Shown piece by piece: positions 1-64,000 of a DNA stretch of 64,000 bases. Each line of letters starts with the position of its first letter. Position 1 is the first letter of the stretch. The stretch lies in contig NZ_BATR01000092.1 of the NCBI RefSeq assembly GCF_000739655.1, forward strand, positions 124,001-188,000. The letters run 5' to 3'. The notes below the pieces were generated by a model that worked only from the letters and a program-made list of their open reading frames with translations, made no database searches and had not been told where the DNA came from. The DNA comes from Verrucomicrobium sp. BvORR106 (GTDB lineage Bacteria; Verrucomicrobiota; Verrucomicrobiia; Verrucomicrobiales; Verrucomicrobiaceae). The position numbers and the translations under genes were made by a program.

Positions 1-51
1 AGGAGCTGGAAGTTTGTCTTGGCAGGGGCTGAGGTGGCTCTGCGAGGCTCA

Positions 52-405
52 TTACGGCTTCTTCCACCAGTCGCCGTCTCTTTCCCAAGGCTGCCGGGGG
101 CTTTCGTCATCAGGGGGGCGTTTGGGAGTGCGCGGGAGGATGACGGGCTTGTCTTCATCGTCCTCCTCGGACGGTGCGGGATGTCGTTCGCGGTGGCGGA
201 GGGTCAGGGCTCCGGCTAGAAAGCAGAGAGCGCAGAAGGCGAGGAGGCCTAGCAGGCTCCAGGCCAGAGCGTCAGCAGCGGGGAGGGGATCGGAGCGCGC
301 TCCGTATTCGACAACAGGCTGCGTCTCCGTCGCGGCAGGCGGAGGATCGCCCTCAGGTTCGAAAACCAGGGCTGTCTCAGGCTCATCCAGCGCTTTCATC
401 CCCAA
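52..405 (-). CDS. Small single-pass membrane protein, unknown function
   Basis: A 117-residue protein with an acidic/proline-rich N-terminal half, one hydrophobic segment at about residues 48-68 and a charged C-terminal tail rich in D, E, R and P. I recognise no family. Its ATG lies inside the last codons of the upstream acetyltransferase gene (23-bp overlap), which suggests translational coupling and cotranscription. A second in-frame ATG two codons later is an equally possible start. The coding call rests on the overlap arrangement and the clean transmembrane segment; opposite-strand frames here are also open because of high GC, so confidence is moderate. Confidence 0.55.
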   Translation of the reverse strand: MGMKALDEPETALVFEPEGDPPPAATETQPVVEYGARSDPLPAADALAWSLLGLLAFCALCFLAGALTLRHRERHPAPSEEDDEDKPVILPRTPKRPPDDESPRQPWERDGDWWKKP

Positions 406-871
406 AGACCAATCGCATGGGAATCATGTGGGAGAAGACAAAATCGTGCTTCTGGAAGAAACGCTGGCTCTCCGCACTGATCTTGTCCGTGAGGAGGGTG
501 ATGCGCTTGAACTTTTTCTCCCGGGCGAACTCGATGGCGTGCTTCAGGAGCATGGAGCCATAGCCCTGGCCGCGGTGCATGGGGTGGACGATGACGTCTT
601 CCATGAGGATGACAAAGCCGCCCTCGGCCGTGCTGATGGTGAAGAGCAGGTTCACCATGCCGATCAGCGTGTGATCGTTGCGCAGGACAAAAATGCGACC
701 GCGCAAAGGCTGCTCCAAGATGAGCCGGAGACCGTGCTCCTGCTTGATCCGGTTGGGCGTAAAGTCCTCCTCCTCCCCAAGCAGAGCCACCACCAAGTTC
801 GCCAGTTGAGGGAGATCTTCCAGCGTGGCGGGCTCGATGCGGGGTTCAGACGGGGCAGACAGTTGAGGCAT
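383..871 (-). CDS. GNAT family N-acetyltransferase
   Basis: A 162-residue protein with the GNAT fold. The acetyl-CoA-binding motif A is visible as V-H-P-x-x-R-G-x-G-Y-G followed by a helix (about residues 96-115), preceded by the beta-strand 'VILMEDVIV'. The late part (TDKISAESQRFFQKHDF) matches the usual motif B region. Substrate cannot be told. The gene runs away from rpmH and overlaps the following small membrane protein gene. Length is normal for a stand-alone GNAT. Confidence 0.85.
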   Translation of the reverse strand: MPQLSAPSEPRIEPATLEDLPQLANLVVALLGEEEDFTPNRIKQEHGLRLILEQPLRGRIFVLRNDHTLIGMVNLLFTISTAEGGFVILMEDVIVHPMHRGQGYGSMLLKHAIEFAREKKFKRITLLTDKISAESQRFFQKHDFVFSHMIPMRLVFGDESAG

Positions 872-955
872 GTGAGTCCATCTTATACTCTTATGGACCG
901 ACGCGAAAACGATTTCTCTCCCCCGGGATGGGATGAAGGTCAGATGACTCAGAAG

Positions 956-984
956 TTGACAACCTTTTCGAACCCGTTAGTTTG
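956..984 (+). promoter_or_regulatory. Possible sigma70-type promoter of the rpmH cluster
   Basis: A perfect TTGACA -35 hexamer at 956-961 is followed, 16-17 bases later, by a weak -10 (TAGTTT, 978-983). It lies about 65 bases before the rpmH start, between the divergently oriented acetyltransferase gene and rpmH. The -10 is poor, so this is only a suggestion. Confidence 0.35.
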
Positions 985-1047
985 CCCGCCCCATTGATTC
1001 CAGCGGTGCGCCGCAGGTGTCATTTACCTTTCATCCACCCTGCGAAT

Positions 1048-1254
1048 ATGCCCAGCAAACGTACCTACCAGCCCTCCAAGCGCACCCGCAAACAACAGTT
1101 TGGGTTCCGCGCCCGGACGAAAACCGTGAACGGACGTGACATCCTGCGTCGCCGCCGCCGTGCTGGCCGCAAGCGTTTGCTTCCCAAGGGTGTGGAAGTG
1201 CACTTCAAGCGCCACACGCAGCAGCACAACACGAGCGGTTACCCGTCGTACTAA
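1048..1254 (+). CDS. rpmH: 50S ribosomal protein L34 with C-terminal extension
   Basis: The start is placed at the internal ATG at 1048, giving 68 residues beginning [15 protein letters not shown]. The signature K-R-T-Y-Q-P-S, G-F-R-A-R and the run [10 protein letters not shown] are present. The family is usually 44-46 residues; here about 22 extra residues follow the normal end, containing several His and Tyr (ending GYPSY). The longer open frame from 982 adds an unlikely leader. rpmH heads the conserved order rpmH-rnpA-yidD-yidC. In many bacteria dnaA is next to rpmH; it is not here. Confidence 0.93.
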
Positions 1255-1289
1255 CTTTTCTGCCCGCTTTAGGGCTCCGGTCCGCAGTC

Positions 1290-1682
1290 ATGCGATTCCC
1301 CGCCGCGCGCCGACTTCGGAGTGCTTCCGAATTTGGTCGTGTGCGGGCTGAGGGCACCACTTACCCCGGGCGCTATGTCGTGCTCGGGGTTTTGCGTGCC
1401 GGTGAGGAAGCCCCTTGGAGGTCTGGCCTCATCACATCACGGAAGGTCGGTGGAGCGGTCCAGAGGAATCTGGTGCGTCGTCGCCTTCGGGAGATCCTGC
1501 GCGCCACCCCTCTCGCTCCGGGAGTCTGGCTTGTGGTCATCGCCCGCTGGAAGGCGGCCGGTGCCACGTTTGACGAACTGCGCACCGACTTTCAAAAAGT
1601 CGCCAAGCGTGCGGGAGTCTTGGTTCGTGAGAGCCAGCCACCCCAGACCCAGACGCGGCCTGTGGTCCGTGAAGCGGAATGA
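1290..1682 (+). CDS. rnpA: Ribonuclease P protein component
   Basis: A 130-residue basic protein that binds the RNase P RNA and helps mature the 5' end of tRNAs. The RNR signature region is seen as [15 protein letters not shown] at about residues 53-67, and the N-terminal '[12 protein letters not shown]' fits the family. It starts 35 bases after rpmH and its last bases (ATGA) overlap the yidD start, so the three genes are probably translated from one mRNA. Confidence 0.93.
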
Positions 1683-2014
1683 AGACGCTCATTCGCATCG
1701 CCATCCGGGGGTATCAGATCTTCATCTCCCCGGTGTTGCACTTTGTCGGCGGCCCAGGCAGTGGCTGCCGGTTTGAGCCCACGTGCTCGCATTATTTCCT
1801 GCAAGCCGTGGAGCGGCACGGCGTCATCCGTGGGGGCTGGATGGGGGTGAAGCGGATCGGTCGCTGCAACCCGTGGGGTGGGAGCGGGCACGATCCGGTG
1901 CCGGACTTGTCACCTGGAAAGACCTCAGAATGTCATTGCCAGAACGGTCATCTGCTCCACCAGTCTTCCTCCACCTCCCCGGAGCCTGAGATACCGCCCC
2001 GTCCCCCCGTGTGA
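1679..2014 (+). CDS. yidD: Membrane protein insertion efficiency factor YidD
   Basis: A 111-residue small protein of the YidD (haemolytic-type DUF37) family, acting at the inner membrane with YidC. Conserved features: N-terminal amphipathic helix, I-S-P at residues 16-18, C-R-F-x-P-T-C-S-x-Y motif, and R-C-N-P-W-G-G-S-G-x-D-P-V-P. The last 30 residues (S/P rich) are outside the conserved domain. The ATG overlaps the rnpA stop by 4 bases. Confidence 0.92.
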
Positions 2015-2085
2015 CGTGCGGTGGCCAACCGTGGGCGGCGTGTACCGACCCAATTTCACTATTTTAGCATCACACACTTTCTCTC

Positions 2086-3930
2086 ATGGATCGTAAAGCT
2101 TGGATTGTCGTCACCCTCTGTGCCATAGGCATGGCGTTCAACTTCTGGTGGACTGCGAAGCACCCGCCCGCGCCATTGCCGCAGCCTCCGGCTGCCGCGA
2201 CGGCCCCCGCCGTGGATCCGGCCCAGGCCACTGCCGCCAATCCTGCCAGCCCGGCGAATCCCGTAGCCCCCACGGCACCGGGTGCGACCGCGCCCCTGAC
2301 GGAAGAGAAGATCGAGTTGAAGAACGCCAGCGCGATCTACACCTTCACCAACGTGGGCGGCGGCATCTCCTCGGTGGTGATGCTCGACACCAAGGATCAC
2401 ATCAAGCTCAACCAGCACGGCAAGGCGGCCATCGGCGCGCTCGGCACCGCTGCCAAGGCCTACCAGGATCTCACCTACGCCATCGTGGAGAAGACCGACA
2501 AGCGGGTCGTCTTCGAGGCTGTCTCGCCCGATCAGGTGCTGGTGCGGAAGGAGTACAGCTTCTCTGAAGGGGCTGGCAGCAACGACCACCTGGTGGAGTT
2601 GAAGGTTACCATCAAGAACCAGTCCAGCGCGAAGCTGGTGCGTGATAGTTATTACCTCTACACTGGCGCGGCCTCCTCCCTCCGTCCGGATGAGATTGAG
2701 GCGCCCGCCTTTGTCTGGAATGATGCCGGTGACGCGAGCAACTTCGCCACGGGCAGCTTCCGTGATGGTGCCGGGTTCCTCGGCTTCGGCGGCCCGGTCG
2801 TGGAACTGCAGAAGAACTTCCAGCATCTCCGCTGGGGCGGCGTGATGAGCCGCTTCTACACCACGCTCATCAGCACCAAGTCTGACATCCCTGCCAAGAC
2901 CTGGGCCACGCGTTTCCTCATTGATCACTCGAACGACGAGTTCAAGGATCACAAGAAGGCGCTGCAGGACTATGCCATTCACGGCGGCGTGGGCCTGCCT
3001 GCCATTGAGCTGGAGCCCAATGCCAGCACCTCGGTGGACTACCGCATCTACATCGGTGCGAAGATTTTCCACGATCTGAAGAAGATCGACGTGGCTGAAG
3101 GCCAGCCGAACCGCCAGATGCAGTACGTCATGTTCTACGGCTGGTTCACCTTCGTGAGCCGCGCGCTGGTGTTCATGCTGCGCTGGTTCCACGATCTGAC
3201 GGGCAACTGGGGCGTGGCCATCGTGCTGCTCACCATCACCGTCCGCTCCCTTCTCTGGCCAGTGCAGGCCCGGTCAAACGCCACCATGAAGCGCATGGGG
3301 CTGCTGGCACCGAAGATCAAGGAACTGCAGGAGAAGCACAAGGACGATCCGCAGAAGGTCAATACCGAGATGATGCGCATGTACCGCGAGTACGGGGTGA
3401 ACCCGCTCGGTGGCTGCCTGCCGTTGCTCGTCCAGATCCCCATCTTTTTCGGATTCTACGCCGTCCTCCGCTACGCCGCCGAGCTGCGCGGTCAGCATTT
3501 CTTCGGCTGGATCCAGGACCTTTCTCTTCCGGACACGGTGACCACCCTGCACCTGCTCGGTTATCACCTTCCGTTGAACCCGCTGCCTCTGCTCATGGGG
3601 TTGACGATGTTCCTTCAGATGAAGCTCACGCCGCAGCCGGCGTCCGCAGACAAGACGCAGCAGCGCATCTTCATGCTGATGCCGTTCATGTTCCTGTTCT
3701 TCTGCTACTCGTTCGCCTCCGCGCTGGCGCTGTACTGGACGGTGCAGAACATCTACAGCATCTTCCAGGCGCAGGTGAGCCGCCTCTGGCAGAAGGATCC
3801 TGTCCTTGAAAAGAAAGCAGTCGTAGATCTGAAGCCAGCCTCTGGCTCCGGTCAGCCCGCCAAGGACAAGAAAGACAAGTCCTCGATCCCGCGTCTGGGT
3901 GGTGGGGGATCCAAGTCCCGGAAGCCCTGA
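2086..3930 (+). CDS. yidC: Membrane protein insertase YidC
   Basis: A 614-residue insertase. Order: N-terminal transmembrane helix (about 5-21), Ala/Pro-rich linker (about 25-65), large periplasmic beta-domain (about 70-340), then the conserved five-helix insertase core (about 345-565) with the basic groove residue in 'TVRSLLWP' and the diagnostic 'LALYWTVQNIYSIFQ' near the end, and a Lys-rich tail suited to ribosome contact. Length fits the Gram-negative form with a big periplasmic domain. It follows yidD by 71 bases and is immediately followed by the KH/R3H gene. Confidence 0.95.
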   Translation: MDRKAWIVVTLCAIGMAFNFWWTAKHPPAPLPQPPAAATAPAVDPAQATAANPASPANPVAPTAPGATAPLTEEKIELKNASAIYTFTNVGGGISSVVMLDTKDHIKLNQHGKAAIGALGTAAKAYQDLTYAIVEKTDKRVVFEAVSPDQVLVRKEYSFSEGAGSNDHLVELKVTIKNQSSAKLVRDSYYLYTGAASSLRPDEIEAPAFVWNDAGDASNFATGSFRDGAGFLGFGGPVVELQKNFQHLRWGGVMSRFYTTLISTKSDIPAKTWATRFLIDHSNDEFKDHKKALQDYAIHGGVGLPAIELEPNASTSVDYRIYIGAKIFHDLKKIDVAEGQPNRQMQYVMFYGWFTFVSRALVFMLRWFHDLTGNWGVAIVLLTITVRSLLWPVQARSNATMKRMGLLAPKIKELQEKHKDDPQKVNTEMMRMYREYGVNPLGGCLPLLVQIPIFFGFYAVLRYAAELRGQHFFGWIQDLSLPDTVTTLHLLGYHLPLNPLPLLMGLTMFLQMKLTPQPASADKTQQRIFMLMPFMFLFFCYSFASALALYWTVQNIYSIFQAQVSRLWQKDPVLEKKAVVDLKPASGSGQPAKDKKDKSSIPRLGGGGSKSRKP

Positions 3931-3937
3931 GCATGAC

Positions 3938-4420
3938 ATGACCCTGCCGCCTCTCGAGCACGCCCGCCAGATCTTGGATACCCTGCTGGGGTATCTGGGG
4001 TTCGTGGTACGGATCGAGGAGGAGGAAGGGGCAGAAGGCCCGACGCTGCAGATTTTCACTGAAGAGACGGATGCCCTGGTCGGGCACCGCGGCGAGGTGC
4101 TGGATGACATCCAGTACCTCGTGAACCGGATCCTGCAGCGGCGGGATCCCACTGCGCCCCGGGTGCGGGTGGATGTGGAGTACTTCAGAACCATGCGGGA
4201 GGACCGCATGATGGAGAAAGTGAAGGAGCTGGCTGAGCGCGTCCGCGTGACGGGACAGCCCGCCGTGCTCAACCCCATGAACAGCTACTACCGGCGTCTG
4301 GTACACAATATCTTTGTGAACGACCCGCTGGTGCAGAGCGAAAGTGCCTCGGGGGATGAGCGCTTCAAGCGCATCACCCTGAAGCGCCGTCAGCAGGGTG
4401 GGAGTGGGGCGGCAGACTAA
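3938..4420 (+). CDS. KH/R3H-domain RNA-binding protein (Jag/KhpB-like)
   Basis: The start is set at the ATG at 3938, seven bases after the yidC stop, giving 160 residues. A KH domain with the loop G-H-R-G-E-V-L (residues about 45-55) is followed by an R3H domain ending 'NPMNSYYRRLVHNIF'. This is the usual partner gene of yidC (Jag/SpoIIIJ-associated protein). The N-terminal Jag_N domain seen in Firmicutes is absent, as in many other phyla. Likely binds single-stranded RNA; exact targets unknown. Confidence 0.85.
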   Translation: MTLPPLEHARQILDTLLGYLGFVVRIEEEEGAEGPTLQIFTEETDALVGHRGEVLDDIQYLVNRILQRRDPTAPRVRVDVEYFRTMREDRMMEKVKELAERVRVTGQPAVLNPMNSYYRRLVHNIFVNDPLVQSESASGDERFKRITLKRRQQGGSGAAD

Positions 4421-4540
4421 GTTGCCGCCAGCGTGCGTGGAGCCCAGGGCGAGAGGTTCTGCTTGCGTTCTCAGTTTGCCTCGCTAAGTTCGCTTCCCTC
4501 TTACCCCCTTGTCCTCTTTACCGGAACCGGAACGCTACTC

Positions 4541-4750
4541 ATGAGATCTGACCTTGTCGACAAAGCCGCTCAAATCATCAACGATCCCCCGGTGCTCATC
4601 AACATGGTGTCCAAGCGGGTGCGCCAGTTGAACCAGGGACGCCCTGCGCTGGTGGAACGCCGCCCCGGCATGCGCGAGGCTGACATTGCGCTTCAGGAGA
4701 TCATCGAAGGGAAGATCAAGCGCGAAGAAATCGAAGAAATTCCGACCTGA
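4541..4750 (+). CDS. rpoZ: RNA polymerase omega subunit
   Basis: A 69-residue protein starting at the ATG at 4541 (a longer frame from 4433 adds a non-conserved leader). The pattern 'INMVSKRVRQLNQG' and 'EADIALQEIIEGKI' matches the omega/Rpb6 helices that clamp the beta' C-terminus. It stands alone between the yidC cluster and smpB, with about 120 bases before each neighbour. Short but complete for this family. Confidence 0.85.
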   Translation: MRSDLVDKAAQIINDPPVLINMVSKRVRQLNQGRPALVERRPGMREADIALQEIIEGKIKREEIEEIPT

Positions 4751-4759
4751 TCCCGCCAT

Positions 4760-4794
4760 GGGGCGGTCCTCTCCGCCCCCTGCTTAAGGCAGGG
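4760..4794 (+). promoter_or_regulatory. Two mutually exclusive hairpins between rpoZ and smpB
   Basis: GGGGCGG (4760-4766) can pair with CCGCCCC (4773-4779). CCCTGC (4778-4783) can pair with GCAGGG (4789-4794). The two stems share bases 4778-4779, so only one can be complete at a time. They are followed by the terminator at 4823-4853. This arrangement resembles an attenuator leader, but no ligand or leader peptide is evident. Confidence 0.4.
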
Positions 4795-4822
4795 TACCCA
4801 GGAGAAGTAAAGTGAATCCAGT

Positions 4823-4853
4823 GGCGGGCCTTGTGTCCCGCCGCGTTTTTTTT
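4823..4853 (+). terminator. Intrinsic terminator just before smpB
   Basis: GGCGGG (4823-4828) pairs with CCCGCC (4837-4842), followed three bases later by eight T (4846-4853). It closes the rpoZ transcript. The smpB ATG is only 15 bases after the T run, so smpB must depend on read-through or on a promoter overlapping the terminator. Confidence 0.75.
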
Positions 4854-4867
4854 GTCTAGAGTGCGCC

Positions 4868-5347
4868 ATGAGTGACATCACCATCAACCGCAAGGCTCCA
4901 CGGGACTATCACATCCTGGAACGGTATGAAGCGGGGGTTCAGCTCAAAGGCACGGAAATCAAGTCCCTCCGTCAGGGGCACATCACCCTGAGTGATGCCT
5001 TTGCACGTGTGGAACGGGGTGAGGTGTTCCTCTACGGCTGCGACATCAAACCGTACGACAAGGCCAGCCACGAGCAGCATGAGGCCAAACGAAGCCGGCG
5101 TCTGCTCCTGCACAAGAACGAGATCTTCAAGCTCTACGGTGCCAGTCAGCAGAAGGGGCTCACCATCGTGGCCCTGCGCGCCTACTGGAAAAACAAGAAG
5201 GTGAAGATCGAGATCGCCGTCGGCCGCGGCAAGGATCAGCGCGACCAGCGTCATGATCTGAAGGAAAAGGTGGAGAATCGTGAGGCACAGCGCGAGATGG
5301 CCCGCTTCAACGATCGTGGTGGCAAGGCCAAGGGCAAATCCTCTTGA
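4868..5347 (+). CDS. smpB: SsrA-binding protein SmpB
   Basis: A 159-residue protein that binds tmRNA and takes it to stalled ribosomes. Visible family marks: 'NRKAPRDYHILERYEAGVQL', 'GTEIKSLRQG', 'HEQHEAKRSRRLLLHKNEI', and the basic C-terminal tail (KDQRDQRHDLKEK) that mimics mRNA in the decoding centre. Length is typical. No tmRNA gene could be recognised in the following 330 bases. Confidence 0.95.
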   Translation: MSDITINRKAPRDYHILERYEAGVQLKGTEIKSLRQGHITLSDAFARVERGEVFLYGCDIKPYDKASHEQHEAKRSRRLLLHKNEIFKLYGASQQKGLTIVALRAYWKNKKVKIEIAVGRGKDQRDQRHDLKEKVENREAQREMARFNDRGGKAKGKSS

Positions 5348-5680
5348 TTCTCTGATCGTCTCTAAAGCAGGTTGGCTGCCGACATGGTTGCTGGAGGAAG
5401 TAATTTCCTTGGGCCTGACGAGATGAATCTTTGCGTTTGTTTTATCCGGCCGGAGGTGTTTCAGGCCGTCTCCAACCTCCTGACACTGAACTGAAGAGGA
5501 TTGATTTCGTCTGCAACCTCCGCAGTTGACCAGAGTGGCTGGTCTTCATCTGCGATGGGAAAAAGGAACCGCAATCTCCAGGTGCCCGATTCAGCCATAG
5601 CAAGCTGTTCCCCACTGCGGAGCGTTCCAACAGGAGTCGTTCGAAAAGACAGGGGAAGGCAGCTTCAATGAAACAACCCT
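5348..5680. other. Gene-free stretch after smpB
   Basis: No conserved gene seen. It holds a small hairpin (GACCAG/CTGGTC near 5525-5545) without a T run. It presumably carries the promoter of the downstream exported protein. I looked for a tmRNA-like Ala acceptor end and found none. Confidence 0.4.
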
Positions 5681-6292
5681 ATGAACGACATGAAGACTTT
5701 CTTTCCCACATGCATTGCGCTGGCGGCGTTCTCGTTTGCTGCAGTGCCCCAGTCGGCCAAGGCCGAGGACAAGGCCATCGACAAGGGACGACGACTTGCG
5801 GAGAAATTCCTGGACGCTACTTCCGAGAAAGACCGGGATCGTGAACGTTCCCGTGACAGGGACCGTGACCACGATCACGACCGAGACGGTGATCGAGGCC
5901 GGGGCCGGGATCGCGACGTTTACTACTCACGCCCTGCCAGCACGTTCGTGCTGACGTTGGGGAACGGCTACGCGGGTCGCGGCTACTATTATGGCCCGGC
6001 CAATGCGGGCTACTACTACGAGCGGTCCGGCGTAAGGTTCTACCGGGACCGGGAGTCCGTGCCACGTCAGTACTGGCGCAGCGAATGGCGTGAAACCCCG
6101 GTGAATGAGAACTACAGCCGGACTGAGGCGTCCGTGCAGCGAGCTCTCGCCCAGCGCGGGTATTATCGTGGACCCATTGATGGCGACATGGGAGCCGGGT
6201 CACGTGCCGCTGTGGCGCGGTACCAGGCAGACAATGGCATGAAGCCCACAGGCGCAATCAACGATGGTTTGTTGAGATCGCTGGGTCTCTAA
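5681..6292 (+). CDS. Exported peptidoglycan-binding-domain protein, copy 1
   Basis: A 203-residue protein; the ATG at 5690 (MKTFFPTC...) may be the true start since it gives a standard signal peptide ending near A-K-A. After the signal comes a low-complexity stretch of alternating Arg/Asp/His (about residues 48-80), then a conserved Tyr/Gly-rich middle (Y-A-G-R-G-Y-Y-Y-G-P) and a C-terminal PG_binding_1 domain (about 143-203: S-V-Q-R-A-L-A-Q-R-G-Y-Y-R-G-P-I-D-G). It probably binds cell wall in the periplasm. The next gene encodes a paralogue with the same layout. Confidence 0.8.
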   Translation: MNDMKTFFPTCIALAAFSFAAVPQSAKAEDKAIDKGRRLAEKFLDATSEKDRDRERSRDRDRDHDHDRDGDRGRGRDRDVYYSRPASTFVLTLGNGYAGRGYYYGPANAGYYYERSGVRFYRDRESVPRQYWRSEWRETPVNENYSRTEASVQRALAQRGYYRGPIDGDMGAGSRAAVARYQADNGMKPTGAINDGLLRSLGL

Positions 6293-6368
6293 CGAGACTC
6301 TTGGTGACTTCAGATAGCCGATACGATCTCAGATTAATTATAGTGATCAGTTGGAAGGAGTGGTGGTT

Positions 6369-6411
6369 GCCCTGTTCCGGGCGGACGAGTGTCCCCGGGA
6401 CAGGGCTTTTT
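6369..6411 (+). terminator. Intrinsic terminator after copy 1
   Basis: A 13-base stem, GCCCTGTTCCGGG (6369-6381) with CCCGGGACAGGGC (6394-6406), one G-U pair, loop of 12, followed by five T. It lies 76 bases after the stop of the first peptidoglycan-binding gene, so the two paralogues are separate transcription units. Confidence 0.85.
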
Positions 6412-6527
6412 GTGTGCGGGGAAGAATTTCCCGCCCTTGCTGCCCGCAATGGTCAACCTGCGCAAGCATGACAGGACCAGCCCTGCACCCTGACCCGATT
6501 CATGGTCAACAAACTTCCTGACTCCCC

Positions 6528-7055
6528 ATGAAAACGCTGATTCCTGGTTCCATCACTCTGCTGGTTGTCGCTTTGGCCGCGGCCTTGCCTGTATCCGTCC
6601 AAGCCAAGGACAAAGACAAGGAGCGCAAAAAGGCGGAGAAGCACTACCACTCCAAGTACTCCCACAAGCACAACAAGTACCACCATGATGACCGGTATGT
6701 GTACCTGTCCCGCCCCCGGTCCTCCTTTGTCATCACCCTGGGCACTGGGTATGCTGGCCGCGGCTACTACTACGGGCCGCCCAATTCCTCCTATTATTAT
6801 GAGCGCAGCGGGGTGGCGTATTATCCCACCCGGGAGGCTGTGCCCGGCCACTATTGGGGCGGGGGAGGCTCTTCATACAGCCGCACGGAGGCGGAGGTGC
6901 AGCGCGCACTGGCGCGCCGCGGCTACTACCGCGGTCCCGTTGACGGTGACATCGGCCCGGGTTCGAGGAATGCCATCGCCCGCTATCAGGCAGACCATGG
7001 CATGCGCCCCACCGGCAGCATCACTTCGGGGCTGCTGAGATCGCTGGGACTTTGA
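6528..7055 (+). CDS. Exported peptidoglycan-binding-domain protein, copy 2
   Basis: A 175-residue paralogue of the preceding protein. Signal peptide (about 1-26, ending V-Q-A), then a Lys/His/Tyr-rich linker instead of the Arg/Asp one, the same 'GYAGRGYYYGP' middle and 'YYYERSGV' block, and the C-terminal PG_binding_1 domain (S-R-T-E-A-E-V-Q-R-A-L-A-R-R-G-Y-Y). It ends in the same R-S-L-G-L. The linker differs completely in composition while both flanking parts are conserved, which suggests the linker tolerates change as long as it is polar. Confidence 0.82.
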   Translation: MKTLIPGSITLLVVALAAALPVSVQAKDKDKERKKAEKHYHSKYSHKHNKYHHDDRYVYLSRPRSSFVITLGTGYAGRGYYYGPPNSSYYYERSGVAYYPTREAVPGHYWGGGGSSYSRTEAEVQRALARRGYYRGPVDGDIGPGSRNAIARYQADHGMRPTGSITSGLLRSLGL

Positions 7056-7062
7056 GGTGATG

Positions 7063-7113
7063 CCCTCCTTCCGCCGCTCTTTTCTTTTTGAACTGGAGCG
7101 GCGGAGGGTTTTT
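7063..7113 (+). terminator. Intrinsic terminator after copy 2
   Basis: CCGCCGCTC (7071-7079) pairs with GAGCGGCGG (7096-7104), with possible extension through CCCT/AGGG, then TTTTT at 7109-7113. It overlaps the end of the convergent DAHP synthase gene. Confidence 0.8.
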
Positions 7114-8155
7114 ACAGTTCGGCGGCGGCAGCTTCCAGCAGGATTCGCTCCGTCTCCTCCCAGCCAAGGCATGGGTCCGTGATGGACTGGCCGTAGCTGA
7201 GCTGATCCAGCGATTCCTGGAGTGCCTGGGCACCTTCCACCAAGTTGCTCTCCAGCATGGCGCCGATCACACCCTGGGTGCCGGATTGGCGCTGCTGGAC
7301 GATGTCGTGAAACACTGCCGACATGCGACGGAAGTCCTTGGAGCAGTTCGCATGGCTGGCATCGATCATCACCACCGGAGGCAGATGGTTTTTGTTGAGC
7401 AGGGCCAGGGTCTCGCTGACGGATGCTGCGTCGTAGTTCGGGCCATTCTCTCCGCCGCGAAGGATGACGTGGCAGTCGGGATTGCCTTCCGTGGCCACCA
7501 CACTGGCGCGACCGCTTTCGTCGATCCCCAGGAAAGTCTGGGGCTGGCGGGCGGCCTTGATCGCGTTGATGGCGGGCAGGATGCTGCCACTCGTCGTGTT
7601 TTTGAAGCCGACTGGCATCGAAAGCCCGCTGGCCATCTGGCGGTGGGTCTGAGATTCGGTGGTGCGTGCTCCGATGGCGCTCCAGCAGGTCAGGTCTGCA
7701 ATGTACTGGGGAGTGATGGGGTCCAGCATCTCCGTGGCGGTGGGCAGGCCCAGATCGATGACCTGACGCAGGAAGGTGCGGGCAAGACGCATCCCCTGGG
7801 GGATGTCATGGGTGCCGTCCAGATGGGGGTCCATGATCAGCCCCTTCCATCCGATGGTGGTACGGGGCTTCTCGAAGTACACCCGCATGACCACCATGAG
7901 CCGATCTTTGACGCGCTCGGCCAGGGCGGCCAGCTTCTGCGCGTAGGCGTGACCCGCCTTCAGGTCATGGATGCTGCAAGGGCCCACGATGACCAGGAAA
8001 CGCTTGTCGGCACCGGAGAGAATGCGGCTGATCTGCTGGCGGGATTTGGCGACAAAGTCCGCGTGGGCATCGCTGCGCGGAATCTCTGTGCAGAGCTCCT
8101 GCGGGGAAGGGAGGGCGGTGTTGGTACGGACGTGGACGTTGGAGACCTGAATCAT
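7112..8155 (-). CDS. aroG: 3-deoxy-7-phosphoheptulonate (DAHP) synthase, class I
   Basis: A 347-residue class I-alpha (AroF/G/H) enzyme: phosphoenolpyruvate plus erythrose-4-phosphate to DAHP, first step of the shikimate pathway. Marks: 'VGPCSIHD', 'RVYFEKPRTTIGWKG', 'GARTTESQTHRQMASGL', 'GFKNTTSG', 'LRGG' and 'IDASHANCSKD' containing metal-binding residues. Length equals the E. coli isozymes. A good GGAG ribosome site is seen before the ATG. Which amino acid feeds back on it cannot be read here, so the isozyme letter is nominal. Confidence 0.93.
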   Translation of the reverse strand: MIQVSNVHVRTNTALPSPQELCTEIPRSDAHADFVAKSRQQISRILSGADKRFLVIVGPCSIHDLKAGHAYAQKLAALAERVKDRLMVVMRVYFEKPRTTIGWKGLIMDPHLDGTHDIPQGMRLARTFLRQVIDLGLPTATEMLDPITPQYIADLTCWSAIGARTTESQTHRQMASGLSMPVGFKNTTSGSILPAINAIKAARQPQTFLGIDESGRASVVATEGNPDCHVILRGGENGPNYDAASVSETLALLNKNHLPPVVMIDASHANCSKDFRRMSAVFHDIVQQRQSGTQGVIGAMLESNLVEGAQALQESLDQLSYGQSITDPCLGWEETERILLEAAAAEL

Positions 8156-8226
8156 GGCGACTCCGCCAGCGTAGGGGAGGAGGGGTGAGTTTCAAGCTCT
8201 CAGTTGAGGGGGGCCGCTGCGCGGCA

Positions 8227-8270
8227 GACGCCAGACTGGAAGACACAAGACACAAGACTCAAGACTTGAG
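8227..8270 (+). repeat. Short dispersed A/G/C-rich repeat, copy 1
   Basis: A stretch of repeated ACAAGAC-type units preceded by CCAGACTG. A close copy is at 18085-18122 after another gene. Both sit just after coding regions. It is low-complexity and shows no open frame. Confidence 0.5.
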
Positions 8271-8284
8271 CTTCAAAATGTGAG

Positions 8285-8571
8285 GTCGCCACAGGCGTAG
8301 TCCGGTTGTGCCAACCGGCTCACTCCCCAAACTTCCGTTGATCTCCTTCCCGCTCCGCCCACCCAACAGACCGCGGGGCCAAAGGCCCTGCCTCCTTTAC
8401 TCCGCAGCCTAGCCACTGGTAGCTAGTTTCCAGGTATGGGAGGCGGGATTCCCAGCCCCGCTCAGTCATACGTCCTATGTGATTGACCGCAACGGGCCGT
8501 GCAAGCCGGCGCCAGCCCTCAGGACCTTCGACCTGAGCCGGTTGGCACAACCGGACTACGCCTGTGGCGAC
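8285..8571. repeat. 38-bp perfect inverted repeat enclosing 211 bp (MITE-like)
   Basis: The left arm at 8285-8322 is the exact reverse complement of the right arm at 8534-8571. The inner end of each arm is itself a hairpin (CCGGTTG with CAACCGG around three bases). The enclosed 211 bases contain smaller palindromes (for example GGGCC/GGCCC type) and no gene. Perfect arms with no coding content are what one expects of a non-autonomous mobile element or a large structured RNA. Confidence 0.75.
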
Positions 8572-8618
8572 TGCGGGAGTAGCTCGGTCGTGGAGGGATG
8601 ACGTTGCCCCAACTCCCC

Positions 8619-10127
8619 TCAAACCCCAGGTTTCGTCTTTGCCTCCGGATGGCCGCCCAAGATCTTCTGCAACTCCGCGACCACCTCGGGCTTCTCCTTC
8701 GCCAGATTCCGCGACTCGGCAGGATCGGCCTGATAGTCATACAACTCCAAGTCTGCCGTCTCAGGCGGTTCCCCGGGCACTTTCCATTCCACAAGGCGAT
8801 AGCGCTCGGTCCGGATGGCGCGACCAATCACTTGCTTCCCATCTCGCTGGCGGGGAAAGGCATGGTAGGCGTGATCCCGCACACGCTTCTTTGGATCCTT
8901 CAACACGGGCACCAGACTTATGCCGTCCATGGGTTGAGGGACTGCAGATGCAGGCGCAGGAAGTCCGGCCAGTTCCACCAGTGTGGGGTAGATGTCCACC
9001 GTCTCCGCCAGTTGTCGCGTGTGGGTGCCGGGTTTGGTCACCCCTGGTGCCACCATCAGCAGCGGGATGTGATTGGCCTGCTCGTAGTTGGTGTGTTTGG
9101 TCCACATGCCATGGTCACCCAGGTGCCAGCCGTGGTCTCCCCAGAGAACGATGATGGTGTTGTCTGCCAGCTTCAGGCGGTCCAGTTCATCCAGCACTTT
9201 ACCGACCTGGGCATCCATGTAGCTCATGCTGGCATAGTATCCGTGCAGGATCTGCCGGCGGATCTCCTCGCTGAGCGGCGGTCGCTGCGGGATGGGATCG
9301 TAGTTGTTCAGCTCTCCCAGAGTCTTGCCTGCATAACCGGGTGCGCCTTCGGGGGCATTGCGTAGCGTGGGCAGGATGAACTTGGCGCGGTCATAAAGGT
9401 CCCAGTACTTCTTGGGAGCTGTGAAAGGCAGGTGCGGCTTCACAAAGCCGAGTGCGAGGAAAAACGGGGTCTCAGGTCGCAGCCTGGAATCCTGGAGTCG
9501 CTTCACGCCCTCGTCAGCGATCCGGCCGTCGGCGTAAGCTTTGTCAGGCACGTCCAGGGCCTCCCAGGCTTGGCCACGGGGGAGGGAGCCGATCTTGCCC
9601 AGCTGCTGGTTGCTGAAGTAGGCCTCCTCACGAGTGAGCTGGCCGGCGGTGGGGCTGGCGGGGTCCTGGTACTCCACCACGCTGTCGGGCTGGAAGGGTA
9701 CGCTCCATGAGGCCGCGTCATCGTGGTTACCGTGACCCTTGTGGAGGATCTTGCCCACTCCCTCTGCCCGCCAGCCTTGGTTCATGAAATACTGGGTAAG
9801 CGTCGCCGCATGGGGCACGGCCTCGCGGAAGTTCTCTTTCAGCCCGTAGATGCCCAGGGAAGTGGAGCGGGAGCCCAGCATAAGGTTGTTGCGCGAGGGC
9901 GAGCACACCGCCTGGTTGCAGTAGGCGAGGTCAAACCGCAGGCCCCGGGCGGCGAGCCGGTCGAGGTTTGGCGTCTTGGCGAGCGTGTCCCCATAGCAGC
10001 CCAGCACGGGCTTGAGGTCGTCCACGCACAGCAGCAGGACGTTGGGCCGCGGAGCAGTGGGGTTTGCAGAATGGGCCGATGCCGTGCAGGCAAAGACCAA
10101 GGCGGCGGTGAGAAAGAGACGGGTCAT
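8619..10127 (-). CDS. Exported sulfatase, iduronate-2-sulfatase-like
   Basis: A 502-residue type I sulfatase. Signal peptide (about 1-21), metal-binding D-D in 'LLLCVDDLKP', and the formylglycine motif C-S-P-S-R at residues 75-79 where the Cys is oxidised by a maturase not in this window. The late 'WGDHGWHLGDHGMWTKHTNYE' and the 'AVCSPSR' context are closest to iduronate-2-sulfatases and choline-sulfatase relatives. Substrate likely a sulfated glycan. It lies 28 bases after a second sulfatase in the same direction, so they are probably cotranscribed. Confidence 0.9.
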   Translation of the reverse strand: MTRLFLTAALVFACTASAHSANPTAPRPNVLLLCVDDLKPVLGCYGDTLAKTPNLDRLAARGLRFDLAYCNQAVCSPSRNNLMLGSRSTSLGIYGLKENFREAVPHAATLTQYFMNQGWRAEGVGKILHKGHGNHDDAASWSVPFQPDSVVEYQDPASPTAGQLTREEAYFSNQQLGKIGSLPRGQAWEALDVPDKAYADGRIADEGVKRLQDSRLRPETPFFLALGFVKPHLPFTAPKKYWDLYDRAKFILPTLRNAPEGAPGYAGKTLGELNNYDPIPQRPPLSEEIRRQILHGYYASMSYMDAQVGKVLDELDRLKLADNTIIVLWGDHGWHLGDHGMWTKHTNYEQANHIPLLMVAPGVTKPGTHTRQLAETVDIYPTLVELAGLPAPASAVPQPMDGISLVPVLKDPKKRVRDHAYHAFPRQRDGKQVIGRAIRTERYRLVEWKVPGEPPETADLELYDYQADPAESRNLAKEKPEVVAELQKILGGHPEAKTKPGV

Positions 10128-10155
10128 GGCGCTGGAGGGAACCGATTCTGCCGGA

Positions 10156-11871
10156 TCAACGGGCCACCTTTTCGTACGCAGGCTGCCACGGCCAGGGCAG
10201 GACTTGGGTCTGCTCGGCCCAGGTCTCCCACTGCCGGATCATCGCATTCGCCCGATCCTTTTCCTTCTCGATGAGATTGTGCTGCTCCGTGCGATCTGCG
10301 GCCATGTCATAGAGCTCCCATTCGCCGCCGGGACCCTTGGCGACCAGCTTCCACTGGCCATCGCGCACGGCACGGTTGCCTTCGTGTTCAAAGAAGATCG
10401 GGGCCTTGCGCTGCAGATCTTGTCCTGCAAAAGCAGGGCGCAGGCTCACGCCTTGGGGAGCGGGTTCGCCGGGGCGGAGTGAGTAGTTTCCTGTACCAGC
10501 GAGATCCATGCAGGTGGCCTTGAGGTCCACCAGATGACCGGGCTGGGATTCGAGCTGATTCTGCCGTGTCTTCGCGATGCCCGCCGGCCAGTGGGCCAGC
10601 AGGGGCGTGCTGATGCCGCCTTCATGCACCCAGTGCTTGTATTCGCGGAAGGGGGTGTTGCTCACGTTTGCCCAAGCCTCGCCATAGGCATGATAGGTGT
10701 CTGGACCACCGGGAAGAATGCCATAACCCTGGCGCACGGGGAATCCATCCCGCGTCTGCTCGGGGATCATCTTGGTCTGCAACGTTTCGGGCGTCATGGT
10801 AGGCAGGGTGGGACCGTCGGCGCGCGCTTTGAAAGGCCCCTTCCGGCCCATGTCCTCAGCGCAACCCCCGTTGTCCTGGAGGAAGAAGATGAGCGTGTTT
10901 TCCCACTGCCCTGATTCCTTCAGCGAAGCAATGAGGCGACCGACTCCCTGATCCAGGCTGTCAACCATCGCCGCATACACTTCCATGCACCGGGCCTGGA
11001 ATGCCCGATCTTTGACCTGATCCCAGCGGGGACCTCCAGCCACCGCGAGATCCCAGCGTGGATCCACCAGACCCAGTTCCTTCATCTTCTGCCAGCGGGC
11101 GTTGCGGATGACATCATAGCCCGCGTCATACTTGCCGCGGTACTTGGCCACATCTGCCTCCTTGGCGTGAAGGGGCCAATGCGGGGCGGTAAAGGCCACG
11201 TAGAGGAAGAACGGATCGCTCGTTTTGCTGGCGCCATGTTCTTTCACAAACCGACTGGCGTGGTCAGCGATGGCGTCTGTGTAGTAGTAGGTCTCGGGCT
11301 TGTACTCGGGGTCCGCATAGGGAGAGATGAACTGGTCGTTCCGCACCAGGGTGTTGGGATCATAGAAACTTCCGGCCCCGTGGATGGTGCCGTAGAATTT
11401 CTCGAACCCGCGTTGCAGCGGCCAGTTGGCTTTGTCGGAGTCGCCCTCTGGGTTGACCTTCTTGGTGACGTGCCATTTGCCCGCCATGTAGCTGTGGTAA
11501 CCGGCGGGTTTGAGTGCCTCAGGGATCGTCTGAGTGTTGGCGCTCAGTTCACCCCGGTAGCCATCGCTGACTTTGTCCTCCATCATGTGGCCGATGCCTG
11601 CCTGATGGGGATACACGCCGGTGAGGAGGGAAGCTCGCGTAGGGCAGCAGCGGGCGGTGTTGTAGAACTGGGTGAAGCGCAGTCCTTCCTTGGCCAGGCT
11701 GTCGAGATTGGGGGTGGCAATTTCACTGCCAAAGCAACCCAGGTCCGACCAGCCCATGTCATCCGCCATCATGATGATGATGTTGGGGCGAGAAGGGGGC
11801 ACGGTATCGGCTCCCAGCCCGGAGGCAAGAGGAGCCAGCATGGCTAGACCGGTCAGCAAGGTGAAACGCAT
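10156..11871 (-). CDS. Exported arylsulfatase
   Basis: A 571-residue type I sulfatase with signal peptide (about 1-21), 'MMADDMGWSDLGCFG' metal site, and the active-site motif C-C-P-T-R at residues 75-79 followed by A-S-L-L-T-G. It also has 'GKWHV' and 'FLQDNGGCAEDMG', as in arylsulfatase A-type enzymes. Probably removes sulfate from polysaccharides outside the cytoplasm. First gene of a two-sulfatase unit; the pair differs in subfamily, so the two likely act on different sulfate positions. Confidence 0.92.
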   Translation of the reverse strand: MRFTLLTGLAMLAPLASGLGADTVPPSRPNIIIMMADDMGWSDLGCFGSEIATPNLDSLAKEGLRFTQFYNTARCCPTRASLLTGVYPHQAGIGHMMEDKVSDGYRGELSANTQTIPEALKPAGYHSYMAGKWHVTKKVNPEGDSDKANWPLQRGFEKFYGTIHGAGSFYDPNTLVRNDQFISPYADPEYKPETYYYTDAIADHASRFVKEHGASKTSDPFFLYVAFTAPHWPLHAKEADVAKYRGKYDAGYDVIRNARWQKMKELGLVDPRWDLAVAGGPRWDQVKDRAFQARCMEVYAAMVDSLDQGVGRLIASLKESGQWENTLIFFLQDNGGCAEDMGRKGPFKARADGPTLPTMTPETLQTKMIPEQTRDGFPVRQGYGILPGGPDTYHAYGEAWANVSNTPFREYKHWVHEGGISTPLLAHWPAGIAKTRQNQLESQPGHLVDLKATCMDLAGTGNYSLRPGEPAPQGVSLRPAFAGQDLQRKAPIFFEHEGNRAVRDGQWKLVAKGPGGEWELYDMAADRTEQHNLIEKEKDRANAMIRQWETWAEQTQVLPWPWQPAYEKVAR

Positions 11872-11929
11872 TCTCCCTGAAACTCAGGTGGTGGAATGAA
11901 CTTTCGAGACAATGCGCCATCTGCCCCAC

Positions 11930-11952
11930 ATGTGGATATTCGAAATCCACAT
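11930..11952. other. Hairpin between ktrA and the sulfatases
   Basis: ATGTGGAT (11930-11937) pairs with ATCCACAT (11945-11952), loop of seven, in the 107 bases between the ktrA end and the sulfatase start. No T run follows on either strand. It may be a 3' end of the ktr mRNA or an operator for the sulfatases. Confidence 0.4.
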
Positions 11953-11978
11953 CGTCCCTGTCCTCGTCGGCGTGAGGA

Positions 11979-12662
11979 CTAGGACTCCAGCAGCTTCTTC
12001 ACGTTCTGTTCCCGGCCAAAAACCACGAGGATGTCGGCGGCTTCGAACACCCGAGTTGGCTCCGGGATACCGTACACGGACTCGATCTGCGGCGTGGTGG
12101 AGGTGCAGGAACTGGCCACCTTGCGTTTCAGGATGGTCACCACGTTCAGCTCGAACCGGCCCCGGAGATCCGCTTCTTCCAGATTCTTGCCCACCAGGGA
12201 CTTGGGCAAGTTGATCTCCGCGATCTCATACCCCTGGCCGATGGGAAAAGTGTTCAGCACATCGGGCATGCGGAGGGAGCGCGCCAGCCAGGCGGCGGCC
12301 ATGGACTCCGGGATGAGGAGTTCCTCGATCTTCAGCAGCTTGAGCAGGCGGGCATGGAGGGGATTGATGATGCGGCTGATGATGCGCTTGGCCCCCAGTT
12401 GCTGGACATTAGCCGCCACGGAGAGGGCGGCCTCAAAGTCTTCTCCAATCGCGACGATGACGGCATCACACTCCGCCACGGGTATTTCCTCGAACACCTC
12501 AATGTCCGAGCAGTCGGCGGTGATGAGGAACTCGATCTCGTCCTTCATGTCGTCGGTGTGCTCCGGATTGATGTCCACGCCGATGACCTCATGGCCGTCC
12601 CGCACGAGCTGACGGGCGAGGTGGGTGCCAAAACTGCCGAGGCCGATGATGCAGAAACGCAT
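11979..12662 (-). CDS. ktrA: K+ uptake regulatory subunit (RCK), KtrA-like
   Basis: A 227-residue cytoplasmic gating subunit. N-terminal RCK_N Rossmann domain with G-L-G-S-F-G-T-H at residues 7-14 and the acidic 'GVDIN' at the end of strand 2, then an RCK_C domain (about 140-227). It binds nucleotide and controls the membrane channel KtrB, encoded 26 bases upstream in the same unit. Single RCK unit, as in KtrA rather than the double unit of TrkA. Confidence 0.9.
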   Translation of the reverse strand: MRFCIIGLGSFGTHLARQLVRDGHEVIGVDINPEHTDDMKDEIEFLITADCSDIEVFEEIPVAECDAVIVAIGEDFEAALSVAANVQQLGAKRIISRIINPLHARLLKLLKIEELLIPESMAAAWLARSLRMPDVLNTFPIGQGYEIAEINLPKSLVGKNLEEADLRGRFELNVVTILKRKVASSCTSTTPQIESVYGIPEPTRVFEAADILVVFGREQNVKKLLES

Positions 12663-12688
12663 GGTGGGAAGGGGAAAGGGGTGAAAGG

Positions 12689-14467
12689 TCAGGCGAGGAG
12701 GATGTCCTCCTGGGGGTGGGTGTGGAGGGGCTTGCGGGCCCGGGGCATAAAAGTGGTGATGAGCGTGAGCAGGCCGATACGGCCGACAAACATGTTCAGG
12801 ATGATCAGGCCCTTGGCGGCATCCGTAAGCTCGGGGGTGAGGTTGAGGCTCAGGCCCACGGTGGCAAAGGCGCTCACGAGCTCAAACACCAGGGCGGTAT
12901 CCGTCACATCCGGCTGCAACTGGCGCAGCACGGCAAAGTTGACGAAGAGCCAGATCGAGGAAAAAACAATCACGCCCAGGGCGCGGGCTCCAATGCCATC
13001 CGGCAGGCGGCGGCGGAAGACCACAATCTGAGGGATGCCGCGAATCTGGTTCCAGAGGTGAAGCGCGGCCACGGCGAAGACGGTGGTGCGCACCCCGCCC
13101 GCGGTGCTGCCCGGAGATCCGCCAACGAACATCAAAAAGACCATCACGTGGATGGTGACGGGGCCGATCTTGGCCATGTCCACCGTGTTGAAGCCGCCGC
13201 TTCGGGCCGTGATGGAATGGAAGAACGCCGTCATGCCGGAGCCGCCATTGCTCTGGCCGTCATGAAGAAGGAACTCGCTCACATACACTGCCACCGCGCC
13301 GCCCACGATGAGGATGGCAGTGGTGAGCAGCACGATGCGGGTGTGCACTCGCAGGCGGGGCCGAGGCAGCGTCGGATTGAGTGCACAGGCCACTCTGGAA
13401 CGCATGAAGCGGAGCGTGTCAAAGGCCGTCATGGAGCCGATGCCGCCCAGGGCTACCAACACGCAGATGACGAGTTGCAGAAGGATGTCATGCCGGAGGA
13501 CCCCTTCTGCCAGGTTGTTGGGCAGGGTGGACATGCCTGCATTGCAGAAGGCCGAGACGGAGTGGTACACCGCATGGTAGATCCGCGCGTCCACCGAGGC
13601 CTCCGCCGGCAGGACCAGGAATAGGGCGACGGCACCGGCGGCCTCGCAGACGGCGGTGAAGAGGACGATGAACTTCAGCGTCTCCCCCACATGAGCGAGC
13701 CGCTTCTCTGCGATCATCTCCCCCAGCAGGAGGTGATCGTGCAGGGAGATGCCCTGAAACACGATGGCCGCCATGAAGAAGGTGAGGGTCATGATGCCCA
13801 GGCCGCCGATCTGCATGAGCGCCAGCAGGATGATCTGACCGGTAGGGGTGAAGTAGGTGGCGGGATTCTCCACGGTGAGGCCGGTCACACACACCGCGCT
13901 GGTGCTCATGAAGAGAGCGTTCAGCCAGGAGAGATGCTCTCCGGGGACTACGGCCCGGGGCAGCTTGAGCAGGACGGTGCCGGCGACGATGAGAAAGAGG
14001 AAACTACCAATGAGCAGCCAGCCGGGGCGCAAGGTGATGGCGGTGAGCCGGGCCTGATGGCGCAGGCCCCTGAGCGAGAGCACCCCGAGGATGACGGACT
14101 GCACGGCCGTGTGTGCGAGGAGGGAGAGCCTCGCATCCTTTCCACCCATCCAGGCCGCAAGAGCCAGAAACACGGTGACGCCGAACACGGTGAGGGCCAC
14201 CGCCAGCAGCAGGGTCTCCCGCCGGGCCCAGGCCTGGAGATGGCGGCGGGACAGCCAGGTGAGGATCTGCTCCAGCGCGAACAGAAAAGACAGCAGGACT
14301 GTGGCTCCGTGGAGCACGGGCGTGACCTCCCCCACAAAGCCCACCTGGAGCACCAGAAGCGCCAGGGCGGCGCAGCCAAGCGTGAGCGCAAACAACCGGG
14401 GCAGGGGCCGGGCCGGAGGCAGGGGCCGCGGGATCGAGGAATCTTTCTGGTGGGATGGAGCGGACAA
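12689..14467 (-). CDS. ktrB: K+ transporter membrane subunit, KtrB/TrkH family
   Basis: A 592-residue potassium channel-like transporter. All four pore loops with the selectivity glycine are visible: 'TSAVCVTGLT', 'SAFCNAGM', 'ITARSGGFN' and 'SAFATVGLS'. About 150 extra N-terminal residues with four or so hydrophobic helices precede the usual core, longer than Bacillus KtrB (about 450). Works with the adjacent RCK subunit. The gene follows the DUF4010 gene by 58 bases, so the three may form an ion-homeostasis operon. Confidence 0.92.
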   Translation of the reverse strand: MSAPSHQKDSSIPRPLPPARPLPRLFALTLGCAALALLVLQVGFVGEVTPVLHGATVLLSFLFALEQILTWLSRRHLQAWARRETLLLAVALTVFGVTVFLALAAWMGGKDARLSLLAHTAVQSVILGVLSLRGLRHQARLTAITLRPGWLLIGSFLFLIVAGTVLLKLPRAVVPGEHLSWLNALFMSTSAVCVTGLTVENPATYFTPTGQIILLALMQIGGLGIMTLTFFMAAIVFQGISLHDHLLLGEMIAEKRLAHVGETLKFIVLFTAVCEAAGAVALFLVLPAEASVDARIYHAVYHSVSAFCNAGMSTLPNNLAEGVLRHDILLQLVICVLVALGGIGSMTAFDTLRFMRSRVACALNPTLPRPRLRVHTRIVLLTTAILIVGGAVAVYVSEFLLHDGQSNGGSGMTAFFHSITARSGGFNTVDMAKIGPVTIHVMVFLMFVGGSPGSTAGGVRTTVFAVAALHLWNQIRGIPQIVVFRRRLPDGIGARALGVIVFSSIWLFVNFAVLRQLQPDVTDTALVFELVSAFATVGLSLNLTPELTDAAKGLIILNMFVGRIGLLTLITTFMPRARKPLHTHPQEDILLA

Positions 14468-14525
14468 GCTGGGCTGGGAGTGGGAGAGGGTGGGATCGAG
14501 GTGTTAACTGACGGCAAACCGGAGG

Positions 14526-15764
14526 CTACGGCCAGAGAAGCAGGATGGCACCACCTGCCAGCAAGCTGGCCCCGAACCACAGGGCGACATGGGTGAACAC
14601 CTTGACGCCGCCGAGGGCGGCCACGATGCCGCCTTTGAAGGCCAGGTTCGACATGGAGGCAATGAGGATCACTCGCCAGCCGGTCTCCGCATCGAGCTTC
14701 TGGGAGTCCACCAACCGGGCCGTGGAGAGCGTGATGGCATCCATGTCCGCAAGCCCGGAAACCACGCCCACGATGTAGAGGCCGCTGTGCCCAAGGTGAT
14801 CGTTGGCTGCGGCCACCGCCAGCTTGATGAAGGCGTAGATGAGCGCGAACACAAAGGCGGGGCGGAGTTCAGCCGGGTTGTGCTGCTCAGGCAGCTTGGC
14901 CGCCTGCTCCTTGCGGGTCAGGAACCACGCCACAAAGGTGATCACGATCATCGCGCCCAGCATGGTGCTCAAGGGGCCCGCCAGGGAGGGAAGCTTGGTG
15001 GCAGCGACAGCGCCCACCTCCACCAGCACCCGCACCATGGCGATGGTGGAGGCGATCATGATGACCAGGCTGGCCAATGCCGGGGATTGCCCGCCATCGC
15101 GCACACTGCGGGCGGAGCTGACGGAGGTGGCGGTGCTGGAGATCAAACCGCCGAGGATGCCGGAAAGGAGCACCCCGCCGCGAGCTCCCAGGATCTTGTA
15201 GGCCACATAGCCACCCAGGCCCAGGCCGACGATGAGCACGACCATCAGCCAGATCTCAAAGGGATTGAGCACGGCATATGGCCCGAAGGACTGGTTGGGA
15301 AGGATGGGTAGGATCACCATCGAGATGAGGACGAACCGCATGATGGCATGCATGTCCTCATCACCCATCGTGTTGGCAAACCGGTGCAGGGCCTGTTTCC
15401 AGTGCAAAAGCAGAGCCACTACGCCGCCCACGGCCACGACGAGAAGAATCGGACCCACCACCAGATAGGCTCCCAAGGCGTAGAGAAGCAGCACGGCCAT
15501 CTCCGTCGTCATCCCGCTGGCGGAGCCGCTCTTCACCCGGGGAATGTTGGGGATGAACAGCAGCAGACTCAGGGAGAGGAATCCGGCGACCACGATCCAA
15601 CCACCGTAATCACGGGCCAGCAGACCACAGATGGTGCCCAGCAAGGTGATGAGGGGAAAGGTGCGGATGCCGCCAATGGCACTGTCACTGCGCTCCCGCT
15701 GGAGACCAATGAGCATGCCCAGACCGAGAGAAACCATGAGTTGTTGGGCAATGGTCCAGTCCAT
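14526..15764 (-). CDS. MgtC/SapB N-terminal plus DUF4010 membrane protein
   Basis: A 412-residue integral membrane protein with about 11-12 hydrophobic helices. The first third has the MgtC-like signature 'LGLGMLIGLQRERSD' and 'GGIRTFPLITLLG'; the rest matches DUF4010. Function unknown; the family is often linked to divalent metal or stress. It is the first gene of the unit followed by ktrB and ktrA. A 17-bp dyad sits just before its start. Confidence 0.85.
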   Translation of the reverse strand: MDWTIAQQLMVSLGLGMLIGLQRERSDSAIGGIRTFPLITLLGTICGLLARDYGGWIVVAGFLSLSLLLFIPNIPRVKSGSASGMTTEMAVLLLYALGAYLVVGPILLVVAVGGVVALLLHWKQALHRFANTMGDEDMHAIMRFVLISMVILPILPNQSFGPYAVLNPFEIWLMVVLIVGLGLGGYVAYKILGARGGVLLSGILGGLISSTATSVSSARSVRDGGQSPALASLVIMIASTIAMVRVLVEVGAVAATKLPSLAGPLSTMLGAMIVITFVAWFLTRKEQAAKLPEQHNPAELRPAFVFALIYAFIKLAVAAANDHLGHSGLYIVGVVSGLADMDAITLSTARLVDSQKLDAETGWRVILIASMSNLAFKGGIVAALGGVKVFTHVALWFGASLLAGGAILLLWP

Positions 15765-15773
15765 AAAAAATAC

Positions 15774-15790
15774 GATTCTAAATTAGAATC
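15774..15790. promoter_or_regulatory. Operator-like dyad before the DUF4010-ktrBA unit
   Basis: GATTCTAA, one centre base, TTAGAATC: an 8+1+8 perfect dyad. Its edge is 10 bases before the DUF4010 ATG, where bound protein would block initiation. Size and AT-rich composition resemble Fur/MntR-type operators, but the regulator is not known. Confidence 0.55.
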
Positions 15791-15962
15791 AGGAAATGAT
15801 AAACCTGTGCGTGGAAATAGTTCGTGCATCTTGCAACAACGAAGGTTGCACATCGCCTGTCTAAGCTTGGGGAGTTGGTGTCGCTGTGCCGTAAGTGCTT
15901 GAGAACAAGGGGGGAACTCATGCGGTCTGGCTGGCACGAATCCTGAGTTTTAGGAGAGAGTT

Positions 15963-17837
15963 ATGAAAACGGAATGGTCAGCGGACCGGGGATGGAGGCT
16001 TGCCGGCATGGGAGTGGCGGCGGCGGCGACCCTGGCTCTGCTTCTGGCATTGGCTGGCATCATCGCTCCCGCAACCCAGCGTGGCGAAGGCAGGAGGGCC
16101 ACCAAACCCGTGGATGATGAGTTCACCCGCATGCTGGCGGAGCTGAACAGCAGCCCTCACCCGAAGGTGACCACTCCCGTGCTTGTGGTGCCGCCTCCCA
16201 AGCCGCAGACGCTGTCTCTGAACCAGCCCATGGTCACCGTGCCTGAGCCCAAGCCCGTGGCGGCGGTGAAGATCTCCACGCCGGAGAATGATCCCGCTGC
16301 GCATCCGGCCCCGGTGATTGACCCCATTCTTTTTCCCGCTTTGACGGCGGCGGAAATCAGCGAGGCCGCCGAGATCCAGACCGCTCCCGGTTCGGCGGAG
16401 GTCAAGCCTCCGGTCGTGTCCCCTGACACGGTCCTGGAGCCCATGTCGGACCCGGTGGCGGAAACAGAGAATGTTGTTGCAATGAACCCAGCGGTGGCCG
16501 CCTTGCCTGCGCCCGCGCCTGCGGTGGTGAGCCGGTCGGATCCACCACCTGCCCCTGCGATGGTGGAGGGTGGCAAACCGGGCACGTTGCCGACCGGCCC
16601 AGTTTCCCAGGATCTGGTGGCAATGATGCCCAAGGAGGAGCATGAGCCCCTGCGTAGTCCTCGAACCCAAATGGCGGATGAGCCCCTGGCTCCGGTCGAA
16701 GAGGTGGAGGACTGCAACCACATGTGGTCCGGAAAGCCCGAGGATCTCGTGGCCATCCGCAAGAAAGCCGGGCTGCATCCGGCGGGTTTCAGCATCGCAT
16801 TTCGCGGACTGGTCAATCCCTACCCGCTGATGTCCACCCTCTGCATGCCTGGAGAAACCGTGGAGATCAAAGTGGTGTCACCCCGTGGGAAAGGGAATTT
16901 CGCAGTGAAAGCGGAGGGCGGCACGGCCACTCCCAAACGCAACGAGCTGCTGGTGTGGAACTGGGTTGTTCCTGAAACCCCCGGTCTGTATTGCCTGCAG
17001 ATCACCAATCGCGACACAGGTGGCATGATGTGTCTCCACGGACTGGTCTGTGTGCCCTACCGTGGTGAGGAGCAGTTGCAGGGCTACCAGATTGGCCAAT
17101 ATCAGAAGACGCCGCTCAACAACAATCTCCGCTACGCCATGCCACTGGGATTGTTCCGTGTGACGAAGGACATGGAGGACACCTGGGTCACTCCCCACTT
17201 CCAGTTGCGGCAGTTCATGTGCAAACAGATCTCCACCTATCCCAAGTTTGTGCTGTTGGAATCCCGGTTGCTCCTGAAACTCGAAGCGCTGGTGGAGGGC
17301 CTGGAGAAGCGGGGGATCAAGGAAGGCAGTATCTTTGTGGCCAGCGGGTATCGCACCCCGGCCTACAACAAGGCGTTGGGGAACACGACGATCTACAGCC
17401 GACACCTCTATGGTGATGCCGCAGACATTCTGGTGGATCAGGATCGCAACGCGCGTCTGGATGACCTGAACAAGGACGGCAAGGTGGATGCGAAGGATAC
17501 CGTGTGGCTGACCAAGCTGGTGGCAGAGGTGAGTTCCAGCTTCCCGGCGGCCTTTGAGGGCGGTTTGGGGCTCTATCCATTCAAGTCTCCAGCGACGGCG
17601 TTCATCCACACGGACACGCGGGGTGAACCCACACGCTGGGGGTTCCCGCAGGCGAACAACCGGTTTCGCCCTGGTCAGGAGGGCCTGATGGCCTCACCCT
17701 GTGATGATGGCTGTGGGCATGAGCATGGCGTAAGCGTGCTCATGGCGAGTCTTGCCAAAAGGGGCGTGCCGATGACGAATCCTGCAATTCCTGCATTTCA
17801 TCCAGCGACGGGCTCGCCTGCGATGTCTGAAGAATAA
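15963..17837 (+). CDS. Exported M15-type peptidase with Pro-rich stalk
   Basis: A 624-residue protein: N-terminal membrane anchor or signal (about 12-35), a long Pro/Ala/Val-rich low-complexity stalk (about 45-245), a beta-rich domain (about 255-370), and a C-terminal peptidase M15 (D-Ala-D-Ala carboxypeptidase-like) domain. Zinc-site residues are seen in S-R-H-L-Y-G-D-A-A-D (His481, Asp485) and H-T-D-T-R-G (His549), with 'SGYRTPAYN' before them. An EF-hand/dockerin-like loop D-L-N-K-D-G-K-V-D-A-K-D lies inside the peptidase domain at about residues 500-511. Likely trims or binds peptidoglycan. Confidence 0.82.
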   Translation: MKTEWSADRGWRLAGMGVAAAATLALLLALAGIIAPATQRGEGRRATKPVDDEFTRMLAELNSSPHPKVTTPVLVVPPPKPQTLSLNQPMVTVPEPKPVAAVKISTPENDPAAHPAPVIDPILFPALTAAEISEAAEIQTAPGSAEVKPPVVSPDTVLEPMSDPVAETENVVAMNPAVAALPAPAPAVVSRSDPPPAPAMVEGGKPGTLPTGPVSQDLVAMMPKEEHEPLRSPRTQMADEPLAPVEEVEDCNHMWSGKPEDLVAIRKKAGLHPAGFSIAFRGLVNPYPLMSTLCMPGETVEIKVVSPRGKGNFAVKAEGGTATPKRNELLVWNWVVPETPGLYCLQITNRDTGGMMCLHGLVCVPYRGEEQLQGYQIGQYQKTPLNNNLRYAMPLGLFRVTKDMEDTWVTPHFQLRQFMCKQISTYPKFVLLESRLLLKLEALVEGLEKRGIKEGSIFVASGYRTPAYNKALGNTTIYSRHLYGDAADILVDQDRNARLDDLNKDGKVDAKDTVWLTKLVAEVSSSFPAAFEGGLGLYPFKSPATAFIHTDTRGEPTRWGFPQANNRFRPGQEGLMASPCDDGCGHEHGVSVLMASLAKRGVPMTNPAIPAFHPATGSPAMSEE

Positions 17838-17862
17838 GAAAGCACGAAGGAAGGAGACTTCT

Positions 17863-18069
17863 ATGAATACCGACTCGCAGCCCGAATCACATCAGGTCAC
17901 GCAGGATGAAGCCGATGAGCAGCAGATGATGCCCTATGATCAGAATCTGGAAAAGCTGCGGGAGGGGCAAGGAGTGGGCAAGAAGCTCGGGTCAGAGCTG
18001 AGTGATGCGCCGATGGACGAGAACTTTGTGAATGATGACGTCATCGAGGAAGGGCAGCACACGACCTAG
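17863..18069 (+). CDS. Small acidic protein, unknown
   Basis: A 68-residue, strongly acidic and Gln-rich protein without Cys or a hydrophobic segment. It starts 25 bases after the peptidase gene with a GGAG-type ribosome site (AAGGAGACTTCT before the ATG), so it is probably translated and cotranscribed. No family recognised. Confidence 0.55.
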   Translation: MNTDSQPESHQVTQDEADEQQMMPYDQNLEKLREGQGVGKKLGSELSDAPMDENFVNDDVIEEGQHTT

Positions 18070-18084
18070 ATCGCTGCGGGGAAG

Positions 18085-18122
18085 ACACCAGACTGCCAGA
18101 CACAAGACATAAGACCTGAGCT
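18085..18122 (+). repeat. Short dispersed A/G/C-rich repeat, copy 2
   Basis: Matches the stretch at 8227-8270 closely (CCAGACTG followed by AGACACAAGAC and a GAGCT end). Function unknown. Confidence 0.5.
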
Positions 18123-18289
18123 GGCGCATAAGAGAGCGCCCTCAACGAAGCGGTCAGGAAAAGGAGCGAGGGACATTCCTGTCCCGGTTCGATCCAAGCT
18201 TCCCATGAGATGGTCTGTATCTTCCCGCTACCAAATGGCGTGCCACATCGCATTCGAGCGACATGGAGGCGTTGAAGACGGTGGGAGGA

Positions 18290-18442
18290 AAGGCGGATGC
18301 TGTCGGCCTTCCCACCTGTGTATCATCGTTGGACGGTACCCAACGTAGACTCGCTGGAAGCTCGTCAACGTTGGGCTTGTAGCCCCATCCTCTTCGAGGA
18401 AGAACTTCGACTGAGTGCGTGGAAGGCGTCGGTTCCTTGGTG
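18290..18442 (+). repeat. Covarying-hairpin element, copy A
   Basis: The main stem is CCCAACGT (18339-18346) with ACGTTGGG (18368-18375); the loop contains CTCGCT...GCTCG with a further small stem. Then a linker CTTGTAGCC and a second hairpin CCTC-TTC-GAGG (18389-18399). The upstream part (GTCGGCCTTCCCACCTG) is shared with copies C and D. Compared with copies B and C the stem bases differ but pairing is kept. Confidence 0.75.
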
Positions 18443-18488
18443 ACCACTCCAAATCGCGCGCGTTTGGGATAGGCACCAAGGAACCGAC
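18428..18488. repeat. 15-bp inverted repeat joining copies A and D
   Basis: GTCGGTTCCTTGGTG (18428-18442) is the exact reverse complement of CACCAAGGAACCGAC (18474-18488). The 31 bases between hold a near-palindrome centred on alternating CG (about 18449-18467). The joint marks where two elements meet tail to tail. Confidence 0.75.
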
Positions 18489-18660
18489 TCTGGCTCAGCC
18501 CCCAGTAAGTCCCCTCAGCGGATTTGGGCCTGAAAGGCCCACAGAGCCCAGCCCAGGGGCAAAGGCCACGAAGTGGACGGAGACCCTGGGTACTTCCATA
18601 AGAGGATGATCAGGTGGGAAGGCCGACAGCATCTGCTTCCTCCCCACCGCCATCAACACC
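18474..18660 (-). repeat. Covarying-hairpin element, copy D (minus strand)
   Basis: Read on the minus strand it begins with the same block as copies A and C (GTCGGCCTTCCCACCTG), then a stem CCCAGGG/CCCTGGG (18584-18590 with 18552-18558), a linker, a hairpin GGGCC/GGCCC (18536-18540 with 18526-18530), and the end block GTCGGTTCCTTGGTG. The inner loop differs from the other copies. Confidence 0.7.
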
Positions 18661-18845
18661 TCCACGTCGGTTGAACCTGACGTCATGCGCTGACTGACGT
18701 TCGCGGCAAGATGCCGCAAACAACACGCAGGATGCGTGCGCTCCCCGAGTTTCTCAACCACAGGCCGTTTAAGAACTGTCAGACCGCATGGGTGCTTCGC
18801 ACACGACGCCCCTCCGACTTTTCACTCTCAACTTATCACTACACT

Positions 18846-18880
18846 AAAAAAAGGCGTGGAGTTGCCTCCACGCCTTTTGT
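18846..18880 (-). terminator. Intrinsic terminator of the FAD oxidoreductase gene
   Basis: GGCGTGGAG (18853-18861) with CTCCACGCC (18866-18874) and a four-base loop; on the minus strand the stem is followed by seven T. On the plus strand four T follow, so it may act both ways. It lies 50-70 bases past the oxidoreductase stop. Confidence 0.88.
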
Positions 18881-18924
18881 GTCACTGACAAACAAATGCC
18901 AGTCAGGTCATCACTCGTTGCGCA

Positions 18925-21264
18925 TCACTTTGCGGGGAGCACCTGCACGCTGTCCAGGTGCACGTTGCCCTTCACCGCAGGGGTGCGGATCACCACGGCG
19001 GCTTCTTCGCCGGCGTTGAACTTGAAGGTTCCCAGGGAGTGGAAGCCCTTCGGCAGTTCTGCGGCCTTGCTCTGGTCCACCTTGAAGGTCTTCTCACCAT
19101 CGGCGCTCAGCACGGACACGGGCACTTCCTTGGAGCGATTCGCATGGGGCTGGTACGAGATGCGCACTTCGTACTTGCCGGTTTCCTTCACGCTGAAAGC
19201 GAAGCGGGCGGAGGCACCTGCGTCCGCACCGTAGCGGTAGCCTTCGTTCACGAAGGGTTTCAGACCTTCACCCACGGCCCACTTGCCGGTCAGTTCCGCG
19301 TCGTTGTCATCAATCACGATGCCTTCAAGGGTGTTGATGGCGATATGGTCGACCTCGATCTCGGGAAGCTTGGCAGCGTCCTTGGGAAGATAGAGGGGGG
19401 ATTCGATGGCATCGCGGCGCATGGCACCGGGCTGACGCATGAGATCCTTGAGGTTGTCCAGATACTGCTCATACACGCCGCGTGGGGAGGTCTCGTGACG
19501 CACGCAAAGGTAGGCGGCCTTGCCCACCACTTCACCCATCATGCCGCAGGTACGCATCACGCGGATGGTGCCCAGGGCGTTGTGGTCCACGGAAATATTG
19601 CGACCGGCCATGAAGAGATTCTCCACGTCCTTGGAGTAGAAGCAGCGATAGGGAACGGGATAGCCGTTGCGGCGGTCCACACCCTTGCCGAAAGCGGCAC
19701 GGGAGATGAACGGGTTGTCCCCGTACTTCTTCATGTACTGCTCTTTCGGGTAGTGGAGGTCCAGATCCCACGTGGTGGGCACGCAACCGTCTGGGAACTC
19801 TTTCTTGGAGACGATGTCCTCCTGGGTCAGCACGATATCGCCCAGAAGCAGGCGTGATTCACGCGTGCCCCCGATGTAGGCCAGCCACTGGAAGCCGTAG
19901 TTCGCGTACTTCTCGGGGTTGGACTTGCGCATGGCGCTGAAAGCACCAAAGACGGCGCGGAAGTTCCAGTCGCGAACGATTTCAAGGTCATCAATCGGGT
20001 GCTTGTCGAAGCCCGACTCCCAGAACCACTCACCATGGAGCAGATCGCTCGGCTTGAAGGTGGTGTTCTTGGGGAAGTTCTTTTCCTTGAGAGGGCGAGG
20101 AGTGGGGAAGTCTTCTTCAGGAGTCAACTCCAGGGCCCAGGGCGTTTCCGGCCAGCTTTGCGCGCTGTCCTTCTTCCCCACCACCCACATGTTGCTCATG
20201 CCCAAGTGGCCTTTTTCCAGCATGGTGAAGCTGGCCTGGGCGAGGGCGCCGAGGTAGCCGTGGCCCGTGCAGTCCACGAAGTACTTGCCCAGGAATTTCT
20301 TCTCTTCGCCAGTCTTGGTGTTGAGAGCCACCGCGCCACGGATTTTGGGCACGCGGCTCTTATCCATCTCCACCTTCCACACGTGGTTGTTGAGATAGAG
20401 GTCGAGGTTCTTCTCCTTGCGGGCGACGCCTTCTTTGAGGTCGTCACCGTATTCCTGAGGCAGGCCGGGGCTGTTGCTGGCGCGGTCGGTGAACTCTTCC
20501 ACGATCTCACCCAGATGCGGGTAGAGGCCGCGGCGGGTGCCGCCCTGGGCCCACACCTGCACTTCGCTGCTGCCGTTGCCTCCCAGAACCGGACGGTTCT
20601 GGATGAGGGCGACCTTGAGCCCCTGACGGGCCCCGCTCAGGGCGGCGGCGGTGCCAGCATAACCACCACCGACGACCACGAGGTCATACTCCTTGGTTTC
20701 GGGGGGAGCGTCGGGCAGGCCGAGTTCCTTGTGGCGGAAGCTGGCCAGCGCCTTGGCTTCCACAGGGGGCTTGGCCTCCAGATCGGTCGTGAGGTAGATC
20801 GCATCCACACGGCCGTTGAAGCCGGTCTTGTCCTGCAGGCCGACTTTGAGCGGGCCGGCGGCGAGGTCAACGGTGCCGCCATCATCCCACTGCCAGTCCT
20901 TGCCCGTGGTGCCAAAGTCCTTGTCCAACGTCTTGCCGTTGAGACTGAGCTGGAACTTGCCCGGAGCGCCCTTGGCATCCCAGTGGCCCACCCAGTTCTT
21001 CGTGCGCACCCAGACGCGGTATTTGCCCGCAGGCACGGACTTCTGCACCGTGGTGGTGGCGTCTTTTACCGGGGTCCCCAGGCCGTGGGCCATGAGGTAG
21101 GGGGAGCCCATGATCTCAATGAACTGAGTGTCCAGCACCCAGCCGCCGTAGGTGTCGAAGGATTCGGCCTCGATGAATGCGGAGTTCGCAGCATGGGTCA
21201 CAGCCGGAGACACAGCCAGTGTCATCGCGGCTGCCAGCAGGGTGGGCAGATGGGATCTCATCAT
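18925..21264 (-). CDS. Exported FAD-dependent oxidoreductase with carbohydrate-binding-like ends
   Basis: A 779-residue protein. Signal peptide (about 1-26), an N-terminal beta-sandwich module (about 27-165), an FAD_oxidored core starting with the dinucleotide-binding G-G-G-Y-A-G-T-A-A-A at about 198-207 and 'QNRPVLGGNGSSEV', and a C-terminal golvesin/xanthan-lyase-type beta-sandwich beginning 'GIVIDDNDAELTG'. Both ends look like carbohydrate-contact modules. Such proteins are common in glycan-degrading Verrucomicrobiota and Planctomycetes, but the reaction is unknown. Confidence 0.85.
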   Translation of the reverse strand: MMRSHLPTLLAAAMTLAVSPAVTHAANSAFIEAESFDTYGGWVLDTQFIEIMGSPYLMAHGLGTPVKDATTTVQKSVPAGKYRVWVRTKNWVGHWDAKGAPGKFQLSLNGKTLDKDFGTTGKDWQWDDGGTVDLAAGPLKVGLQDKTGFNGRVDAIYLTTDLEAKPPVEAKALASFRHKELGLPDAPPETKEYDLVVVGGGYAGTAAALSGARQGLKVALIQNRPVLGGNGSSEVQVWAQGGTRRGLYPHLGEIVEEFTDRASNSPGLPQEYGDDLKEGVARKEKNLDLYLNNHVWKVEMDKSRVPKIRGAVALNTKTGEEKKFLGKYFVDCTGHGYLGALAQASFTMLEKGHLGMSNMWVVGKKDSAQSWPETPWALELTPEEDFPTPRPLKEKNFPKNTTFKPSDLLHGEWFWESGFDKHPIDDLEIVRDWNFRAVFGAFSAMRKSNPEKYANYGFQWLAYIGGTRESRLLLGDIVLTQEDIVSKKEFPDGCVPTTWDLDLHYPKEQYMKKYGDNPFISRAAFGKGVDRRNGYPVPYRCFYSKDVENLFMAGRNISVDHNALGTIRVMRTCGMMGEVVGKAAYLCVRHETSPRGVYEQYLDNLKDLMRQPGAMRRDAIESPLYLPKDAAKLPEIEVDHIAINTLEGIVIDDNDAELTGKWAVGEGLKPFVNEGYRYGADAGASARFAFSVKETGKYEVRISYQPHANRSKEVPVSVLSADGEKTFKVDQSKAAELPKGFHSLGTFKFNAGEEAAVVIRTPAVKGNVHLDSVQVLPAK

Positions 21265-21469
21265 GGGTTCAGTAGGGAGAGGAAGGAGCCTCCAGCGCGC
21301 AGAGGCACGGAGGGGGCAATAGCGTGAGTCCGGTTGGAAGAGTTTTGGACAACAAAGTTGGCAGGGTGTTTCTACCGCTGGAAGCCAAATGTGACGCAGG
21401 GAGGAGGAGTTTCGTCTTGCCTATCGTGGAATTTCCCCGGCAGAATGCGCGCTCACGCACATTCCTGCT

Positions 21470-23575
21470 ATGAAACCCTCCTACGTAGTCCCTGCGTTGT
21501 GGGCCGCTTTTTTGGTGGCCAGTCTCCCTGCTCAACAACCACCCCAGTCCTCTACGGGTTTAGCTCAGAGCGCGCTTGCGCCCGACACCTGGACTACCAA
21601 GACCTATCGATTTCCCTCAGATGAACTGGGGGCCGGTTTTGTCTCCCGGGATAAGGGGCAGCTCAAAGCTCCGAAGCTGCCCAAGGCAAACGCCACTGAG
21701 GCAGAGGTGGCGGACTTTCTGAAGAAATCCGACGCCATTGTATCGCTCTATTTGAAGGATCAGGGAATCTCGTTGCCTGAGGGATCCGTAGTGGCGTATG
21801 ATTCTGCCAATCAAACCTTGGTGATCCGCACCTCAGGGAAGGCGCACGAGCAGATCGGTGCCTGGGCGACCACCTTGATCAACCAGGTGCCTGCCTCCCT
21901 GACCTTTGCCACCTATCTGATCGAGGCGGAGGCGACTGAAGTGCGCAAGCTTGTGAACGAAGCTGGCGGCAAAGGGGATCATTCGGCCCAGTTGGCCAAA
22001 CTCAAAGCCCTGGTGGGAGAAGGGAAAGGCCGGCAGGTCGATCTGCTGCGCTTGGAGATGCGCAGTGGCCAGCGGGCGACCGTGGTTCACGGAGAAGAAA
22101 GAGTCAACGGCGTCGAGCTTTCGGGCTCGAAGAATGGCTGGACGGCGCATGCCAATGACACCCGGGAGATTGGGGCGCGCATGGAGTTGGATCCCGTGCT
22201 CGGCCCGGATGGAGAGACGCTGGATATCAATATCGCCATCGATCATGACTATCGTCTGCCGCTAGACCGCTGGGAGCCCGTTGCGCAGACAGGCTCAGGG
22301 GGGCGCGCGGCCGTGCGAGTGACTGACTACTACCGGGTAAAGGTCACCACTGCCCAGACGATGCTGAGCGGCACCGCCCGGCTCCTGGGGGTATGGAAGC
22401 CTGAAGGCGCGCAAGAACCGGGGCGGGAAAATCGGTTGTTGGTGGCCATTGTCCGGGCGGATGTCGTGCCGCTGCTGGCAGCAGTGGACCGTCAGGTGGA
22501 GACGATCTTTGCCGCGCACGCAGAGAAACTGCGGCCCACTCCGGCCGCAGTACCAGGGATCGTGCAGGATCCCTCTTTGCCCGCGGGCATGATCATTCGA
22601 AGATTCAAGGTGGTGCCCAGTTTCCTCTCGGCTGCCGCTTCCAGAGATTCTGCGGCACCTGCTGCTGCCGCTGCTTCTGATCCCTTCGCAGCGGGGTCCA
22701 TGTCGAATGAACCCCGCATGACGGTGCGCATCACCGCACTGGATATTCTCCGAGCCCAGGGGATCGTTTTCCCTCAAGGCGCCTCGGCAAATTTCAATGC
22801 GGCCACGAGCGAGCTGATCGTTCGAAACACCCCGGAGAACATGGCGTTGGTCGAGACGTTCATCGACACCCTCACCTCAGTCCTGCCGATCAATGTTGCG
22901 TTTAATACCCAGATCGTGCAGGCGGACGGTGCCTTCTTGCGCAAGCTTGAGGAAGAGTATGCCTCCCGCGCGGACCACGGGAAAATGTGGCAGGCGGTTG
23001 AGGAAGCCATCGCCCAAGGGCGCGCCAGCTACGTGCAATCCCTCTGGATTGGCACCCGGTCAGGGCAGCGGGTCGTCACGCAAGTGAGTCGCGAGTATTC
23101 CTATGTGACCGAGGCCGCGACGGAGAAGGAGGAGGCTCCAAAGAAGGCCCCCGACTCCAAGGCCACGCCACCTGAGCAGGCAGCAACTCCAGCTACCGTT
23201 GACGCCCAGAAGGCAGAAGGGAGACTAAGCCCCGTCATCGAAATGCGCCCCGTGGGAACCTCTCTTGAATTGGATCCGGTTGTCGGGCCGGATGGCCGGA
23301 CGATCGATGTCAGCTACGCCCTGGAGCGTCACTATGCCGCGCCAACCTTGCGCATTCCGCTGGCGGGTGATGATCCGAAAGTCATGAAGCTGGATGCTCC
23401 CGCCACGAGCTTCCACAGGGCCAATACGACCTCCGCGATTACTTATCTTCCCGGGATGATCCGGTTGATTGGGATTTGGAAGCCTGAGGGAGCGCCGGAT
23501 GCCGGGAACGCGGACATCATGCAGGCTGCCTTCATGCGGGCAAGCCTCGATCCCGTGGGACCGGCCGACAAATAA
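21470..23575 (+). CDS. Exported protein made of two tandem secretin-like halves
   Basis: A 701-residue protein with a signal peptide (about 1-21). Two halves (about 75-330 and 405-695) share the same order: an alpha/beta block of the secretin N-domain kind ('QGISLPEGSVVAYDSANQTL' and 'QGIVFPQGASANFNAATSEL'), a beta-strand region, the block E-L-D-P-V-x-G-P-D-G-x-T-x-D, and a closing 'G-x-x-x-L-x-G-x-W-K-P-E-G-A'. The E-L-D-P-V-x-G-P-D-G motif resembles the secretin core, but no full pore domain is obvious. Function unknown; likely periplasmic or outer-membrane associated. Confidence 0.75.
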   Translation: MKPSYVVPALWAAFLVASLPAQQPPQSSTGLAQSALAPDTWTTKTYRFPSDELGAGFVSRDKGQLKAPKLPKANATEAEVADFLKKSDAIVSLYLKDQGISLPEGSVVAYDSANQTLVIRTSGKAHEQIGAWATTLINQVPASLTFATYLIEAEATEVRKLVNEAGGKGDHSAQLAKLKALVGEGKGRQVDLLRLEMRSGQRATVVHGEERVNGVELSGSKNGWTAHANDTREIGARMELDPVLGPDGETLDINIAIDHDYRLPLDRWEPVAQTGSGGRAAVRVTDYYRVKVTTAQTMLSGTARLLGVWKPEGAQEPGRENRLLVAIVRADVVPLLAAVDRQVETIFAAHAEKLRPTPAAVPGIVQDPSLPAGMIIRRFKVVPSFLSAAASRDSAAPAAAAASDPFAAGSMSNEPRMTVRITALDILRAQGIVFPQGASANFNAATSELIVRNTPENMALVETFIDTLTSVLPINVAFNTQIVQADGAFLRKLEEEYASRADHGKMWQAVEEAIAQGRASYVQSLWIGTRSGQRVVTQVSREYSYVTEAATEKEEAPKKAPDSKATPPEQAATPATVDAQKAEGRLSPVIEMRPVGTSLELDPVVGPDGRTIDVSYALERHYAAPTLRIPLAGDDPKVMKLDAPATSFHRANTTSAITYLPGMIRLIGIWKPEGAPDAGNADIMQAAFMRASLDPVGPADK

Positions 23576-23584
23576 GTCGGCCGG
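23561..23584. terminator. Hairpin over the stop codon between convergent genes
   Basis: CCGGCCGAC (23561-23569) pairs perfectly with GTCGGCCGG (23576-23584); the six-base loop contains the TAA stop. No T run follows, so it may slow or stop transcription from either side rather than act as a classic terminator. Confidence 0.45.
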
Positions 23585-23603
23585 GTCCGCTGATGAAGGG
23601 GCC

Positions 23604-24419
23604 TTACTTCTTCCGGGGCAGCGCGCGGGTGGCTCCGCCGCTGATGCCGCCGTCCACGAGCAGCGTTTGCCCGGTGACGTAGCGGCTGCCTTCAGAGGCG
23701 AGGAAGAGCAGGGGAGACTCGAGGTCGTCCATGCTGCCGGGGCGCTTGGCGGGGATACGGTCGGTGAGGTAGTCCACCCAGTCAGCGTCCTGGTACATGA
23801 CCGCATTCTGTGCGGTCTTGAACCAGCCGGGGGCCAGGACGTTGACGGTGATGCCGTCCTTGCCCCAGTCATCGGCCAGGCTCATGGCGAGTTGTTTCAC
23901 CCCACCGCGGCTCGCGCCATACGGGGCGAGACCGGCATAACCTGCCACACACGTGACGGAGCCGATGAGGATGATCCGGCCGTATTGGGCGGGGATCATG
24001 AGTTCCTTGGCAGCCTGTTGGGCGAGGAAAAACGAGCCACGCAGGTTAGTGTCGAGGATAAGGTTCCAGTCATCCCAGGTGACGTCCACGGAGGGCTTGC
24101 GCACGTTGCAGCCGGCGTTGCAGACGAGGATGTCCAGCTTGCTGTAGTGGGCCTTGGCTTCCTGAACGGAGGCCACGATGCTTTCGTAGGACCGCACGTC
24201 CAGCTCCAGCGGGAGTGCCCGGCGCCCGAGATCCTCCACGCGCTTCACGATATCATCCAGCGACTTGAGGGTGCGGCTGGTGAGCACGAGATCCGCCCCG
24301 GCCTGAGCCAGAGTCATGGCGAAGCGCTCGCCCAGACCACGGGAGGTGCCAGAGACAAATGCGACCTGTCCAGCAAGGGACGGGGTGGACGGAGAGGGGG
24401 AGGAGACGGGACTGCTCAT
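23604..24419 (-). CDS. Short-chain dehydrogenase/reductase, gluconate-5-dehydrogenase-like
   Basis: Start chosen at 24419 (MSSPVSSPSPS...), giving 271 residues; the longer frame adds 31 unlikely residues. Rossmann motif S-G-T-S-R-G-L-G near residue 25, 'NAGCN', and the NVLAPGW and VDGGISGG blocks of classical SDRs. The catalytic Tyr is present in 'APYGASRGGVKQL' but the usual lysine four residues later is Arg (codon CGC). The rest of the active-site region is well kept, so the protein looks intact. Substrate probably a sugar acid or polyol. Confidence 0.85.
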   Translation of the reverse strand: MSSPVSSPSPSTPSLAGQVAFVSGTSRGLGERFAMTLAQAGADLVLTSRTLKSLDDIVKRVEDLGRRALPLELDVRSYESIVASVQEAKAHYSKLDILVCNAGCNVRKPSVDVTWDDWNLILDTNLRGSFFLAQQAAKELMIPAQYGRIILIGSVTCVAGYAGLAPYGASRGGVKQLAMSLADDWGKDGITVNVLAPGWFKTAQNAVMYQDADWVDYLTDRIPAKRPGSMDDLESPLLFLASEGSRYVTGQTLLVDGGISGGATRALPRKK

Positions 24420-24574
24420 GTGATGTCTGGGAAGAAAGAGGGGATTATCAAACGCAAGGACCGGGCTGGTGGCAAGGAGTTGTCCTTTGATTTGTGACCG
24501 ATGGGTCCTCACGCGGCACTTTCCCTGATCTCAGGCTTGGAATTGCCGTTGTTTTGGCTATATAAAATATTTGC

Positions 24575-26692
24575 ATGTCAGCAACATTCCCATGCCACAG
24601 GTTTTTGGCAGGTGCGGTCCGTTCTTGGGGTATCGGCATGGCACTGGCTCTGGGGAGCGCGATGGGCGCCCTGCAGGCGGCTCCTCCTGCAACCACTGCG
24701 GCGGGAGCAAAGGCCGTGAAACCCAAACCTCCCGCAGCCATTCCTGTCGCCCAGGCTCCATCGGTGGTGGAGGGGCTGAAGGCCTTGGGTGGTGGTCCGG
24801 CGCGCCTGGTGTGGGTGCTTGGCCGGGACGTGGAGGACTTGTTCGTTCAGGGGAAAACGGGGCAGCTTTACGTGCTGGATACGGAGGATGGCAAAGGGCA
24901 GCGCTGCCTTTTGGAAGAGGTTACCAGCTATGCGAAGCCCATGCTCTCCCCAGACGGGAAACAGATCATCTTCACCAACCTGGATCAGAAAGCCGTGTTC
25001 ATGGTGAACTTCGACGGCACCGGTCTGCGCAAGGTGACGGAGGGGTATGCCTCGGACGTCTGGTGGGATCCGGTGACGAGCCACACCTGGGTCTATGTGC
25101 GGCAAGGCTACCGGAACACCCGCGGAACGATCGTCCGCCACCGGTTGGATGATCCCAAGGTGATGGAGAAGGTCTGGCAGGCCTCCCCGACGGGACAGCC
25201 GTTCATCGCCTACTTCCAGCTCAGCCGGGACGGGAATGCCGCCGTGGACACGTTTCCCTGGCCTCAAGTGGGGCTGGCAAACATTGGTGAGGGTGGCTAC
25301 GCGGCCCTCGGCAAGGGGTGCTGGCCGGGCATCGCGCCGGATGACAGTGACCGCTGCTTCTACTTCACGGGTACGCACAATGCGATTGTCCTCTCAGACA
25401 GCTTTGCCAAGACGACGCGGACGATCTCGATGACGACGATGCCGGGGCTGAGCTCACCCACAGCGTTCCATCCCCGCTGGAGCAATCACCCTCGCATCCT
25501 CACGGTGACCGCGCCGGAAGGAAAGCCCGACACAGAGCTGTATGCCGGGATCTTTGATGCGAACTTCACCAAGATCGAGAAGTGGGTGCGCATCACCCAC
25601 AACCAGCAGGCGGAGTGCTTTGGGGATGCGTGGTTCGCGAGCGGCATCCAGCCGGTGAAGACGGAGTCCTCGTTCGCCAAAAAGCGGGCGTCCACCAAGC
25701 CCAAGACGGTGAGCCCTGGGCTGGTCTTCCGCTGGGAGAATGAGAAGGCGACCAATGCCATCTTTGATCAGGATGGCGGAAACAACCGCTTCTGCCGGGC
25801 AGTCCTGGAAGGGGATGCGGTGCCCAATGCCTGGTCCGGTGCGGAGTTGAGAAACGGGGCCCTCGTGGCGGACGAGGAAAGCACGGCTGCGGCCCTGCAG
25901 GCCTGCTCCGGTCAGCAGGCATTCAGCCTTGCCTTCAGCGCCCAGGCGGCGCGGGGGCTGGAGAGCGCCCGAGGTTCATTGGTGGCGATCGGCCGGCCGG
26001 GCAAGGGGCCTACCTTCACGGTGGACCAGGTGGGGCCGGCCCTCTTTGTGACGGTGCTGACGGACGATGGCAAGATCAAGCACATGGGCATGGGGGCGGT
26101 GTCAGATCTAGAACCCACGCAATGGGTGCTGGTCTATGCCGATGGCCTGCTGGAGTGCTATCGCAACGGGTTGATGGAACGCAGCTGCAATGTGCGGCCG
26201 GAGTTCATGAGCTGGAGCTCGGCCTCCCTCCGTTTCGGTTCACGATCCGACGGCAGCGCTCCCTGGCGCGGAGCGATCGATGGCATTGAGATTTTTCAGC
26301 GCGCCCTGGCCCCGCGGGAAGCGGTGGATCTCCACACGCATGAGGCGGGAAACTGGGCCCAGCGCACGGCTCCCGCCCGGCTGGTGGTGGAGGCGGAGCT
26401 GGTGGAGCGCAGCACGCTGCCCGATCCAGAAAAAATCACCCCCTATACGCGGGCGCTCGTGGAGAGCGTGTGGAAGGTGCGCAAGGTCCTGAACGGCACG
26501 CTCAAGGAGAAGCGGGTGGTCGTGCTGCACTGGTGCATCCTGGGCCGGCAGCCAGTGGAGACGGTGGCCAAGGCGGGAACGGTGAAGCAGCTGACGATCG
26601 AGCCACTGGAAGCCCACGCCCAGCTGGAGGGGGAGCTACGGGCAACCGACGTCCTCGACGCCGAGCTGCCCGTGTATTATGAAGTGCGCTGA
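24575..26692 (+). CDS. Exported beta-propeller plus LamG-like protein
   Basis: A 705-residue protein with a signal-type N-terminus (about 1-37). The first half has TolB/WD40-like propeller repeats ('YAKPMLSPDGKQIIFTNLDQKAVFMVNFDGTGLRK' type, about 60-360, here described by positions); the second half has a concanavalin/LamG-like fold (about 390-600: 'GLVFRWENEKATNAIFD', 'WRGAIDGIEIFQRAL'). An AT-rich TATATAAAAT lies directly before the ATG. No enzyme motif seen. It may bind or sense glycans at the surface. Confidence 0.7.
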   Translation: MSATFPCHRFLAGAVRSWGIGMALALGSAMGALQAAPPATTAAGAKAVKPKPPAAIPVAQAPSVVEGLKALGGGPARLVWVLGRDVEDLFVQGKTGQLYVLDTEDGKGQRCLLEEVTSYAKPMLSPDGKQIIFTNLDQKAVFMVNFDGTGLRKVTEGYASDVWWDPVTSHTWVYVRQGYRNTRGTIVRHRLDDPKVMEKVWQASPTGQPFIAYFQLSRDGNAAVDTFPWPQVGLANIGEGGYAALGKGCWPGIAPDDSDRCFYFTGTHNAIVLSDSFAKTTRTISMTTMPGLSSPTAFHPRWSNHPRILTVTAPEGKPDTELYAGIFDANFTKIEKWVRITHNQQAECFGDAWFASGIQPVKTESSFAKKRASTKPKTVSPGLVFRWENEKATNAIFDQDGGNNRFCRAVLEGDAVPNAWSGAELRNGALVADEESTAAALQACSGQQAFSLAFSAQAARGLESARGSLVAIGRPGKGPTFTVDQVGPALFVTVLTDDGKIKHMGMGAVSDLEPTQWVLVYADGLLECYRNGLMERSCNVRPEFMSWSSASLRFGSRSDGSAPWRGAIDGIEIFQRALAPREAVDLHTHEAGNWAQRTAPARLVVEAELVERSTLPDPEKITPYTRALVESVWKVRKVLNGTLKEKRVVVLHWCILGRQPVETVAKAGTVKQLTIEPLEAHAQLEGELRATDVLDAELPVYYEVR

Positions 26693-26719
26693 TCAGGCGG
26701 GCGAGTCCGCCCGGTCCGG

Positions 26720-27370
26720 CTAGCGGCGGCTTTTGCCGCGAGAGGTCGGTTTGGCCTTGGTGAGAGGCTTGCGCTTGGCGGCCACGGGCCGACGGGTCGG
26801 TGAGGTCTTCGTGCGGGTGGCTTTCGGGGCGGCGGCAGTATGGTTGCCGGGGGCCTTGCCTGCCTGCTCCTCCAGTTGACCGCGCAGGAGCTTCACTTCC
26901 AGCTCCAGCTCGGAGAGACGGCGGGAAGTATTCTGCAGACGGGACGCAGTGATCCGGGCGATGAACTCAAAGAGGGCCGCGTAGAAAGCGGGGTATTCCT
27001 CACGGGGCTTGATGTCCTGCAGGAATTTCTGGTCCACGGCCAGGCAGACGGAAGGCTTGGCTGCCACCACGGTGGCGGAGCGGGTGTCTTCGTTGACGAG
27101 CGCCAGCTCACCAAAGATTTCCCCGGGGCGGGTGATGGTTACGAGGCTCTTCCCATCCTTGCGGACCTCCATGGCCCCGCTGAGCAGAATGTAGATGCGG
27201 GAATCCACCGCGCCTTCTTGAATGATCGCGTCGCCGATTTCGCACTGAATGTAGCTGCTTGAATTCAGCACGTCATCCAGTTGCTCCTCACTGAACGAGC
27301 CCAAAAAGGGCACGGACCGGAGCGAATCGGGCACTTGGCCATGCTCGTGAATAAACGCGAATTCTTTCAT
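26720..27370 (-). CDS. Cyclic-nucleotide-binding protein with basic histone-like tail
   Basis: A 216-residue protein. Residues about 17-130 form a CAP_ED cNMP-binding domain with 'YILLSGAMEVRKDGK', 'GEIFGELALVNEDTRSATVVA' (the Glu and Arg that contact ribose and phosphate are present). A helical/coiled segment follows (about 145-170, 'LSELELEVKLLRGQLEE'). The last 45 residues are rich in Lys, Arg, Pro, Ala and Thr like histone H1 tails. No helix-turn-helix is visible, so it is not a normal Crp-type regulator. Confidence 0.82.
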   Translation of the reverse strand: MKEFAFIHEHGQVPDSLRSVPFLGSFSEEQLDDVLNSSSYIQCEIGDAIIQEGAVDSRIYILLSGAMEVRKDGKSLVTITRPGEIFGELALVNEDTRSATVVAAKPSVCLAVDQKFLQDIKPREEYPAFYAALFEFIARITASRLQNTSRRLSELELEVKLLRGQLEEQAGKAPGNHTAAAPKATRTKTSPTRRPVAAKRKPLTKAKPTSRGKSRR

Positions 27371-27575
27371 GTGGGTGAGATTGTGTCAAAAAGTGAGGAA
27401 GAAGGAAAGGGTGCAGTCAATCGGGGCAGCAAAAACCAAGCCGACGTGTCGCAAGTGACAAGGCTTCCTCCGCGCCTGTTCATTTTCAATGACAAACTCA
27501 TTCATGTTTTTGCAAATCTGCGGGACAAATCACGTGGTTGCGCAGTCGGAGACGCATGATTAAGTTTTCAGTTCC

Positions 27576-29783
27576 ATGAAAATATCCCCACGACTGCGTT
27601 ATCACGCGCTGTTTCTGTCAGCCGGTGTCACTCTGGCGCTGACTCAATGTGACAAAAAAGACGCTCCCGGCACGGGGGCTGAGGCAGGCTCCGGGGTCCC
27701 ATCGAGCGCGGCCCCTGCAGCGCAGCCTCCAGCTGCTCCAGCCCCCCCGCCCAAGGCTCCTTCCCTGGCTGATCACGGGGCGAAGCTCGGCTTTGTGGCC
27801 AAGCTGCCGGTCGGGACGGAGTTCTACCTGGGCACCACCCAGCTCAAGCAGCATCTGGATGAGCTCAAGAAATCCGCCTACTGGAAGGACATGAACGCGC
27901 TGGTGCAGGACAAGACGCCTGCGCCCACCGCGGGAGACAAGTCCCTCAACACCCTCCAGGAAATGTGGGGGGATGATGTGTTCATCGCCGGTGGGGCAGG
28001 CTTTGCCCAGACCGCCGCCCTGCTGCGGGATTTCAACCGCCTCTACAACGAGGTGTACTTCAAGGCCCTGCTGGCTGGCGGTGCTGCCAGCCTGAAGGGG
28101 GAGGAAGTGGGCTCCAACCCCATGATCTACCTCCAGTCGTTCCTCAGCGATCCCTCATCTATCGAGCGGCTGGCGGACTTCGTTGGCAAGTTTGAGATCA
28201 TGCCTCTGGTGGTGGGGGTGAAGACGGCCAAGCCTGAAGAGGCGCTGGCGTTCCTGAACAACACCAAACAGCTGGAAGAGAAGAAGATCTTCCAGATGAG
28301 TGATCTGAAAACGCCGGGCGGGCATGACTTCCGCGTGGCGACCGTGGATCTCGCGCTGCTGCTTCCAGAGGAGAACCAGGCCCAGATGCTGGCCATGGTC
28401 CCAGAGGGGCTCCCAGAACAGACGGTGAAGACCATCGAGAAGGCGTATGACGCCGTGCAGGCGAAGAAGTTCAAGCTGGCCTGGGGCGTGGTGGACAGCC
28501 ACCTCGTACTGGCCTGCGGGATGAACCTGGATCACCTGAACCTGGTGGCCGATCCTGCGGCCTCGGTGCTCTCCAAGCCGGAGATGGCCCGTCTGCTCCC
28601 TTACACGGGCAAGAACCTCGTGGGGCTGACCTACGCCAGCTCCGCGACCATGGGGGCCTTCAACGACGACCAGCCCTTTGTGCCGATGCTCCGTGGTCTG
28701 GTGGACGCCATGAAAGAGAACGAGATGTTCAAGGAAATGGGCCAGGTGCTGGACAAGCAGCTGGTGGACCTGTCGCCCTTGGAAAAGGCCGTCTATGGTG
28801 CGGAAAGCAGCACCCTGACAGCGGCCGCTTGGTGGGACAAGGGCATCCACTTTGAATCCTATGGTGGGATCAAGCCCCGCTTCCTCGATCAGGGCAAGCC
28901 GCTGGACTTCGCGAAGCTCATCGACAAGGCGGGTGTCGTCTTCGGGATCGTGTATCACCGGAACGAAGGCTACGGCAAAGACTTCCGCGCCTGGATGGAA
29001 AAGCTGGTGAGCATGCTCTACACCGGTACCCAGGAACTCGTGAAAGCGGGCATCGCCGGGCCGGATGGCGGTCAGCAGTTTGCCCAGTTCGAATCGACCT
29101 TCCTCCCCGTGCTCTTGAAGGCCTATGAGGCGGACAAGAACATGGATGACCTCGGCATGGGCAGTGAGCTGGCTCTGATTCTGGATGTGAACGGCAAGAT
29201 GCCGGAGCTGCCCGGCCTGCCGCCAGAGTCCAAGGGGTCCAAGTTCCCCCGCATCACCACGGTGGGCGCGGTGAAGAATCGTGGAGAACTGGCCAAAGGC
29301 TGGACGACGATCAAGGAATCCATCAACGGTCTGATCCCGTCGGAACCTGGTGTCCCTTCGCTCTTTGGGCTGGGAGATCCTATCACCTCGGAGAAAAACG
29401 GCGTCACCACCTACTTCTACGGGTTTTCATTTTTGCCATTCTTGAATGGAGATCTCCTGCCGGTGGCTAGCATTAATGACAAGGTGCTTCTCCTGAGCAC
29501 CTCCAAAGAAGCGGCGGAGTCCTTTGCCGGTGACCTGACCCAGCCTTCCGCCAAGACGGTGGATGGCTGTGTGTGGAAGCTCGATCTTGGGGCTCTGGCG
29601 GACTATGTGGCCGTGGCTTCCACGCTCTCTCCCACCCAGACACCGGAGAAGGCCAAGGAGCTGAAGGAAAACCTGAAATGGGTGAAACCCTTCGGAGCCA
29701 TGGACGGCCGGATCTTTGAAGAGAATGGCGTGGTCCGGAACTCCCTGCATTGGTCGATTGCCGACGTCGTGTCCTTCGACTGA
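27576..29783 (+). CDS. Large exported protein, possibly a lipoprotein, unknown
   Basis: A 735-residue protein with a signal sequence ending in L-T-Q-C (Cys25), a weak lipobox, then an Ala/Pro/Gly-rich linker and a long alpha/beta body without a recognised catalytic motif. It is acidic and rich in Lys/Glu/Leu. dgt starts 27 bases after its stop, so the two may be cotranscribed. I do not recognise the family. Confidence 0.72.
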   Translation: MKISPRLRYHALFLSAGVTLALTQCDKKDAPGTGAEAGSGVPSSAAPAAQPPAAPAPPPKAPSLADHGAKLGFVAKLPVGTEFYLGTTQLKQHLDELKKSAYWKDMNALVQDKTPAPTAGDKSLNTLQEMWGDDVFIAGGAGFAQTAALLRDFNRLYNEVYFKALLAGGAASLKGEEVGSNPMIYLQSFLSDPSSIERLADFVGKFEIMPLVVGVKTAKPEEALAFLNNTKQLEEKKIFQMSDLKTPGGHDFRVATVDLALLLPEENQAQMLAMVPEGLPEQTVKTIEKAYDAVQAKKFKLAWGVVDSHLVLACGMNLDHLNLVADPAASVLSKPEMARLLPYTGKNLVGLTYASSATMGAFNDDQPFVPMLRGLVDAMKENEMFKEMGQVLDKQLVDLSPLEKAVYGAESSTLTAAAWWDKGIHFESYGGIKPRFLDQGKPLDFAKLIDKAGVVFGIVYHRNEGYGKDFRAWMEKLVSMLYTGTQELVKAGIAGPDGGQQFAQFESTFLPVLLKAYEADKNMDDLGMGSELALILDVNGKMPELPGLPPESKGSKFPRITTVGAVKNRGELAKGWTTIKESINGLIPSEPGVPSLFGLGDPITSEKNGVTTYFYGFSFLPFLNGDLLPVASINDKVLLLSTSKEAAESFAGDLTQPSAKTVDGCVWKLDLGALADYVAVASTLSPTQTPEKAKELKENLKWVKPFGAMDGRIFEENGVVRNSLHWSIADVVSFD

Positions 29784-29810
29784 TCCCTGTATTCCCTCCC
29801 AAGCGCCGCA

Positions 29811-31094
29811 ATGTCCGCGAACCGTCTGTATTCCTCCTTCGACACGGAGCATCCCAAACCCCGGCCCACTTCAGGCCAGGACCACCGGACGCCCTTCCAG
29901 ATCGACCGGGACAGAATCCTGCACAGTTCCGCATTGCGGCGCCTTCAGGGGAAGACGCAGGTGTTTTATTCGTTTTTGGGCGGAGAATATGACTTCTACC
30001 GCACCCGCCTCACCCACAGCCTGGAGGTGGCCCAGATCGGGCGCTCCATCTGTGGATGGCTCAGCAAGTCGAGCGAGCTGCTGAGGGAGGGCGAAAGCGT
30101 CGATGCGGACCTCGTGGAGGCCGCCTGTCTGGCGCATGACCTGGGGCATCCGCCCTTCGGTCACACTGGAGAACGGGCGCTGCATGACCTCATGGCCCCG
30201 TATGGCGGGTTCGAGGGAAATGCCCAGACGCTCCGCCAGCTCACGGTGACGCTCTTTGCCGAGAGTCGCGACGGCATCAATCCCACGCGGGCGCTGCTCG
30301 ACGGGGTGCTGAAATACAAGACCCTGCAGGTGGAGACGCCTGGGGCCGCCAATCATTATCTGTACAACGATCAGGAGACCTATCTGGATTTCGTCCTCGG
30401 GTCTCAGGCCTTTCCCGCTGAACTGACCCCGGGCAAGGAACGCAATGGATTCCGCTCCCTGGAATGCCAGATCATGGATTGGGCGGATGATACGGCGTAT
30501 TCCATCAATGACCTGGCCGACGCCATCCAGGCGGGGTTCATCACGCCCGTGAAGCTGGAAGCCTGGTCAGAGAAACACACCCTGTCTGAAGCAGAGGCTG
30601 CGCATGTGACCTTTCTGCTAAAGGCCATGCGCGATGGCAAGGTGGAGGCCCGTCTGGGGCGGAGCATTGGCGAGCACATCCGGGCCTGCAGCCTGGAGGA
30701 GCGTGGTAATTTCCTCAGTGCCAGCACCCGGCGCTATCACTTCGGCCTGGTGGTGGAGCCAGACATCGCCGCGCGTGCCAAGGTGAACAAACGCATCGCA
30801 AAAGAGCTGGTGTTCGACACCCCTCAGCTCCAGCAGCTCGATTTCAAGGCTGCCAGCGTCATCGAGCGGCTCTTCAACGCGCTCAAGGATCATTACATCG
30901 AACCTGAAAAAGGCCGCAGGTCCCTGCACCTGCTCCCAGAGCCGGTGGCCAAAGCCATCCACGCGGAGCCGGAAAAGGACAGCCGGGCCAGGCTGGTGTG
31001 CGACTGGATCGCGAACCTCACGGATCGCAGTGCCTTCCGAGTGCACCAGCGGCTCTTTGATACCAGCGCCGGCGCGCTGGAGGATTTGTTGTAG
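29811..31094 (+). CDS. dgt: Deoxyguanosinetriphosphate triphosphohydrolase-like HD protein
   Basis: A 427-residue dNTPase of the Dgt/SAMHD1 family (dNTP to deoxynucleoside plus tripolyphosphate). The metal-binding HD motif is complete: R-T-R-L-T-H-S (His69), 'CLAHDLGHPPFGHTGERAL' (His109-Asp110), and D in 'MDWADDTAYSINDLADA'. The N-terminal 'FQIDRDRILHSSALRRLQGKTQVF' is typical of the cytosolic enzymes. Length fits the type-2 bacterial form. Confidence 0.92.
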   Translation: MSANRLYSSFDTEHPKPRPTSGQDHRTPFQIDRDRILHSSALRRLQGKTQVFYSFLGGEYDFYRTRLTHSLEVAQIGRSICGWLSKSSELLREGESVDADLVEAACLAHDLGHPPFGHTGERALHDLMAPYGGFEGNAQTLRQLTVTLFAESRDGINPTRALLDGVLKYKTLQVETPGAANHYLYNDQETYLDFVLGSQAFPAELTPGKERNGFRSLECQIMDWADDTAYSINDLADAIQAGFITPVKLEAWSEKHTLSEAEAAHVTFLLKAMRDGKVEARLGRSIGEHIRACSLEERGNFLSASTRRYHFGLVVEPDIAARAKVNKRIAKELVFDTPQLQQLDFKAASVIERLFNALKDHYIEPEKGRRSLHLLPEPVAKAIHAEPEKDSRARLVCDWIANLTDRSAFRVHQRLFDTSAGALEDLL

Positions 31095-31125
31095 GATTTT
31101 GGATTTGTGGGGCGCTTTATCTCAT

Positions 31126-31320
31126 GAACCCTCCGGGTTCGGAGCCTACGGCATCCACCACTGGATTGCCGTCAGGGGTTCGCGACGTGACGGGAGGCAG
31201 GTCGGCCGGAGCTCCAATCTCCGGCGTATTACGTCCCTCTCACAGGCTACCAAACACTGTGATCAACCGCCAGTTGGTACAGCCGGACGACGCCTGCTGC
31301 GTTGACCCACGGGGCTCGCT
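31126..31320 (+). repeat. Partial copy of the GAACCC-hairpin family
   Basis: GAACCC-TCC-GGGTTC (31126-31140) is the same three-base-loop hairpin that ends the 52-kb tandem elements. Downstream are more small palindromes (a TGGAT/ATCCA type stem near 31150-31172, GCCGGAG/CTCCGGC near 31202-31223, TCACAG/CTGTGA near 31240-31263). The 244-base region between dgt and the methyltransferase holds no gene. Confidence 0.5.
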
Positions 31321-31338
31321 ACTTTTAACTTTCCACTC

Positions 31339-31971
31339 TCAACTTTTCACAGCGCTCTTCGCTTCTCCCTTCACTGCAATCAACACCCGCTCGCGTCCCA
31401 CTCTCCCCGGATAGCCCGTTTCCGGTACCCAGGACTCCTGCACGGTGAATCCCGCTTCTTCCCAGAGCCCGGTCAATTCCTCCGGTGTGATTCCAAACGG
31501 CGGGCCGGTTTCACCGGGGTCCATCTCGGGATCGATGAAGAACACGCCGACCACCGTGCCTCCGGGCTTGAGGGCATCGCGGATGCCTTTCACATAGGGC
31601 GTCCGCAGTGAGGGATCGAGGGCGCACAAGCAGGTATGTTCCCATGCCAGATCAAACTGCTCGATCAAGGAGGCGGGGAGTTCAAACAAACTCGCCTGCA
31701 CGTACTGGGCGAGTTGCGCCTCATCCAGTTTCTGGGCGCGCTCTATCGCCAGCGGGGCGAGATCGACCCCGGTGACCTGGCAACCTTGGGCGGCCAGCCA
31801 GCGGGCATCAGATCCGGTGCCGCATCCAGGTACCACCACGTCCCCCTTGAGAAGGTCGGGGTGGCGTTGCTGCACCTCCGCCAGCACCGGTGTGGGCAGC
31901 CCCTTGTCCCAGGGGGTGGCACCGGTTTCGTAGAGCTCGTTCCAGTTGGTAGATGCGATTTCAGGTTTCAA
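31339..31971 (-). CDS. Thiopurine/halide methyltransferase-family SAM enzyme
   Basis: A 210-residue SAM-dependent methyltransferase of the TPMT family. It has the N-terminal 'NWNELYETGATPWDKGLPTP', motif I 'VVVPGCGTGSDARWLA', 'GVDLAPLAIERA' and 'EHTCLCALDP'. Acceptor unknown (thiol, halide or metalloid are known in the family). Single-gene unit; convergent with dgt. Confidence 0.85.
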   Translation of the reverse strand: MKPEIASTNWNELYETGATPWDKGLPTPVLAEVQQRHPDLLKGDVVVPGCGTGSDARWLAAQGCQVTGVDLAPLAIERAQKLDEAQLAQYVQASLFELPASLIEQFDLAWEHTCLCALDPSLRTPYVKGIRDALKPGGTVVGVFFIDPEMDPGETGPPFGITPEELTGLWEEAGFTVQESWVPETGYPGRVGRERVLIAVKGEAKSAVKS

Positions 31972-32095
31972 AATGGAGATGGGAAATTAAGATGTGTTGA
32001 TCAGTGCAGTGCGGCCCTCGCCTGCTCAGAGATGTCGGCGGCGTGGATTCACCCTTTCCAATACGTCGCCATCCCAACCCACGAGACCGAAGTTC

Positions 32096-32812
32096 ATGCC
32101 GCCCCGCGCCGCCATCAGCAATTTCATCATGACCGTGGTGATCCTGTTTTTCATGCTGATGCTGGGCATGCTGCTGAAAGCGCGCTACCGGCTGCCTTCG
32201 GAAGCGAAGGAGGGGGCGGAGGACTCCGTGCCTAAGGCCATTCCGGTGGCCATCCCGGTCGAGGAAACGGTCTATGAAACCCGGGCCTATAAAGAAGGGG
32301 AGTGGTGGGTGCTGCCGCATCCCGAGCTGGTGGTGAGCCGCGCCAGTGAGCCGGACACGCTGCGCATTCGCAGCGGTCCCAAGGAGGATGTGTTTACCCT
32401 CTATTTTGTGGATGCGGCGGAGACAACGTGGATGCGGCCCCGTCGGTTGCGTGATCAGGCGGAGTTCTTCCGGAAGGCCCCGGATGACCAGGTGATCGAG
32501 GCGGGTGGCAAGGCACTGGGGTGGGTGACGGACCTGCTCTCCAAGCACCCCTTCACCGTTTACACAAAGTGGGGGCGGGTGCCGGAGACGGAGCGCTACT
32601 ACGCCTTCATCAAGGTGGAGGTGGAGCCAGGCAAATTTGAGGACCTGGGTGAGATGCTGGTGCGTCGTGGCTATGCCTCCCCTGCGGGCCAGCAGACCCG
32701 GCCCATGCCGGAGAGTCTGCCCCCCGTGGAGCGCTACATCGCCAGCCTGGGCAAGGCGATGGCGCAGGCCAAGGCCGAGCGCACCGGGCTGTGGCAGGCG
32801 GCTACCCCCTGA
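32096..32812 (+). CDS. Membrane-anchored protein with nuclease-like (SNase) fold
   Basis: Start at 32096 (MPPRAAISNF) gives 238 residues. One transmembrane helix (about 9-27) is followed by a domain whose strand pattern resembles staphylococcal nuclease ('DTLRIRSGPKEDVFTLYFVDAAE', 'FTVYTKWGRVPETERYYAFIKV', 'LGEMLVRRGYA'; positions about 80-210). Catalytic Arg/Asp/Glu are not clearly aligned, so activity is uncertain. Its last 11 bases overlap the convergent LuxR-type gene. Confidence 0.65.
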   Translation: MPPRAAISNFIMTVVILFFMLMLGMLLKARYRLPSEAKEGAEDSVPKAIPVAIPVEETVYETRAYKEGEWWVLPHPELVVSRASEPDTLRIRSGPKEDVFTLYFVDAAETTWMRPRRLRDQAEFFRKAPDDQVIEAGGKALGWVTDLLSKHPFTVYTKWGRVPETERYYAFIKVEVEPGKFEDLGEMLVRRGYASPAGQQTRPMPESLPPVERYIASLGKAMAQAKAERTGLWQAATP

Positions 32813-33725
32813 CGGTGGATCGTGCCGGTGCTGGGGCGGGCACGTCCTCCACGGGAGAGAATCCAGAGGCATCTGAGGCCGGAGCGGCCAGGAATCCAGG
32901 AGTCTTGGGGTTGGCCCCCTCACTGGGAACAAAGCCGGGGGCCGCCTGGGAGAGGATGAGCGCCGCAGTGGTGCGATCCTCCGCGCCAATGTGGTTGAAG
33001 ATGCTGCGCAGGTGGAATTTCACCCCGGCCTGGGTCACGTTCAGCAACTGGGCGATCACGGGGTTGGATTTGCCGATGGCCAGCCACACCGCTACATCGA
33101 GCTGACGAGAGGTGAGCTCGGGATACACCAGCATGAGACGCTGGCGGAGGCCCATGTTGCGCGCTGCCCGCTGCGAGGCGTGGGTATAGAGCGTCTCGAA
33201 ATGCTGGCGCAGCAGGGTTGCGATGGCCCGGTCCTCCTCTTTGAAGGGGGCGTTGCTCCGGCGCATGGCACCGAAGGCGATCACCTTGGTGTCGCAGGGA
33301 AAGTTAAAGCCCAGCACGTGCTTCACGCCGATGGGGCCGTACACCTGCTGAATGATGGGGTTGGCCGCCAGCTCCGCGGGGGACATGCATTCCGCAGCGA
33401 AGAGCACCCTGCCCTGATAGTACTGGGGAAGAGCCTCAAAGAAGGGGTGGCCCCGGGGTGTGGTGGCATACCGGTTCAGGGCATCCCGCACCTCCTGGGA
33501 GTCATCTGTGCACATGCCGCGGTTTTGCCAGGTGGCGTGGTCCACCTCGCCGTACACCGCAAAGTCGGAGATGGTCAGCTCGCGGAGCAGTTCCGCCGTG
33601 AGACGGGGAAACTGGGCGAGCTCCGGTTCGTTGCCGTACAGGTCAAGGAGCCGGCTATTGAGAAGAGATTGACGGGGGTCGGAAGCGGAATCGCTGGCGG
33701 CTGGGGGTACAGGAGCGTTCGTCAT
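32802..33725 (-). CDS. LuxR-type HTH transcription regulator
   Basis: A 307-residue regulator. An N-terminal GAF-like sensor region (about 40-195) is followed by a LuxR-type helix-turn-helix (about 205-265: 'PELTSRQLDVAVWLAIGKSN', 'VIAQLLNVTQAGVKFHLRSIFNHIGAEDRTTAA'; read as two adjacent blocks). A Pro/Ala-rich C-terminal tail of about 40 residues is unusual. No receiver domain, so it is probably controlled by a bound ligand or partner. Overlaps the nuclease-fold gene tail to tail. Confidence 0.85.
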   Translation of the reverse strand: MTNAPVPPAASDSASDPRQSLLNSRLLDLYGNEPELAQFPRLTAELLRELTISDFAVYGEVDHATWQNRGMCTDDSQEVRDALNRYATTPRGHPFFEALPQYYQGRVLFAAECMSPAELAANPIIQQVYGPIGVKHVLGFNFPCDTKVIAFGAMRRSNAPFKEEDRAIATLLRQHFETLYTHASQRAARNMGLRQRLMLVYPELTSRQLDVAVWLAIGKSNPVIAQLLNVTQAGVKFHLRSIFNHIGAEDRTTAALILSQAAPGFVPSEGANPKTPGFLAAPASDASGFSPVEDVPAPAPARSTVRG

Positions 33726-34225
33726 GCTTTTTTAGGGGGGAATTTCTGTCTCAAGAGTGTCTCCACGCCCGCGACAGCATCTCAAAATACTATCCGATGG
33801 GTCAGTTGTCCCCAGCGAAGTATTTAGGCATGTTAGTGACAAGTAAAGTTCTGCCTGAATTACATCCCTAAGAAAGATGCTTTCAGGTCCTGAACCTTAG
33901 CTGCCCATTTTCACCGATCCCCTTGACGGATTCCAGAAGGTTATCGCCTGCAGGATGCCTTGCTCACACTGGACTCTGATTCAGGACCCCACACAGAGCC
34001 CCGCCTGATTCATGAGGCGGGGCTCTGCTGTTTTCAAGCTGCACCTCAATAAATCCGCATTACGGATGAGGAAACGCAGACCTTGGGGGGTATCTTAGAG
34101 ACTCCTGCGATTTTTCCGTCTTCGTAGACGGTTTGAGAAAAAACGGTGCAGGCGTCCATTGTGCCCCTACCAGTGGGCTCACCAACTGCTCCTTGAGTTT
34201 ATCCTCGCCCATGCTCGGGTGTGTC
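33726..34225. other. Gene-free stretch with a strong stem-loop
   Basis: About 500 bases between the LuxR-type gene and a small membrane protein. The only firm feature is the terminator-like stem at 33995-34034. A 24-codon frame at 33797-33871 has no supporting features. Confidence 0.5.
33995..34034 (+). terminator. Orphan terminator-like stem-loop
   Basis: AGAGCCCCGCCT (33995-34006) pairs perfectly with AGGCGGGGCTCT (34015-34026), loop of eight, then GCTGTTTTC. No plus-strand gene ends nearby, so it may close a non-coding transcript made in the 270 bases before it. Confidence 0.6.
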
Positions 34226-34729
34226 ATGCCACCCCGCCAAAGATGGAGTGCAAAAAAGACCGGCATCTTCTTTGTCGTCCTTGCCTTTTTGGGCATGGGC
34301 ATGCTCGGAGGATCCTGGTGGTACGGCAGCCATACTGCTCCCAAGGTGGACGCAGCACGGGGCGTTGCGATGGACAAAGGAAGGGAATTTTTCAGAACCG
34401 TCCCGCTCCCCTCCGGAAGTACTCTCTACAGCCCGTTGCAGGAAGAATTGTCCACCTACAGTCGTGGGCCATTGCATGGGGTGAAAACTCACATCACCTG
34501 GCACACTGAGTACAATGCCCCGGGGACCTTTGAAGAAGGCCTTCGACACTTTGAGACTGTGCTCACTCAGCAGGGGTGGCAGAGAAGAGAGGTGCGCGTG
34601 CCTTCGGTCCTGCAGCAGGAGTGGGCGCGGCCTCCCTTTATCCTGACCATCGGAGACCGGGGATTTTGGCAGTATCCCCCCTCCCATCGGTTTTCCCTGA
34701 TGCTTCAGTGGGACTGGAACTTTGAATGA
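34226..34729 (+). CDS. Small single-pass membrane protein, unknown
   Basis: About 167 residues from the ATG at 34226; starts at 34211 and 34133 are also in frame and there is no clear ribosome site to choose. One transmembrane helix (about 13-33 from the chosen start), then a soluble domain of about 130 residues with many Trp (W-D-W-N-F-E end). No family recognised. Confidence 0.6.
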   Translation: MPPRQRWSAKKTGIFFVVLAFLGMGMLGGSWWYGSHTAPKVDAARGVAMDKGREFFRTVPLPSGSTLYSPLQEELSTYSRGPLHGVKTHITWHTEYNAPGTFEEGLRHFETVLTQQGWQRREVRVPSVLQQEWARPPFILTIGDRGFWQYPPSHRFSLMLQWDWNFE

Positions 34730-34817
34730 CCGCCGCGTAGGGCTGCGAAGTTACCCACCGTTTTGTCCGGTAATTCGGGCTTGCCACATCTCGTAGTGGA
34801 CTTCACACTCGCGCGCC

Positions 34818-36095
34818 ATGTCCCAGACCGTCACCCGACTCAGAGATCTGACCAAGCAGCAAAAACGTTCCGGACTGGCCGCGTGGCTGGGCTGGTTGTT
34901 CGACGGGCTGGACATGCACCTCTACACCCTGGTGGCCATGCCGTTTGTGGCGGCGCTGCTGATGACGGACACGAACGATCCGGAGGTGAAGGTGAAGTCG
35001 TCCATCATTCAGGCGCTGTTCCTGGTGGGGTGGGCTTTGGGCGGGGCTTTCTTTGGTCGCGTGGGGGACTTGCTGGGGCGGCGGAAGGCACTGGTGCTGA
35101 CGATCCTCACCTACGCCTGTTTCACCGGTCTCTCGGCCCTGGCCCAGACTTGGTGGCAGCTCGGCATTTGCCGGTTCCTGGCTGCCCTCGGCATTGGCGG
35201 CGAGTGGGCCGTGGGGGCCTCCCTGTTGGTGGAGACCTGGCCGAAGAAGTGGCGTCCCTGGATTGCCGCCGTCTTACAGAGCGCGGTGAACTGCGGCATC
35301 ATGCTGGCGTGTCTGGCGGGTTTCATCCTGAAGGAGGATGAGAGCAACCGCCTGATCTTCCTGGTGGGCATCCTGCCGGCGCTGATCACCCTCTGGATCC
35401 GCAAGGCGGTGCCGGAGACAGAGGAATGGGAGGCGGCCCAGCACAAGGTGAAGCCCCCGGGGGTGATGGAGCTCTTCAGCCCCAAAGTGCGAGGAGTCAC
35501 CTGGCGGGTGCTGCTGATCTGTGCGGTGTCCCTGACCGCCCACTGGGCCTTTATGTTCTGGCAGCAGGCGCACGTGCGGGCGCTGCCAGAGTTCGCCAAT
35601 GTAACGGCGGCGGAAAAGAACAGCGTGGCCGTGACCTCCCTATTCTGGGTGATGGTGGGCTCGGTCATCGGCAACTTTGTCGCGGGCGGTCTGGCCAAAT
35701 TGCTGGGGTATCGCAAGGCGATTGTGCTCATGCTCGCGGGTTATGCGGCTGCCATGTGGGGCTGCTTCCACACGACCTGGAGTTATGAAGCGACGCTCTG
35801 GTGGTTCGCTGTCATCGGCCTCTGTCAGGGGGTGTTTGGCCTCTTCACCATGTGTCTGCCTCCGCTGTTCCCCACGCTGTTGCGCACCACCGGGGCGGGA
35901 TTCTGCTACAATTTCGGCCGGATCGTGGCTGCTGCCGGTACCGTGTACTTTGGCCTCGCCGCCACGGGCAAGGTGGATGACTACCGCCTCGCCTTGCTGA
36001 ACGCAGGCTACCTCTTTATCCCTGCAGCGATCGTCGCCATCCTGCTGCCGCTGGAGAAGGACCAAGATGATCAGGTCAACCTGCCGGCGGACTGA
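34818..36095 (+). CDS. MFS transporter (metabolite:H+ symporter type)
   Basis: A 425-residue major facilitator with about 12 hydrophobic helices. Motif A is clear in the first cytoplasmic loop (G-R-V-G-D-L-L-G-R-R-K-A), and 'RFLAALGIGGEWAVGASLLVET' matches the sialic-acid/aromatic-acid symporter subfamily. Substrate uncertain, likely an organic acid or sugar. It lies upstream of a Gfo/Idh/MocA gene but with 250 bases between. Confidence 0.85.
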   Translation: MSQTVTRLRDLTKQQKRSGLAAWLGWLFDGLDMHLYTLVAMPFVAALLMTDTNDPEVKVKSSIIQALFLVGWALGGAFFGRVGDLLGRRKALVLTILTYACFTGLSALAQTWWQLGICRFLAALGIGGEWAVGASLLVETWPKKWRPWIAAVLQSAVNCGIMLACLAGFILKEDESNRLIFLVGILPALITLWIRKAVPETEEWEAAQHKVKPPGVMELFSPKVRGVTWRVLLICAVSLTAHWAFMFWQQAHVRALPEFANVTAAEKNSVAVTSLFWVMVGSVIGNFVAGGLAKLLGYRKAIVLMLAGYAAAMWGCFHTTWSYEATLWWFAVIGLCQGVFGLFTMCLPPLFPTLLRTTGAGFCYNFGRIVAAAGTVYFGLAATGKVDDYRLALLNAGYLFIPAAIVAILLPLEKDQDDQVNLPAD

Positions 36096-36103
36096 GGCGA
36101 AAA

Positions 36104-36145
36104 ATTAGGAATTAGGAATTAGGAATTAGGAATTAGGAACTAGGA
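36104..36145 (+). repeat. ATTAGGA 7-bp tandem repeat
   Basis: Five units of ATTAGGA and one ACTAGGA run head to tail. The complement TCCTAAT appears at 36224-36230 in an AT-rich stretch, so the array can fold back on it. AT-rich islands of this kind stand out from the high-GC surroundings. Confidence 0.8.
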
Positions 36146-36342
36146 ATGTAGCGCCGGGACACAGCGTGCGAACCTACGGGGGCTGCACCATGTGGCCGGG
36201 GTGGCTGATTTAGAATTCATCATTCCTAATTCATAATTTCTCAGGTCTCTCTGTGGTTAAAATCCGTCATCGTCATTTAATCCATCCCGTCCTCTGATGG
36301 AATCGGGCGGTATCTCCCGTTCAGGACTTTCACGCTTCCCTC

Positions 36343-37728
36343 ATGAACACGCTCTCTGCCCACAACAACACGCGGCGCGACTTTTTGAAGAACGCCACCC
36401 GGGCCACGGCCGGACTTTCCGTGCTCTCTGGCATCACCATCCCGTATGTGCACGCCCAGGGGGATGACACGGTGCGGGCCGCCCTGATCGGGTGCGGCGG
36501 TCGTGGTGCTGGCGCGGCCAGTAACTCGATGTCGGTGGGGAATGCCTCCATTCGCCTGGTCGCCATGGCAGATGTGCAGAAGGATCGCCTGAATGCTGCT
36601 CATGAGGCACTTTCCCAAAAGCACCCGGACAAGATGTCCGTCTCTGAAGACGCCAAGTTCATCGGGTTCGATGCTTACAAGCAGGCGGTGGACATGCTCA
36701 AGCCGGGGGATGTGGCCATCTTCGCCACGCCGCCTGCGTTCCGCTGGGTGCACTTCAAGTACGCCATTGAGAAGGGCGTGAACATCTTCATGGAGAAGCC
36801 ACTGGCGGTGGATGGCCCCACGGCCAAGCGCATGCTGGAGCTGAATGAAGAGGCGAAGAAAAAGGGCCTTAAGGTGGCCGTGGGCCTCATGTGCCGCCAC
36901 TGCAAGATCCGCAAGGAGCTCTACAACCGCGTGCAGGATGGGGCGATCGGCGATCTCGTGCTGGCGCGCGCGTATCGCATGCAGGCCCCCGTGGCCTCCT
37001 GCTTCTCCAAGCGTCGTCCTGAGGAGACTCCGGAGCTCATCTGGCAGATCCAGCGTTTCCACTCCTTCCTCTGGGCCAGCGGTGGCGCTTACAGCGACTT
37101 CTTCATCCACAACATCGATGAAGCCTGCTGGATGAAGAACGACTGGCCGGTCGAGGCCCAGGCCAGCGGCGGACGCACGGATCGAGGAGAGTACGTGGAC
37201 CAGAACTTCGACCACTACTCGGTGGAGTACACCTGGAAGGATGGCTCCAAGTTCTTCTTTGAAGGGCGCAACATCACCGGCTGCCGCAATGAGTTCTCCA
37301 CGACCATTCACGGGACCAAGGGTAGCGCCATCGTTTCCAGCGCTGGACACCTGCCGGCCCGGAGCGCGATCTTCAAAGGGCAGCGCCGCAATTCCGAAGA
37401 GACTGTGTGGCGCGGCGAATCGCCGGAGCCCAACCCCTACCAGCTGGAATGGGATGACTTCCTTCACGCCATCCGCAACAACGAGTCCTACAATGAGATG
37501 GAACGCGGTGTGCAGGCCAGCCTGGTGACCTCCATGGGCCGCATGGCTGCTCACACTGGGCAGATCATCACCTATGATCAAATGCTGAACTGCCCGCATG
37601 AGTTCGCGCCAGATGTCGACAAGCTCACACTGGATTCACCCGCCCCGATCCGCGAGGACGCCAATGGTCGCTATCCTGTGCCGCTCCCCGGCGTGAACCG
37701 GGATCGCGAGTACGCGGCTCCGGCCTAA
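36343..37728 (+). CDS. Tat-exported Gfo/Idh/MocA oxidoreductase
   Basis: A 461-residue NAD(P)-dependent sugar oxidoreductase. Twin-arginine signal 'TRRDFLKNA' (residues 11-19) with following hydrophobic stretch, then the Rossmann motif 'ALIGCGGRGAGAA', and 'IFMEKPLAVD' containing the conserved E-K-P. A longer C-terminal domain as in PVC paralogues. An FCD-AraC regulator begins 54 bases downstream, which suggests common control of a sugar pathway. Confidence 0.88.
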   Translation: MNTLSAHNNTRRDFLKNATRATAGLSVLSGITIPYVHAQGDDTVRAALIGCGGRGAGAASNSMSVGNASIRLVAMADVQKDRLNAAHEALSQKHPDKMSVSEDAKFIGFDAYKQAVDMLKPGDVAIFATPPAFRWVHFKYAIEKGVNIFMEKPLAVDGPTAKRMLELNEEAKKKGLKVAVGLMCRHCKIRKELYNRVQDGAIGDLVLARAYRMQAPVASCFSKRRPEETPELIWQIQRFHSFLWASGGAYSDFFIHNIDEACWMKNDWPVEAQASGGRTDRGEYVDQNFDHYSVEYTWKDGSKFFFEGRNITGCRNEFSTTIHGTKGSAIVSSAGHLPARSAIFKGQRRNSEETVWRGESPEPNPYQLEWDDFLHAIRNNESYNEMERGVQASLVTSMGRMAAHTGQIITYDQMLNCPHEFAPDVDKLTLDSPAPIREDANGRYPVPLPGVNRDREYAAPA

Positions 37729-37782
37729 TCCCGGTGGTCACAGGGAGTTAGAACCCCATCTGAGTTTTCCGCCCTGTTTGTT

Positions 37783-38601
37783 ATGGAGTCGGCGGTCGTG
37801 CCCAGCATTCGTGCCATGGCCGACGCCGACTCTTCGTTTGTGGATCTGGCGGCTCTTCATGAGCTGTGCCGGTTGCGGTCCACGCTGGAGGGATTCGCCG
37901 CCGTGCGGCTGCGGGATCATGCCCGTCGTCAGGAGGTGCTGGAGGGATTCTCCCAGCGGTTGGAAAAGATGCAGGCCTGGGCCCGGCAGGGTAGGTTGTT
38001 GGAGTTCCGTCAGGAAGATGTAGAGCTTCACCGCAGCCTCGTGGCCTCCTGCGCCTCGGAGGCGCTCATGCACTGCTGGGAACACGTCAATGCCAGACTG
38101 GAGGCCTGGATCCAGCATGTGCAGGAGGTGTACTGGCCCAGCTTGATGACGCTCTATCGTGAGCACGAGTTTCTCATCCAGGCGTGGGCCTCAGACGAGC
38201 CCTGGGTGGCGGAGGCGGCCACGCACCAGCATCTGGAGGCCGGATGGTTCCGCGTCGCCGCAGCGCGTGGTGAAGCGTCACCCGTGATGGATCCGGTGGA
38301 GCGCGCGACTTCCTTTCTCTGCACCCACTACGCCAGTGCGGTGGAGGTAGGCTGGCTGGCTCAGAACGTCAGCTTTGTCAGTGCCAGCCATCTTACCCGC
38401 TGCTTCCGACAGAAGCTCGGCGTGTCGCCCTATGCATTTCTCAGACAGGTTCGCATGGAGCGCGCTGCGCAGTTATTGAAAACCAGCGCCGATGCCGTGG
38501 CAGTGATTGCGCTGAAGACGGGGTACAAGAACGTGTCCCACTTCGTGCGGGATTTTCGCGAGAAATACGCCATGACCCCCAAGCGTTACCGGGATGGGTG
38601 A
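37783..38601 (+). CDS. FCD-AraC fusion transcription regulator
   Basis: A 272-residue protein. Residues about 20-160 look like an FCD ligand-binding domain of the FadR/GntR class: 'RSTLEGFAAVRLRDHARRQE', then 'EDVELHRSLVAS', 'REHEFLIQAW' and 'THQHLEAGW', giving the metal-binding Asp/His set. Residues about 170-272 are an AraC HTH_18 ('LTRCFRQKLGVSPYAFLRQ', 'TGYKNVSHFVRDFREKY'). No GntR winged helix is present. FCD is normally attached to GntR, so the domain swap is notable. Likely senses a sugar acid and controls the preceding oxidoreductase. Confidence 0.8.
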   Translation: MESAVVPSIRAMADADSSFVDLAALHELCRLRSTLEGFAAVRLRDHARRQEVLEGFSQRLEKMQAWARQGRLLEFRQEDVELHRSLVASCASEALMHCWEHVNARLEAWIQHVQEVYWPSLMTLYREHEFLIQAWASDEPWVAEAATHQHLEAGWFRVAAARGEASPVMDPVERATSFLCTHYASAVEVGWLAQNVSFVSASHLTRCFRQKLGVSPYAFLRQVRMERAAQLLKTSADAVAVIALKTGYKNVSHFVRDFREKYAMTPKRYRDG

Positions 38602-38642
38602 GTGAGGGATAGTTGGCTCCTATTGCACAGCACGTGGCGACG

Positions 38643-38667
38643 GGAGTAGTCCGACGATCCCCGTCGG
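38643..38667 (+). repeat. Hairpin repeat before tatD
   Basis: GGGAGTAGT followed by CCGACG/CGTCGG around a four-to-six-base loop (38651-38667). The same unit, with a fully paired stem, is found at 39743-39768 after tatD in the same orientation. Confidence 0.65.
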
Positions 38668-38779
38668 TCGGTGAGCGGAGGAATTGCGTGGGCGATGCGT
38701 TAGCTCTCCTAGCCGTCCAGCGGGTGCCTGTGGTTTCCGAAACGGCAAGTTCTCGGGCATTGAACGGGAATAACGGTTT

Positions 38780-38880
38780 GTGTACGGGTGGCGTAGAGCT
38801 GCTGACAAGGCTATTCCCCGAAGGGGATTCGGCAACAAGCCCAACGTTATGGGGATCGTCGATATTGGGGCTTGAGTGGG
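38780..38880 (-). repeat. Covarying-hairpin element, copy E (minus strand)
   Basis: Read on the minus strand: a main stem AAGCCCCAA/TTGGGCTT (38865-38873 with 38837-38844, one bulge), linker CTTGTTGCC as in copy A, and a hairpin TCCCC-TTC-GGGGA (38815-38827). Copy A has CTTGTAGCC and CCTC-TTC-GAGG at the same places. Confidence 0.7.
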
Positions 38881-38928
38881 AGTGTCTTTCCGCATAACGC
38901 ATAACCCCTAACTCTTCACGCTTTCCCC

Positions 38929-39720
38929 ATGCACACCGATACCCATGCTCATCTTGCCAGCCGGCAGTTTGCCAACGATCTGCCTGAGATCATCGAGCGG
39001 GCCCGGGCGGCGGGGGTGAAGCGGATCATTTGCATAGGCACCACGCTGGAGGATTCCAAGCGGGCGCTGGAGATTGCCGACACGTATCCCGAGGTGGAGG
39101 CCACAGTGGGCATTCACCCCTGTGACGCAGACACGGTGAAGGGGGACGCCTTCGTGGAAGAGCTCAGAGAGCTCGCCCGGCATCCCAAGGTGGTGGGCAT
39201 CGGGGAGATCGGCCTCGACTACTATCACCAGCCCCCGGAGGGTTTCACGCTGGATTCATGGAAAGAACAGCAGGCGTTCGTTCTGGAGCGCCAGTTGGAA
39301 CTGGCAGCGGAACTGGAGCTCAACGTGGTGCTGCACAACCGCGAGAGCTTTGACGATCTCGTGGCCCAGGTCTTGCCCTGGTCTGACCGTCTGCGTGGAG
39401 TGTTTCATTGTTTTACCGGTGGCAGTGAGCAGGCGTTGCCATTGATTGAGCGTGGGCATCTCGTGTCGTTCACCGGGATTGTCACCTTCAAGAACGGGCA
39501 GGTGATCCAGGAGTGCGCCCGCGCCGTGCCGTCGGGTGGGTTCATGCTGGAAACAGACTGTCCCTATCTGGCCCCCATGCCGTACCGCGGAAAGCGCAAT
39601 GAACCTGCCTATGTCGCCAACACGGCGGAGTTCGTGGCGTCTTTGCGCGGGGCGAGATTGGAGGATCTAGTGAGCGAGACCGGGGCGACAGCGGCCGCGT
39701 TCTTTCGGAAGCCGGCGTAG
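38929..39720 (+). CDS. tatD: TatD family metal-dependent hydrolase (DNase)
   Basis: A 263-residue TIM-barrel hydrolase. All metal ligands are visible: D-T-H-A-H-L near the N-terminus, 'VGIHPCDA', 'GEIGLDYYH', 'VVLHNRESF', 'FHCFTGG' and 'LETDCPYLAP'. Family members are 3'-5' DNases with roles in repair. It is flanked on both sides by the same short hairpin repeat in direct orientation. Confidence 0.9.
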   Translation: MHTDTHAHLASRQFANDLPEIIERARAAGVKRIICIGTTLEDSKRALEIADTYPEVEATVGIHPCDADTVKGDAFVEELRELARHPKVVGIGEIGLDYYHQPPEGFTLDSWKEQQAFVLERQLELAAELELNVVLHNRESFDDLVAQVLPWSDRLRGVFHCFTGGSEQALPLIERGHLVSFTGIVTFKNGQVIQECARAVPSGGFMLETDCPYLAPMPYRGKRNEPAYVANTAEFVASLRGARLEDLVSETGATAAAFFRKPA

Positions 39721-39742
39721 GGGACTCCCGAAGCAACGCAGT

Positions 39743-39768
39743 GGGAGTAGTCCGACGGTCCCCGTCGG
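39743..39768 (+). repeat. Hairpin repeat after tatD
   Basis: GGGAGTAGT followed by CCGACGG (39752-39758), TCC, CCGTCGG (39762-39768): a 7-bp stem with a three-base loop. Direct copy of 38643-38667. Confidence 0.7.
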
Positions 39769-39855
39769 GTTGGGAGCGAAGGGAATGGTCAGATGAGTTG
39801 GACGACCTCCTGACCGCCGCAACTCCTTCGGAGTAGGATCTTTCAAGACCCCGTT

Positions 39856-39925
39856 CCCCACGTAGACTCGCTGGAAGCTCGTCAACGTGGGGCTTGTAGC
39901 CGCATCCTCTTCGAGGAAGAACTTC
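39856..39925 (+). repeat. Covarying-hairpin element, copy B
   Basis: The main stem CCCCACGT (39856-39863) with ACGTGGGG (39885-39892) encloses the same 21-base loop as copy A. Linker CTTGTAGCC, then hairpin CCTC-TTC-GAGG (39906-39916). Against copy A the stem shows paired changes (CCCAACGT/ACGTTGGG to CCCCACGT/ACGTGGGG). Confidence 0.8.
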
Positions 39926-40004
39926 GAGTGCGGAGGTTCCCTTGATGGCCATTTTTGGTGAAGTGACGGAGACGTCCTGCCAGGGAGCCTGAGGGCTGAC
40001 ATGG

Positions 40005-40185
40005 GGGTGTTGATGGCGGAAGGGACAAAGCGGATGTTGTCGGCCTTCCCACCTGATCATCTCCTGCGGAGGTTCCCAAGGTTGACTCGCTTAGGGCTCG
40101 TCCAACCTTGGGCTGTGCTACAGATCCCATACTGGGATCAACTTCGGTCTGAGGCGGACGCCTTAAGGTGGTTCCTTGGCGGCCA
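40005..40185 (+). repeat. Covarying-hairpin element, copy C
   Basis: Begins with GTTGATGGCGGAAGG and GTCGGCCTTCCCACCTG as in copies A and D. Main stem CCCAAGGTT (40075-40083) with AACCTTGGG (40104-40112), loop with CTCGCT...GCTCG, linker CTGTGCTACA, second hairpin GATCCCA-TAC-TGGGATC (40123-40139), and an end GGTTCCTTGG block shared with A and D. Confidence 0.8.
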
Positions 40186-40226
40186 CCCCGACGCGCGCGG
40201 TTGATCGGCTCACCTCGTCAGCCTCT

Positions 40227-43200
40227 TCACGATTTTCTCGCCAGAAGGTACTCCAGTAGATCATTCAATGCCTGGCCGGCCAGCACTTCGTTCAGGCCCA
40301 TGGGCATGAGGGAGTACGGGGACTCCTGGTCTTCGGCAATCTCAGTCTTCTTTACCGCATGTTCCTGGCCGGCGGCATCGGCAAAGATGAGCTGGTCATC
40401 CTGCTCCCGTCGCAGGAGGCCGCCCAGCACTCCGCCGTCGCGCTTCTTCACAAAGTGCATCCGGAAGGCCGGGTCCACGGCGCGGTTGGGATCCAGGATG
40501 TCCTCCAACAATCGCTCGGCTCCGCGCGTACCGATGCCGTCGAGCTGGGGGCCAACCAGGTTGCCTTTCACACCGATGCGATGGCAGGCGGCGCAGTTGG
40601 TTTGAAACAACTGTTCGCCTGCCGCGGCATTGCCCCGCTCGCGGGTGAACTTGGCGAGTCGGTCCTTGAGCACTTCCTCCAGCCCGGCATTTGCGGGTGG
40701 CAAGGCGCGAGTGATTTCATCCAACCGGCGGGTGATGCCTGCCTGGTTCAGTGCCTGCAGTTTGCCGGTGACCACAGGGTCGGCCAGGACGCGCGGCGGA
40801 GCCAGTTTGAGCAGTTGGGTGCTTTGTTCTGGAGTGGCCGCCATGGCGGTCGCCAGCTTCACCTGGGTGCGGTAGGGCTGTTCCTTGAAAGCCTTGTCAA
40901 TGAGTGCGGCGGTCTGAGACGGCTGATCGAGCAGGCTGAATACCAGCGGTGCCAGCTCAGCCTCCCGCGCCAGTCCCGCCAGGGGCTGGAGTGAGGGATG
41001 GGCGGTAACGAGCGCTTCTGCAATGAGCCCCCGGGTAGCGGGTGCCATGGACCCACTGGGGAAGGCCACCTTGCGCAACTGGGCGAGGCCGTCTGGAGTG
41101 GGAAAGTCTCTCACCAGTTGCGCCAGGGAAGCGATGCGCCGGTTCAAGGTCTGTGGGTTGTCATCTGGATAGGCGGTGGGTTGAGGAGTGAAGCGCCCGA
41201 CCGCGAGCCAGGCGTAGGCGGTACCGCTGTCGCCATCCACCAGTTCGAGGTAAACGCGCGGCGTGGCCTGCCCCATGGCTTTCTGAGCTTCTTTCTGCCG
41301 GGAGAACGTCCAGGTCACGGGGAGCGCCCGGTCCTGCCGGGGCGGCCAGGCGGTGGCCAGGATTTCATGACTGATCGCCTCTCTCAGTCGCACGACATTC
41401 CGATCATGGGGCGGGCGGTTGGTCAGGCCGCTGTGGCCAGCGATCCAGAACTCGAGCTGGTCTGGCAGGTCGAAATCAGGAGATCGAAGCGTGCCCGTGA
41501 GCTTTTCCCCGCCTGGCGGCAGACTCCCCAGGAAAGTGGCCTCGCTCCCGTCTTCACAGGGGCGCTGCTGGAGCACCCAAGGGTTGTTTCCTGTGCCCGT
41601 GCGCACCCAGCCCGTCTGCTTTGCCTGCGCAAGCCATGACTGCAGGGCGGATTGCAGGCTTCCTACCCACTTCTTCACGGCCGGGCCAGAGCGTTGCCCG
41701 GCGCGCTTTCTGCCCTCGGTGATGGCGGTGTAGAGTTCCAACTGGGCATCCAGATCGCTGGGGTGACACTTTTCCACCAGCTCCACCAACTCGGTCTCAA
41801 GCTCTGGTCCCGCTTGCTTGGCGATGTGAGTCAACAAAGGGCTGGCGCCACCCACGGCCTGGAAGTAAGCCGGGGACGCAAACTGTTGCAGGCGCTTGAG
41901 CAGCCATCGGGCGGAGTCAGGGGACGGAATGCTGCAGGCAACCAGGAGGAGTTCCCGCTCAACGGCGTCAGCCAATTGCTCCTTGGCGAGCGAGTGCCAG
42001 TCGGTAGGGGACTGACGTCGCAACAAGCTTTGCATGGCCAGGCGCCAGGCGTACTGCATGCGCAGATCACCCTCTGGCAGACGGGCACGAAGATCGAGGA
42101 GTTGGTGCCCTTCAGGTGATTGTTCTCGATACGGGGCCGTTTCCAAGGCGATGGAGAGAAGATGGGGATCGCTCTGGCTCCAGTCGAATGTGTCCTTTCC
42201 AGCGAGTGCGCGAACCTGATGAATCGCTTCCAGCGGATCGACGTTCGATGAAACAGCCTTTTTGGCGGGGCCCAACCACACCAGTGCTGTCCGTTGCAGC
42301 GCATTCACTGGGGTTGTGCTTTCCAGGATCTGACGCACCTCATTGGCTGCGGGCCCATGGAGCCGCTCTTTCAATTCCGCCACCGCCAGGCCCCGCAGGG
42401 TGAGGCTGGCGTCGCCAAGTCTGGTGACGACTTCCGCTGTGGTCATCTGGTGCAGAGCCGTCTGGCGCAACGGGTTGGTGGCTTCCTTTTTCACCACCCG
42501 CCAGATGCGTCCGCTGGCGCGGTCTCGCCCCGGGTGATCCAGCGGCACCTCGTAGTGACCGATGATGCGATTGTAAAAATCCGCGATGTACAGAGCGCGA
42601 TCCGGGCCCAGTTGCAGATCCACGGGGCGGAACCACGGATCCGTGCTGGTGATGAAATCGGGCTTCTCATTCGCCTTGGGCGTGCTGCCCGTGAAGGTGA
42701 TCAGGTCCTGGTTGACTTTCGACGTGACGGGGTTCCCCACCAGCATGTGATCGTTCCATTCGGGACCCCAGACGTCCTGGTCCAGGTACACCACGCCGGC
42801 GATGCCAGTGGAGCCGTGGGCGTGCTCACACATGACCGGGGCAAACCCCAGGCCGTCATGCGGACGGCCGAAGCTGGGATAGGAGGCCCCGGGAATGAGC
42901 TGGTAGATGGGGGAACTGTGGCAGTCGGCGGAATAGAGGTTGCCTCGGGAGTCCCAGCACAGGCCAAAGGGGTTCACCTGGCCGGTGGTCCAGCGTTCCA
43001 CCCTAGAACCATCGGGTTTGAACCGGAAGACATTGCCGCTGTTGAGGTCCAGGGTGGAACCGTCCTTCGCTTTGAAGTGGGAGGTGTTGGAGAAGCCGTG
43101 GGTGGCATAGATCCAGCCGTCGAGGCCCAGCCTGAGGCTGGAGATCATGCCATGGGTGTCTTTCTCATACCCCAGCTGTCCAAAGAGGATGGTGCGGCGG

Positions 43201-43694
43201 TCGCAAATGCCGTCTTCGTCCGTGTCTTCAAAGTAGACAATGTTCGGGATGCTCCAGGCGATGCAGCCTCTGCCGTAGGGCAGCACTCCGGTGGGGATGT
43301 TCAACTCATTGGCAAACACGGTGGAGCGATCAGCGCGGCCGTCACCATTGAGGTCTTCCAGAATGCGGATGGAATCGCGTCCGCCCTTGGCTCGCACCCC
43401 GTCGTCTTCCCATCGTTCTTTGGGCACGGCATAGGGGTACTCCAAGGTGCTGGTGACCCAGAGCCTGCCGCGCCGGTCAAACCCGAGGTTGATGGGCTTC
43501 CCGCCCAGTTGGGCGTCATCGGCGAAGAGTTGCACCTCAAATCCCGGCGGGACCTGGAAAGTGGCTTGTTCCTGCGCTGCACTGAGCGGCTCCGTGTCCC
43601 GGACCAAGCGGTCCTTGGATTCCTGGCCGTAGGCGCCAGCGCCCCAGCCACTGGCGAAGATCAGGGACAGGTAAAGTGCTCGAGGGAGGTGCAT
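40227..43694 (-). CDS. PVC-type membrane-bound dehydrogenase-like CxxCH heme protein
   Basis: A 1155-residue exported protein typical of the PVC superphylum. Order: signal peptide (about 1-23), a glucose/sorbosone dehydrogenase-like beta-propeller ('VPPGFEVQLFADD', 'NLGFDRRGRLWVTSTLEYPY', about 45-400), a helical HEAT-like part (about 400-690), a beta-sandwich (about 700-870), another helical part, and a C-terminal cytochrome c domain with C-A-A-C-H at residues 1034-1038 and 'SLMPMGL' supplying the likely Met ligand. Probably oxidises a sugar and passes electrons to the heme. Exact substrate unknown. Confidence 0.9.
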   Translation of the reverse strand: MHLPRALYLSLIFASGWGAGAYGQESKDRLVRDTEPLSAAQEQATFQVPPGFEVQLFADDAQLGGKPINLGFDRRGRLWVTSTLEYPYAVPKERWEDDGVRAKGGRDSIRILEDLNGDGRADRSTVFANELNIPTGVLPYGRGCIAWSIPNIVYFEDTDEDGICDRRTILFGQLGYEKDTHGMISSLRLGLDGWIYATHGFSNTSHFKAKDGSTLDLNSGNVFRFKPDGSRVERWTTGQVNPFGLCWDSRGNLYSADCHSSPIYQLIPGASYPSFGRPHDGLGFAPVMCEHAHGSTGIAGVVYLDQDVWGPEWNDHMLVGNPVTSKVNQDLITFTGSTPKANEKPDFITSTDPWFRPVDLQLGPDRALYIADFYNRIIGHYEVPLDHPGRDRASGRIWRVVKKEATNPLRQTALHQMTTAEVVTRLGDASLTLRGLAVAELKERLHGPAANEVRQILESTTPVNALQRTALVWLGPAKKAVSSNVDPLEAIHQVRALAGKDTFDWSQSDPHLLSIALETAPYREQSPEGHQLLDLRARLPEGDLRMQYAWRLAMQSLLRRQSPTDWHSLAKEQLADAVERELLLVACSIPSPDSARWLLKRLQQFASPAYFQAVGGASPLLTHIAKQAGPELETELVELVEKCHPSDLDAQLELYTAITEGRKRAGQRSGPAVKKWVGSLQSALQSWLAQAKQTGWVRTGTGNNPWVLQQRPCEDGSEATFLGSLPPGGEKLTGTLRSPDFDLPDQLEFWIAGHSGLTNRPPHDRNVVRLREAISHEILATAWPPRQDRALPVTWTFSRQKEAQKAMGQATPRVYLELVDGDSGTAYAWLAVGRFTPQPTAYPDDNPQTLNRRIASLAQLVRDFPTPDGLAQLRKVAFPSGSMAPATRGLIAEALVTAHPSLQPLAGLAREAELAPLVFSLLDQPSQTAALIDKAFKEQPYRTQVKLATAMAATPEQSTQLLKLAPPRVLADPVVTGKLQALNQAGITRRLDEITRALPPANAGLEEVLKDRLAKFTRERGNAAAGEQLFQTNCAACHRIGVKGNLVGPQLDGIGTRGAERLLEDILDPNRAVDPAFRMHFVKKRDGGVLGGLLRREQDDQLIFADAAGQEHAVKKTEIAEDQESPYSLMPMGLNEVLAGQALNDLLEYLLARKS

Positions 43695-43998
43695 GACCTT
43701 CTCATACGCAGGCAGGGTGGGGAAACTTCAAAGTGGTATCCCTGGGCATGCCAGCCTTTCTGGCATGCCTTCAGGATGCATTTCGTTTTTAGCGTTCCAG
43801 GGGCAGGGCTCGTAAAACTCGCCCGGCCCCTGGCTACCGTCTGATATGCCTTCGGCATGGGCAAAGCCGCACTACATCAATCACCTCATCTCAAAGGACG
43901 GAACATTGACGGGTGGGTTGGTTTGTGCTGTGATTTGTCGAGCTTTCTGCTCGGCCTTCCGGCCACCAAACCTCCGGTTCACTTTCAATACCTTAGCT
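43695..43998. other. Intergenic region with covarying-hairpin copy F
   Basis: About 300 bases holding three consecutive hairpins (next entry). A possible N-terminal extension of the downstream frame runs through them but is not conserved-looking. Confidence 0.55.
43745..43858 (+). repeat. Covarying-hairpin element, copy F
   Basis: A 10-bp stem GGCATGCCAG/CTGGCATGCC (43745-43754 with 43760-43769), then a long stem CCAGGGGC (43797-43804) with GCCCCTGG (43826-43833) and an inner GGGC/GCCC, a linker CTACCGTCTG, and ATGCC-TTC-GGCAT (43846-43858). Same order as copies A-E (long stem, linker, three-base-loop hairpin) with different stem bases. Confidence 0.7.
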
Positions 43999-44400
43999 AT
44001 GAGTCTAGGAATCTATCCCGTCTTCCATCCTCCTGTGTCAGATGCCAGCTTCGACAGCCATGGGGAAGACCTGGCCCTGGAGTTTGTGGCACTGGATGAA
44101 CTGGCAGATGAGTATGAAATCCCGGCGCTTTCTTCATTCGGTGACTCCCGTGAGATTCCCGAGGACTTCGAAGGAGGCCCGGACGAATTGGATGAGCTGC
44201 TGGGACCGTGCGAAGAGTGGTATGACTGTTCCCAAGGCATCGCTGCGTTCGAGTCGCTGGTGAGGGTCATCCTTCAGAATCCCGATGCCGCTGAGGCTTT
44301 GGAGACCCCCGAAGCGGTGGCAGATGACCTGATGGCCCTGGTGGAAGTGCTAAAGATCGCAAAAGCTCAAGGAGCCCAGTTTCGGCTGGAGATGCGCTAG
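43999..44400 (+). CDS. Small acidic cytoplasmic protein, unknown
   Basis: A 133-residue, very acidic protein from the ATG at 43999 (MSLGIYPVFHPP). The longer frame from 43846 would translate the hairpin element and is rejected. It has no signal or membrane segment. Alternating Asp/Glu clusters and 'GPCEEWYDCSQGIAAFESL' are visible. It resembles small widespread proteins of unknown role, but I cannot name the family. Confidence 0.7.
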   Translation: MSLGIYPVFHPPVSDASFDSHGEDLALEFVALDELADEYEIPALSSFGDSREIPEDFEGGPDELDELLGPCEEWYDCSQGIAAFESLVRVILQNPDAAEALETPEAVADDLMALVEVLKIAKAQGAQFRLEMR

Positions 44401-44469
44401 GTGTCGCTGCTTGCGTCCAGCCCGCAAAGGTTCAAGGAAAGGGAGAGGCTTGTGTGACGTAGGCGGAAT

Positions 44470-45258
44470 TCAGGCAATGTGATGGACCAGGCCGCCATCC
44501 ACTCGGAGGGCGGCTCCGTTGATGGCGGAGGCACGTGGGCTGGAGACAAATGCCACCAGATCCGCAATCTCCTGCGGTTTGATGAGCCGGCCGATGATGG
44601 AAAGGGGACGATCACGTTTCATGAACTCCCGGCCGGCTTCCTCGACACTCAAGTCGGGGAAGATGCCTTGCACCATTTTGGCCACGCCTTCTGTCTCTGT
44701 CGAGCCGGGCAGGATGGTGTTGACGGTGACCTGAGTGTTCTTGGTGAGTTCTGCCAGACTGCGGGAGAGTGAAAGCTGCATGGACTTCGTTGCCGCATAG
44801 GCAGCCATGTCAGTTGGCGGAGACAGGGCGGCCTCGCTGGCGATGAAGACGACGCGACCGTCGTTCTTGGCGATCATCCGCTCCAGATAGTGGCGGGACA
44901 GGCGCACCCCGCTGAGGATGTTCACCTCAAACAACGTCCGCCAGGTATCATCGCTTTCCTTGAAGAAGGAGTTCACTTCGTAGATGCCCAGGTTGTTCAC
45001 GAGGATGTCCACCTCCGGGTAGGTGGTGATCGTTTGCCCGGCACCTTCCAGCGTCCCATTGTCTGCCACGAGGGGAAGCAGCTTGGCTTCTGGAAGTTCG
45101 GCCTGGAGCTTGCTGATGGCGGCATCCACCACCGCCTGGGTGCGTCCGTTGAGGATGACCCGCACACCTTCTTGCGCCAATGTGCGCGCGATCTGGAAAC
45201 CAATGCCGCCAGTGGAAGCGGTGACGAGGGCGGTCTTGCCGGAGAGATGCAGATTCAT
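44470..45258 (-). CDS. Short-chain dehydrogenase/reductase
   Basis: A 262-residue classical SDR: 'ALVTASTGGIGF' cofactor motif, 'NNLGIY', Ser in 'IASEAAL', active-site Y-A-A-T-K, and 'INGAALRVDGGLV' at the end. Substrate not known. It is convergent with the small acidic gene. Confidence 0.88.
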   Translation of the reverse strand: MNLHLSGKTALVTASTGGIGFQIARTLAQEGVRVILNGRTQAVVDAAISKLQAELPEAKLLPLVADNGTLEGAGQTITTYPEVDILVNNLGIYEVNSFFKESDDTWRTLFEVNILSGVRLSRHYLERMIAKNDGRVVFIASEAALSPPTDMAAYAATKSMQLSLSRSLAELTKNTQVTVNTILPGSTETEGVAKMVQGIFPDLSVEEAGREFMKRDRPLSIIGRLIKPQEIADLVAFVSSPRASAINGAALRVDGGLVHHIA

Positions 45259-45368
45259 GGTTGGCGGGGAGAGGAGGGACTGAGTCGGAGGATGGGGGGC
45301 GTTTCCTCCTCAATAGGAACGTCCGCGCGAGAAGGCTGGATGACGGGCGTGCGCCGCTGCGTGGGCAC

Positions 45369-45399
45369 AAAAAAGCCAGGCTCCTCAGCGGAGCCTGGC
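45369..45399 (-). terminator. Intrinsic terminator of the LysM gene
   Basis: GCCAGGCTCC (45375-45384) with GGAGCCTGGC (45390-45399), five-base loop; on the minus strand six T follow. It lies about 40 bases beyond the LysM stop. Confidence 0.88.
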
Positions 45400-45436
45400 G
45401 GGAGGCGTCTTGAGAGAGATACCTCTATGGGAGAAA

Positions 45437-45967
45437 TCAGGGAATCTTCAGCGTCATGCCTGGACGGATCACGTCTGAAGTCAGGCCGTTGACACTCTTC
45501 AGCTTGCTCACGGTGGTCTTCTTGTTGAGAGCGATGCGGTAGAGGGTATCGCCCTGTTTCACCGCGTAGGAACCGCCCTTGGCGACGGGTTTCTTCGCCG
45601 CGGTCTTGGCTGGCGACTTCTTGGGGGTGGACTTGCTGGCCACCGTCTTCTTCTTGGCCGGAGGAGGGGTGTAGCTCGGCTGGGGCGGTGGGGTGTAGGA
45701 GGGCTGCGGAGGCGGCGTGTACTGTTGGTACTGCGGCGCGCTGTTTGATGCCGCGTAGGACGGAGTCGGCTGGGGCTTGGTCTTGCTCGGAGCCGTGTAC
45801 TCCTGATAGCCCGGCTGCCCGGGGTAGGGGTTGTAGCCACCATCAGCGCCTGCGCTGGTGTACTCCTGGTAGTCTGAACCGCCACCAGCGGCACCCTTGG
45901 TGGTTTTACAGGATGTTGCGGCGACGCAGAGGGCTGCGGCGGCAGCCAGGATCAGAGCGGGCTTCAT
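45437..45967 (-). CDS. LysM-domain lipoprotein
   Basis: A 176-residue exported protein. Signal ends A-A-T-S-C (Cys20), a likely lipobox. A Tyr/Pro/Gln-rich repeat region (about 30-100, with repeated Y-T-P-P-P-Q-P-S units) and a Lys-rich linker precede a C-terminal LysM domain (about 130-176: 'VKQGDTLYRIALNKKTTVSKL'). It probably tethers peptidoglycan to the outer membrane. Own terminator downstream. Confidence 0.88.
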   Translation of the reverse strand: MKPALILAAAAALCVAATSCKTTKGAAGGGSDYQEYTSAGADGGYNPYPGQPGYQEYTAPSKTKPQPTPSYAASNSAPQYQQYTPPPQPSYTPPPQPSYTPPPAKKKTVASKSTPKKSPAKTAAKKPVAKGGSYAVKQGDTLYRIALNKKTTVSKLKSVNGLTSDVIRPGMTLKIP

Positions 45968-46163
45968 GGAAAGGAGTGGTGAGGGGTGGAAATGGAGATG
46001 CTGGTGAAACCGGCAGCCAGCGCAAGCGAAAGATGATTAACAGGGGTTAACTATCGCTGTGATGGGAATCGTTGCAAGCGCCTTTGGCTTGTCTGATTTT
46101 GCATACATTTTCACGCACCGAGGAGTTGCGTCCCCCGCGGGGACTCCCTAGTCTCGCAGTCCC

Positions 46164-47018
46164 ATGAAAATCGGATTCAACCTGCTGCTCTGGACCGGTC
46201 ACGTGACCGAAGAGAATTTTTCCCTGTTCCCCAAACTCAAGGCCGTGGGGTATGACGGTCTGGAAATTCCCATTTTCGACACGAGCAATCCCGCTCATTT
46301 CAAGACCATCGGGCAGGCGCTGAAGGACAACGGCCTCGAAGCCACCGCCGTGACGGTGCTCCCTGACGAGGCGCACAACGCCATCAGCCCGGACGCCAAG
46401 AACCGCCAAGGGGCGATCGACCACCTTAAGTCCGTCTTCGAGTGCGCTCACAACGCTGGCGTGCAGGTGCTTTGCGGTCCTTACTACCAGGTTCTGGGCC
46501 AGTTCACCGGCCGTTTCCCCACGGAAACGGAACTGGATCACGCCGCTGAGGTGCATCGTGCGATCTCTCCCGTGGCAGAGGCCGCCGGGGTGAAGTGCGC
46601 GATCGAAGCCCTGAACCGCTTCGAATCCCACCTGCTGAACACCATGGAACAGGCTGCCAGCTACGCCAAGCGGGTCAACCACCCGAACTTCGGCACAATG
46701 TATGACACCTTCCATGCCAACATCGAGGAAAAGGACCCGATTGGTGCCATCGACACCGTGTTCAACTCCGGCAAGCTGAACCACGTGCATATCTCCGAGA
46801 ATGACCGTGGCACCCCCGGGCGCGGCCACGCCCCCTGCCGTGAGGCGATCCGCAAGCTCAAGGGGCTGGGCTATGATGGCTGGCTCACGATTGAGGCCTT
46901 CGGCGGCTCCCTGCCGGACCTCGCCGCCGCCACCCGCGTGTGGCGTGACTTCTTCTCCTCCCCTGAAGAGGTGTACACGGAAGGCTACGAACTGATCAAG
47001 AGCACGCTGGCTGAATAG
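46164..47018 (+). CDS. Sugar phosphate isomerase/epimerase (TIM barrel)
   Basis: A 284-residue xylose-isomerase-like TIM barrel of the D-tagatose/D-psicose 3-epimerase class. Metal ligands appear in 'AIEALNRFESHLLN' (Glu), 'MYDTFHANIEE' (Asp and His), 'VHISENDRG' (His) and 'LTIEAFGG' (Glu). The oxidoreductase gene begins 40 bases after its stop; the pair likely form a small operon for conversion of a rare sugar or keto-sugar. Confidence 0.88.
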   Translation: MKIGFNLLLWTGHVTEENFSLFPKLKAVGYDGLEIPIFDTSNPAHFKTIGQALKDNGLEATAVTVLPDEAHNAISPDAKNRQGAIDHLKSVFECAHNAGVQVLCGPYYQVLGQFTGRFPTETELDHAAEVHRAISPVAEAAGVKCAIEALNRFESHLLNTMEQAASYAKRVNHPNFGTMYDTFHANIEEKDPIGAIDTVFNSGKLNHVHISENDRGTPGRGHAPCREAIRKLKGLGYDGWLTIEAFGGSLPDLAAATRVWRDFFSSPEEVYTEGYELIKSTLAE

Positions 47019-47058
47019 AACGGCGTGAAGTGCACGTTAAAGTGAACCTGTTCCAACC

Positions 47059-48423
47059 ATGACTACGCACGAATCCAACCACCATGCCATCTACGTGCCT
47101 GAAAAGGCGTCGCGTCGTGGCTTCCTCCGCGGGGCTCTCGCCGCGGGCACTGGCGTCGCTCTCAGCAATGCCACCCACGCCTTCGCCGCCTCCGGCAAGG
47201 AGATCAAAATCGGCCTCATCGGCAGCGGCGGTCGTGGATCCGGCGCGGCAGATCAGGCGCTGAGCAGCCCCAACAGCGGCTTCAAGCTCTGGGCCATGGC
47301 GGACGCCAGCAAGGAGCGTCTCGACGGCTCCTACAGCAACCTCAGCAACAAGCACGCCGACAAGGTGGCTGTGACCGACGACCGCAAGTTCGTCGGCCTC
47401 GACGGGTATGAGAAGGTGATCAAGGAGTGCGATCTCGTGATCTTGGCGACCCCTCCCGGGTTCCGCCCCTATCACTTCGAAGCGGCAGTGAACGCTGGCA
47501 AAAACGTGTTCATGGAGAAGCCAGTGGCCGTGGACGCTCCGGGCATCCGTAAGGTGCTGGAGATGGCCAAGGTGGCTGACCAGAAGGGCCTCAAAGTGGC
47601 GACCGGCCTTCAGCGTCGCTACCAGAAGTGCTACCGCGATGCTCTGAAAGAGGTCAAGGAGAACAACATCATCGGCGAGATCGTCAGCGGCCAGGTTTAC
47701 TGGAACGACGGTGGCGTCTGGGTGAAGGACCGCCTGGATGGCATGACCGAGATGCAGTACCAGATGCTCAACTGGTACTATTTCAACTGGCTCTGCGGTG
47801 ATCACATTTCCGAGCAGCACGTGCACAACATCGACATCGCCAACTGGTTCATTGGCAGCCCGCCGATCAGTGCCCAGGGCATGGGCGGCCGTGAAGTGCG
47901 CAAGGAGAAGAAGGGTGACACCCCCGGCAAGTACGGCGAAATCTACGATCACCACTTCGTCGAGTTCACTTACCCCAACGGCGTGCGTGTGAACAGCCAG
48001 TGCCGTCACCAGAAGGGCTGCTTCAACCAGATCCGTGAAGAATTCCACGGCACCAAGGGCATCTTGTACCTCAAGAACGACAACAAGTGCTACGCCACGG
48101 ACTACAAGGGCAACGTCATCTGGAAGTATGACTTCCGCCAGAAGGATGAGAACCCCTACCAGGTGGAGCACAACGAGTTGCAGGACGCGATCCTGAACAA
48201 TAAGCCCAAGAACGACGCTTACTACACCGCAGAGAGCACCATGACCTCCCTCCTGGGGCGCATGGCCACCTACGGCGGCAAGGAAGTGAAGTGGGACGAC
48301 GCGATCAAGAGCGAGATCCAGCTCATGCCCGCCAAGGTGACATGGGAAACCGTGCCGCCGAGCAAGCCGGACGAATCGGGCAACTATCCGATCGCCATCC
48401 CAGGCGTGACGAAGGTGGTGTAA
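47059..48423 (+). CDS. Tat-exported Gfo/Idh/MocA oxidoreductase
   Basis: A 454-residue enzyme with a twin-arginine signal 'SRRGFLRGALAAG' (about residues 15-27), Rossmann 'IGLIGSGGRGSGAA', 'VFMEKPVAVD', and the dehydrogenase C-terminal domain. It is clearly a paralogue of the protein at 36343-37728 (same signal type and total length). Paired with the epimerase just upstream. A terminator follows. Confidence 0.9.
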   Translation: MTTHESNHHAIYVPEKASRRGFLRGALAAGTGVALSNATHAFAASGKEIKIGLIGSGGRGSGAADQALSSPNSGFKLWAMADASKERLDGSYSNLSNKHADKVAVTDDRKFVGLDGYEKVIKECDLVILATPPGFRPYHFEAAVNAGKNVFMEKPVAVDAPGIRKVLEMAKVADQKGLKVATGLQRRYQKCYRDALKEVKENNIIGEIVSGQVYWNDGGVWVKDRLDGMTEMQYQMLNWYYFNWLCGDHISEQHVHNIDIANWFIGSPPISAQGMGGREVRKEKKGDTPGKYGEIYDHHFVEFTYPNGVRVNSQCRHQKGCFNQIREEFHGTKGILYLKNDNKCYATDYKGNVIWKYDFRQKDENPYQVEHNELQDAILNNKPKNDAYYTAESTMTSLLGRMATYGGKEVKWDDAIKSEIQLMPAKVTWETVPPSKPDESGNYPIAIPGVTKVV

Positions 48424-48451
48424 GTCACGGCTTCAGTCTCGATTCTTTCAG

Positions 48452-48489
48452 GACCCCGGTTTGCCCAGGCAGGCCGGGGTCTTGTCTTG
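48452..48489 (+). terminator. Intrinsic terminator after the oxidoreductase
   Basis: GACCCCGG (48452-48459) with CCGGGGTC (48474-48481), with a further TGCC/GGCA stem inside the loop, followed by TTGTCTTGT. Confidence 0.7.
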
Positions 48490-48540
48490 TGGGGCTGGAA
48501 CAAGGGCTTTTCTTCCTCACGCACAGTGATAAGGTGCGGC

Positions 48541-48948
48541 ATGGCCGCCCCCGAAGACAACGCCCTACAGAAGCGCATGCTCAAACTGGGCATTCGGGAG
48601 GAAGATCTAGAGGAGACTTTCATCCGTGGCACCGGAGCGGGTGGGCAGAAAATCAACAAAACCTCCTCCACCGTGGTGCTCACGCATATTCCCACAGGGC
48701 TGGAAGTTCGCTGTCAGCGGGAGCGTTCCCAGAGCCTGAATCGACAGGTCGCACGGGAGGAACTCTGCGGCAAGCTGGAGGAGAAGCTGGCCGCCGTGAA
48801 GTTGGAAAAGCGGAACGAGGTGGAGAAAAAGAAACGCCAGAACCGCAAGCGCCCCCGGGGGCTGAAGGAGCGGATCTTGAAGACCAAACACCAGCGCAGC
48901 GAGGTGAAGAAGCAACGGACCCGGGTTCGGTCGGCGTCCGGCGACTGA
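48541..48948 (+). CDS. GGQ-motif release-factor-like protein (peptidyl-tRNA hydrolase domain)
   Basis: A 135-residue protein from the ATG at 48541. The catalytic G-G-Q is in 'GTGAGGQKINKT', with flanking 'RCQRERSQSLNRQ' as in class I release factors. It lacks the stop-codon-reading domain and ends with a long Lys/Arg-rich tail, as ArfB/YaeJ-type rescue factors do. Together with smpB it would give the cell a second ribosome-rescue route, but this is inferred. Confidence 0.88.
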   Translation: MAAPEDNALQKRMLKLGIREEDLEETFIRGTGAGGQKINKTSSTVVLTHIPTGLEVRCQRERSQSLNRQVAREELCGKLEEKLAAVKLEKRNEVEKKKRQNRKRPRGLKERILKTKHQRSEVKKQRTRVRSASGD

Positions 48949-49061
48949 AGGAGAGGGGAATTTTTCGTGGTGCCCCAAAAGTTTGTTTGGGAAACTGCGA
49001 GCATTCGGGACATGGTGCCGTCAAATCGTTGCAACCTTAGCCCACCTGTGCACTCTTACTC

Positions 49062-49856
49062 ATGCTCGAATATCAACGCCTGTTGAAGAAAGTTTTGGAG
49101 CATGGCAGCTTCCGCCAGGATCGCACTGGTGTGGGCGCCTATTCCGTGTTTGGCGAGCAGTCCCGGTATGACTTGAGCGCCGGGTTTCCCGTGCTGACCA
49201 CCAAGAAGCTGCACCTGCGGTCCATCATTCACGAACTGCTGTGGTTCCTGAAGGGGGACACCAACATCAAGTACCTCCACGAGAACAAGGTTACCATCTG
49301 GGATGAGTGGGCGGATGAGGAGGGCAATCTGGGCCCGGTCTATGGGGCGCAGTGGCGCCGCTGGCAGGGGGCAGATGGGCAGGTGCACGACCAGATCGCG
49401 GACGTGATCTCCAGCATCAAGAAGAATCCCTACTCCCGCCGTCACATCGTTAGCGCCTGGAATGTGGCCCGCATTGGGGAGATGGCCCTGCCTCCCTGCC
49501 ATCTGATGTTCCAGTTCTTTGTGGATAACGGTCGTCTGAGCTGCCAGCTCTACCAGCGCAGTGCGGATCTCTTTCTGGGGGTGCCCTTCAACATCGCCTC
49601 CTACGCGCTGCTCACCATGATGGTGGCGCAGGTATGTGATCTTCAGCCCGGAGAGTTTGTGCACACTTTTGGTGATCTTCACCTTTATGCCAACCATCTG
49701 GATCAGGCCCGCCTGCAGCTTGAGCGCGAGCCGCGGTCCCTGCCCGTGATGAAGATCAATCCTGAGGTGCGGGACATCGATGGCTTCAAGTTCGAGGACT
49801 TTACCTTGGAAAACTACGACCCGTGGCCGGCCATCAAGGCCGAGATCGCCGTTTAA
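49062..49856 (+). CDS. thyA: Thymidylate synthase
   Basis: A 264-residue enzyme, the exact length of E. coli ThyA: dUMP plus methylene-THF to dTMP plus DHF. Catalytic Cys146 in '[11 protein letters not shown]', '[21 protein letters not shown]' and '[10 protein letters not shown]' are conserved. No folA partner directly adjacent. Confidence 0.96.
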
Positions 49857-49886
49857 CGCTACTTCCTGAGCCGACTATTTCCCGCC

Positions 49887-51158
49887 ATGACTTTTATCCG
49901 CGCTGTGCTCACCCTCTCCTTCGTCGCCAGCACCTCGCTGGCCTGGTCAGCACCCGCCGGGGAGGCCAGTTGGCCGGAGTTCCGCGGGCCCACTCGACAG
50001 GGCAGCTCTGATGCTACCGGCTTGCCGGTGAAATGGTCTGCCACGGAAAACATCGCGTGGAAGGCGGACCTGCCCGGCCGGGCGTGGTCTTCCCCGGTGG
50101 TGGGAGATGGGGTGGTGTATCTCACCAACGCCGTCGGAGCCAAGGATTCCACGGATCCGCATGATACCTTCTCGCTTCGGGTGATGGCTCTGAACGCCAC
50201 CGATGGCAAGGTCATCTGGGATCAAGAGGCCTTTGTCATCAAGGATCCGCACACCTTTGGCATCCACGGGAAGAACAGCTATGCCAGCCCCACCCCTGTG
50301 CTGGAGGGCGACCGGATCTATGCTCACTTTGGGCACTTCGGCACCGCCTGTCTGAACACGAAAGGGGAGGTTCAATGGAAGAACCAGCAGGTCACTTACA
50401 GTCCGGTGCATGGGGGCGGGGCCTGCCCGGTGCTGGTGGATGATTTGCTCATCTTCCCGGCTGATGCGGCCAGCAATCCTTTTGTGGTCGCTTTGGACAA
50501 GCGCACCGGCAAGATGAAGTGGAAGACGGACCGTACGGCGGGTGCTAAGAAGACATTCTCCTTTTCCACCCCTCTGGTCATCGAGGTGAATGGTGAAAAG
50601 CAACTCATCACTCCCGGCAGCAACGTGGTGAGCGCCTTGAATCCGAAGGACGGGCGTGAGATCTGGAAAGTCAGCTACGAAGGCTACTCCGTGGTGCCGA
50701 GGCCCATCTACGCGCAGGGCCTCGTCTTTCTGAGCACCGGGTACGACAAACCCACTGGTCTGGCCATTCGTCCAGACGGCAAAGGAGATGTCACGGGAAC
50801 CCACGTGGTCTGGCGCATGGAGAAGGGGGCTCCGCTGACGCCTTCCATGTTGGCAGTGGGAGAGGATCTTTTCTCCGTGGCGGACAATGGCATTGTCTCG
50901 TGCTTTGAGGCCAAGACCGGCAAGCTCTTCTGGCAGGAGCGAGTGGCCCGGGCCACCTCGGCTTCTCCGTTGTACGCGGATGGCAAGATCTACATTCAGG
51001 ATGAGCTGGGCAATGGCTACGTGATCAAAGCCAGCCGCCAGCTGGAGCTGCTTTCCACCAATGCACTGGGGCAGAAGTCGCTCGCCTCCTATGCGGTCAA
51101 TGGTCGTCAGTTCCTCATCCGCACCCAGAATGCTCTTTATTGTGTGGGTACCCCATGA
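49887..51158 (+). CDS. Exported PQQ-like beta-propeller protein
   Basis: A 423-residue protein with a signal peptide (about 1-20) and PQQ/BamB-type propeller repeats (W-K-A-D-L-P-G, 'VYLTNAVG', 'ALDKRTGKMKWKTD', 'GREIWKVSYEGYS', 'ETKTGKLFW'-type strands). The opening 'ASWPEFRGPTRQG' is typical of PVC family members. No catalytic residues of a true quinoprotein dehydrogenase are clear. Its stop overlaps the next gene by ATGA. Confidence 0.85.
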   Translation: MTFIRAVLTLSFVASTSLAWSAPAGEASWPEFRGPTRQGSSDATGLPVKWSATENIAWKADLPGRAWSSPVVGDGVVYLTNAVGAKDSTDPHDTFSLRVMALNATDGKVIWDQEAFVIKDPHTFGIHGKNSYASPTPVLEGDRIYAHFGHFGTACLNTKGEVQWKNQQVTYSPVHGGGACPVLVDDLLIFPADAASNPFVVALDKRTGKMKWKTDRTAGAKKTFSFSTPLVIEVNGEKQLITPGSNVVSALNPKDGREIWKVSYEGYSVVPRPIYAQGLVFLSTGYDKPTGLAIRPDGKGDVTGTHVVWRMEKGAPLTPSMLAVGEDLFSVADNGIVSCFEAKTGKLFWQERVARATSASPLYADGKIYIQDELGNGYVIKASRQLELLSTNALGQKSLASYAVNGRQFLIRTQNALYCVGTP

Positions 51159-52036
51159 ACGCTGATCCACAATCCCCTTTGAGCGAAAAGCGACGCGCCT
51201 TCCTGAAGCGGTTCCGGTTGCTGGCGGCCCCCTCCATGATCATGGGCGGCGGTGCCACCTACGGGTACTCGTCTCTCATTGAGCGTCATCGTGTGACGGT
51301 GGATCGCCATGACCTGCGTCTGGCACTTGGCAGCCGGGCTCCGGCGAAGTTCCGGGCCGTGAGCCTGACGGATTTCCACTTCGACCCGTTGTTTGAAGAG
51401 GAGTACCTCGCGGAGGTGGTGCGCCGGACGAATGCCCTCAAGCCGGACATCATCATGCTGACGGGGGATTACATTTCCGCCACCAGCCACAAGTTCGAGG
51501 AGTTTGGCCAGGTGGTCGGTGGGTTCCAGTCCACCTGTGGTGTCTTTGCCTGCCTGGGCAATCATGATCACTGGCACCAGCCGAGTCGCATTCAGAACAT
51601 CCTGGTGAAACAGGGCATCGACGTGCTGGTGAACCGGCACACGCGGGTGCCCTGTGCCGGGGGCGAGGTGGTGCTGACCGGGCTGCAGAGCGTGTGGGGA
51701 GGTCGCCCTAACTGGGCGGTGGCCTCCCAAGGCTTGAAGCCGGACGACCGGACCCTTATGCTGGTGCATGAGCCGGACTATGCCAGTCATCTGGCGGGGG
51801 AGAAACAAATCGTCTTTCAGGCCTCCGGCCACACCCACGGAGGGCAGATCCGCCTTCCTGGGATCGGCGCTCTGCGCCTTCCCAGTTGGGGGGTGAAGTT
51901 CCAGGCCGGATTCTATGACGTGGACAACATCAAGTTGTATGTGAACCGCGGGATCGGTACGATCCAGTATCATGTGCGTTTCTTGTGCCCGCCTGAGATC
52001 GCGTGCTTTGATGTGGTGAACACGGATGTGATTTAG
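51155..52036 (+). CDS. Metallophosphoesterase (YkuE-like)
   Basis: A 293-residue calcineurin-like phosphoesterase from the ATG at 51155 (coupled by ATGA to the propeller gene). The N-terminus 'KRRAFLKRFRLLAAP' may be a Tat or membrane signal. Metal ligands: 'SLTDFHFDP', 'LTGDYIS', 'LGNHDHW', 'VHEPDYA' and 'SGHTHGGQ'. Closest in layout to UDP-glucose-type lipid-side phosphoesterases such as YkuE; substrate unproved. Confidence 0.88.
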   Translation: MNADPQSPLSEKRRAFLKRFRLLAAPSMIMGGGATYGYSSLIERHRVTVDRHDLRLALGSRAPAKFRAVSLTDFHFDPLFEEEYLAEVVRRTNALKPDIIMLTGDYISATSHKFEEFGQVVGGFQSTCGVFACLGNHDHWHQPSRIQNILVKQGIDVLVNRHTRVPCAGGEVVLTGLQSVWGGRPNWAVASQGLKPDDRTLMLVHEPDYASHLAGEKQIVFQASGHTHGGQIRLPGIGALRLPSWGVKFQAGFYDVDNIKLYVNRGIGTIQYHVRFLCPPEIACFDVVNTDVI

Positions 52037-52066
52037 GGGGGGTGGTTCTCTTGCGTGTTATATCAT

Positions 52067-52376
52067 GAACCCGAAGGGTTCGCCATGCGTAGCCATGGGG
52101 CGGCCGAGTGGAACGAGGACTACCCATGGAAGGTGGTATTGGGAGTTCTACCGCGGAGCGGTAGGCCGTGCGGGACCAAACGGCGGATGGGGTGCTTCGT
52201 GGGATCGGCGTCCGGGGTTCGCAATACGATGGGCCTACCGCTCCGCGGTAGCAGGCCGTCGGACGCATTCCACAGGTGGCCCTCGCTATGCTCGGTCGAC
52301 CTGTGGCTATTCATGGTGAACCCTCCGGGTTCGGTTTGCCGGGGCGGACACAAGGCTGTGATGCGGTTGACTCATT
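52067..52376 (+). repeat. 310-bp hairpin element, tandem copy 1
   Basis: It starts with GAACCC-GAA-GGGTTC, then a CCATG/CATGG palindrome, a hairpin CTACCGC-GGA-GCGGTAG (52148-52164) that is repeated inverted at 52235-52251 (a 20-bp inverted pair in all), a stem CCACAGGT/ACCTGTGG (52270-52277 with 52299-52306) around CTCGCTATGCTCG, and ends near GAACCC-TCC-GGGTTC. The unit repeats at exactly 310 bases. Confidence 0.85.
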
Positions 52377-52686
52377 GAACCCGGAGGGTTCGCCATGCGT
52401 AGCCATGGGTCGGCCGAGCATAGCGAGGACTACCTATGGAAGGTGGTATTGGGAGTTCTACCGCGGAGCGGTAGGCCATGCGGGGCCAAACGGCGGATGG
52501 GGTGTTTCGCGGGATCGGCGTCCGGGGTTCGCAACGCGATGGGCCTACCGCTCCGCGGTAGCAGGTCGTCGGACGCATTTCCACAGGTAGCCCTCGCTAC
52601 GCTCGGTCGACCTGTAGCTATTCATGGTGAACCCTCCGGGTTCGGGATTGCCGGGGCGGAGGCCAAGATTCGGATGATTGACTCAT
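52377..52686 (+). repeat. 310-bp hairpin element, tandem copy 2
   Basis: Same length and order as copy 1 with scattered substitutions. Its first hairpin is GAACCC-GGA-GGGTTC. The CACAGGT stem is slightly less well paired. A degenerate third start follows at 52687-52750. Confidence 0.85.
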
Positions 52687-52750
52687 GAACCTCCCACCGG
52701 TAGCAATGTGGGGGCTGAGTGAGGTGAGAACTACCCATGGTAGAGGGGGG
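52687..52750 (+). repeat. Degenerate third copy start
   Basis: Aligns with the first 60 or so bases of the 310-bp unit (GAACC, CTACCCATGG) with many changes; the rest is lost. Confidence 0.5.
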
Positions 52751-52904
52751 GCAGATCTGCCTCGGACCGGCAACCCATCACGGCTAGAGTGTTTGTGGAT
52801 GCCGTCTCGGAAACTCGGGCAAGGTGTTCGTGGACGGTGACATGGGGGTTGCGGTTGAGGGGGGCGTTTTTCACGGTTGCTCTGCCACCGGAAGGCGTAT
52901 CTTT

Positions 52905-54782
52905 ATGGGGCACGTTGCCCGCCCAACACCCATGAGCACTGCTGCGAGCCGCCTGTCAGGTCCTGTCTGGCTGGGCATTGAAACGGGAGCCACGCACACC
53001 ACGGTGCTTTCAGTCCGGGGAGAGAATGAAGTGGTGGATCGCTTTGATCTCGGGCCGGCCAACATCCGGTTGGCCACTTCTGCGGAGCTCACCCACCTGT
53101 TTGAGTCGATTCGTGACCGGCTCACCATGGTTCCTTCTGCCATTGGCGGCGGCTTTGCCGGGTTGCGCAACGAAGATGACCGGAGGCGGGTGGTGAACTT
53201 GGTTCAAGGCATCTGGCCGGACACACCGTTTCTGGCCTCTGACGACCTGGAAACGGCGCTAGAGGCTGCAGGCGACTGGCCGGATAGCGCGGAGGCACGC
53301 GTGCTCCTGCTGAGTGGCACCGGTTCCTGTGCCTACGGTCGGAACTCCGAAGGACGCGTGGTGAAGGTGGGAGGCAGGGGGCACATCTTGGGTGACCAGG
53401 GCAGCGCCTCAGACATAGCGCTGCAAGCGCTCCGTGCCGTGGTGTACCAGCATGACGTCAACGGCCGCTTTCCTGCTCTGGGCGAGGCGATATTGCAGGC
53501 CTTGCTGCTGAATCATCCGGATGACTTGATCCCCTGGACCCAGGAGGCTGAGAAACAGGAGATTGCCCGACTGGCGATCACCGTCTTTACAGAGGCGGGC
53601 AGAGGGGACGATCTGGCGGCGCAACTCGTGCACGATGCGGCGCAGAAGCTGGCAGACATGGCGGCCCGGTGCACGAACCATCTGGTGCATGCAGATGCCG
53701 GGGTTCAGTACATTCTGGCTGGCAGCACCCTCCTTAAACAACCTCGTTTCTCGGGTGAGGTATCGAGCCTGCTTTCCATCCAGCGACCCCATTCAAGCAT
53801 CAGCCCCCTGGAACGGGAAAGCGTGTGGGGGGCGGTGGCGCTGGCCCGATCCTTGACGCCTGCGTCGCAGGCTGGACAGACCGTGCGCTCCCGAGCGGCC
53901 ACGCCGTTGCCGGCAGAAGTAGAGGTGGTCGCTCTGTCCTCACTGGCAAAGTCCCCCACTGAGCAGCGCAACCCCGCCTCCACGCATCTGGACACGATGC
54001 CATTGTCAGAGGCGGTGCGCCTCATGATCCGGGAGAATGAAGCTTCCTGCACTGCGGTGTTGGAGGTGGCGGAGGATCTGGAGTGGCTGGTGGAGCAAGT
54101 GGTGCAGGCCTTCAAGGCTGAGCGACGGCTCTACTATGTGGGTGCGGGCACGAGTGGCCGTCTGGGGGTGCTGGATGCGAGTGAGTGTCCGCCCACGTTT
54201 CGGGTGCCACCGGATCAGGTTCAAGGAATCATGGCTGGGGGACGGCGGGCCATTTGGTCCGCCGTGGAGGGGGCGGAGGACAACACGGCGGCGGGTGCCG
54301 ATGCGGTGCGTTATCGTGGAGTGCGACGAGGCGATGTGGTGCTGGGCATTGCGGCGAGTGGTCGTACCCCGTTCGTCTGGGGGGCTTTGCATGCGGCTCG
54401 TCAGCTCGGTGCGGTCACGGCCCTGTTGTGTTTTAATCCCGCGCTAGAGGTGGCTCCGAAGCACGCTCCTGATCGCATTCTGAAAATCAACACGGGGCCG
54501 GAGGTGCTCACGGGATCCACGCGGTTGAAGGCGGGCACGGCCACCAAGGTGGTGCTCAATACCCTGACCACGCTGGCCATGGTGCACACTGGCAAAGTGG
54601 TGAGCAATCTCATGGTGGACCTGAACGCGAGCAATGTGAAGCTCAAGGATCGTGCGGTACGTCTGGTACAGGAAATTACCGAATGTGAGGCCGGTATGGC
54701 GCTGGCGATGCTGGAGTCTGCCGGCTGGCGGGTGAAGGAGGCCGTTCGGCTGGTGCAGGAGCTTCAGGCTTCGGTCGCATGA
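52905..54782 (+). CDS. murQ: Sugar kinase (BadF type) fused to MurNAc-6-phosphate etherase MurQ
   Basis: About 625 residues from the ATG at 52905, chosen because GGAAGG lies nine bases before it (52932 is a possible alternative). Residues about 20-335 are a BadF/BcrA-type kinase domain ('GIETGATHTT', 'LLSGTGSCAYG', 'GRGHILGDQGSASDI') like the MurNAc/GlcNAc kinase MurK. Residues about 355-625 are a complete MurQ etherase with the SIS motif and catalytic Glu in 'GTSGRLGVLDASECPP' and 'NLMVDLNASNVKL'. The fusion would phosphorylate MurNAc and then cleave its lactyl ether, two consecutive steps of cell-wall sugar recycling, without a PTS. Confidence 0.88.
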   Translation: MGHVARPTPMSTAASRLSGPVWLGIETGATHTTVLSVRGENEVVDRFDLGPANIRLATSAELTHLFESIRDRLTMVPSAIGGGFAGLRNEDDRRRVVNLVQGIWPDTPFLASDDLETALEAAGDWPDSAEARVLLLSGTGSCAYGRNSEGRVVKVGGRGHILGDQGSASDIALQALRAVVYQHDVNGRFPALGEAILQALLLNHPDDLIPWTQEAEKQEIARLAITVFTEAGRGDDLAAQLVHDAAQKLADMAARCTNHLVHADAGVQYILAGSTLLKQPRFSGEVSSLLSIQRPHSSISPLERESVWGAVALARSLTPASQAGQTVRSRAATPLPAEVEVVALSSLAKSPTEQRNPASTHLDTMPLSEAVRLMIRENEASCTAVLEVAEDLEWLVEQVVQAFKAERRLYYVGAGTSGRLGVLDASECPPTFRVPPDQVQGIMAGGRRAIWSAVEGAEDNTAAGADAVRYRGVRRGDVVLGIAASGRTPFVWGALHAARQLGAVTALLCFNPALEVAPKHAPDRILKINTGPEVLTGSTRLKAGTATKVVLNTLTTLAMVHTGKVVSNLMVDLNASNVKLKDRAVRLVQEITECEAGMALAMLESAGWRVKEAVRLVQELQASVA

Positions 54783-54804
54783 ACCGCAGTTGGTTTGGCT
54801 GCAC

Positions 54805-54834
54805 AAAAAAACCGGGCCCCACTGGGGGACCCGG
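54805..54834 (-). terminator. Intrinsic terminator of the 54.9-kb gene
   Basis: CCGGG and CCCC (54812-54820) pair with GGGG and CCCGG (54823-54834) with a one-base bulge; on the minus strand seven T follow (54805-54811). Confidence 0.82.
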
Positions 54835-54871
54835 CTTTGGGAAACGAGATGCAAGAGTGTTCCTGCCGCGA

Positions 54872-55936
54872 TTAGGTCTGGGGAGCAGCCGGGGCCGGCT
54901 CTGTGGAGGTCGGCGTGGTCGGAATTTGCGTCTGGTTGACCGCTTCCCGTAGTTGTTTCACCCAACCGCCCGCTTTGGGGTGGGTGGGGTTCTCACGGAT
55001 GATCTTGAGCATGTCGGCCATCGCCAGGATGGGCGTGATCTTGTGCTGGAGGAGGTAGTTGGCCTTGCCCCACTGGAGATCAGGACCTTCTTCCTTGTAG
55101 TACTGGGCAAATTCCGTTTCGCTCATGGTCCCCTTGCGGATGGCGAGCTCTGCGTTGATCATTGCATCATACTGGGCCGGAACCTCGGCTGGCTTCTGGT
55201 CGAGGTAGAAGGGCAGGATGACGTTCTTGTAGATGCCATTGATGTTGAGAGGAGAGTACTCCCAATCCTGCCGGTTCAGCAGCTGGTCCAGCGTGTAAGC
55301 CTGGCTGAAGATGGTGCCTTTCACAGGCTGACGCAACGTCTGCCCCAAACCGCCACCGCCTCCGCCGCCGCGCGGGCCGCCACCGCCTCCTCGAGGACCT
55401 CCGGGACCACGGCCCCCAGGATTCTTCTCCTCAATCGCCCCGGAAGCGCTGTGCTTCATGGTGGATTGCACGGCATTGATCGCCTTGGGAACAAACGCCT
55501 GCAGAGCGGCGACGGTTGGTCCCATCTTTTCGATGTCCTTGATGTCTTGGGCCTGGATGCTCAGGACAAGATATTCGAGCTGGAGGCGGAGTCCGATGGG
55601 GAAATCGGGATCCTTCACCCGGTTTTCCTGGCCATCTTTCCAAGCTTGGAAATCAGTCGCCTTGAGGTCTTTTTTGTCATAGTTCTCCAGCTTGTTGCAG
55701 GCAAACCACAGGTCGATCGCCTCCTTGTCGCCGGCCATGGCGCTGCGGAACCGGGTCAAGGCGGCACCGAGGGCGTCTCCGCGGTTCTTGGTGATCTGCC
55801 CCTCGATTTGTTCGAGTTGCTTCATGATGCTCGCCGTCTGCTCAGGTGTGAGCGCGGGGGCTTCCTGGGCGGAAGCGGTCGGACAGAGGGCCAGCACCGG
55901 AGCGCAGAGCAATGCGGGAGTGAGAAACCGTTTCAT
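54872..55936 (-). CDS. Exported protein with Gly-rich insert, unknown
   Basis: About 354 residues starting MKRFLTPALL (55936; a start six codons earlier is also open). Signal peptide (about 1-24), a helical first half (about 30-160), a Gly/Arg/Pro-rich loop (about 165-200), a second helical half, and a Pro/Thr-rich end. No family recognised. Own terminator downstream. Confidence 0.72.
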   Translation of the reverse strand: MKRFLTPALLCAPVLALCPTASAQEAPALTPEQTASIMKQLEQIEGQITKNRGDALGAALTRFRSAMAGDKEAIDLWFACNKLENYDKKDLKATDFQAWKDGQENRVKDPDFPIGLRLQLEYLVLSIQAQDIKDIEKMGPTVAALQAFVPKAINAVQSTMKHSASGAIEEKNPGGRGPGGPRGGGGGPRGGGGGGGLGQTLRQPVKGTIFSQAYTLDQLLNRQDWEYSPLNINGIYKNVILPFYLDQKPAEVPAQYDAMINAELAIRKGTMSETEFAQYYKEEGPDLQWGKANYLLQHKITPILAMADMLKIIRENPTHPKAGGWVKQLREAVNQTQIPTTPTSTEPAPAAPQT

Positions 55937-55983
55937 GGTGTCGTGCAGGGACATGTTGCCGTAACGTGCGGTCGCGATGAAAC

Positions 55984-56772
55984 TTAGCCGGGGGTGGCAA
56001 GTTGCGAAGCTTTTTGGCGGGAACGCAAAGAAACCTCAGGCTGCCAGGAAGATGATGAGGAGTCAAGCCGACGAAGAAATCGTTGTCCAGCCTTCAGAGT
56101 GAGGCGGATAAATTCGCCCTGGCTGACGTCCAATGAATGCAAAAACCGGCGGTGGTCCCAGGCGACGATGGTGGCAGTAACCCGGTGGCATATTCTAAAG
56201 CCCAAGCGCCACAAGCTGCGGAGCGGTCGAGACAGGCGGGCGAGCCGTTCCTGGAAAAAGTTGGTGTGGAAGGCAATGTGGCGCATCTCGTCCCGGAGAA
56301 TCTTGTGGCAACAAGTTCTGACCGCATCATCCGTGGTTCTGCGGTAGATCATCCCGTAGTAGGCCTCGGCGATCAGCTCGGCCGTGAGCAGGATCTGGAT
56401 ATTGAACTCCATGCCGAGGAGCGTGCGGAGCTGGCGGAAGACGGTGTTGGTCCAGTGCTTTTGCAACAAGGTGCCGCCGAGATAGATGACGAGCTTTTCG
56501 AGCAGCAGGGCGTGACGCTGTTCCTCCGCCACAAACAGTCTCACGGCTAGATCGTATCCCTCCAGAGCGTCGGGTTGGTGACGGAGAGTTCGCCTCACGT
56601 AGCGCATCAGTCGAGTACCACCACCGGTCTCGCCGAGCTGGAATACGGCCAGCGATTCCGCCAGGGGCAGGCGCAGGCCATCACGCAGGGGGCTCGCGTC
56701 CGGATCAAGCGGAGGCTCTTCAAAGCTCGTGCGATTGCGTTCGAAGTACTGAATCCAGCTGGGAATGTTCAT
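55984..56772 (-). CDS. Ferritin-like diiron protein
   Basis: A 262-residue, mostly helical protein. Putative diiron ligands sit as in the ferritin/rubrerythrin-like superfamily: Glu48, E-E-Q-R-H (83-87), Glu132/Glu136 in 'AELIAEAYYG', and D-E-M-R-H (161-165). The C-terminal 70 residues are basic and Ser-rich. It is probably an oxygenase or oxidoreductase rather than an iron store. Lies 53 bases after ispH in the same direction. Confidence 0.75.
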   Translation of the reverse strand: MNIPSWIQYFERNRTSFEEPPLDPDASPLRDGLRLPLAESLAVFQLGETGGGTRLMRYVRRTLRHQPDALEGYDLAVRLFVAEEQRHALLLEKLVIYLGGTLLQKHWTNTVFRQLRTLLGMEFNIQILLTAELIAEAYYGMIYRRTTDDAVRTCCHKILRDEMRHIAFHTNFFQERLARLSRPLRSLWRLGFRICHRVTATIVAWDHRRFLHSLDVSQGEFIRLTLKAGQRFLRRLDSSSSSWQPEVSLRSRQKASQLATPG

Positions 56773-56825
56773 GGTTTTTTTGGGGGAGGGTGTTTTGAGA
56801 TGGGGGACTTCGGAGGCTGTGGGCT

Positions 56826-57710
56826 TTAGCGGCCGAGCATGCTTGAGAGGATGCCGGGTTGGGGCAGGTTGGCGGCGATCATCTTGAGATGCTCCACCAC
56901 GTCGCGAACGGTTTCATCCAGGGTGGATGTGCCTGCCGTAACGCCGACCTCCAAGCCGCGTGAGAACCAGGTGGCGTTGAGCTCTGATGGGTGCTCGATC
57001 TGGTGTGCGGTGCAGCCAAACTGCCTTGCGGCTTCCGTGAGCTGGCGGGTGTTGTTGCTGTTGCGGCCGCCCACCACGATGATCACAGTGCACCGGCGGC
57101 AGAGATCTTCCAAGGCGCTCTGACGTTGTTTCGTCGGGTGGCAAACGGTGTCCACAAAGCGAACTTCTGATTGAGGATGTTGCTGTTTCAGCGCTTCAAC
57201 CAAGCGCAGCACCCGGAGCAGGGGTTGGGTGGTCTGGCTGATGACGCCGTAGCGGCGATGATGCGGCAGCTGGTCCAGGTCGCCTTCTTCCAGCACCACC
57301 CGGGCTTGAGGGAAATCGCCCACCAGCCCTCTAACTTCCACATGGGTGGATTGACCGATGACGACGGGAAAGTAGCCGCCCTCCACCAAGGTGGCCAGTG
57401 CGTCGTGAGCCTTGCGGACGAGTGGGCAGGTGGTGTCTGTGACCTGATGGCCGGTTTGCTTCCAAGCTGAGCGGTCCCGGTCGGACGCCCCGTGGGCGGA
57501 GATGATGACCCCCTGGGTGGATGCGCTTCCGAGGCGGTCCAGCTCACCTTGCTGGACGCCGAGGGTGCGCAGATGCGCATCCACCAAGGGATTGTGAACC
57601 AGCTGACCCAGCAGGGTGACGGGGCCGCGCTTGGCAGCGTCGTGGGTGGAGCGCAGGGCCTGGCGAACGCCGAAGCACATGCCGTGATGTTTGGCCAAGG
57701 TGATATTCAT
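56826..57710 (-). CDS. ispH: 4-hydroxy-3-methylbut-2-enyl diphosphate reductase
   Basis: A 294-residue enzyme (start at 57710, MNITLAKHHG), last step of the MEP isoprenoid pathway, making IPP and DMAPP. The three [4Fe-4S] Cys are present: Cys12 ('HGMCFGVRQ'), Cys95 ('TTCPLVRKAH') and Cys190 ('DTVCHPTKQRQ'); catalytic Glu125 in 'THVEVRG' and 'SQTTQP' are also kept. A 17-bp dyad lies 23 bases before the ATG and matches the one before the adjacent regulator operon. Confidence 0.92.
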   Translation of the reverse strand: MNITLAKHHGMCFGVRQALRSTHDAAKRGPVTLLGQLVHNPLVDAHLRTLGVQQGELDRLGSASTQGVIISAHGASDRDRSAWKQTGHQVTDTTCPLVRKAHDALATLVEGGYFPVVIGQSTHVEVRGLVGDFPQARVVLEEGDLDQLPHHRRYGVISQTTQPLLRVLRLVEALKQQHPQSEVRFVDTVCHPTKQRQSALEDLCRRCTVIIVVGGRNSNNTRQLTEAARQFGCTAHQIEHPSELNATWFSRGLEVGVTAGTSTLDETVRDVVEHLKMIAANLPQPGILSSMLGR

Positions 57711-57732
57711 ATGGCAGAGGGTGGGGTATTTT

Positions 57733-57749
57733 ACTTTGTGGCGCAAAGT
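57733..57749. promoter_or_regulatory. Operator-like dyad before ispH
   Basis: ACTTTG-TGGCG-CAAAGT (57733-57749). The same ACTTTG-N5-CAAAGT arrangement is found at 58787-58803 before the winged-helix operon. Confidence 0.65.
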
Positions 57750-57765
57750 TAGTGGGCAAAAAAAC

Positions 57766-58074
57766 TCACGAGGGACGGGATTGCTTCACGATGGCTTCCA
57801 GCACCTTGAGGTAGGCGTTGAAAGCGCTTTTCCCTGCGCCGGAGATCTCGTAGCTGGTGCAGGGGCGTGAGCTGTCCGCAGCGGTGGTCTTAAGTTCGCG
57901 GACGTAGCCCTCCTTCGTCAGGGTCCGCAGATGAGAGATGAGGTTGCCGTCGCTCATGCCGAGTTCAGATTTGAGGTCCTGGAATGCCCGTGGGCTGCGG
58001 GCAGCGAGCACAGTCATGATGGCGAGCCGCCCTTTTTCATGGATGACGCGGTCGAGCTGGGAGAAGTCGATCAT
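57766..58074 (-). CDS. Winged-helix transcription regulator (HTH_34 type)
   Basis: A 102-residue DNA-binding protein: 'KGRLAIMTVLAARSPRAFQDLKSELGMSDGNLISHLRTLTKEGYVREL' spans the winged helix (positions about 13-60), followed by 'TSYEISGAGKSAFNAYLKVLEAIV'. It is the second gene after a membrane protein (28-base gap), an arrangement known for such small regulators. It probably binds the dyads before its own unit and before ispH. Confidence 0.86.
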   Translation of the reverse strand: MIDFSQLDRVIHEKGRLAIMTVLAARSPRAFQDLKSELGMSDGNLISHLRTLTKEGYVRELKTTAADSSRPCTSYEISGAGKSAFNAYLKVLEAIVKQSRPS

Positions 58075-58102
58075 TATTCCGTGGCGGGCGGCGGGCTGAA
58101 GC

Positions 58103-58780
58103 TCAGACGAGCGGGCCGGTGGCGGTGGACGACTTCAGGAAGACGGCCACGGCATAGATGACATGAAACAGACCGAACGTCAGCCCCAGAAATGCGGAAG
58201 CGACCGCGCCATTCCAGATGGCCAGGCCCGGGCCGCCGAACGCGAACCAGAGAACGGTAAGAACCTGCCCCGTGATAAGAAAGGCCCGGGCCAGATGGAT
58301 GATGGAGCGCGGGGCAAAGCTGACGGTGCCCTGAAGGGCGAGCCCGTAGCAGAGAATCCAAACTAGCGCCGCCAGCTCGATCTGCCTGACATACACGATA
58401 AGACAGATGCCAAGAACGCCTCCCGTCAGAAGAGGAGGCACGACAGCCCGCAGAGCCATCTTCAATCCATCGGTGACGACCGGTTCGCCCTTGTCGCTGG
58501 ATTCCCGCATCAGAAGAAACAGGTTGATGACGCTGGCCAGGACGAGAAGCGCCAGCCACACCACGAGAAAGCGGGTGCCACGAAAACCGGGATCCCCGCC
58601 GGTAACCGCTTCCCGCAGGTACTCTTGCCAGATGCCATAGCCGCTGACCAGGAGGGCGAGAGTGCCACCAACCAAGGCAGCGGGGGCGGAGACGGCCCGG
58701 TAGATGTGGGAGCGCTCCATCAGGGTCCGGATGATCCGGAGATGTTCCAAGGCGGTGTCATGGGGAGACGCGGAGGCCAT
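58103..58780 (-). CDS. Multi-pass membrane protein paired with the winged-helix regulator
   Basis: About 225 residues from the ATG at 58780 (a longer frame to 58900 reads through the operator and is rejected). Six or so hydrophobic helices; no known catalytic motif. First gene of the membrane protein-regulator unit. The start lies only six bases after the dyad. Confidence 0.75.
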   Translation of the reverse strand: MASASPHDTALEHLRIIRTLMERSHIYRAVSAPAALVGGTLALLVSGYGIWQEYLREAVTGGDPGFRGTRFLVVWLALLVLASVINLFLLMRESSDKGEPVVTDGLKMALRAVVPPLLTGGVLGICLIVYVRQIELAALVWILCYGLALQGTVSFAPRSIIHLARAFLITGQVLTVLWFAFGGPGLAIWNGAVASAFLGLTFGLFHVIYAVAVFLKSSTATGPLV

Positions 58781-58785
58781 GGGTT

Positions 58786-58804
58786 CACTTTGTATCACAA
58801 AGTG
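58786..58804. promoter_or_regulatory. Operator-like dyad before the membrane protein-regulator operon
   Basis: CACTTTG-TATCA-CAAAGTG (58786-58804), a 7+5+7 perfect dyad directly before the start codon. Same core as the dyad before ispH. Confidence 0.68.
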
Positions 58805-58920
58805 TGATGGGGGTGCAAACGGATTTTGGTATTTTCCATTCTGGCGAAACTCAGTCGCCCAGGCGTCTAGCGTGCCAGATCCGTGGAAACCCGGCAACAC
58901 TGTGCCTCCCGTGAAGGGGT

Positions 58921-58942
58921 AGGCGCTGGGCGGGAAGCGCCT
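58921..58942. other. Hairpin in intergenic region
   Basis: AGGCGCT (58921-58927) with AGCGCCT (58936-58942), loop of eight. No T run. Role unknown. Confidence 0.4.
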
Positions 58943-58960
58943 GCCTGATGTGTTTGATTG

Positions 58961-59072
58961 CGATGATGGTCTACCGCTCCGCAGTGGAGTTTCTGACCTA
59001 CGTGTTCCATGGGTTTCACTCGCTACGCTCGTTGCACCACATGGCTATTCATGGTGAACCCCTCCGGGTTCG
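58961..59072 (+). repeat. Partial copy of the 310-bp element's right end
   Basis: Contains CTACCGC-TCC then GCAGTGG, a stem CCATG/CATGG (59007-59011 with 59040-59044) around CTCGCTACGCTCG, and CTATTCATGGTGAACCC before GGGTTCG, like the last third of the 52-kb units. The stem bases differ from those copies while the loop is the same. Confidence 0.72.
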
Positions 59073-59137
59073 AATCCATGAGGGGAGCTTATCAGAGCGA
59101 GGAATACGGAGGGTGAAAACAAGCAGAGGACGGCTGC

Positions 59138-59932
59138 TCAATACCCACCTGCGCCGAGCACGCCGGCGGTGGGGATGGGAGCGACGCCAGCCCGTTCGGA
59201 CTTCTCGCGGCGGCGGTACTCGTCCAGCATCGCCTTGGTGGCGGAGGCTCCGCAGCGGGTCGCTCCGAGGTCGCGCACTTTGATGAGTGCATCCAGGTCG
59301 CGAACGCCACCGGCTGCTTTCACCTGGACCTTGTCGGAGACGCTCGCGCGCATCAGTTCCAGGTCGTGCTCGGTAGCTCCGCAATAGTTGTATCCACCGC
59401 CGGGTTGTTTTACGAACCCGAAGCCTGAGGAGGTCTTCACCCAGTCGGCCCCGGCGTTTTCTGAGAGCTGGCAGAGCTTGGTGATCAACTGATCTCTGGA
59501 GAGCCCGGCTCCGCCTGTGCGAAGGTAGTCAGTTTCCAGAATGACTTTTACTTTGGCACCGTGCTGATGGGCCGTGTCACAGATGGTGCGGATTTCCTGC
59601 TCCACCTCATCCCAGGCACCGCCAATCGCCTTGCCGGGGTTGATGACCATGTCGATCTCTACAGCACCGTCACGGCAGGCGAGCTCCGTCTCATAGCGCT
59701 TGGCCTCAGTTTGGCTGTTGCCATGGGGAAACCCGACGACCGTACCCACCTTCACCGCAGTCCCCGCCAGCCAGGTGGCGGCCTGTTTCACGGCGTGAGG
59801 TTTGATGCAGACGGAAGCCACCTGATACTCTGCGGCGAGCTTGCAACCCGCCTCCAGCTCTGCGTCTGTGAGCGTCGGATGGAGCAGGGAGTGATCGATC
59901 ATCCCGGCGAGATCTTCGTAGCAGTACTTCAT
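59138..59932 (-). CDS. deoC: Deoxyribose-phosphate aldolase
   Basis: A 264-residue TIM-barrel aldolase: 2-deoxyribose-5-phosphate to glyceraldehyde-3-phosphate plus acetaldehyde. The Schiff-base Lys is in 'DWVKTSSGFG', with 'KVILETDYL' and 'VKAAGGVRDLD' as the partner active-site blocks. The last 25 residues are a little longer than usual and Gly-rich. Confidence 0.93.
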   Translation of the reverse strand: MKYCYEDLAGMIDHSLLHPTLTDAELEAGCKLAAEYQVASVCIKPHAVKQAATWLAGTAVKVGTVVGFPHGNSQTEAKRYETELACRDGAVEIDMVINPGKAIGGAWDEVEQEIRTICDTAHQHGAKVKVILETDYLRTGGAGLSRDQLITKLCQLSENAGADWVKTSSGFGFVKQPGGGYNYCGATEHDLELMRASVSDKVQVKAAGGVRDLDALIKVRDLGATRCGASATKAMLDEYRRREKSERAGVAPIPTAGVLGAGGY

Positions 59933-60084
59933 GGCAAAAAGTGTTGGAGGCTGCGGACAAACTTGGGGGCCAGGGCGGAGCGGGGCGATACCTAGGGTGG
60001 CAATAGGTGGGGGTCAAGGTGGTTTCGTGAGGGAGTCGTACAACCCACAAAAGGGGGGGAGGCCCCAGAGCCGCTGCTTTGCGG

Positions 60085-60112
60085 TTGTCAAACGGAGCGG
60101 CGCGGCTATAGC
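60085..60112 (+). promoter_or_regulatory. Possible promoter of the kinase-galU-lpxB run
   Basis: TTGTCA (60085-60090), 16 bases, TATAGC (60107-60112), about 40 bases before the GHMP kinase ATG. Confidence 0.5.
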
Positions 60113-60151
60113 ATCGCGCCCCATTCCGCCAGACAGCAGTTTTTCTCCCAC

Positions 60152-61156
60152 ATGGTCATTCGTAAAAAAGCACACGCGCGTGCCGGCTTGGTCGGCAATC
60201 CCTCCGACGGATATTTTGGGAAGACCATCTCCTTTGTGATCCGGAACTACGAGGCGGAAATTGTCTTGTTTGAGACGCCGGAACTGACGATTGAACCGAG
60301 CGAGCGGGACCACTCGGTGTTTCCCAGCATTGGTCAGCTGGCACGGGACGTGGCCCAGTTTGGATACTACGGTGGCATTCGCCTGCTGAAGGCGACGGTG
60401 AAGCGGTTCCACGACTACTGCACGAAGGAAGGGATCGCCCTGCATGACCGCAACTTCACCCTGCGCTACCGGAGCAACATCCCGCCGCAGGTGGGCATGG
60501 CGGGGAGCAGTGCCATCATCTGCGCCTGCTTGCGTGCCCTGATGGAGTTTTACGAGGTGGAGGACCAGATCCCGAAGCACATCCAGCCCAATTTGGTGCT
60601 GAGTGTGGAGAATGATGAACTGGGGATCCCCGCCGGGCTTCAGGATCGCGTGATCCAGGTCTATGAGGGGGTGGTCTTCATGGACTTCAACCGCGGCCAC
60701 ATGGAAACGTCCGGACACGGCATCTACGAGGAGCTGGATCCCGCCCTCCTGCCCAATGTGTATGTGGCCTATACGAAGCGCCTGAGTGAAGGCACGGAGG
60801 TGTTCCACAACGACATCCGCAGCCGCTGGAACCGGGGGGAGCGTGACGTCGTGTCTGCCATGTACCAGTGGGCAAATCTGGCGGAGCGTGTGAAGGAGAT
60901 GCTGCTCGCCGGAAGGGGGCGCGAGATCGGACCGCTCCTCAATGAGAACTTCGACCTGCGCCGCCGGCTTTACAAGATCAGCCCGGGAAACCTGGAGATG
61001 GTGGACATTGCCCGCGATGTGGGGGCCAGTGCCAAGTTCACCGGCAGCGGCGGGGCGATCGTGGGTACCTATGAAGACGATGCCATGTTTGGCACGCTGG
61101 TGGAGGCCTTCCGCAACCGGGATATCGAGGTGATCAGGCCGCAAATCCTCCCCTGA
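60152..61156 (+). CDS. GHMP kinase, glucuronokinase-like
   Basis: A 334-residue small-molecule kinase. The GHMP ATP loop is visible as P-P-Q-V-G-M-A-G-S-S-A near residues 111-121, with an N-terminal 'KAHARAGLVGNPSDGYFGKT' and late 'AKFTGSGGAIVG'. This pattern resembles plant-type glucuronokinases and other sugar-1-kinases. The gene is 43 bases before galU, which fits a route sugar to sugar-1-phosphate to UDP-sugar. Substrate is inferred, not proved. Confidence 0.8.
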   Translation: MVIRKKAHARAGLVGNPSDGYFGKTISFVIRNYEAEIVLFETPELTIEPSERDHSVFPSIGQLARDVAQFGYYGGIRLLKATVKRFHDYCTKEGIALHDRNFTLRYRSNIPPQVGMAGSSAIICACLRALMEFYEVEDQIPKHIQPNLVLSVENDELGIPAGLQDRVIQVYEGVVFMDFNRGHMETSGHGIYEELDPALLPNVYVAYTKRLSEGTEVFHNDIRSRWNRGERDVVSAMYQWANLAERVKEMLLAGRGREIGPLLNENFDLRRRLYKISPGNLEMVDIARDVGASAKFTGSGGAIVGTYEDDAMFGTLVEAFRNRDIEVIRPQILP

Positions 61157-61199
61157 TCCCAGAACCCTTCACTTCACGCCCGACAGACTTCGATTCAAC

Positions 61200-62081
61200 A
61201 TGATTGCCAAAGTTCGCAAAGCCGTGATCCCGGCCGCTGGGTTCGGAACCCGTTTCCTTCCCATCTCCAAAGCGGTGCCCAAGGAGATGCTGCCTGTGGT
61301 GGACAAGCCGGTCATTCAGTACGTGGTGGAGGAAGCCGTGGCCAGCGGCATCACCGACATCCTGCTGATCATCAGCCGCGGCAAGCGGTCCATTGAGGAG
61401 CACTTCATCGCGAATCCGGAACTGGAAACCGATCTGGAGGCAAAGGGCCGCCATGAGACGCTTGCTGAACTGCGTCACCTGCAGTCCCTGGCCAGAATTC
61501 ACTACGTGTTTCAGCCCAAGATGGGTGGTCTGGGGGATGCCGTGCGCTGCGCTCGCGAGCACGTGGGGGATGAGCCCTTTGCCGTGCTGTTGGGGGACGC
61601 GCTGGTCTCACCCACAGATGGCGCCAAGCCGGTGCTGCGCCAGTTGCTGGATGTGCATGAGCGCCATGGTGGCTCCACGGTGGCCCTCGAAGAAGTCCCT
61701 GCGGAGAAAGTGAGCCGATATGGCATTCTGGGCGGGGCAGAAGTCGAGCCCGGCGTCTTCAAGGCGGATAAGTTTGTGGAGAAGCCCAGTGTGGCTGAGG
61801 CTCCCTCGCGTCTGGCGGTGTCTGCGCGTTACATCCTGTCCCCCTCGATCTTTGCCCAACTGGATCAAACCCCGACTGGGAAAGGTGGGGAACTCCAGCT
61901 GACTGACGCCATGGCGGCGCTGATGCAGCGGGAGGCTCTCTATGGCGTGCGCTATCAAGGCCGGCGTCATGACATCGGCAACAAACTCGATTTTGTGAAG
62001 GCCAATCTCTGGTGGGGGCTCCAGCGGGAAGACATGCGCGACGAGCTGAAACGGTACCTGGCTGGCTTGCTCGAACAATAG
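61200..62081 (+). CDS. galU: UTP-glucose-1-phosphate uridylyltransferase
   Basis: A 293-residue nucleotidyltransferase with the N-terminal 'IPAAGFGTRFLPISKAVPKE' (UTP site), 'PVIQYVVEEA', 'QPKMGGLGDAV' and 'AVLLGDAL'. Makes UDP-glucose from UTP and glucose-1-phosphate, or UDP-glucuronate from the product of the kinase next door. Length fits bacterial GalU. Confidence 0.9.
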   Translation: MIAKVRKAVIPAAGFGTRFLPISKAVPKEMLPVVDKPVIQYVVEEAVASGITDILLIISRGKRSIEEHFIANPELETDLEAKGRHETLAELRHLQSLARIHYVFQPKMGGLGDAVRCAREHVGDEPFAVLLGDALVSPTDGAKPVLRQLLDVHERHGGSTVALEEVPAEKVSRYGILGGAEVEPGVFKADKFVEKPSVAEAPSRLAVSARYILSPSIFAQLDQTPTGKGGELQLTDAMAALMQREALYGVRYQGRRHDIGNKLDFVKANLWWGLQREDMRDELKRYLAGLLEQ

Positions 62082-62153
62082 GGAGAGGGCGGCCTTTCGC
62101 CGCACCCCTTTTCACTTGCGGCTGACTGTCGTGCTGGCCAACATGCGCGCCAC

Positions 62154-63098
62154 ATGAGTGATCGCATCAAAGTTGGAGTCGCCGGAGTCGGCGCCATGGG
62201 AAAGAACCATGCCCGAGTGCTGGCGAGCCTGCCGAACGCGCATTTGACTGCGATCTTTGATCTGGACCGGGCTCGTGCTGAGGAGCTGGCTGCCCTCTAT
62301 GGTGCCAAGGCGGTGACGACTCTGGAGGATCTGGCCGCTGAGGTGGATGCGGCCGCGGTGGCGGTGCCGACGATCGCCCACCGCCAGGTGGCTGGCTTCC
62401 TGCTGGAACAGGGGAAGCACGTCCTGGTGGAGAAGCCGCTGAGTGAGTCCCTCACCGAGGCGCAGGAACTGGTGGCACTGGCTGATGCGAAGGGCCTGGT
62501 GCTGCAGGTGGGGCACATCGAACGTTTTAACCCGGTCATGAAGCAGCTGGAGAGCCGGATGCAACAGCCGCGCTTCATTGAGGCGACCCGGCTTTCCCCC
62601 TTCCCCAACCGCAGCATGGACATCGGCGTGGTGCTGGATGTGATGATCCATGACCTGGAGATCATCCTGCACCTCGTGCGCTCTCCGGTGGTGAGTGTGG
62701 ATGCGGTGGGGGTGCCGGTGCTGACCCGGCGCGAGGACATCGCCAACGCACGGTTGCGCTTCGCCAACGGCTGTGTGGCGAACGTTACCTCCAGTCGCGT
62801 GAGCGACAAGAAGATGCGCAAGATTCAGGTCTTCCACGGGGAAGGCTACATCTCGCTCGACTATCAAGAGCAGTCCGGACACATGTATCGCCGTGACGGA
62901 ATGAGCATCGCCCGTGAAGATGTGCCGGTGGAAAAGGATGAGCCCCTCAAGCTGGAGCTGGCCGCCTTTGTGGACTGCGCCCGGAAGGGGGCAACGCCGT
63001 TGGTGAGCGGTCAGCAAGGGACGGAGGCGTTGAAGCTGGCGATCCTGATCACGGAGGCCATTGAGAAGAACGCACCGGTCCAGCTGCCATTGTCATGA
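62154..63098 (+). CDS. Gfo/Idh/MocA oxidoreductase next to lpxB (GnnA-like candidate)
   Basis: A 314-residue cytoplasmic NAD(P)-dependent oxidoreductase without a signal peptide: 'GVAGVGAMGKNHARVL' and 'LVEKPLSES', then 'VGHIERFNPV'. Its stop overlaps the lpxB start by ATGA. In bacteria that make 2,3-diamino sugars in lipid A, an oxidoreductase (GnnA) acts on UDP-GlcNAc; the position and type fit, but no aminotransferase partner is seen here. Confidence 0.85.
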   Translation: MSDRIKVGVAGVGAMGKNHARVLASLPNAHLTAIFDLDRARAEELAALYGAKAVTTLEDLAAEVDAAAVAVPTIAHRQVAGFLLEQGKHVLVEKPLSESLTEAQELVALADAKGLVLQVGHIERFNPVMKQLESRMQQPRFIEATRLSPFPNRSMDIGVVLDVMIHDLEIILHLVRSPVVSVDAVGVPVLTRREDIANARLRFANGCVANVTSSRVSDKKMRKIQVFHGEGYISLDYQEQSGHMYRRDGMSIAREDVPVEKDEPLKLELAAFVDCARKGATPLVSGQQGTEALKLAILITEAIEKNAPVQLPLS

Positions 63099-64000
63099 GG
63101 AAGCTGTTTCTCCTGGCGGGCGAGATCAGCGGGGATACGCACGGCTCCGGGCTGATGCGCAGTCTCCTCGAACTCGCGGGCGGGGAAGAGGTGCGGTTTT
63201 ATGGCTATGGCGGCCCCCTGATGAAGGAGGTGGGCGGTGAAGCCATGCTCGACTGGGTGGAGGACGCCGGGGTGGTGGGCCTCTGGGAGGTCCTCAAGGT
63301 TTATGGCTGGTTCAAACAGAAGATGGCCGACGCCCTGGCCATCGTGGCCAGTGAGAAGCCAGACGCGGTGATCCTGGTGGACTACCCCGGGTTTAACCTG
63401 CGGCTGGCAAAGTCTCTGCGCGAGGCTGGCTATGACCGCCCCATCATCTACTACATCAGCCCGCAGGTGTGGGCCTGGAAGAAGGGCCGCGTGAAGACGA
63501 TGGCGCAGCTGCTGGATCTGATGATCTGCATCTTCCCCTTCGAGAAGGAGCTCTATGAAAAGAGCGGTCTCAAGACGGAGTTTGCCGGACACCCCATGGT
63601 GGACCGCGTCAAGTCGCTGACCAAAAACATCTCGCGGCAGCCGGATCTCGTAGGGTTCTTTCCTGGAAGCCGTGCCAATGAGGTGCGGCGGCTTTTTCCG
63701 ACGCTCATCGAAACGGCCCGCCTTTTGCAGTCCAAGCGGCCCGGGGCGCGGTTCGTGGTGAGTGCGGCCAATGCTCGGCTGGCAGGCCTCATGGAGGAGC
63801 TGGCGGATGCGGCAGGTTTCCCTGAAGCGAAGGGATGGATCGAGATCGGCACGGTGTATGACCTCATGCAGCAGGTTCAGGTGGGGGTGGTGGCCAGCGG
63901 CACTGCCACCCTGGAGTCTGCCTGTTTCGGCATGCCTTACATCCTGGTGTACCAAGTCAATCCGCTGACCTACGTCGTGGGCAGGGCGGTGATGCGTATC
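63095..64000 (+). CDS. lpxB: Lipid A disaccharide synthase, partial (3' end beyond window)
   Basis: 302 codons are visible from the ATG at 63095 with no stop before the window edge; the family is about 380 residues. 'LLAGEISGDTHGSGLM', 'GYGGPLMKEVG', 'YISPQVWAWKKGRVK', 'FPFEKELYEKSG', 'GHPMVD' and 'FPGSRANEVRRL' identify it. It joins UDP-diacyl-GlcN with lipid X. It shows the organism makes lipid A, as expected for a Gram-negative. Confidence 0.93.
   Translation, partial: MRKLFLLAGEISGDTHGSGLMRSLLELAGGEEVRFYGYGGPLMKEVGGEAMLDWVEDAGVVGLWEVLKVYGWFKQKMADALAIVASEKPDAVILVDYPGFNLRLAKSLREAGYDRPIIYYISPQVWAWKKGRVKTMAQLLDLMICIFPFEKELYEKSGLKTEFAGHPMVDRVKSLTKNISRQPDLVGFFPGSRANEVRRLFPTLIETARLLQSKRPGARFVVSAANARLAGLMEELADAAGFPEAKGWIEIGTVYDLMQQVQVGVVASGTATLESACFGMPYILVYQVNPLTYVVGRAVMRI

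Follow-up and report, generated by a model that had tools for sequence, protein, structure and literature searches.

Results

A 266-bp dyad-symmetric element, present twice in tandem in the window (the 64,000-nt stretch of the Verrucomicrobium genome G000 analysed here), is very probably a non-autonomous, head-to-head dimer of the terminal inverted repeats (TIRs) of an IS200/IS605-like HUH (Y1) transposase whose gene has gone. We read it as a gene-less dimer of "TIRtron" terminal repeats, and the family as a new one of TIRtron type, because its half unit flanks a Y1 transposase gene in a relative, because an internally deleted copy is present in G000, and because homologous enzymes have TIRs of like design. 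The association of transposase and TIR, the deleted intermediate, the copy number, the covariation, the placement and the solo-hairpin alleles described below are all read directly from sequence. A specific enzyme can now be assigned to a large family of dispersed hairpins in an understudied phylum and, with intact element, deleted intermediate and gene-less dimers in one genus, the poorly studied TIRtron route becomes testable.

The window locus

G000 is an 8.7-Mb draft assembly in 209 contigs. The locus lies between a gene ending at 52036, metallophosphoesterase-like to judge from its translation, and a probable sugar-kinase/MurQ-like gene, likewise named from its translation, that starts near 52914. 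After the left-hand gene come a single residual 7-bp microsatellite unit, GGTTCTC (52044..52050, + strand), and the conserved outer left end, TTGCGTGTTATATCAT (52051..52066, +), whose family form, TTGCGNGTTATCTCAT, recurs in three genomes at ends of the 'A' type. Copy 1 (52067..52332, +; 266 bp) consists of two inverted halves of ~102 nt around a ~63-nt core. Its left half (52067..52167, +, delimited by alignment A1, see below) contains hairpin 1 (52067-52081), stem 2 with its tandem G.A and three-base loop (52093-52129) and hairpin 3 (52148-52164), and its inverted right half (52231..52332, -) contains hairpin 3 (52235-52251), stem 2 and hairpin 1 (52318-52332). A 44-bp spacer (52333..52376, +) with GGTTGACTCATT as its 3' end leads to copy 2 (52377..52643, +), which has the same anatomy (left half 52377-52478, right half 52541-52643) and is followed by a second copy of the spacer (52644..52685, +) and by a decayed half unit (52699..52775, +; profile positions 22-100, 20.6 bits) with a decayed counterpart in the relative G001 (L130). 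A solitary half unit of the same family lies at 58968..59071 (-; 65 bits).

The earlier note had described two adjacent 310-bp units, and these are indeed present (52067-52376 and 52377-52686; 279 of 312 alignment columns identical), as are the GAACCC-N3-GGGTTC hairpins, the 20-bp CTACCGCGGAGCGGTAGGCC inverted pair and the CTCGC..GCTCG stem that it listed. It had also placed GAACCC hairpins at the start and the end of each unit, which holds for the start but not for the end: the closing hairpin occupies unit positions 252-266, with the 44-bp spacer after it. Because this hairpin ends at unit position 266, the element is 266 bp long rather than 310, and it is the 266-bp unit that is dispersed as copies in the genome. 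The two parts of the tandem have diverged unequally, with 249/268 positions identical (93%) in the element and 30/44 (68%) in the spacer. What had been taken for a decayed third start is real as sequence, although its nature is that of the decayed half unit at 52699-52775.

Structure of the half unit

Across 133 halves from three Verrucomicrobium genomes (alignment A1), the consensus half, with its three hairpins, runs from hairpin 1 (GAACCC-GGA-GGGTTC) through a linker with TAGCC at its 3' end to a long stem 2 (CCATGGGT..ACCCATGG, enclosing CGAGC-NNA-GCGAG), a variable linker of ~18 nt and hairpin 3 (CTACCGC-GGA-GCGGTAG). The TAG is nearly invariant and the base preceding it is G or A. In hairpins 1 and 3 a C and a G almost always enclose a loop of GGA, GAA or GCA, and the tandem G.A of stem 2 is retained in 131/133 halves, the next internal mismatch alternating between A.G (68) and G.A (53). 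Both features, C(GNA)G loops and tandem sheared G.A pairs, have exceptional stability when the DNA is single-stranded.

Pairing is maintained in 97.6% of stem cells, and 10 pairs have double changes. Double-change cells number 126 against a shuffled mean of 22 (0/500 shuffles), and all slid controls are far lower. Folded as a single strand, copy 2 reaches -94.8 kcal/mol (z = -10.9, 0/200 shuffles). The sole match in Rfam was a chance, sub-threshold match to a miRNA model.

Copy number and genomic placement

A covariance model finds 121 halves in G000, 95 in G001 and 103 in G003, the latter two being Verrucomicrobium relatives (G003 complete, 8.22 Mb); its matches in other genera are few and weaker. 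BLAST finds ~42 sites in G000, and in Verrucomicrobium such elements number roughly fifty, dispersed in intergenic positions. The exact terminal hairpin pattern GAACCCNNNGGGTTC occurs 103, 78 and 78 times in G000, G001 and G003, and its reversed control 1, 0 and 2 times. Given 103 occurrences against one for the control in G000, together with the fold z-score above, the hairpin repeat is not due to chance.

A REP/BIME-like model had led the earlier note to foresee that a genome-wide search would return many, mostly intergenic copies, and this is what the 121 halves amount to: of the 32 copies that a simple ORF caller allowed us to classify, all are flanked by predicted genes, which are convergent at 20 copies, tandem at 11 and divergent at 1, and none falls within a gene. 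The excess of convergent placements corresponds to a binomial P of 8e-6 against an assumed 25%. G000 has a second site with two full copies, ~105 bp apart (L026, 3001-3266 and 3372-3640), where G003 has one copy and G001 a shortened form.

A cognate Y1 transposase

We gathered Y1_Tnp genes from the three Verrucomicrobium genomes. The majority of the full-length genes have inverted multi-hairpin repeats on both sides, similar in plan to those of the element and different in sequence. One gene in G003 (G003:C1:712449-712892), encoding a 148-aa HUH/Y1 transposase, has the half unit of the 266-bp element on both sides, inverted, at 92-94% identity over 63 nt; within its locus, L140, the halves lie at 1371-1471 (+) and 1969-2069 (-), with a further half upstream. 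Just upstream of this intact element, at 801-1013, there is a remnant of another transposase's C-terminus with a terminal repeat. The predicted enzyme has a putative HUH motif in the form HVHM and a candidate catalytic Tyr in YIKSQEEHH. It passes the NCBIfam IS200/IS605 model NF033573 (67 bits, cut-off 55) and fails the RAYT model NF047646 (25.7 bits, cut-off 80). By sequence it matches solved Y1 transposases, ISHp608 TnpA among them; the other solved structures presumably include ISDra2 TnpA.

The closest homologues of the enzyme in two other genera (70 and 60% in G009, 66% in G011) have hairpin-bearing inverted TIRs, and those of the 70% and 66% homologues follow the same three-hairpin plan. 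The 70% homologue retains CTACCGC..GCGGTAG as hairpin 3, which is also the form in most dimers, whereas the intact G003 element has GAACCGC..GCGGTTC.

G000 itself holds an internally deleted element (G000:C158:3968-4383) made up of a TIR, an ATG with ~30 codons and a second TIR, at 91-94% DNA identity to the intact G003 element. Neither G000 nor G001 yielded an intact transposase of this type, and the Y1 loci of G000 share only 10-11-nt matches with the 266-bp element. A series is thus visible that leads from intact element to deleted element, gene-less dimer and single half.

How might such dimers have spread? Each half, when single-stranded (probably on the lagging strand), would form three hairpins that include loops of the C(GNA)G type and a stem carrying a tandem sheared G.A pair. 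A transposase acting in trans would have bound the folded halves and cut close to the outer ends; it would then have moved the dimer, or a copy of it, to positions downstream of genes, in many cases next to a 7-8 bp microsatellite. Since no intact cognate transposase was found in G000, present copies would be mostly static, duplicated locally (as in the 310-bp tandem of the window) or collapsed to one hairpin, presumably by deletion between the 15-bp end hairpins. Among sites in G000, G001 and G003 we obtained no clean pair of filled and empty sites with exact insertion boundaries; L010, L018 and the window site, considered as clean empty sites in the relatives, were rejected on account of solo-hairpin remnants there.

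Collapse, divergence and exchange between copies

Many copies are shared in position by two or three species, which makes the family older than these species. At three of the sites (the window, L010 and L018) relatives retain just a 15-bp terminal hairpin. At L010, G000 has the full element, G003 has the left end, GAACCC-GGA-GGGTTC and the right flank alone, and G001 has a solo hairpin as in G003 but with the loop TCC. Because the two loops differ, the simplest reading is of two independent collapses, each of which kept a different end hairpin. Solo hairpins are also left at the window site in G001 and at L018 in both relatives. The 15-bp end hairpins are at the same time near-perfect direct repeats bounding a long palindrome, and deletion between them by standard palindrome-stimulated slippage would yield a solo hairpin. 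These pairs of full and solo alleles offer checkable predictions on how such elements disappear.

In 16 comparisons of shared copies the stems differ by 5.6%, the ~18-nt linkers by 27% and the core by 14.4%, while genes near shared copies differ by 3.7-13.2%. A stem divergence of only 5.6%, set beside these figures, points to present-day constraint or gene conversion more than to a plain decaying relic, and either selection or gene conversion acting on the hairpins would fit. Several pairs at shared sites have largely different linkers, which hints at conversion or replacement. Seeming compensatory changes in orthologous copies were traced to a single mispaired comparison and set aside. Two different sites of G001 (L113 4164-4273 and L117 4165-4274) have the same odd stem-2 apex, GATCCCGCAAGGCGGGAG, with linkers specific to each site, suggesting short-patch exchange between copies.

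A microsatellite beside one end

Tandem arrays of 7-8 bp units (about 3 or more units, within 90 nt of the end) accompany 25/48 TTGCGNGTTATCTCAT-GAACCC ends as opposed to 2/88 other ends (Fisher P = 5e-12, a value that needs caution because the 48 pool orthologous, and hence not independent, sites from three genomes). For G000 alone the figures are 13/25 and 1/43. As background, such arrays occur in 0.2% of random 90-mers and 0.5% of ORF-free 90-mers from G003. The units differ between sites and agree at orthologous sites, where copy number has changed: the GGTTCTT array of the window site has 12 or more units in G003, 2 in G001 and one altered unit (GGTTCTC) in G000.

The idea that the element makes the microsatellite grow loses strength from the presence of similar arrays where the element is absent. 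Across 800 kb of G003 there are 42 arrays (period 5-9, 3 or more copies), 0/42 of which lie within 300 nt of any of the 6 half units there; at L012 and L092, moreover, relatives have the array, or a stub of 1-2 units, and no element, the other flank differing there. Arrays being common elsewhere, and the array or its stub being present at these two sites without the element, insertion beside existing arrays seems somewhat likelier than growth driven by the element. More tentatively, and with the odds somewhat against it, the transposase may target, or the element may seed, 7-8 bp microsatellites in a polar manner, the array facing the TTGCGNGTTATCTCAT end, with the element persisting as a two-state locus (dimer or lone 15-bp hairpin) whose stems stay constrained long after mobility ended. 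If so, this would be a single-strand transposon that lands at hypervariable arrays and whose relics are maintained. The polar link yields checkable predictions on site choice, and neither it nor the solo-hairpin alleles were found described in the open-access literature subset.

Arrays also precede other sequences. In G003 (L189-L228) a different recurring sequence, AGGTGTTGGGG, comes after several of them, in some cases with GGCTTCAGCCTGCGG further on. At 8215-8571 of the window a 7-bp AAGACAC-type array precedes an element whose 38-bp inverted repeat (8285-8322 / 8534-8571) is perfect.

Discussion

The family could by now be mainly an RNA-level element, its mobile origin past and its hairpins selected for where they follow stop codons, as transcription end points or as a block to 3' exonucleases, serving one gene or two convergent ones. 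We regard this as rather unlikely, albeit compatible with the TIR-dimer reading. Copies do stand after genes (20/32 between convergent ones), similar hairpins would form from both strands of the dyad, and in the same orthologous copies stems have diverged far less than linkers (5.6% against 27%). However, a scan for U-tract terminators at the window site found none, the interior has been lost in relatives at three sites, and gene conversion among copies could equally keep the stems alike. A true GTAG REP/BIME (REPIN) family mobilised by a RAYT proper is less probable still. It would account for inverted hairpin doublets, intergenic 3' placement, a TAG beside the long stem and a Y1-type enzyme, yet halves of ~102 nt with three hairpins are far from a 20-40 bp stem-loop with unpaired GTAG. 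In addition, the base before TAG in alignment A1 is G or A and the enzyme remains below the RAYT cut-off (25.7 against 80 bits), so that the kinship to REPs implied by the earlier note does not extend to strict REP/RAYT membership.

Long terminal inverted repeats without a gene would also suit a classical MITE of a DDE transposase. We consider this very improbable: the repeats flank a Y1/HUH gene in G003, an association that by itself contradicts a MITE, and no target-site duplication is evident by eye in the flanks of copies. A draft assembly in 209 contigs, with several copies at contig ends, might raise the suspicion that the tandem itself was assembled from duplicated reads; this is least credible of all, because divergence between the two units amounts to 7% for the element and 32% for the spacer, and G001 also retains the same spacer, followed by a decayed half.

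Relation to known systems

The gene-less TIR dimer that we favour is closest to TIRYTs/TIRtrons, in which a Y1 gene lies between long, partly self-complementary TIRs and gene-less singles and dimers are dispersed. Di Nocera, De Gregorio and Rocco (2013, PMC3733652) reported on TIRYT genes whose long TIRs are scattered as singles, dimers and groups as well, and described Opitutus terrae (Verrucomicrobia) as rich in GTAG repeats; 'spinosum' is absent from the main text of that paper. A 2018 survey of HUH enzymes (PMC6006769) placed most TIRYTs in TnpA-REP subclass 2.1. The present family has the inverted flanking repeat, the putative HUH and Tyr motifs and the gene-less singles and dimers of a TIRtron, but differs in its three-hairpin repeats of ~102 nt, its C(GNA)G-type loops and tandem G.A stem, the microsatellite at one end and the solo-hairpin alleles. 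The GGGGWSAS of many published TIRs, which PMC3733652 does not require, is absent from the half consensus.

With REPINs and BIMEs and their RAYTs (Bertels and Rainey 2011, PMC3116915; Nunvar et al. 2010, PMC2817692) the family has in common non-autonomous, intergenic inverted hairpin doublets and a Y1 enzyme; unit length, hairpin number, the lack of a strict GTAG tag and an enzyme score below the RAYT cut-off set it apart. It resembles IS200/IS605 elements (IS608, ISDra2) in transposase family, hairpin-bearing ends and the sequence match to the ISHp608 TnpA structure, and departs from them in having inverted copies of a single three-hairpin unit at its two ends and in being gene-less in most copies.

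Closest to home are the other Y1-TIR families of the genus (the L048/L141, L053, L050 and L054 types), which likewise present hairpin, long stem and hairpin, inverted around Y1 genes, but have other stem sequences and a Y1 paralogue each. The earlier note had suspected kinship with other hairpin families of the window, and this proves true for design and enzyme class, because those families match TIRs of paralogous Y1 transposases: 18337-18402, 38814-38848, 39812-39919 and 40075-40139 match the L048/L141 type (hairpin, AGCC and a long stem with CTCGC..GCTCG, hairpin), and 43750-43860 is one L053-type terminal repeat (80.5% over 113 nt).
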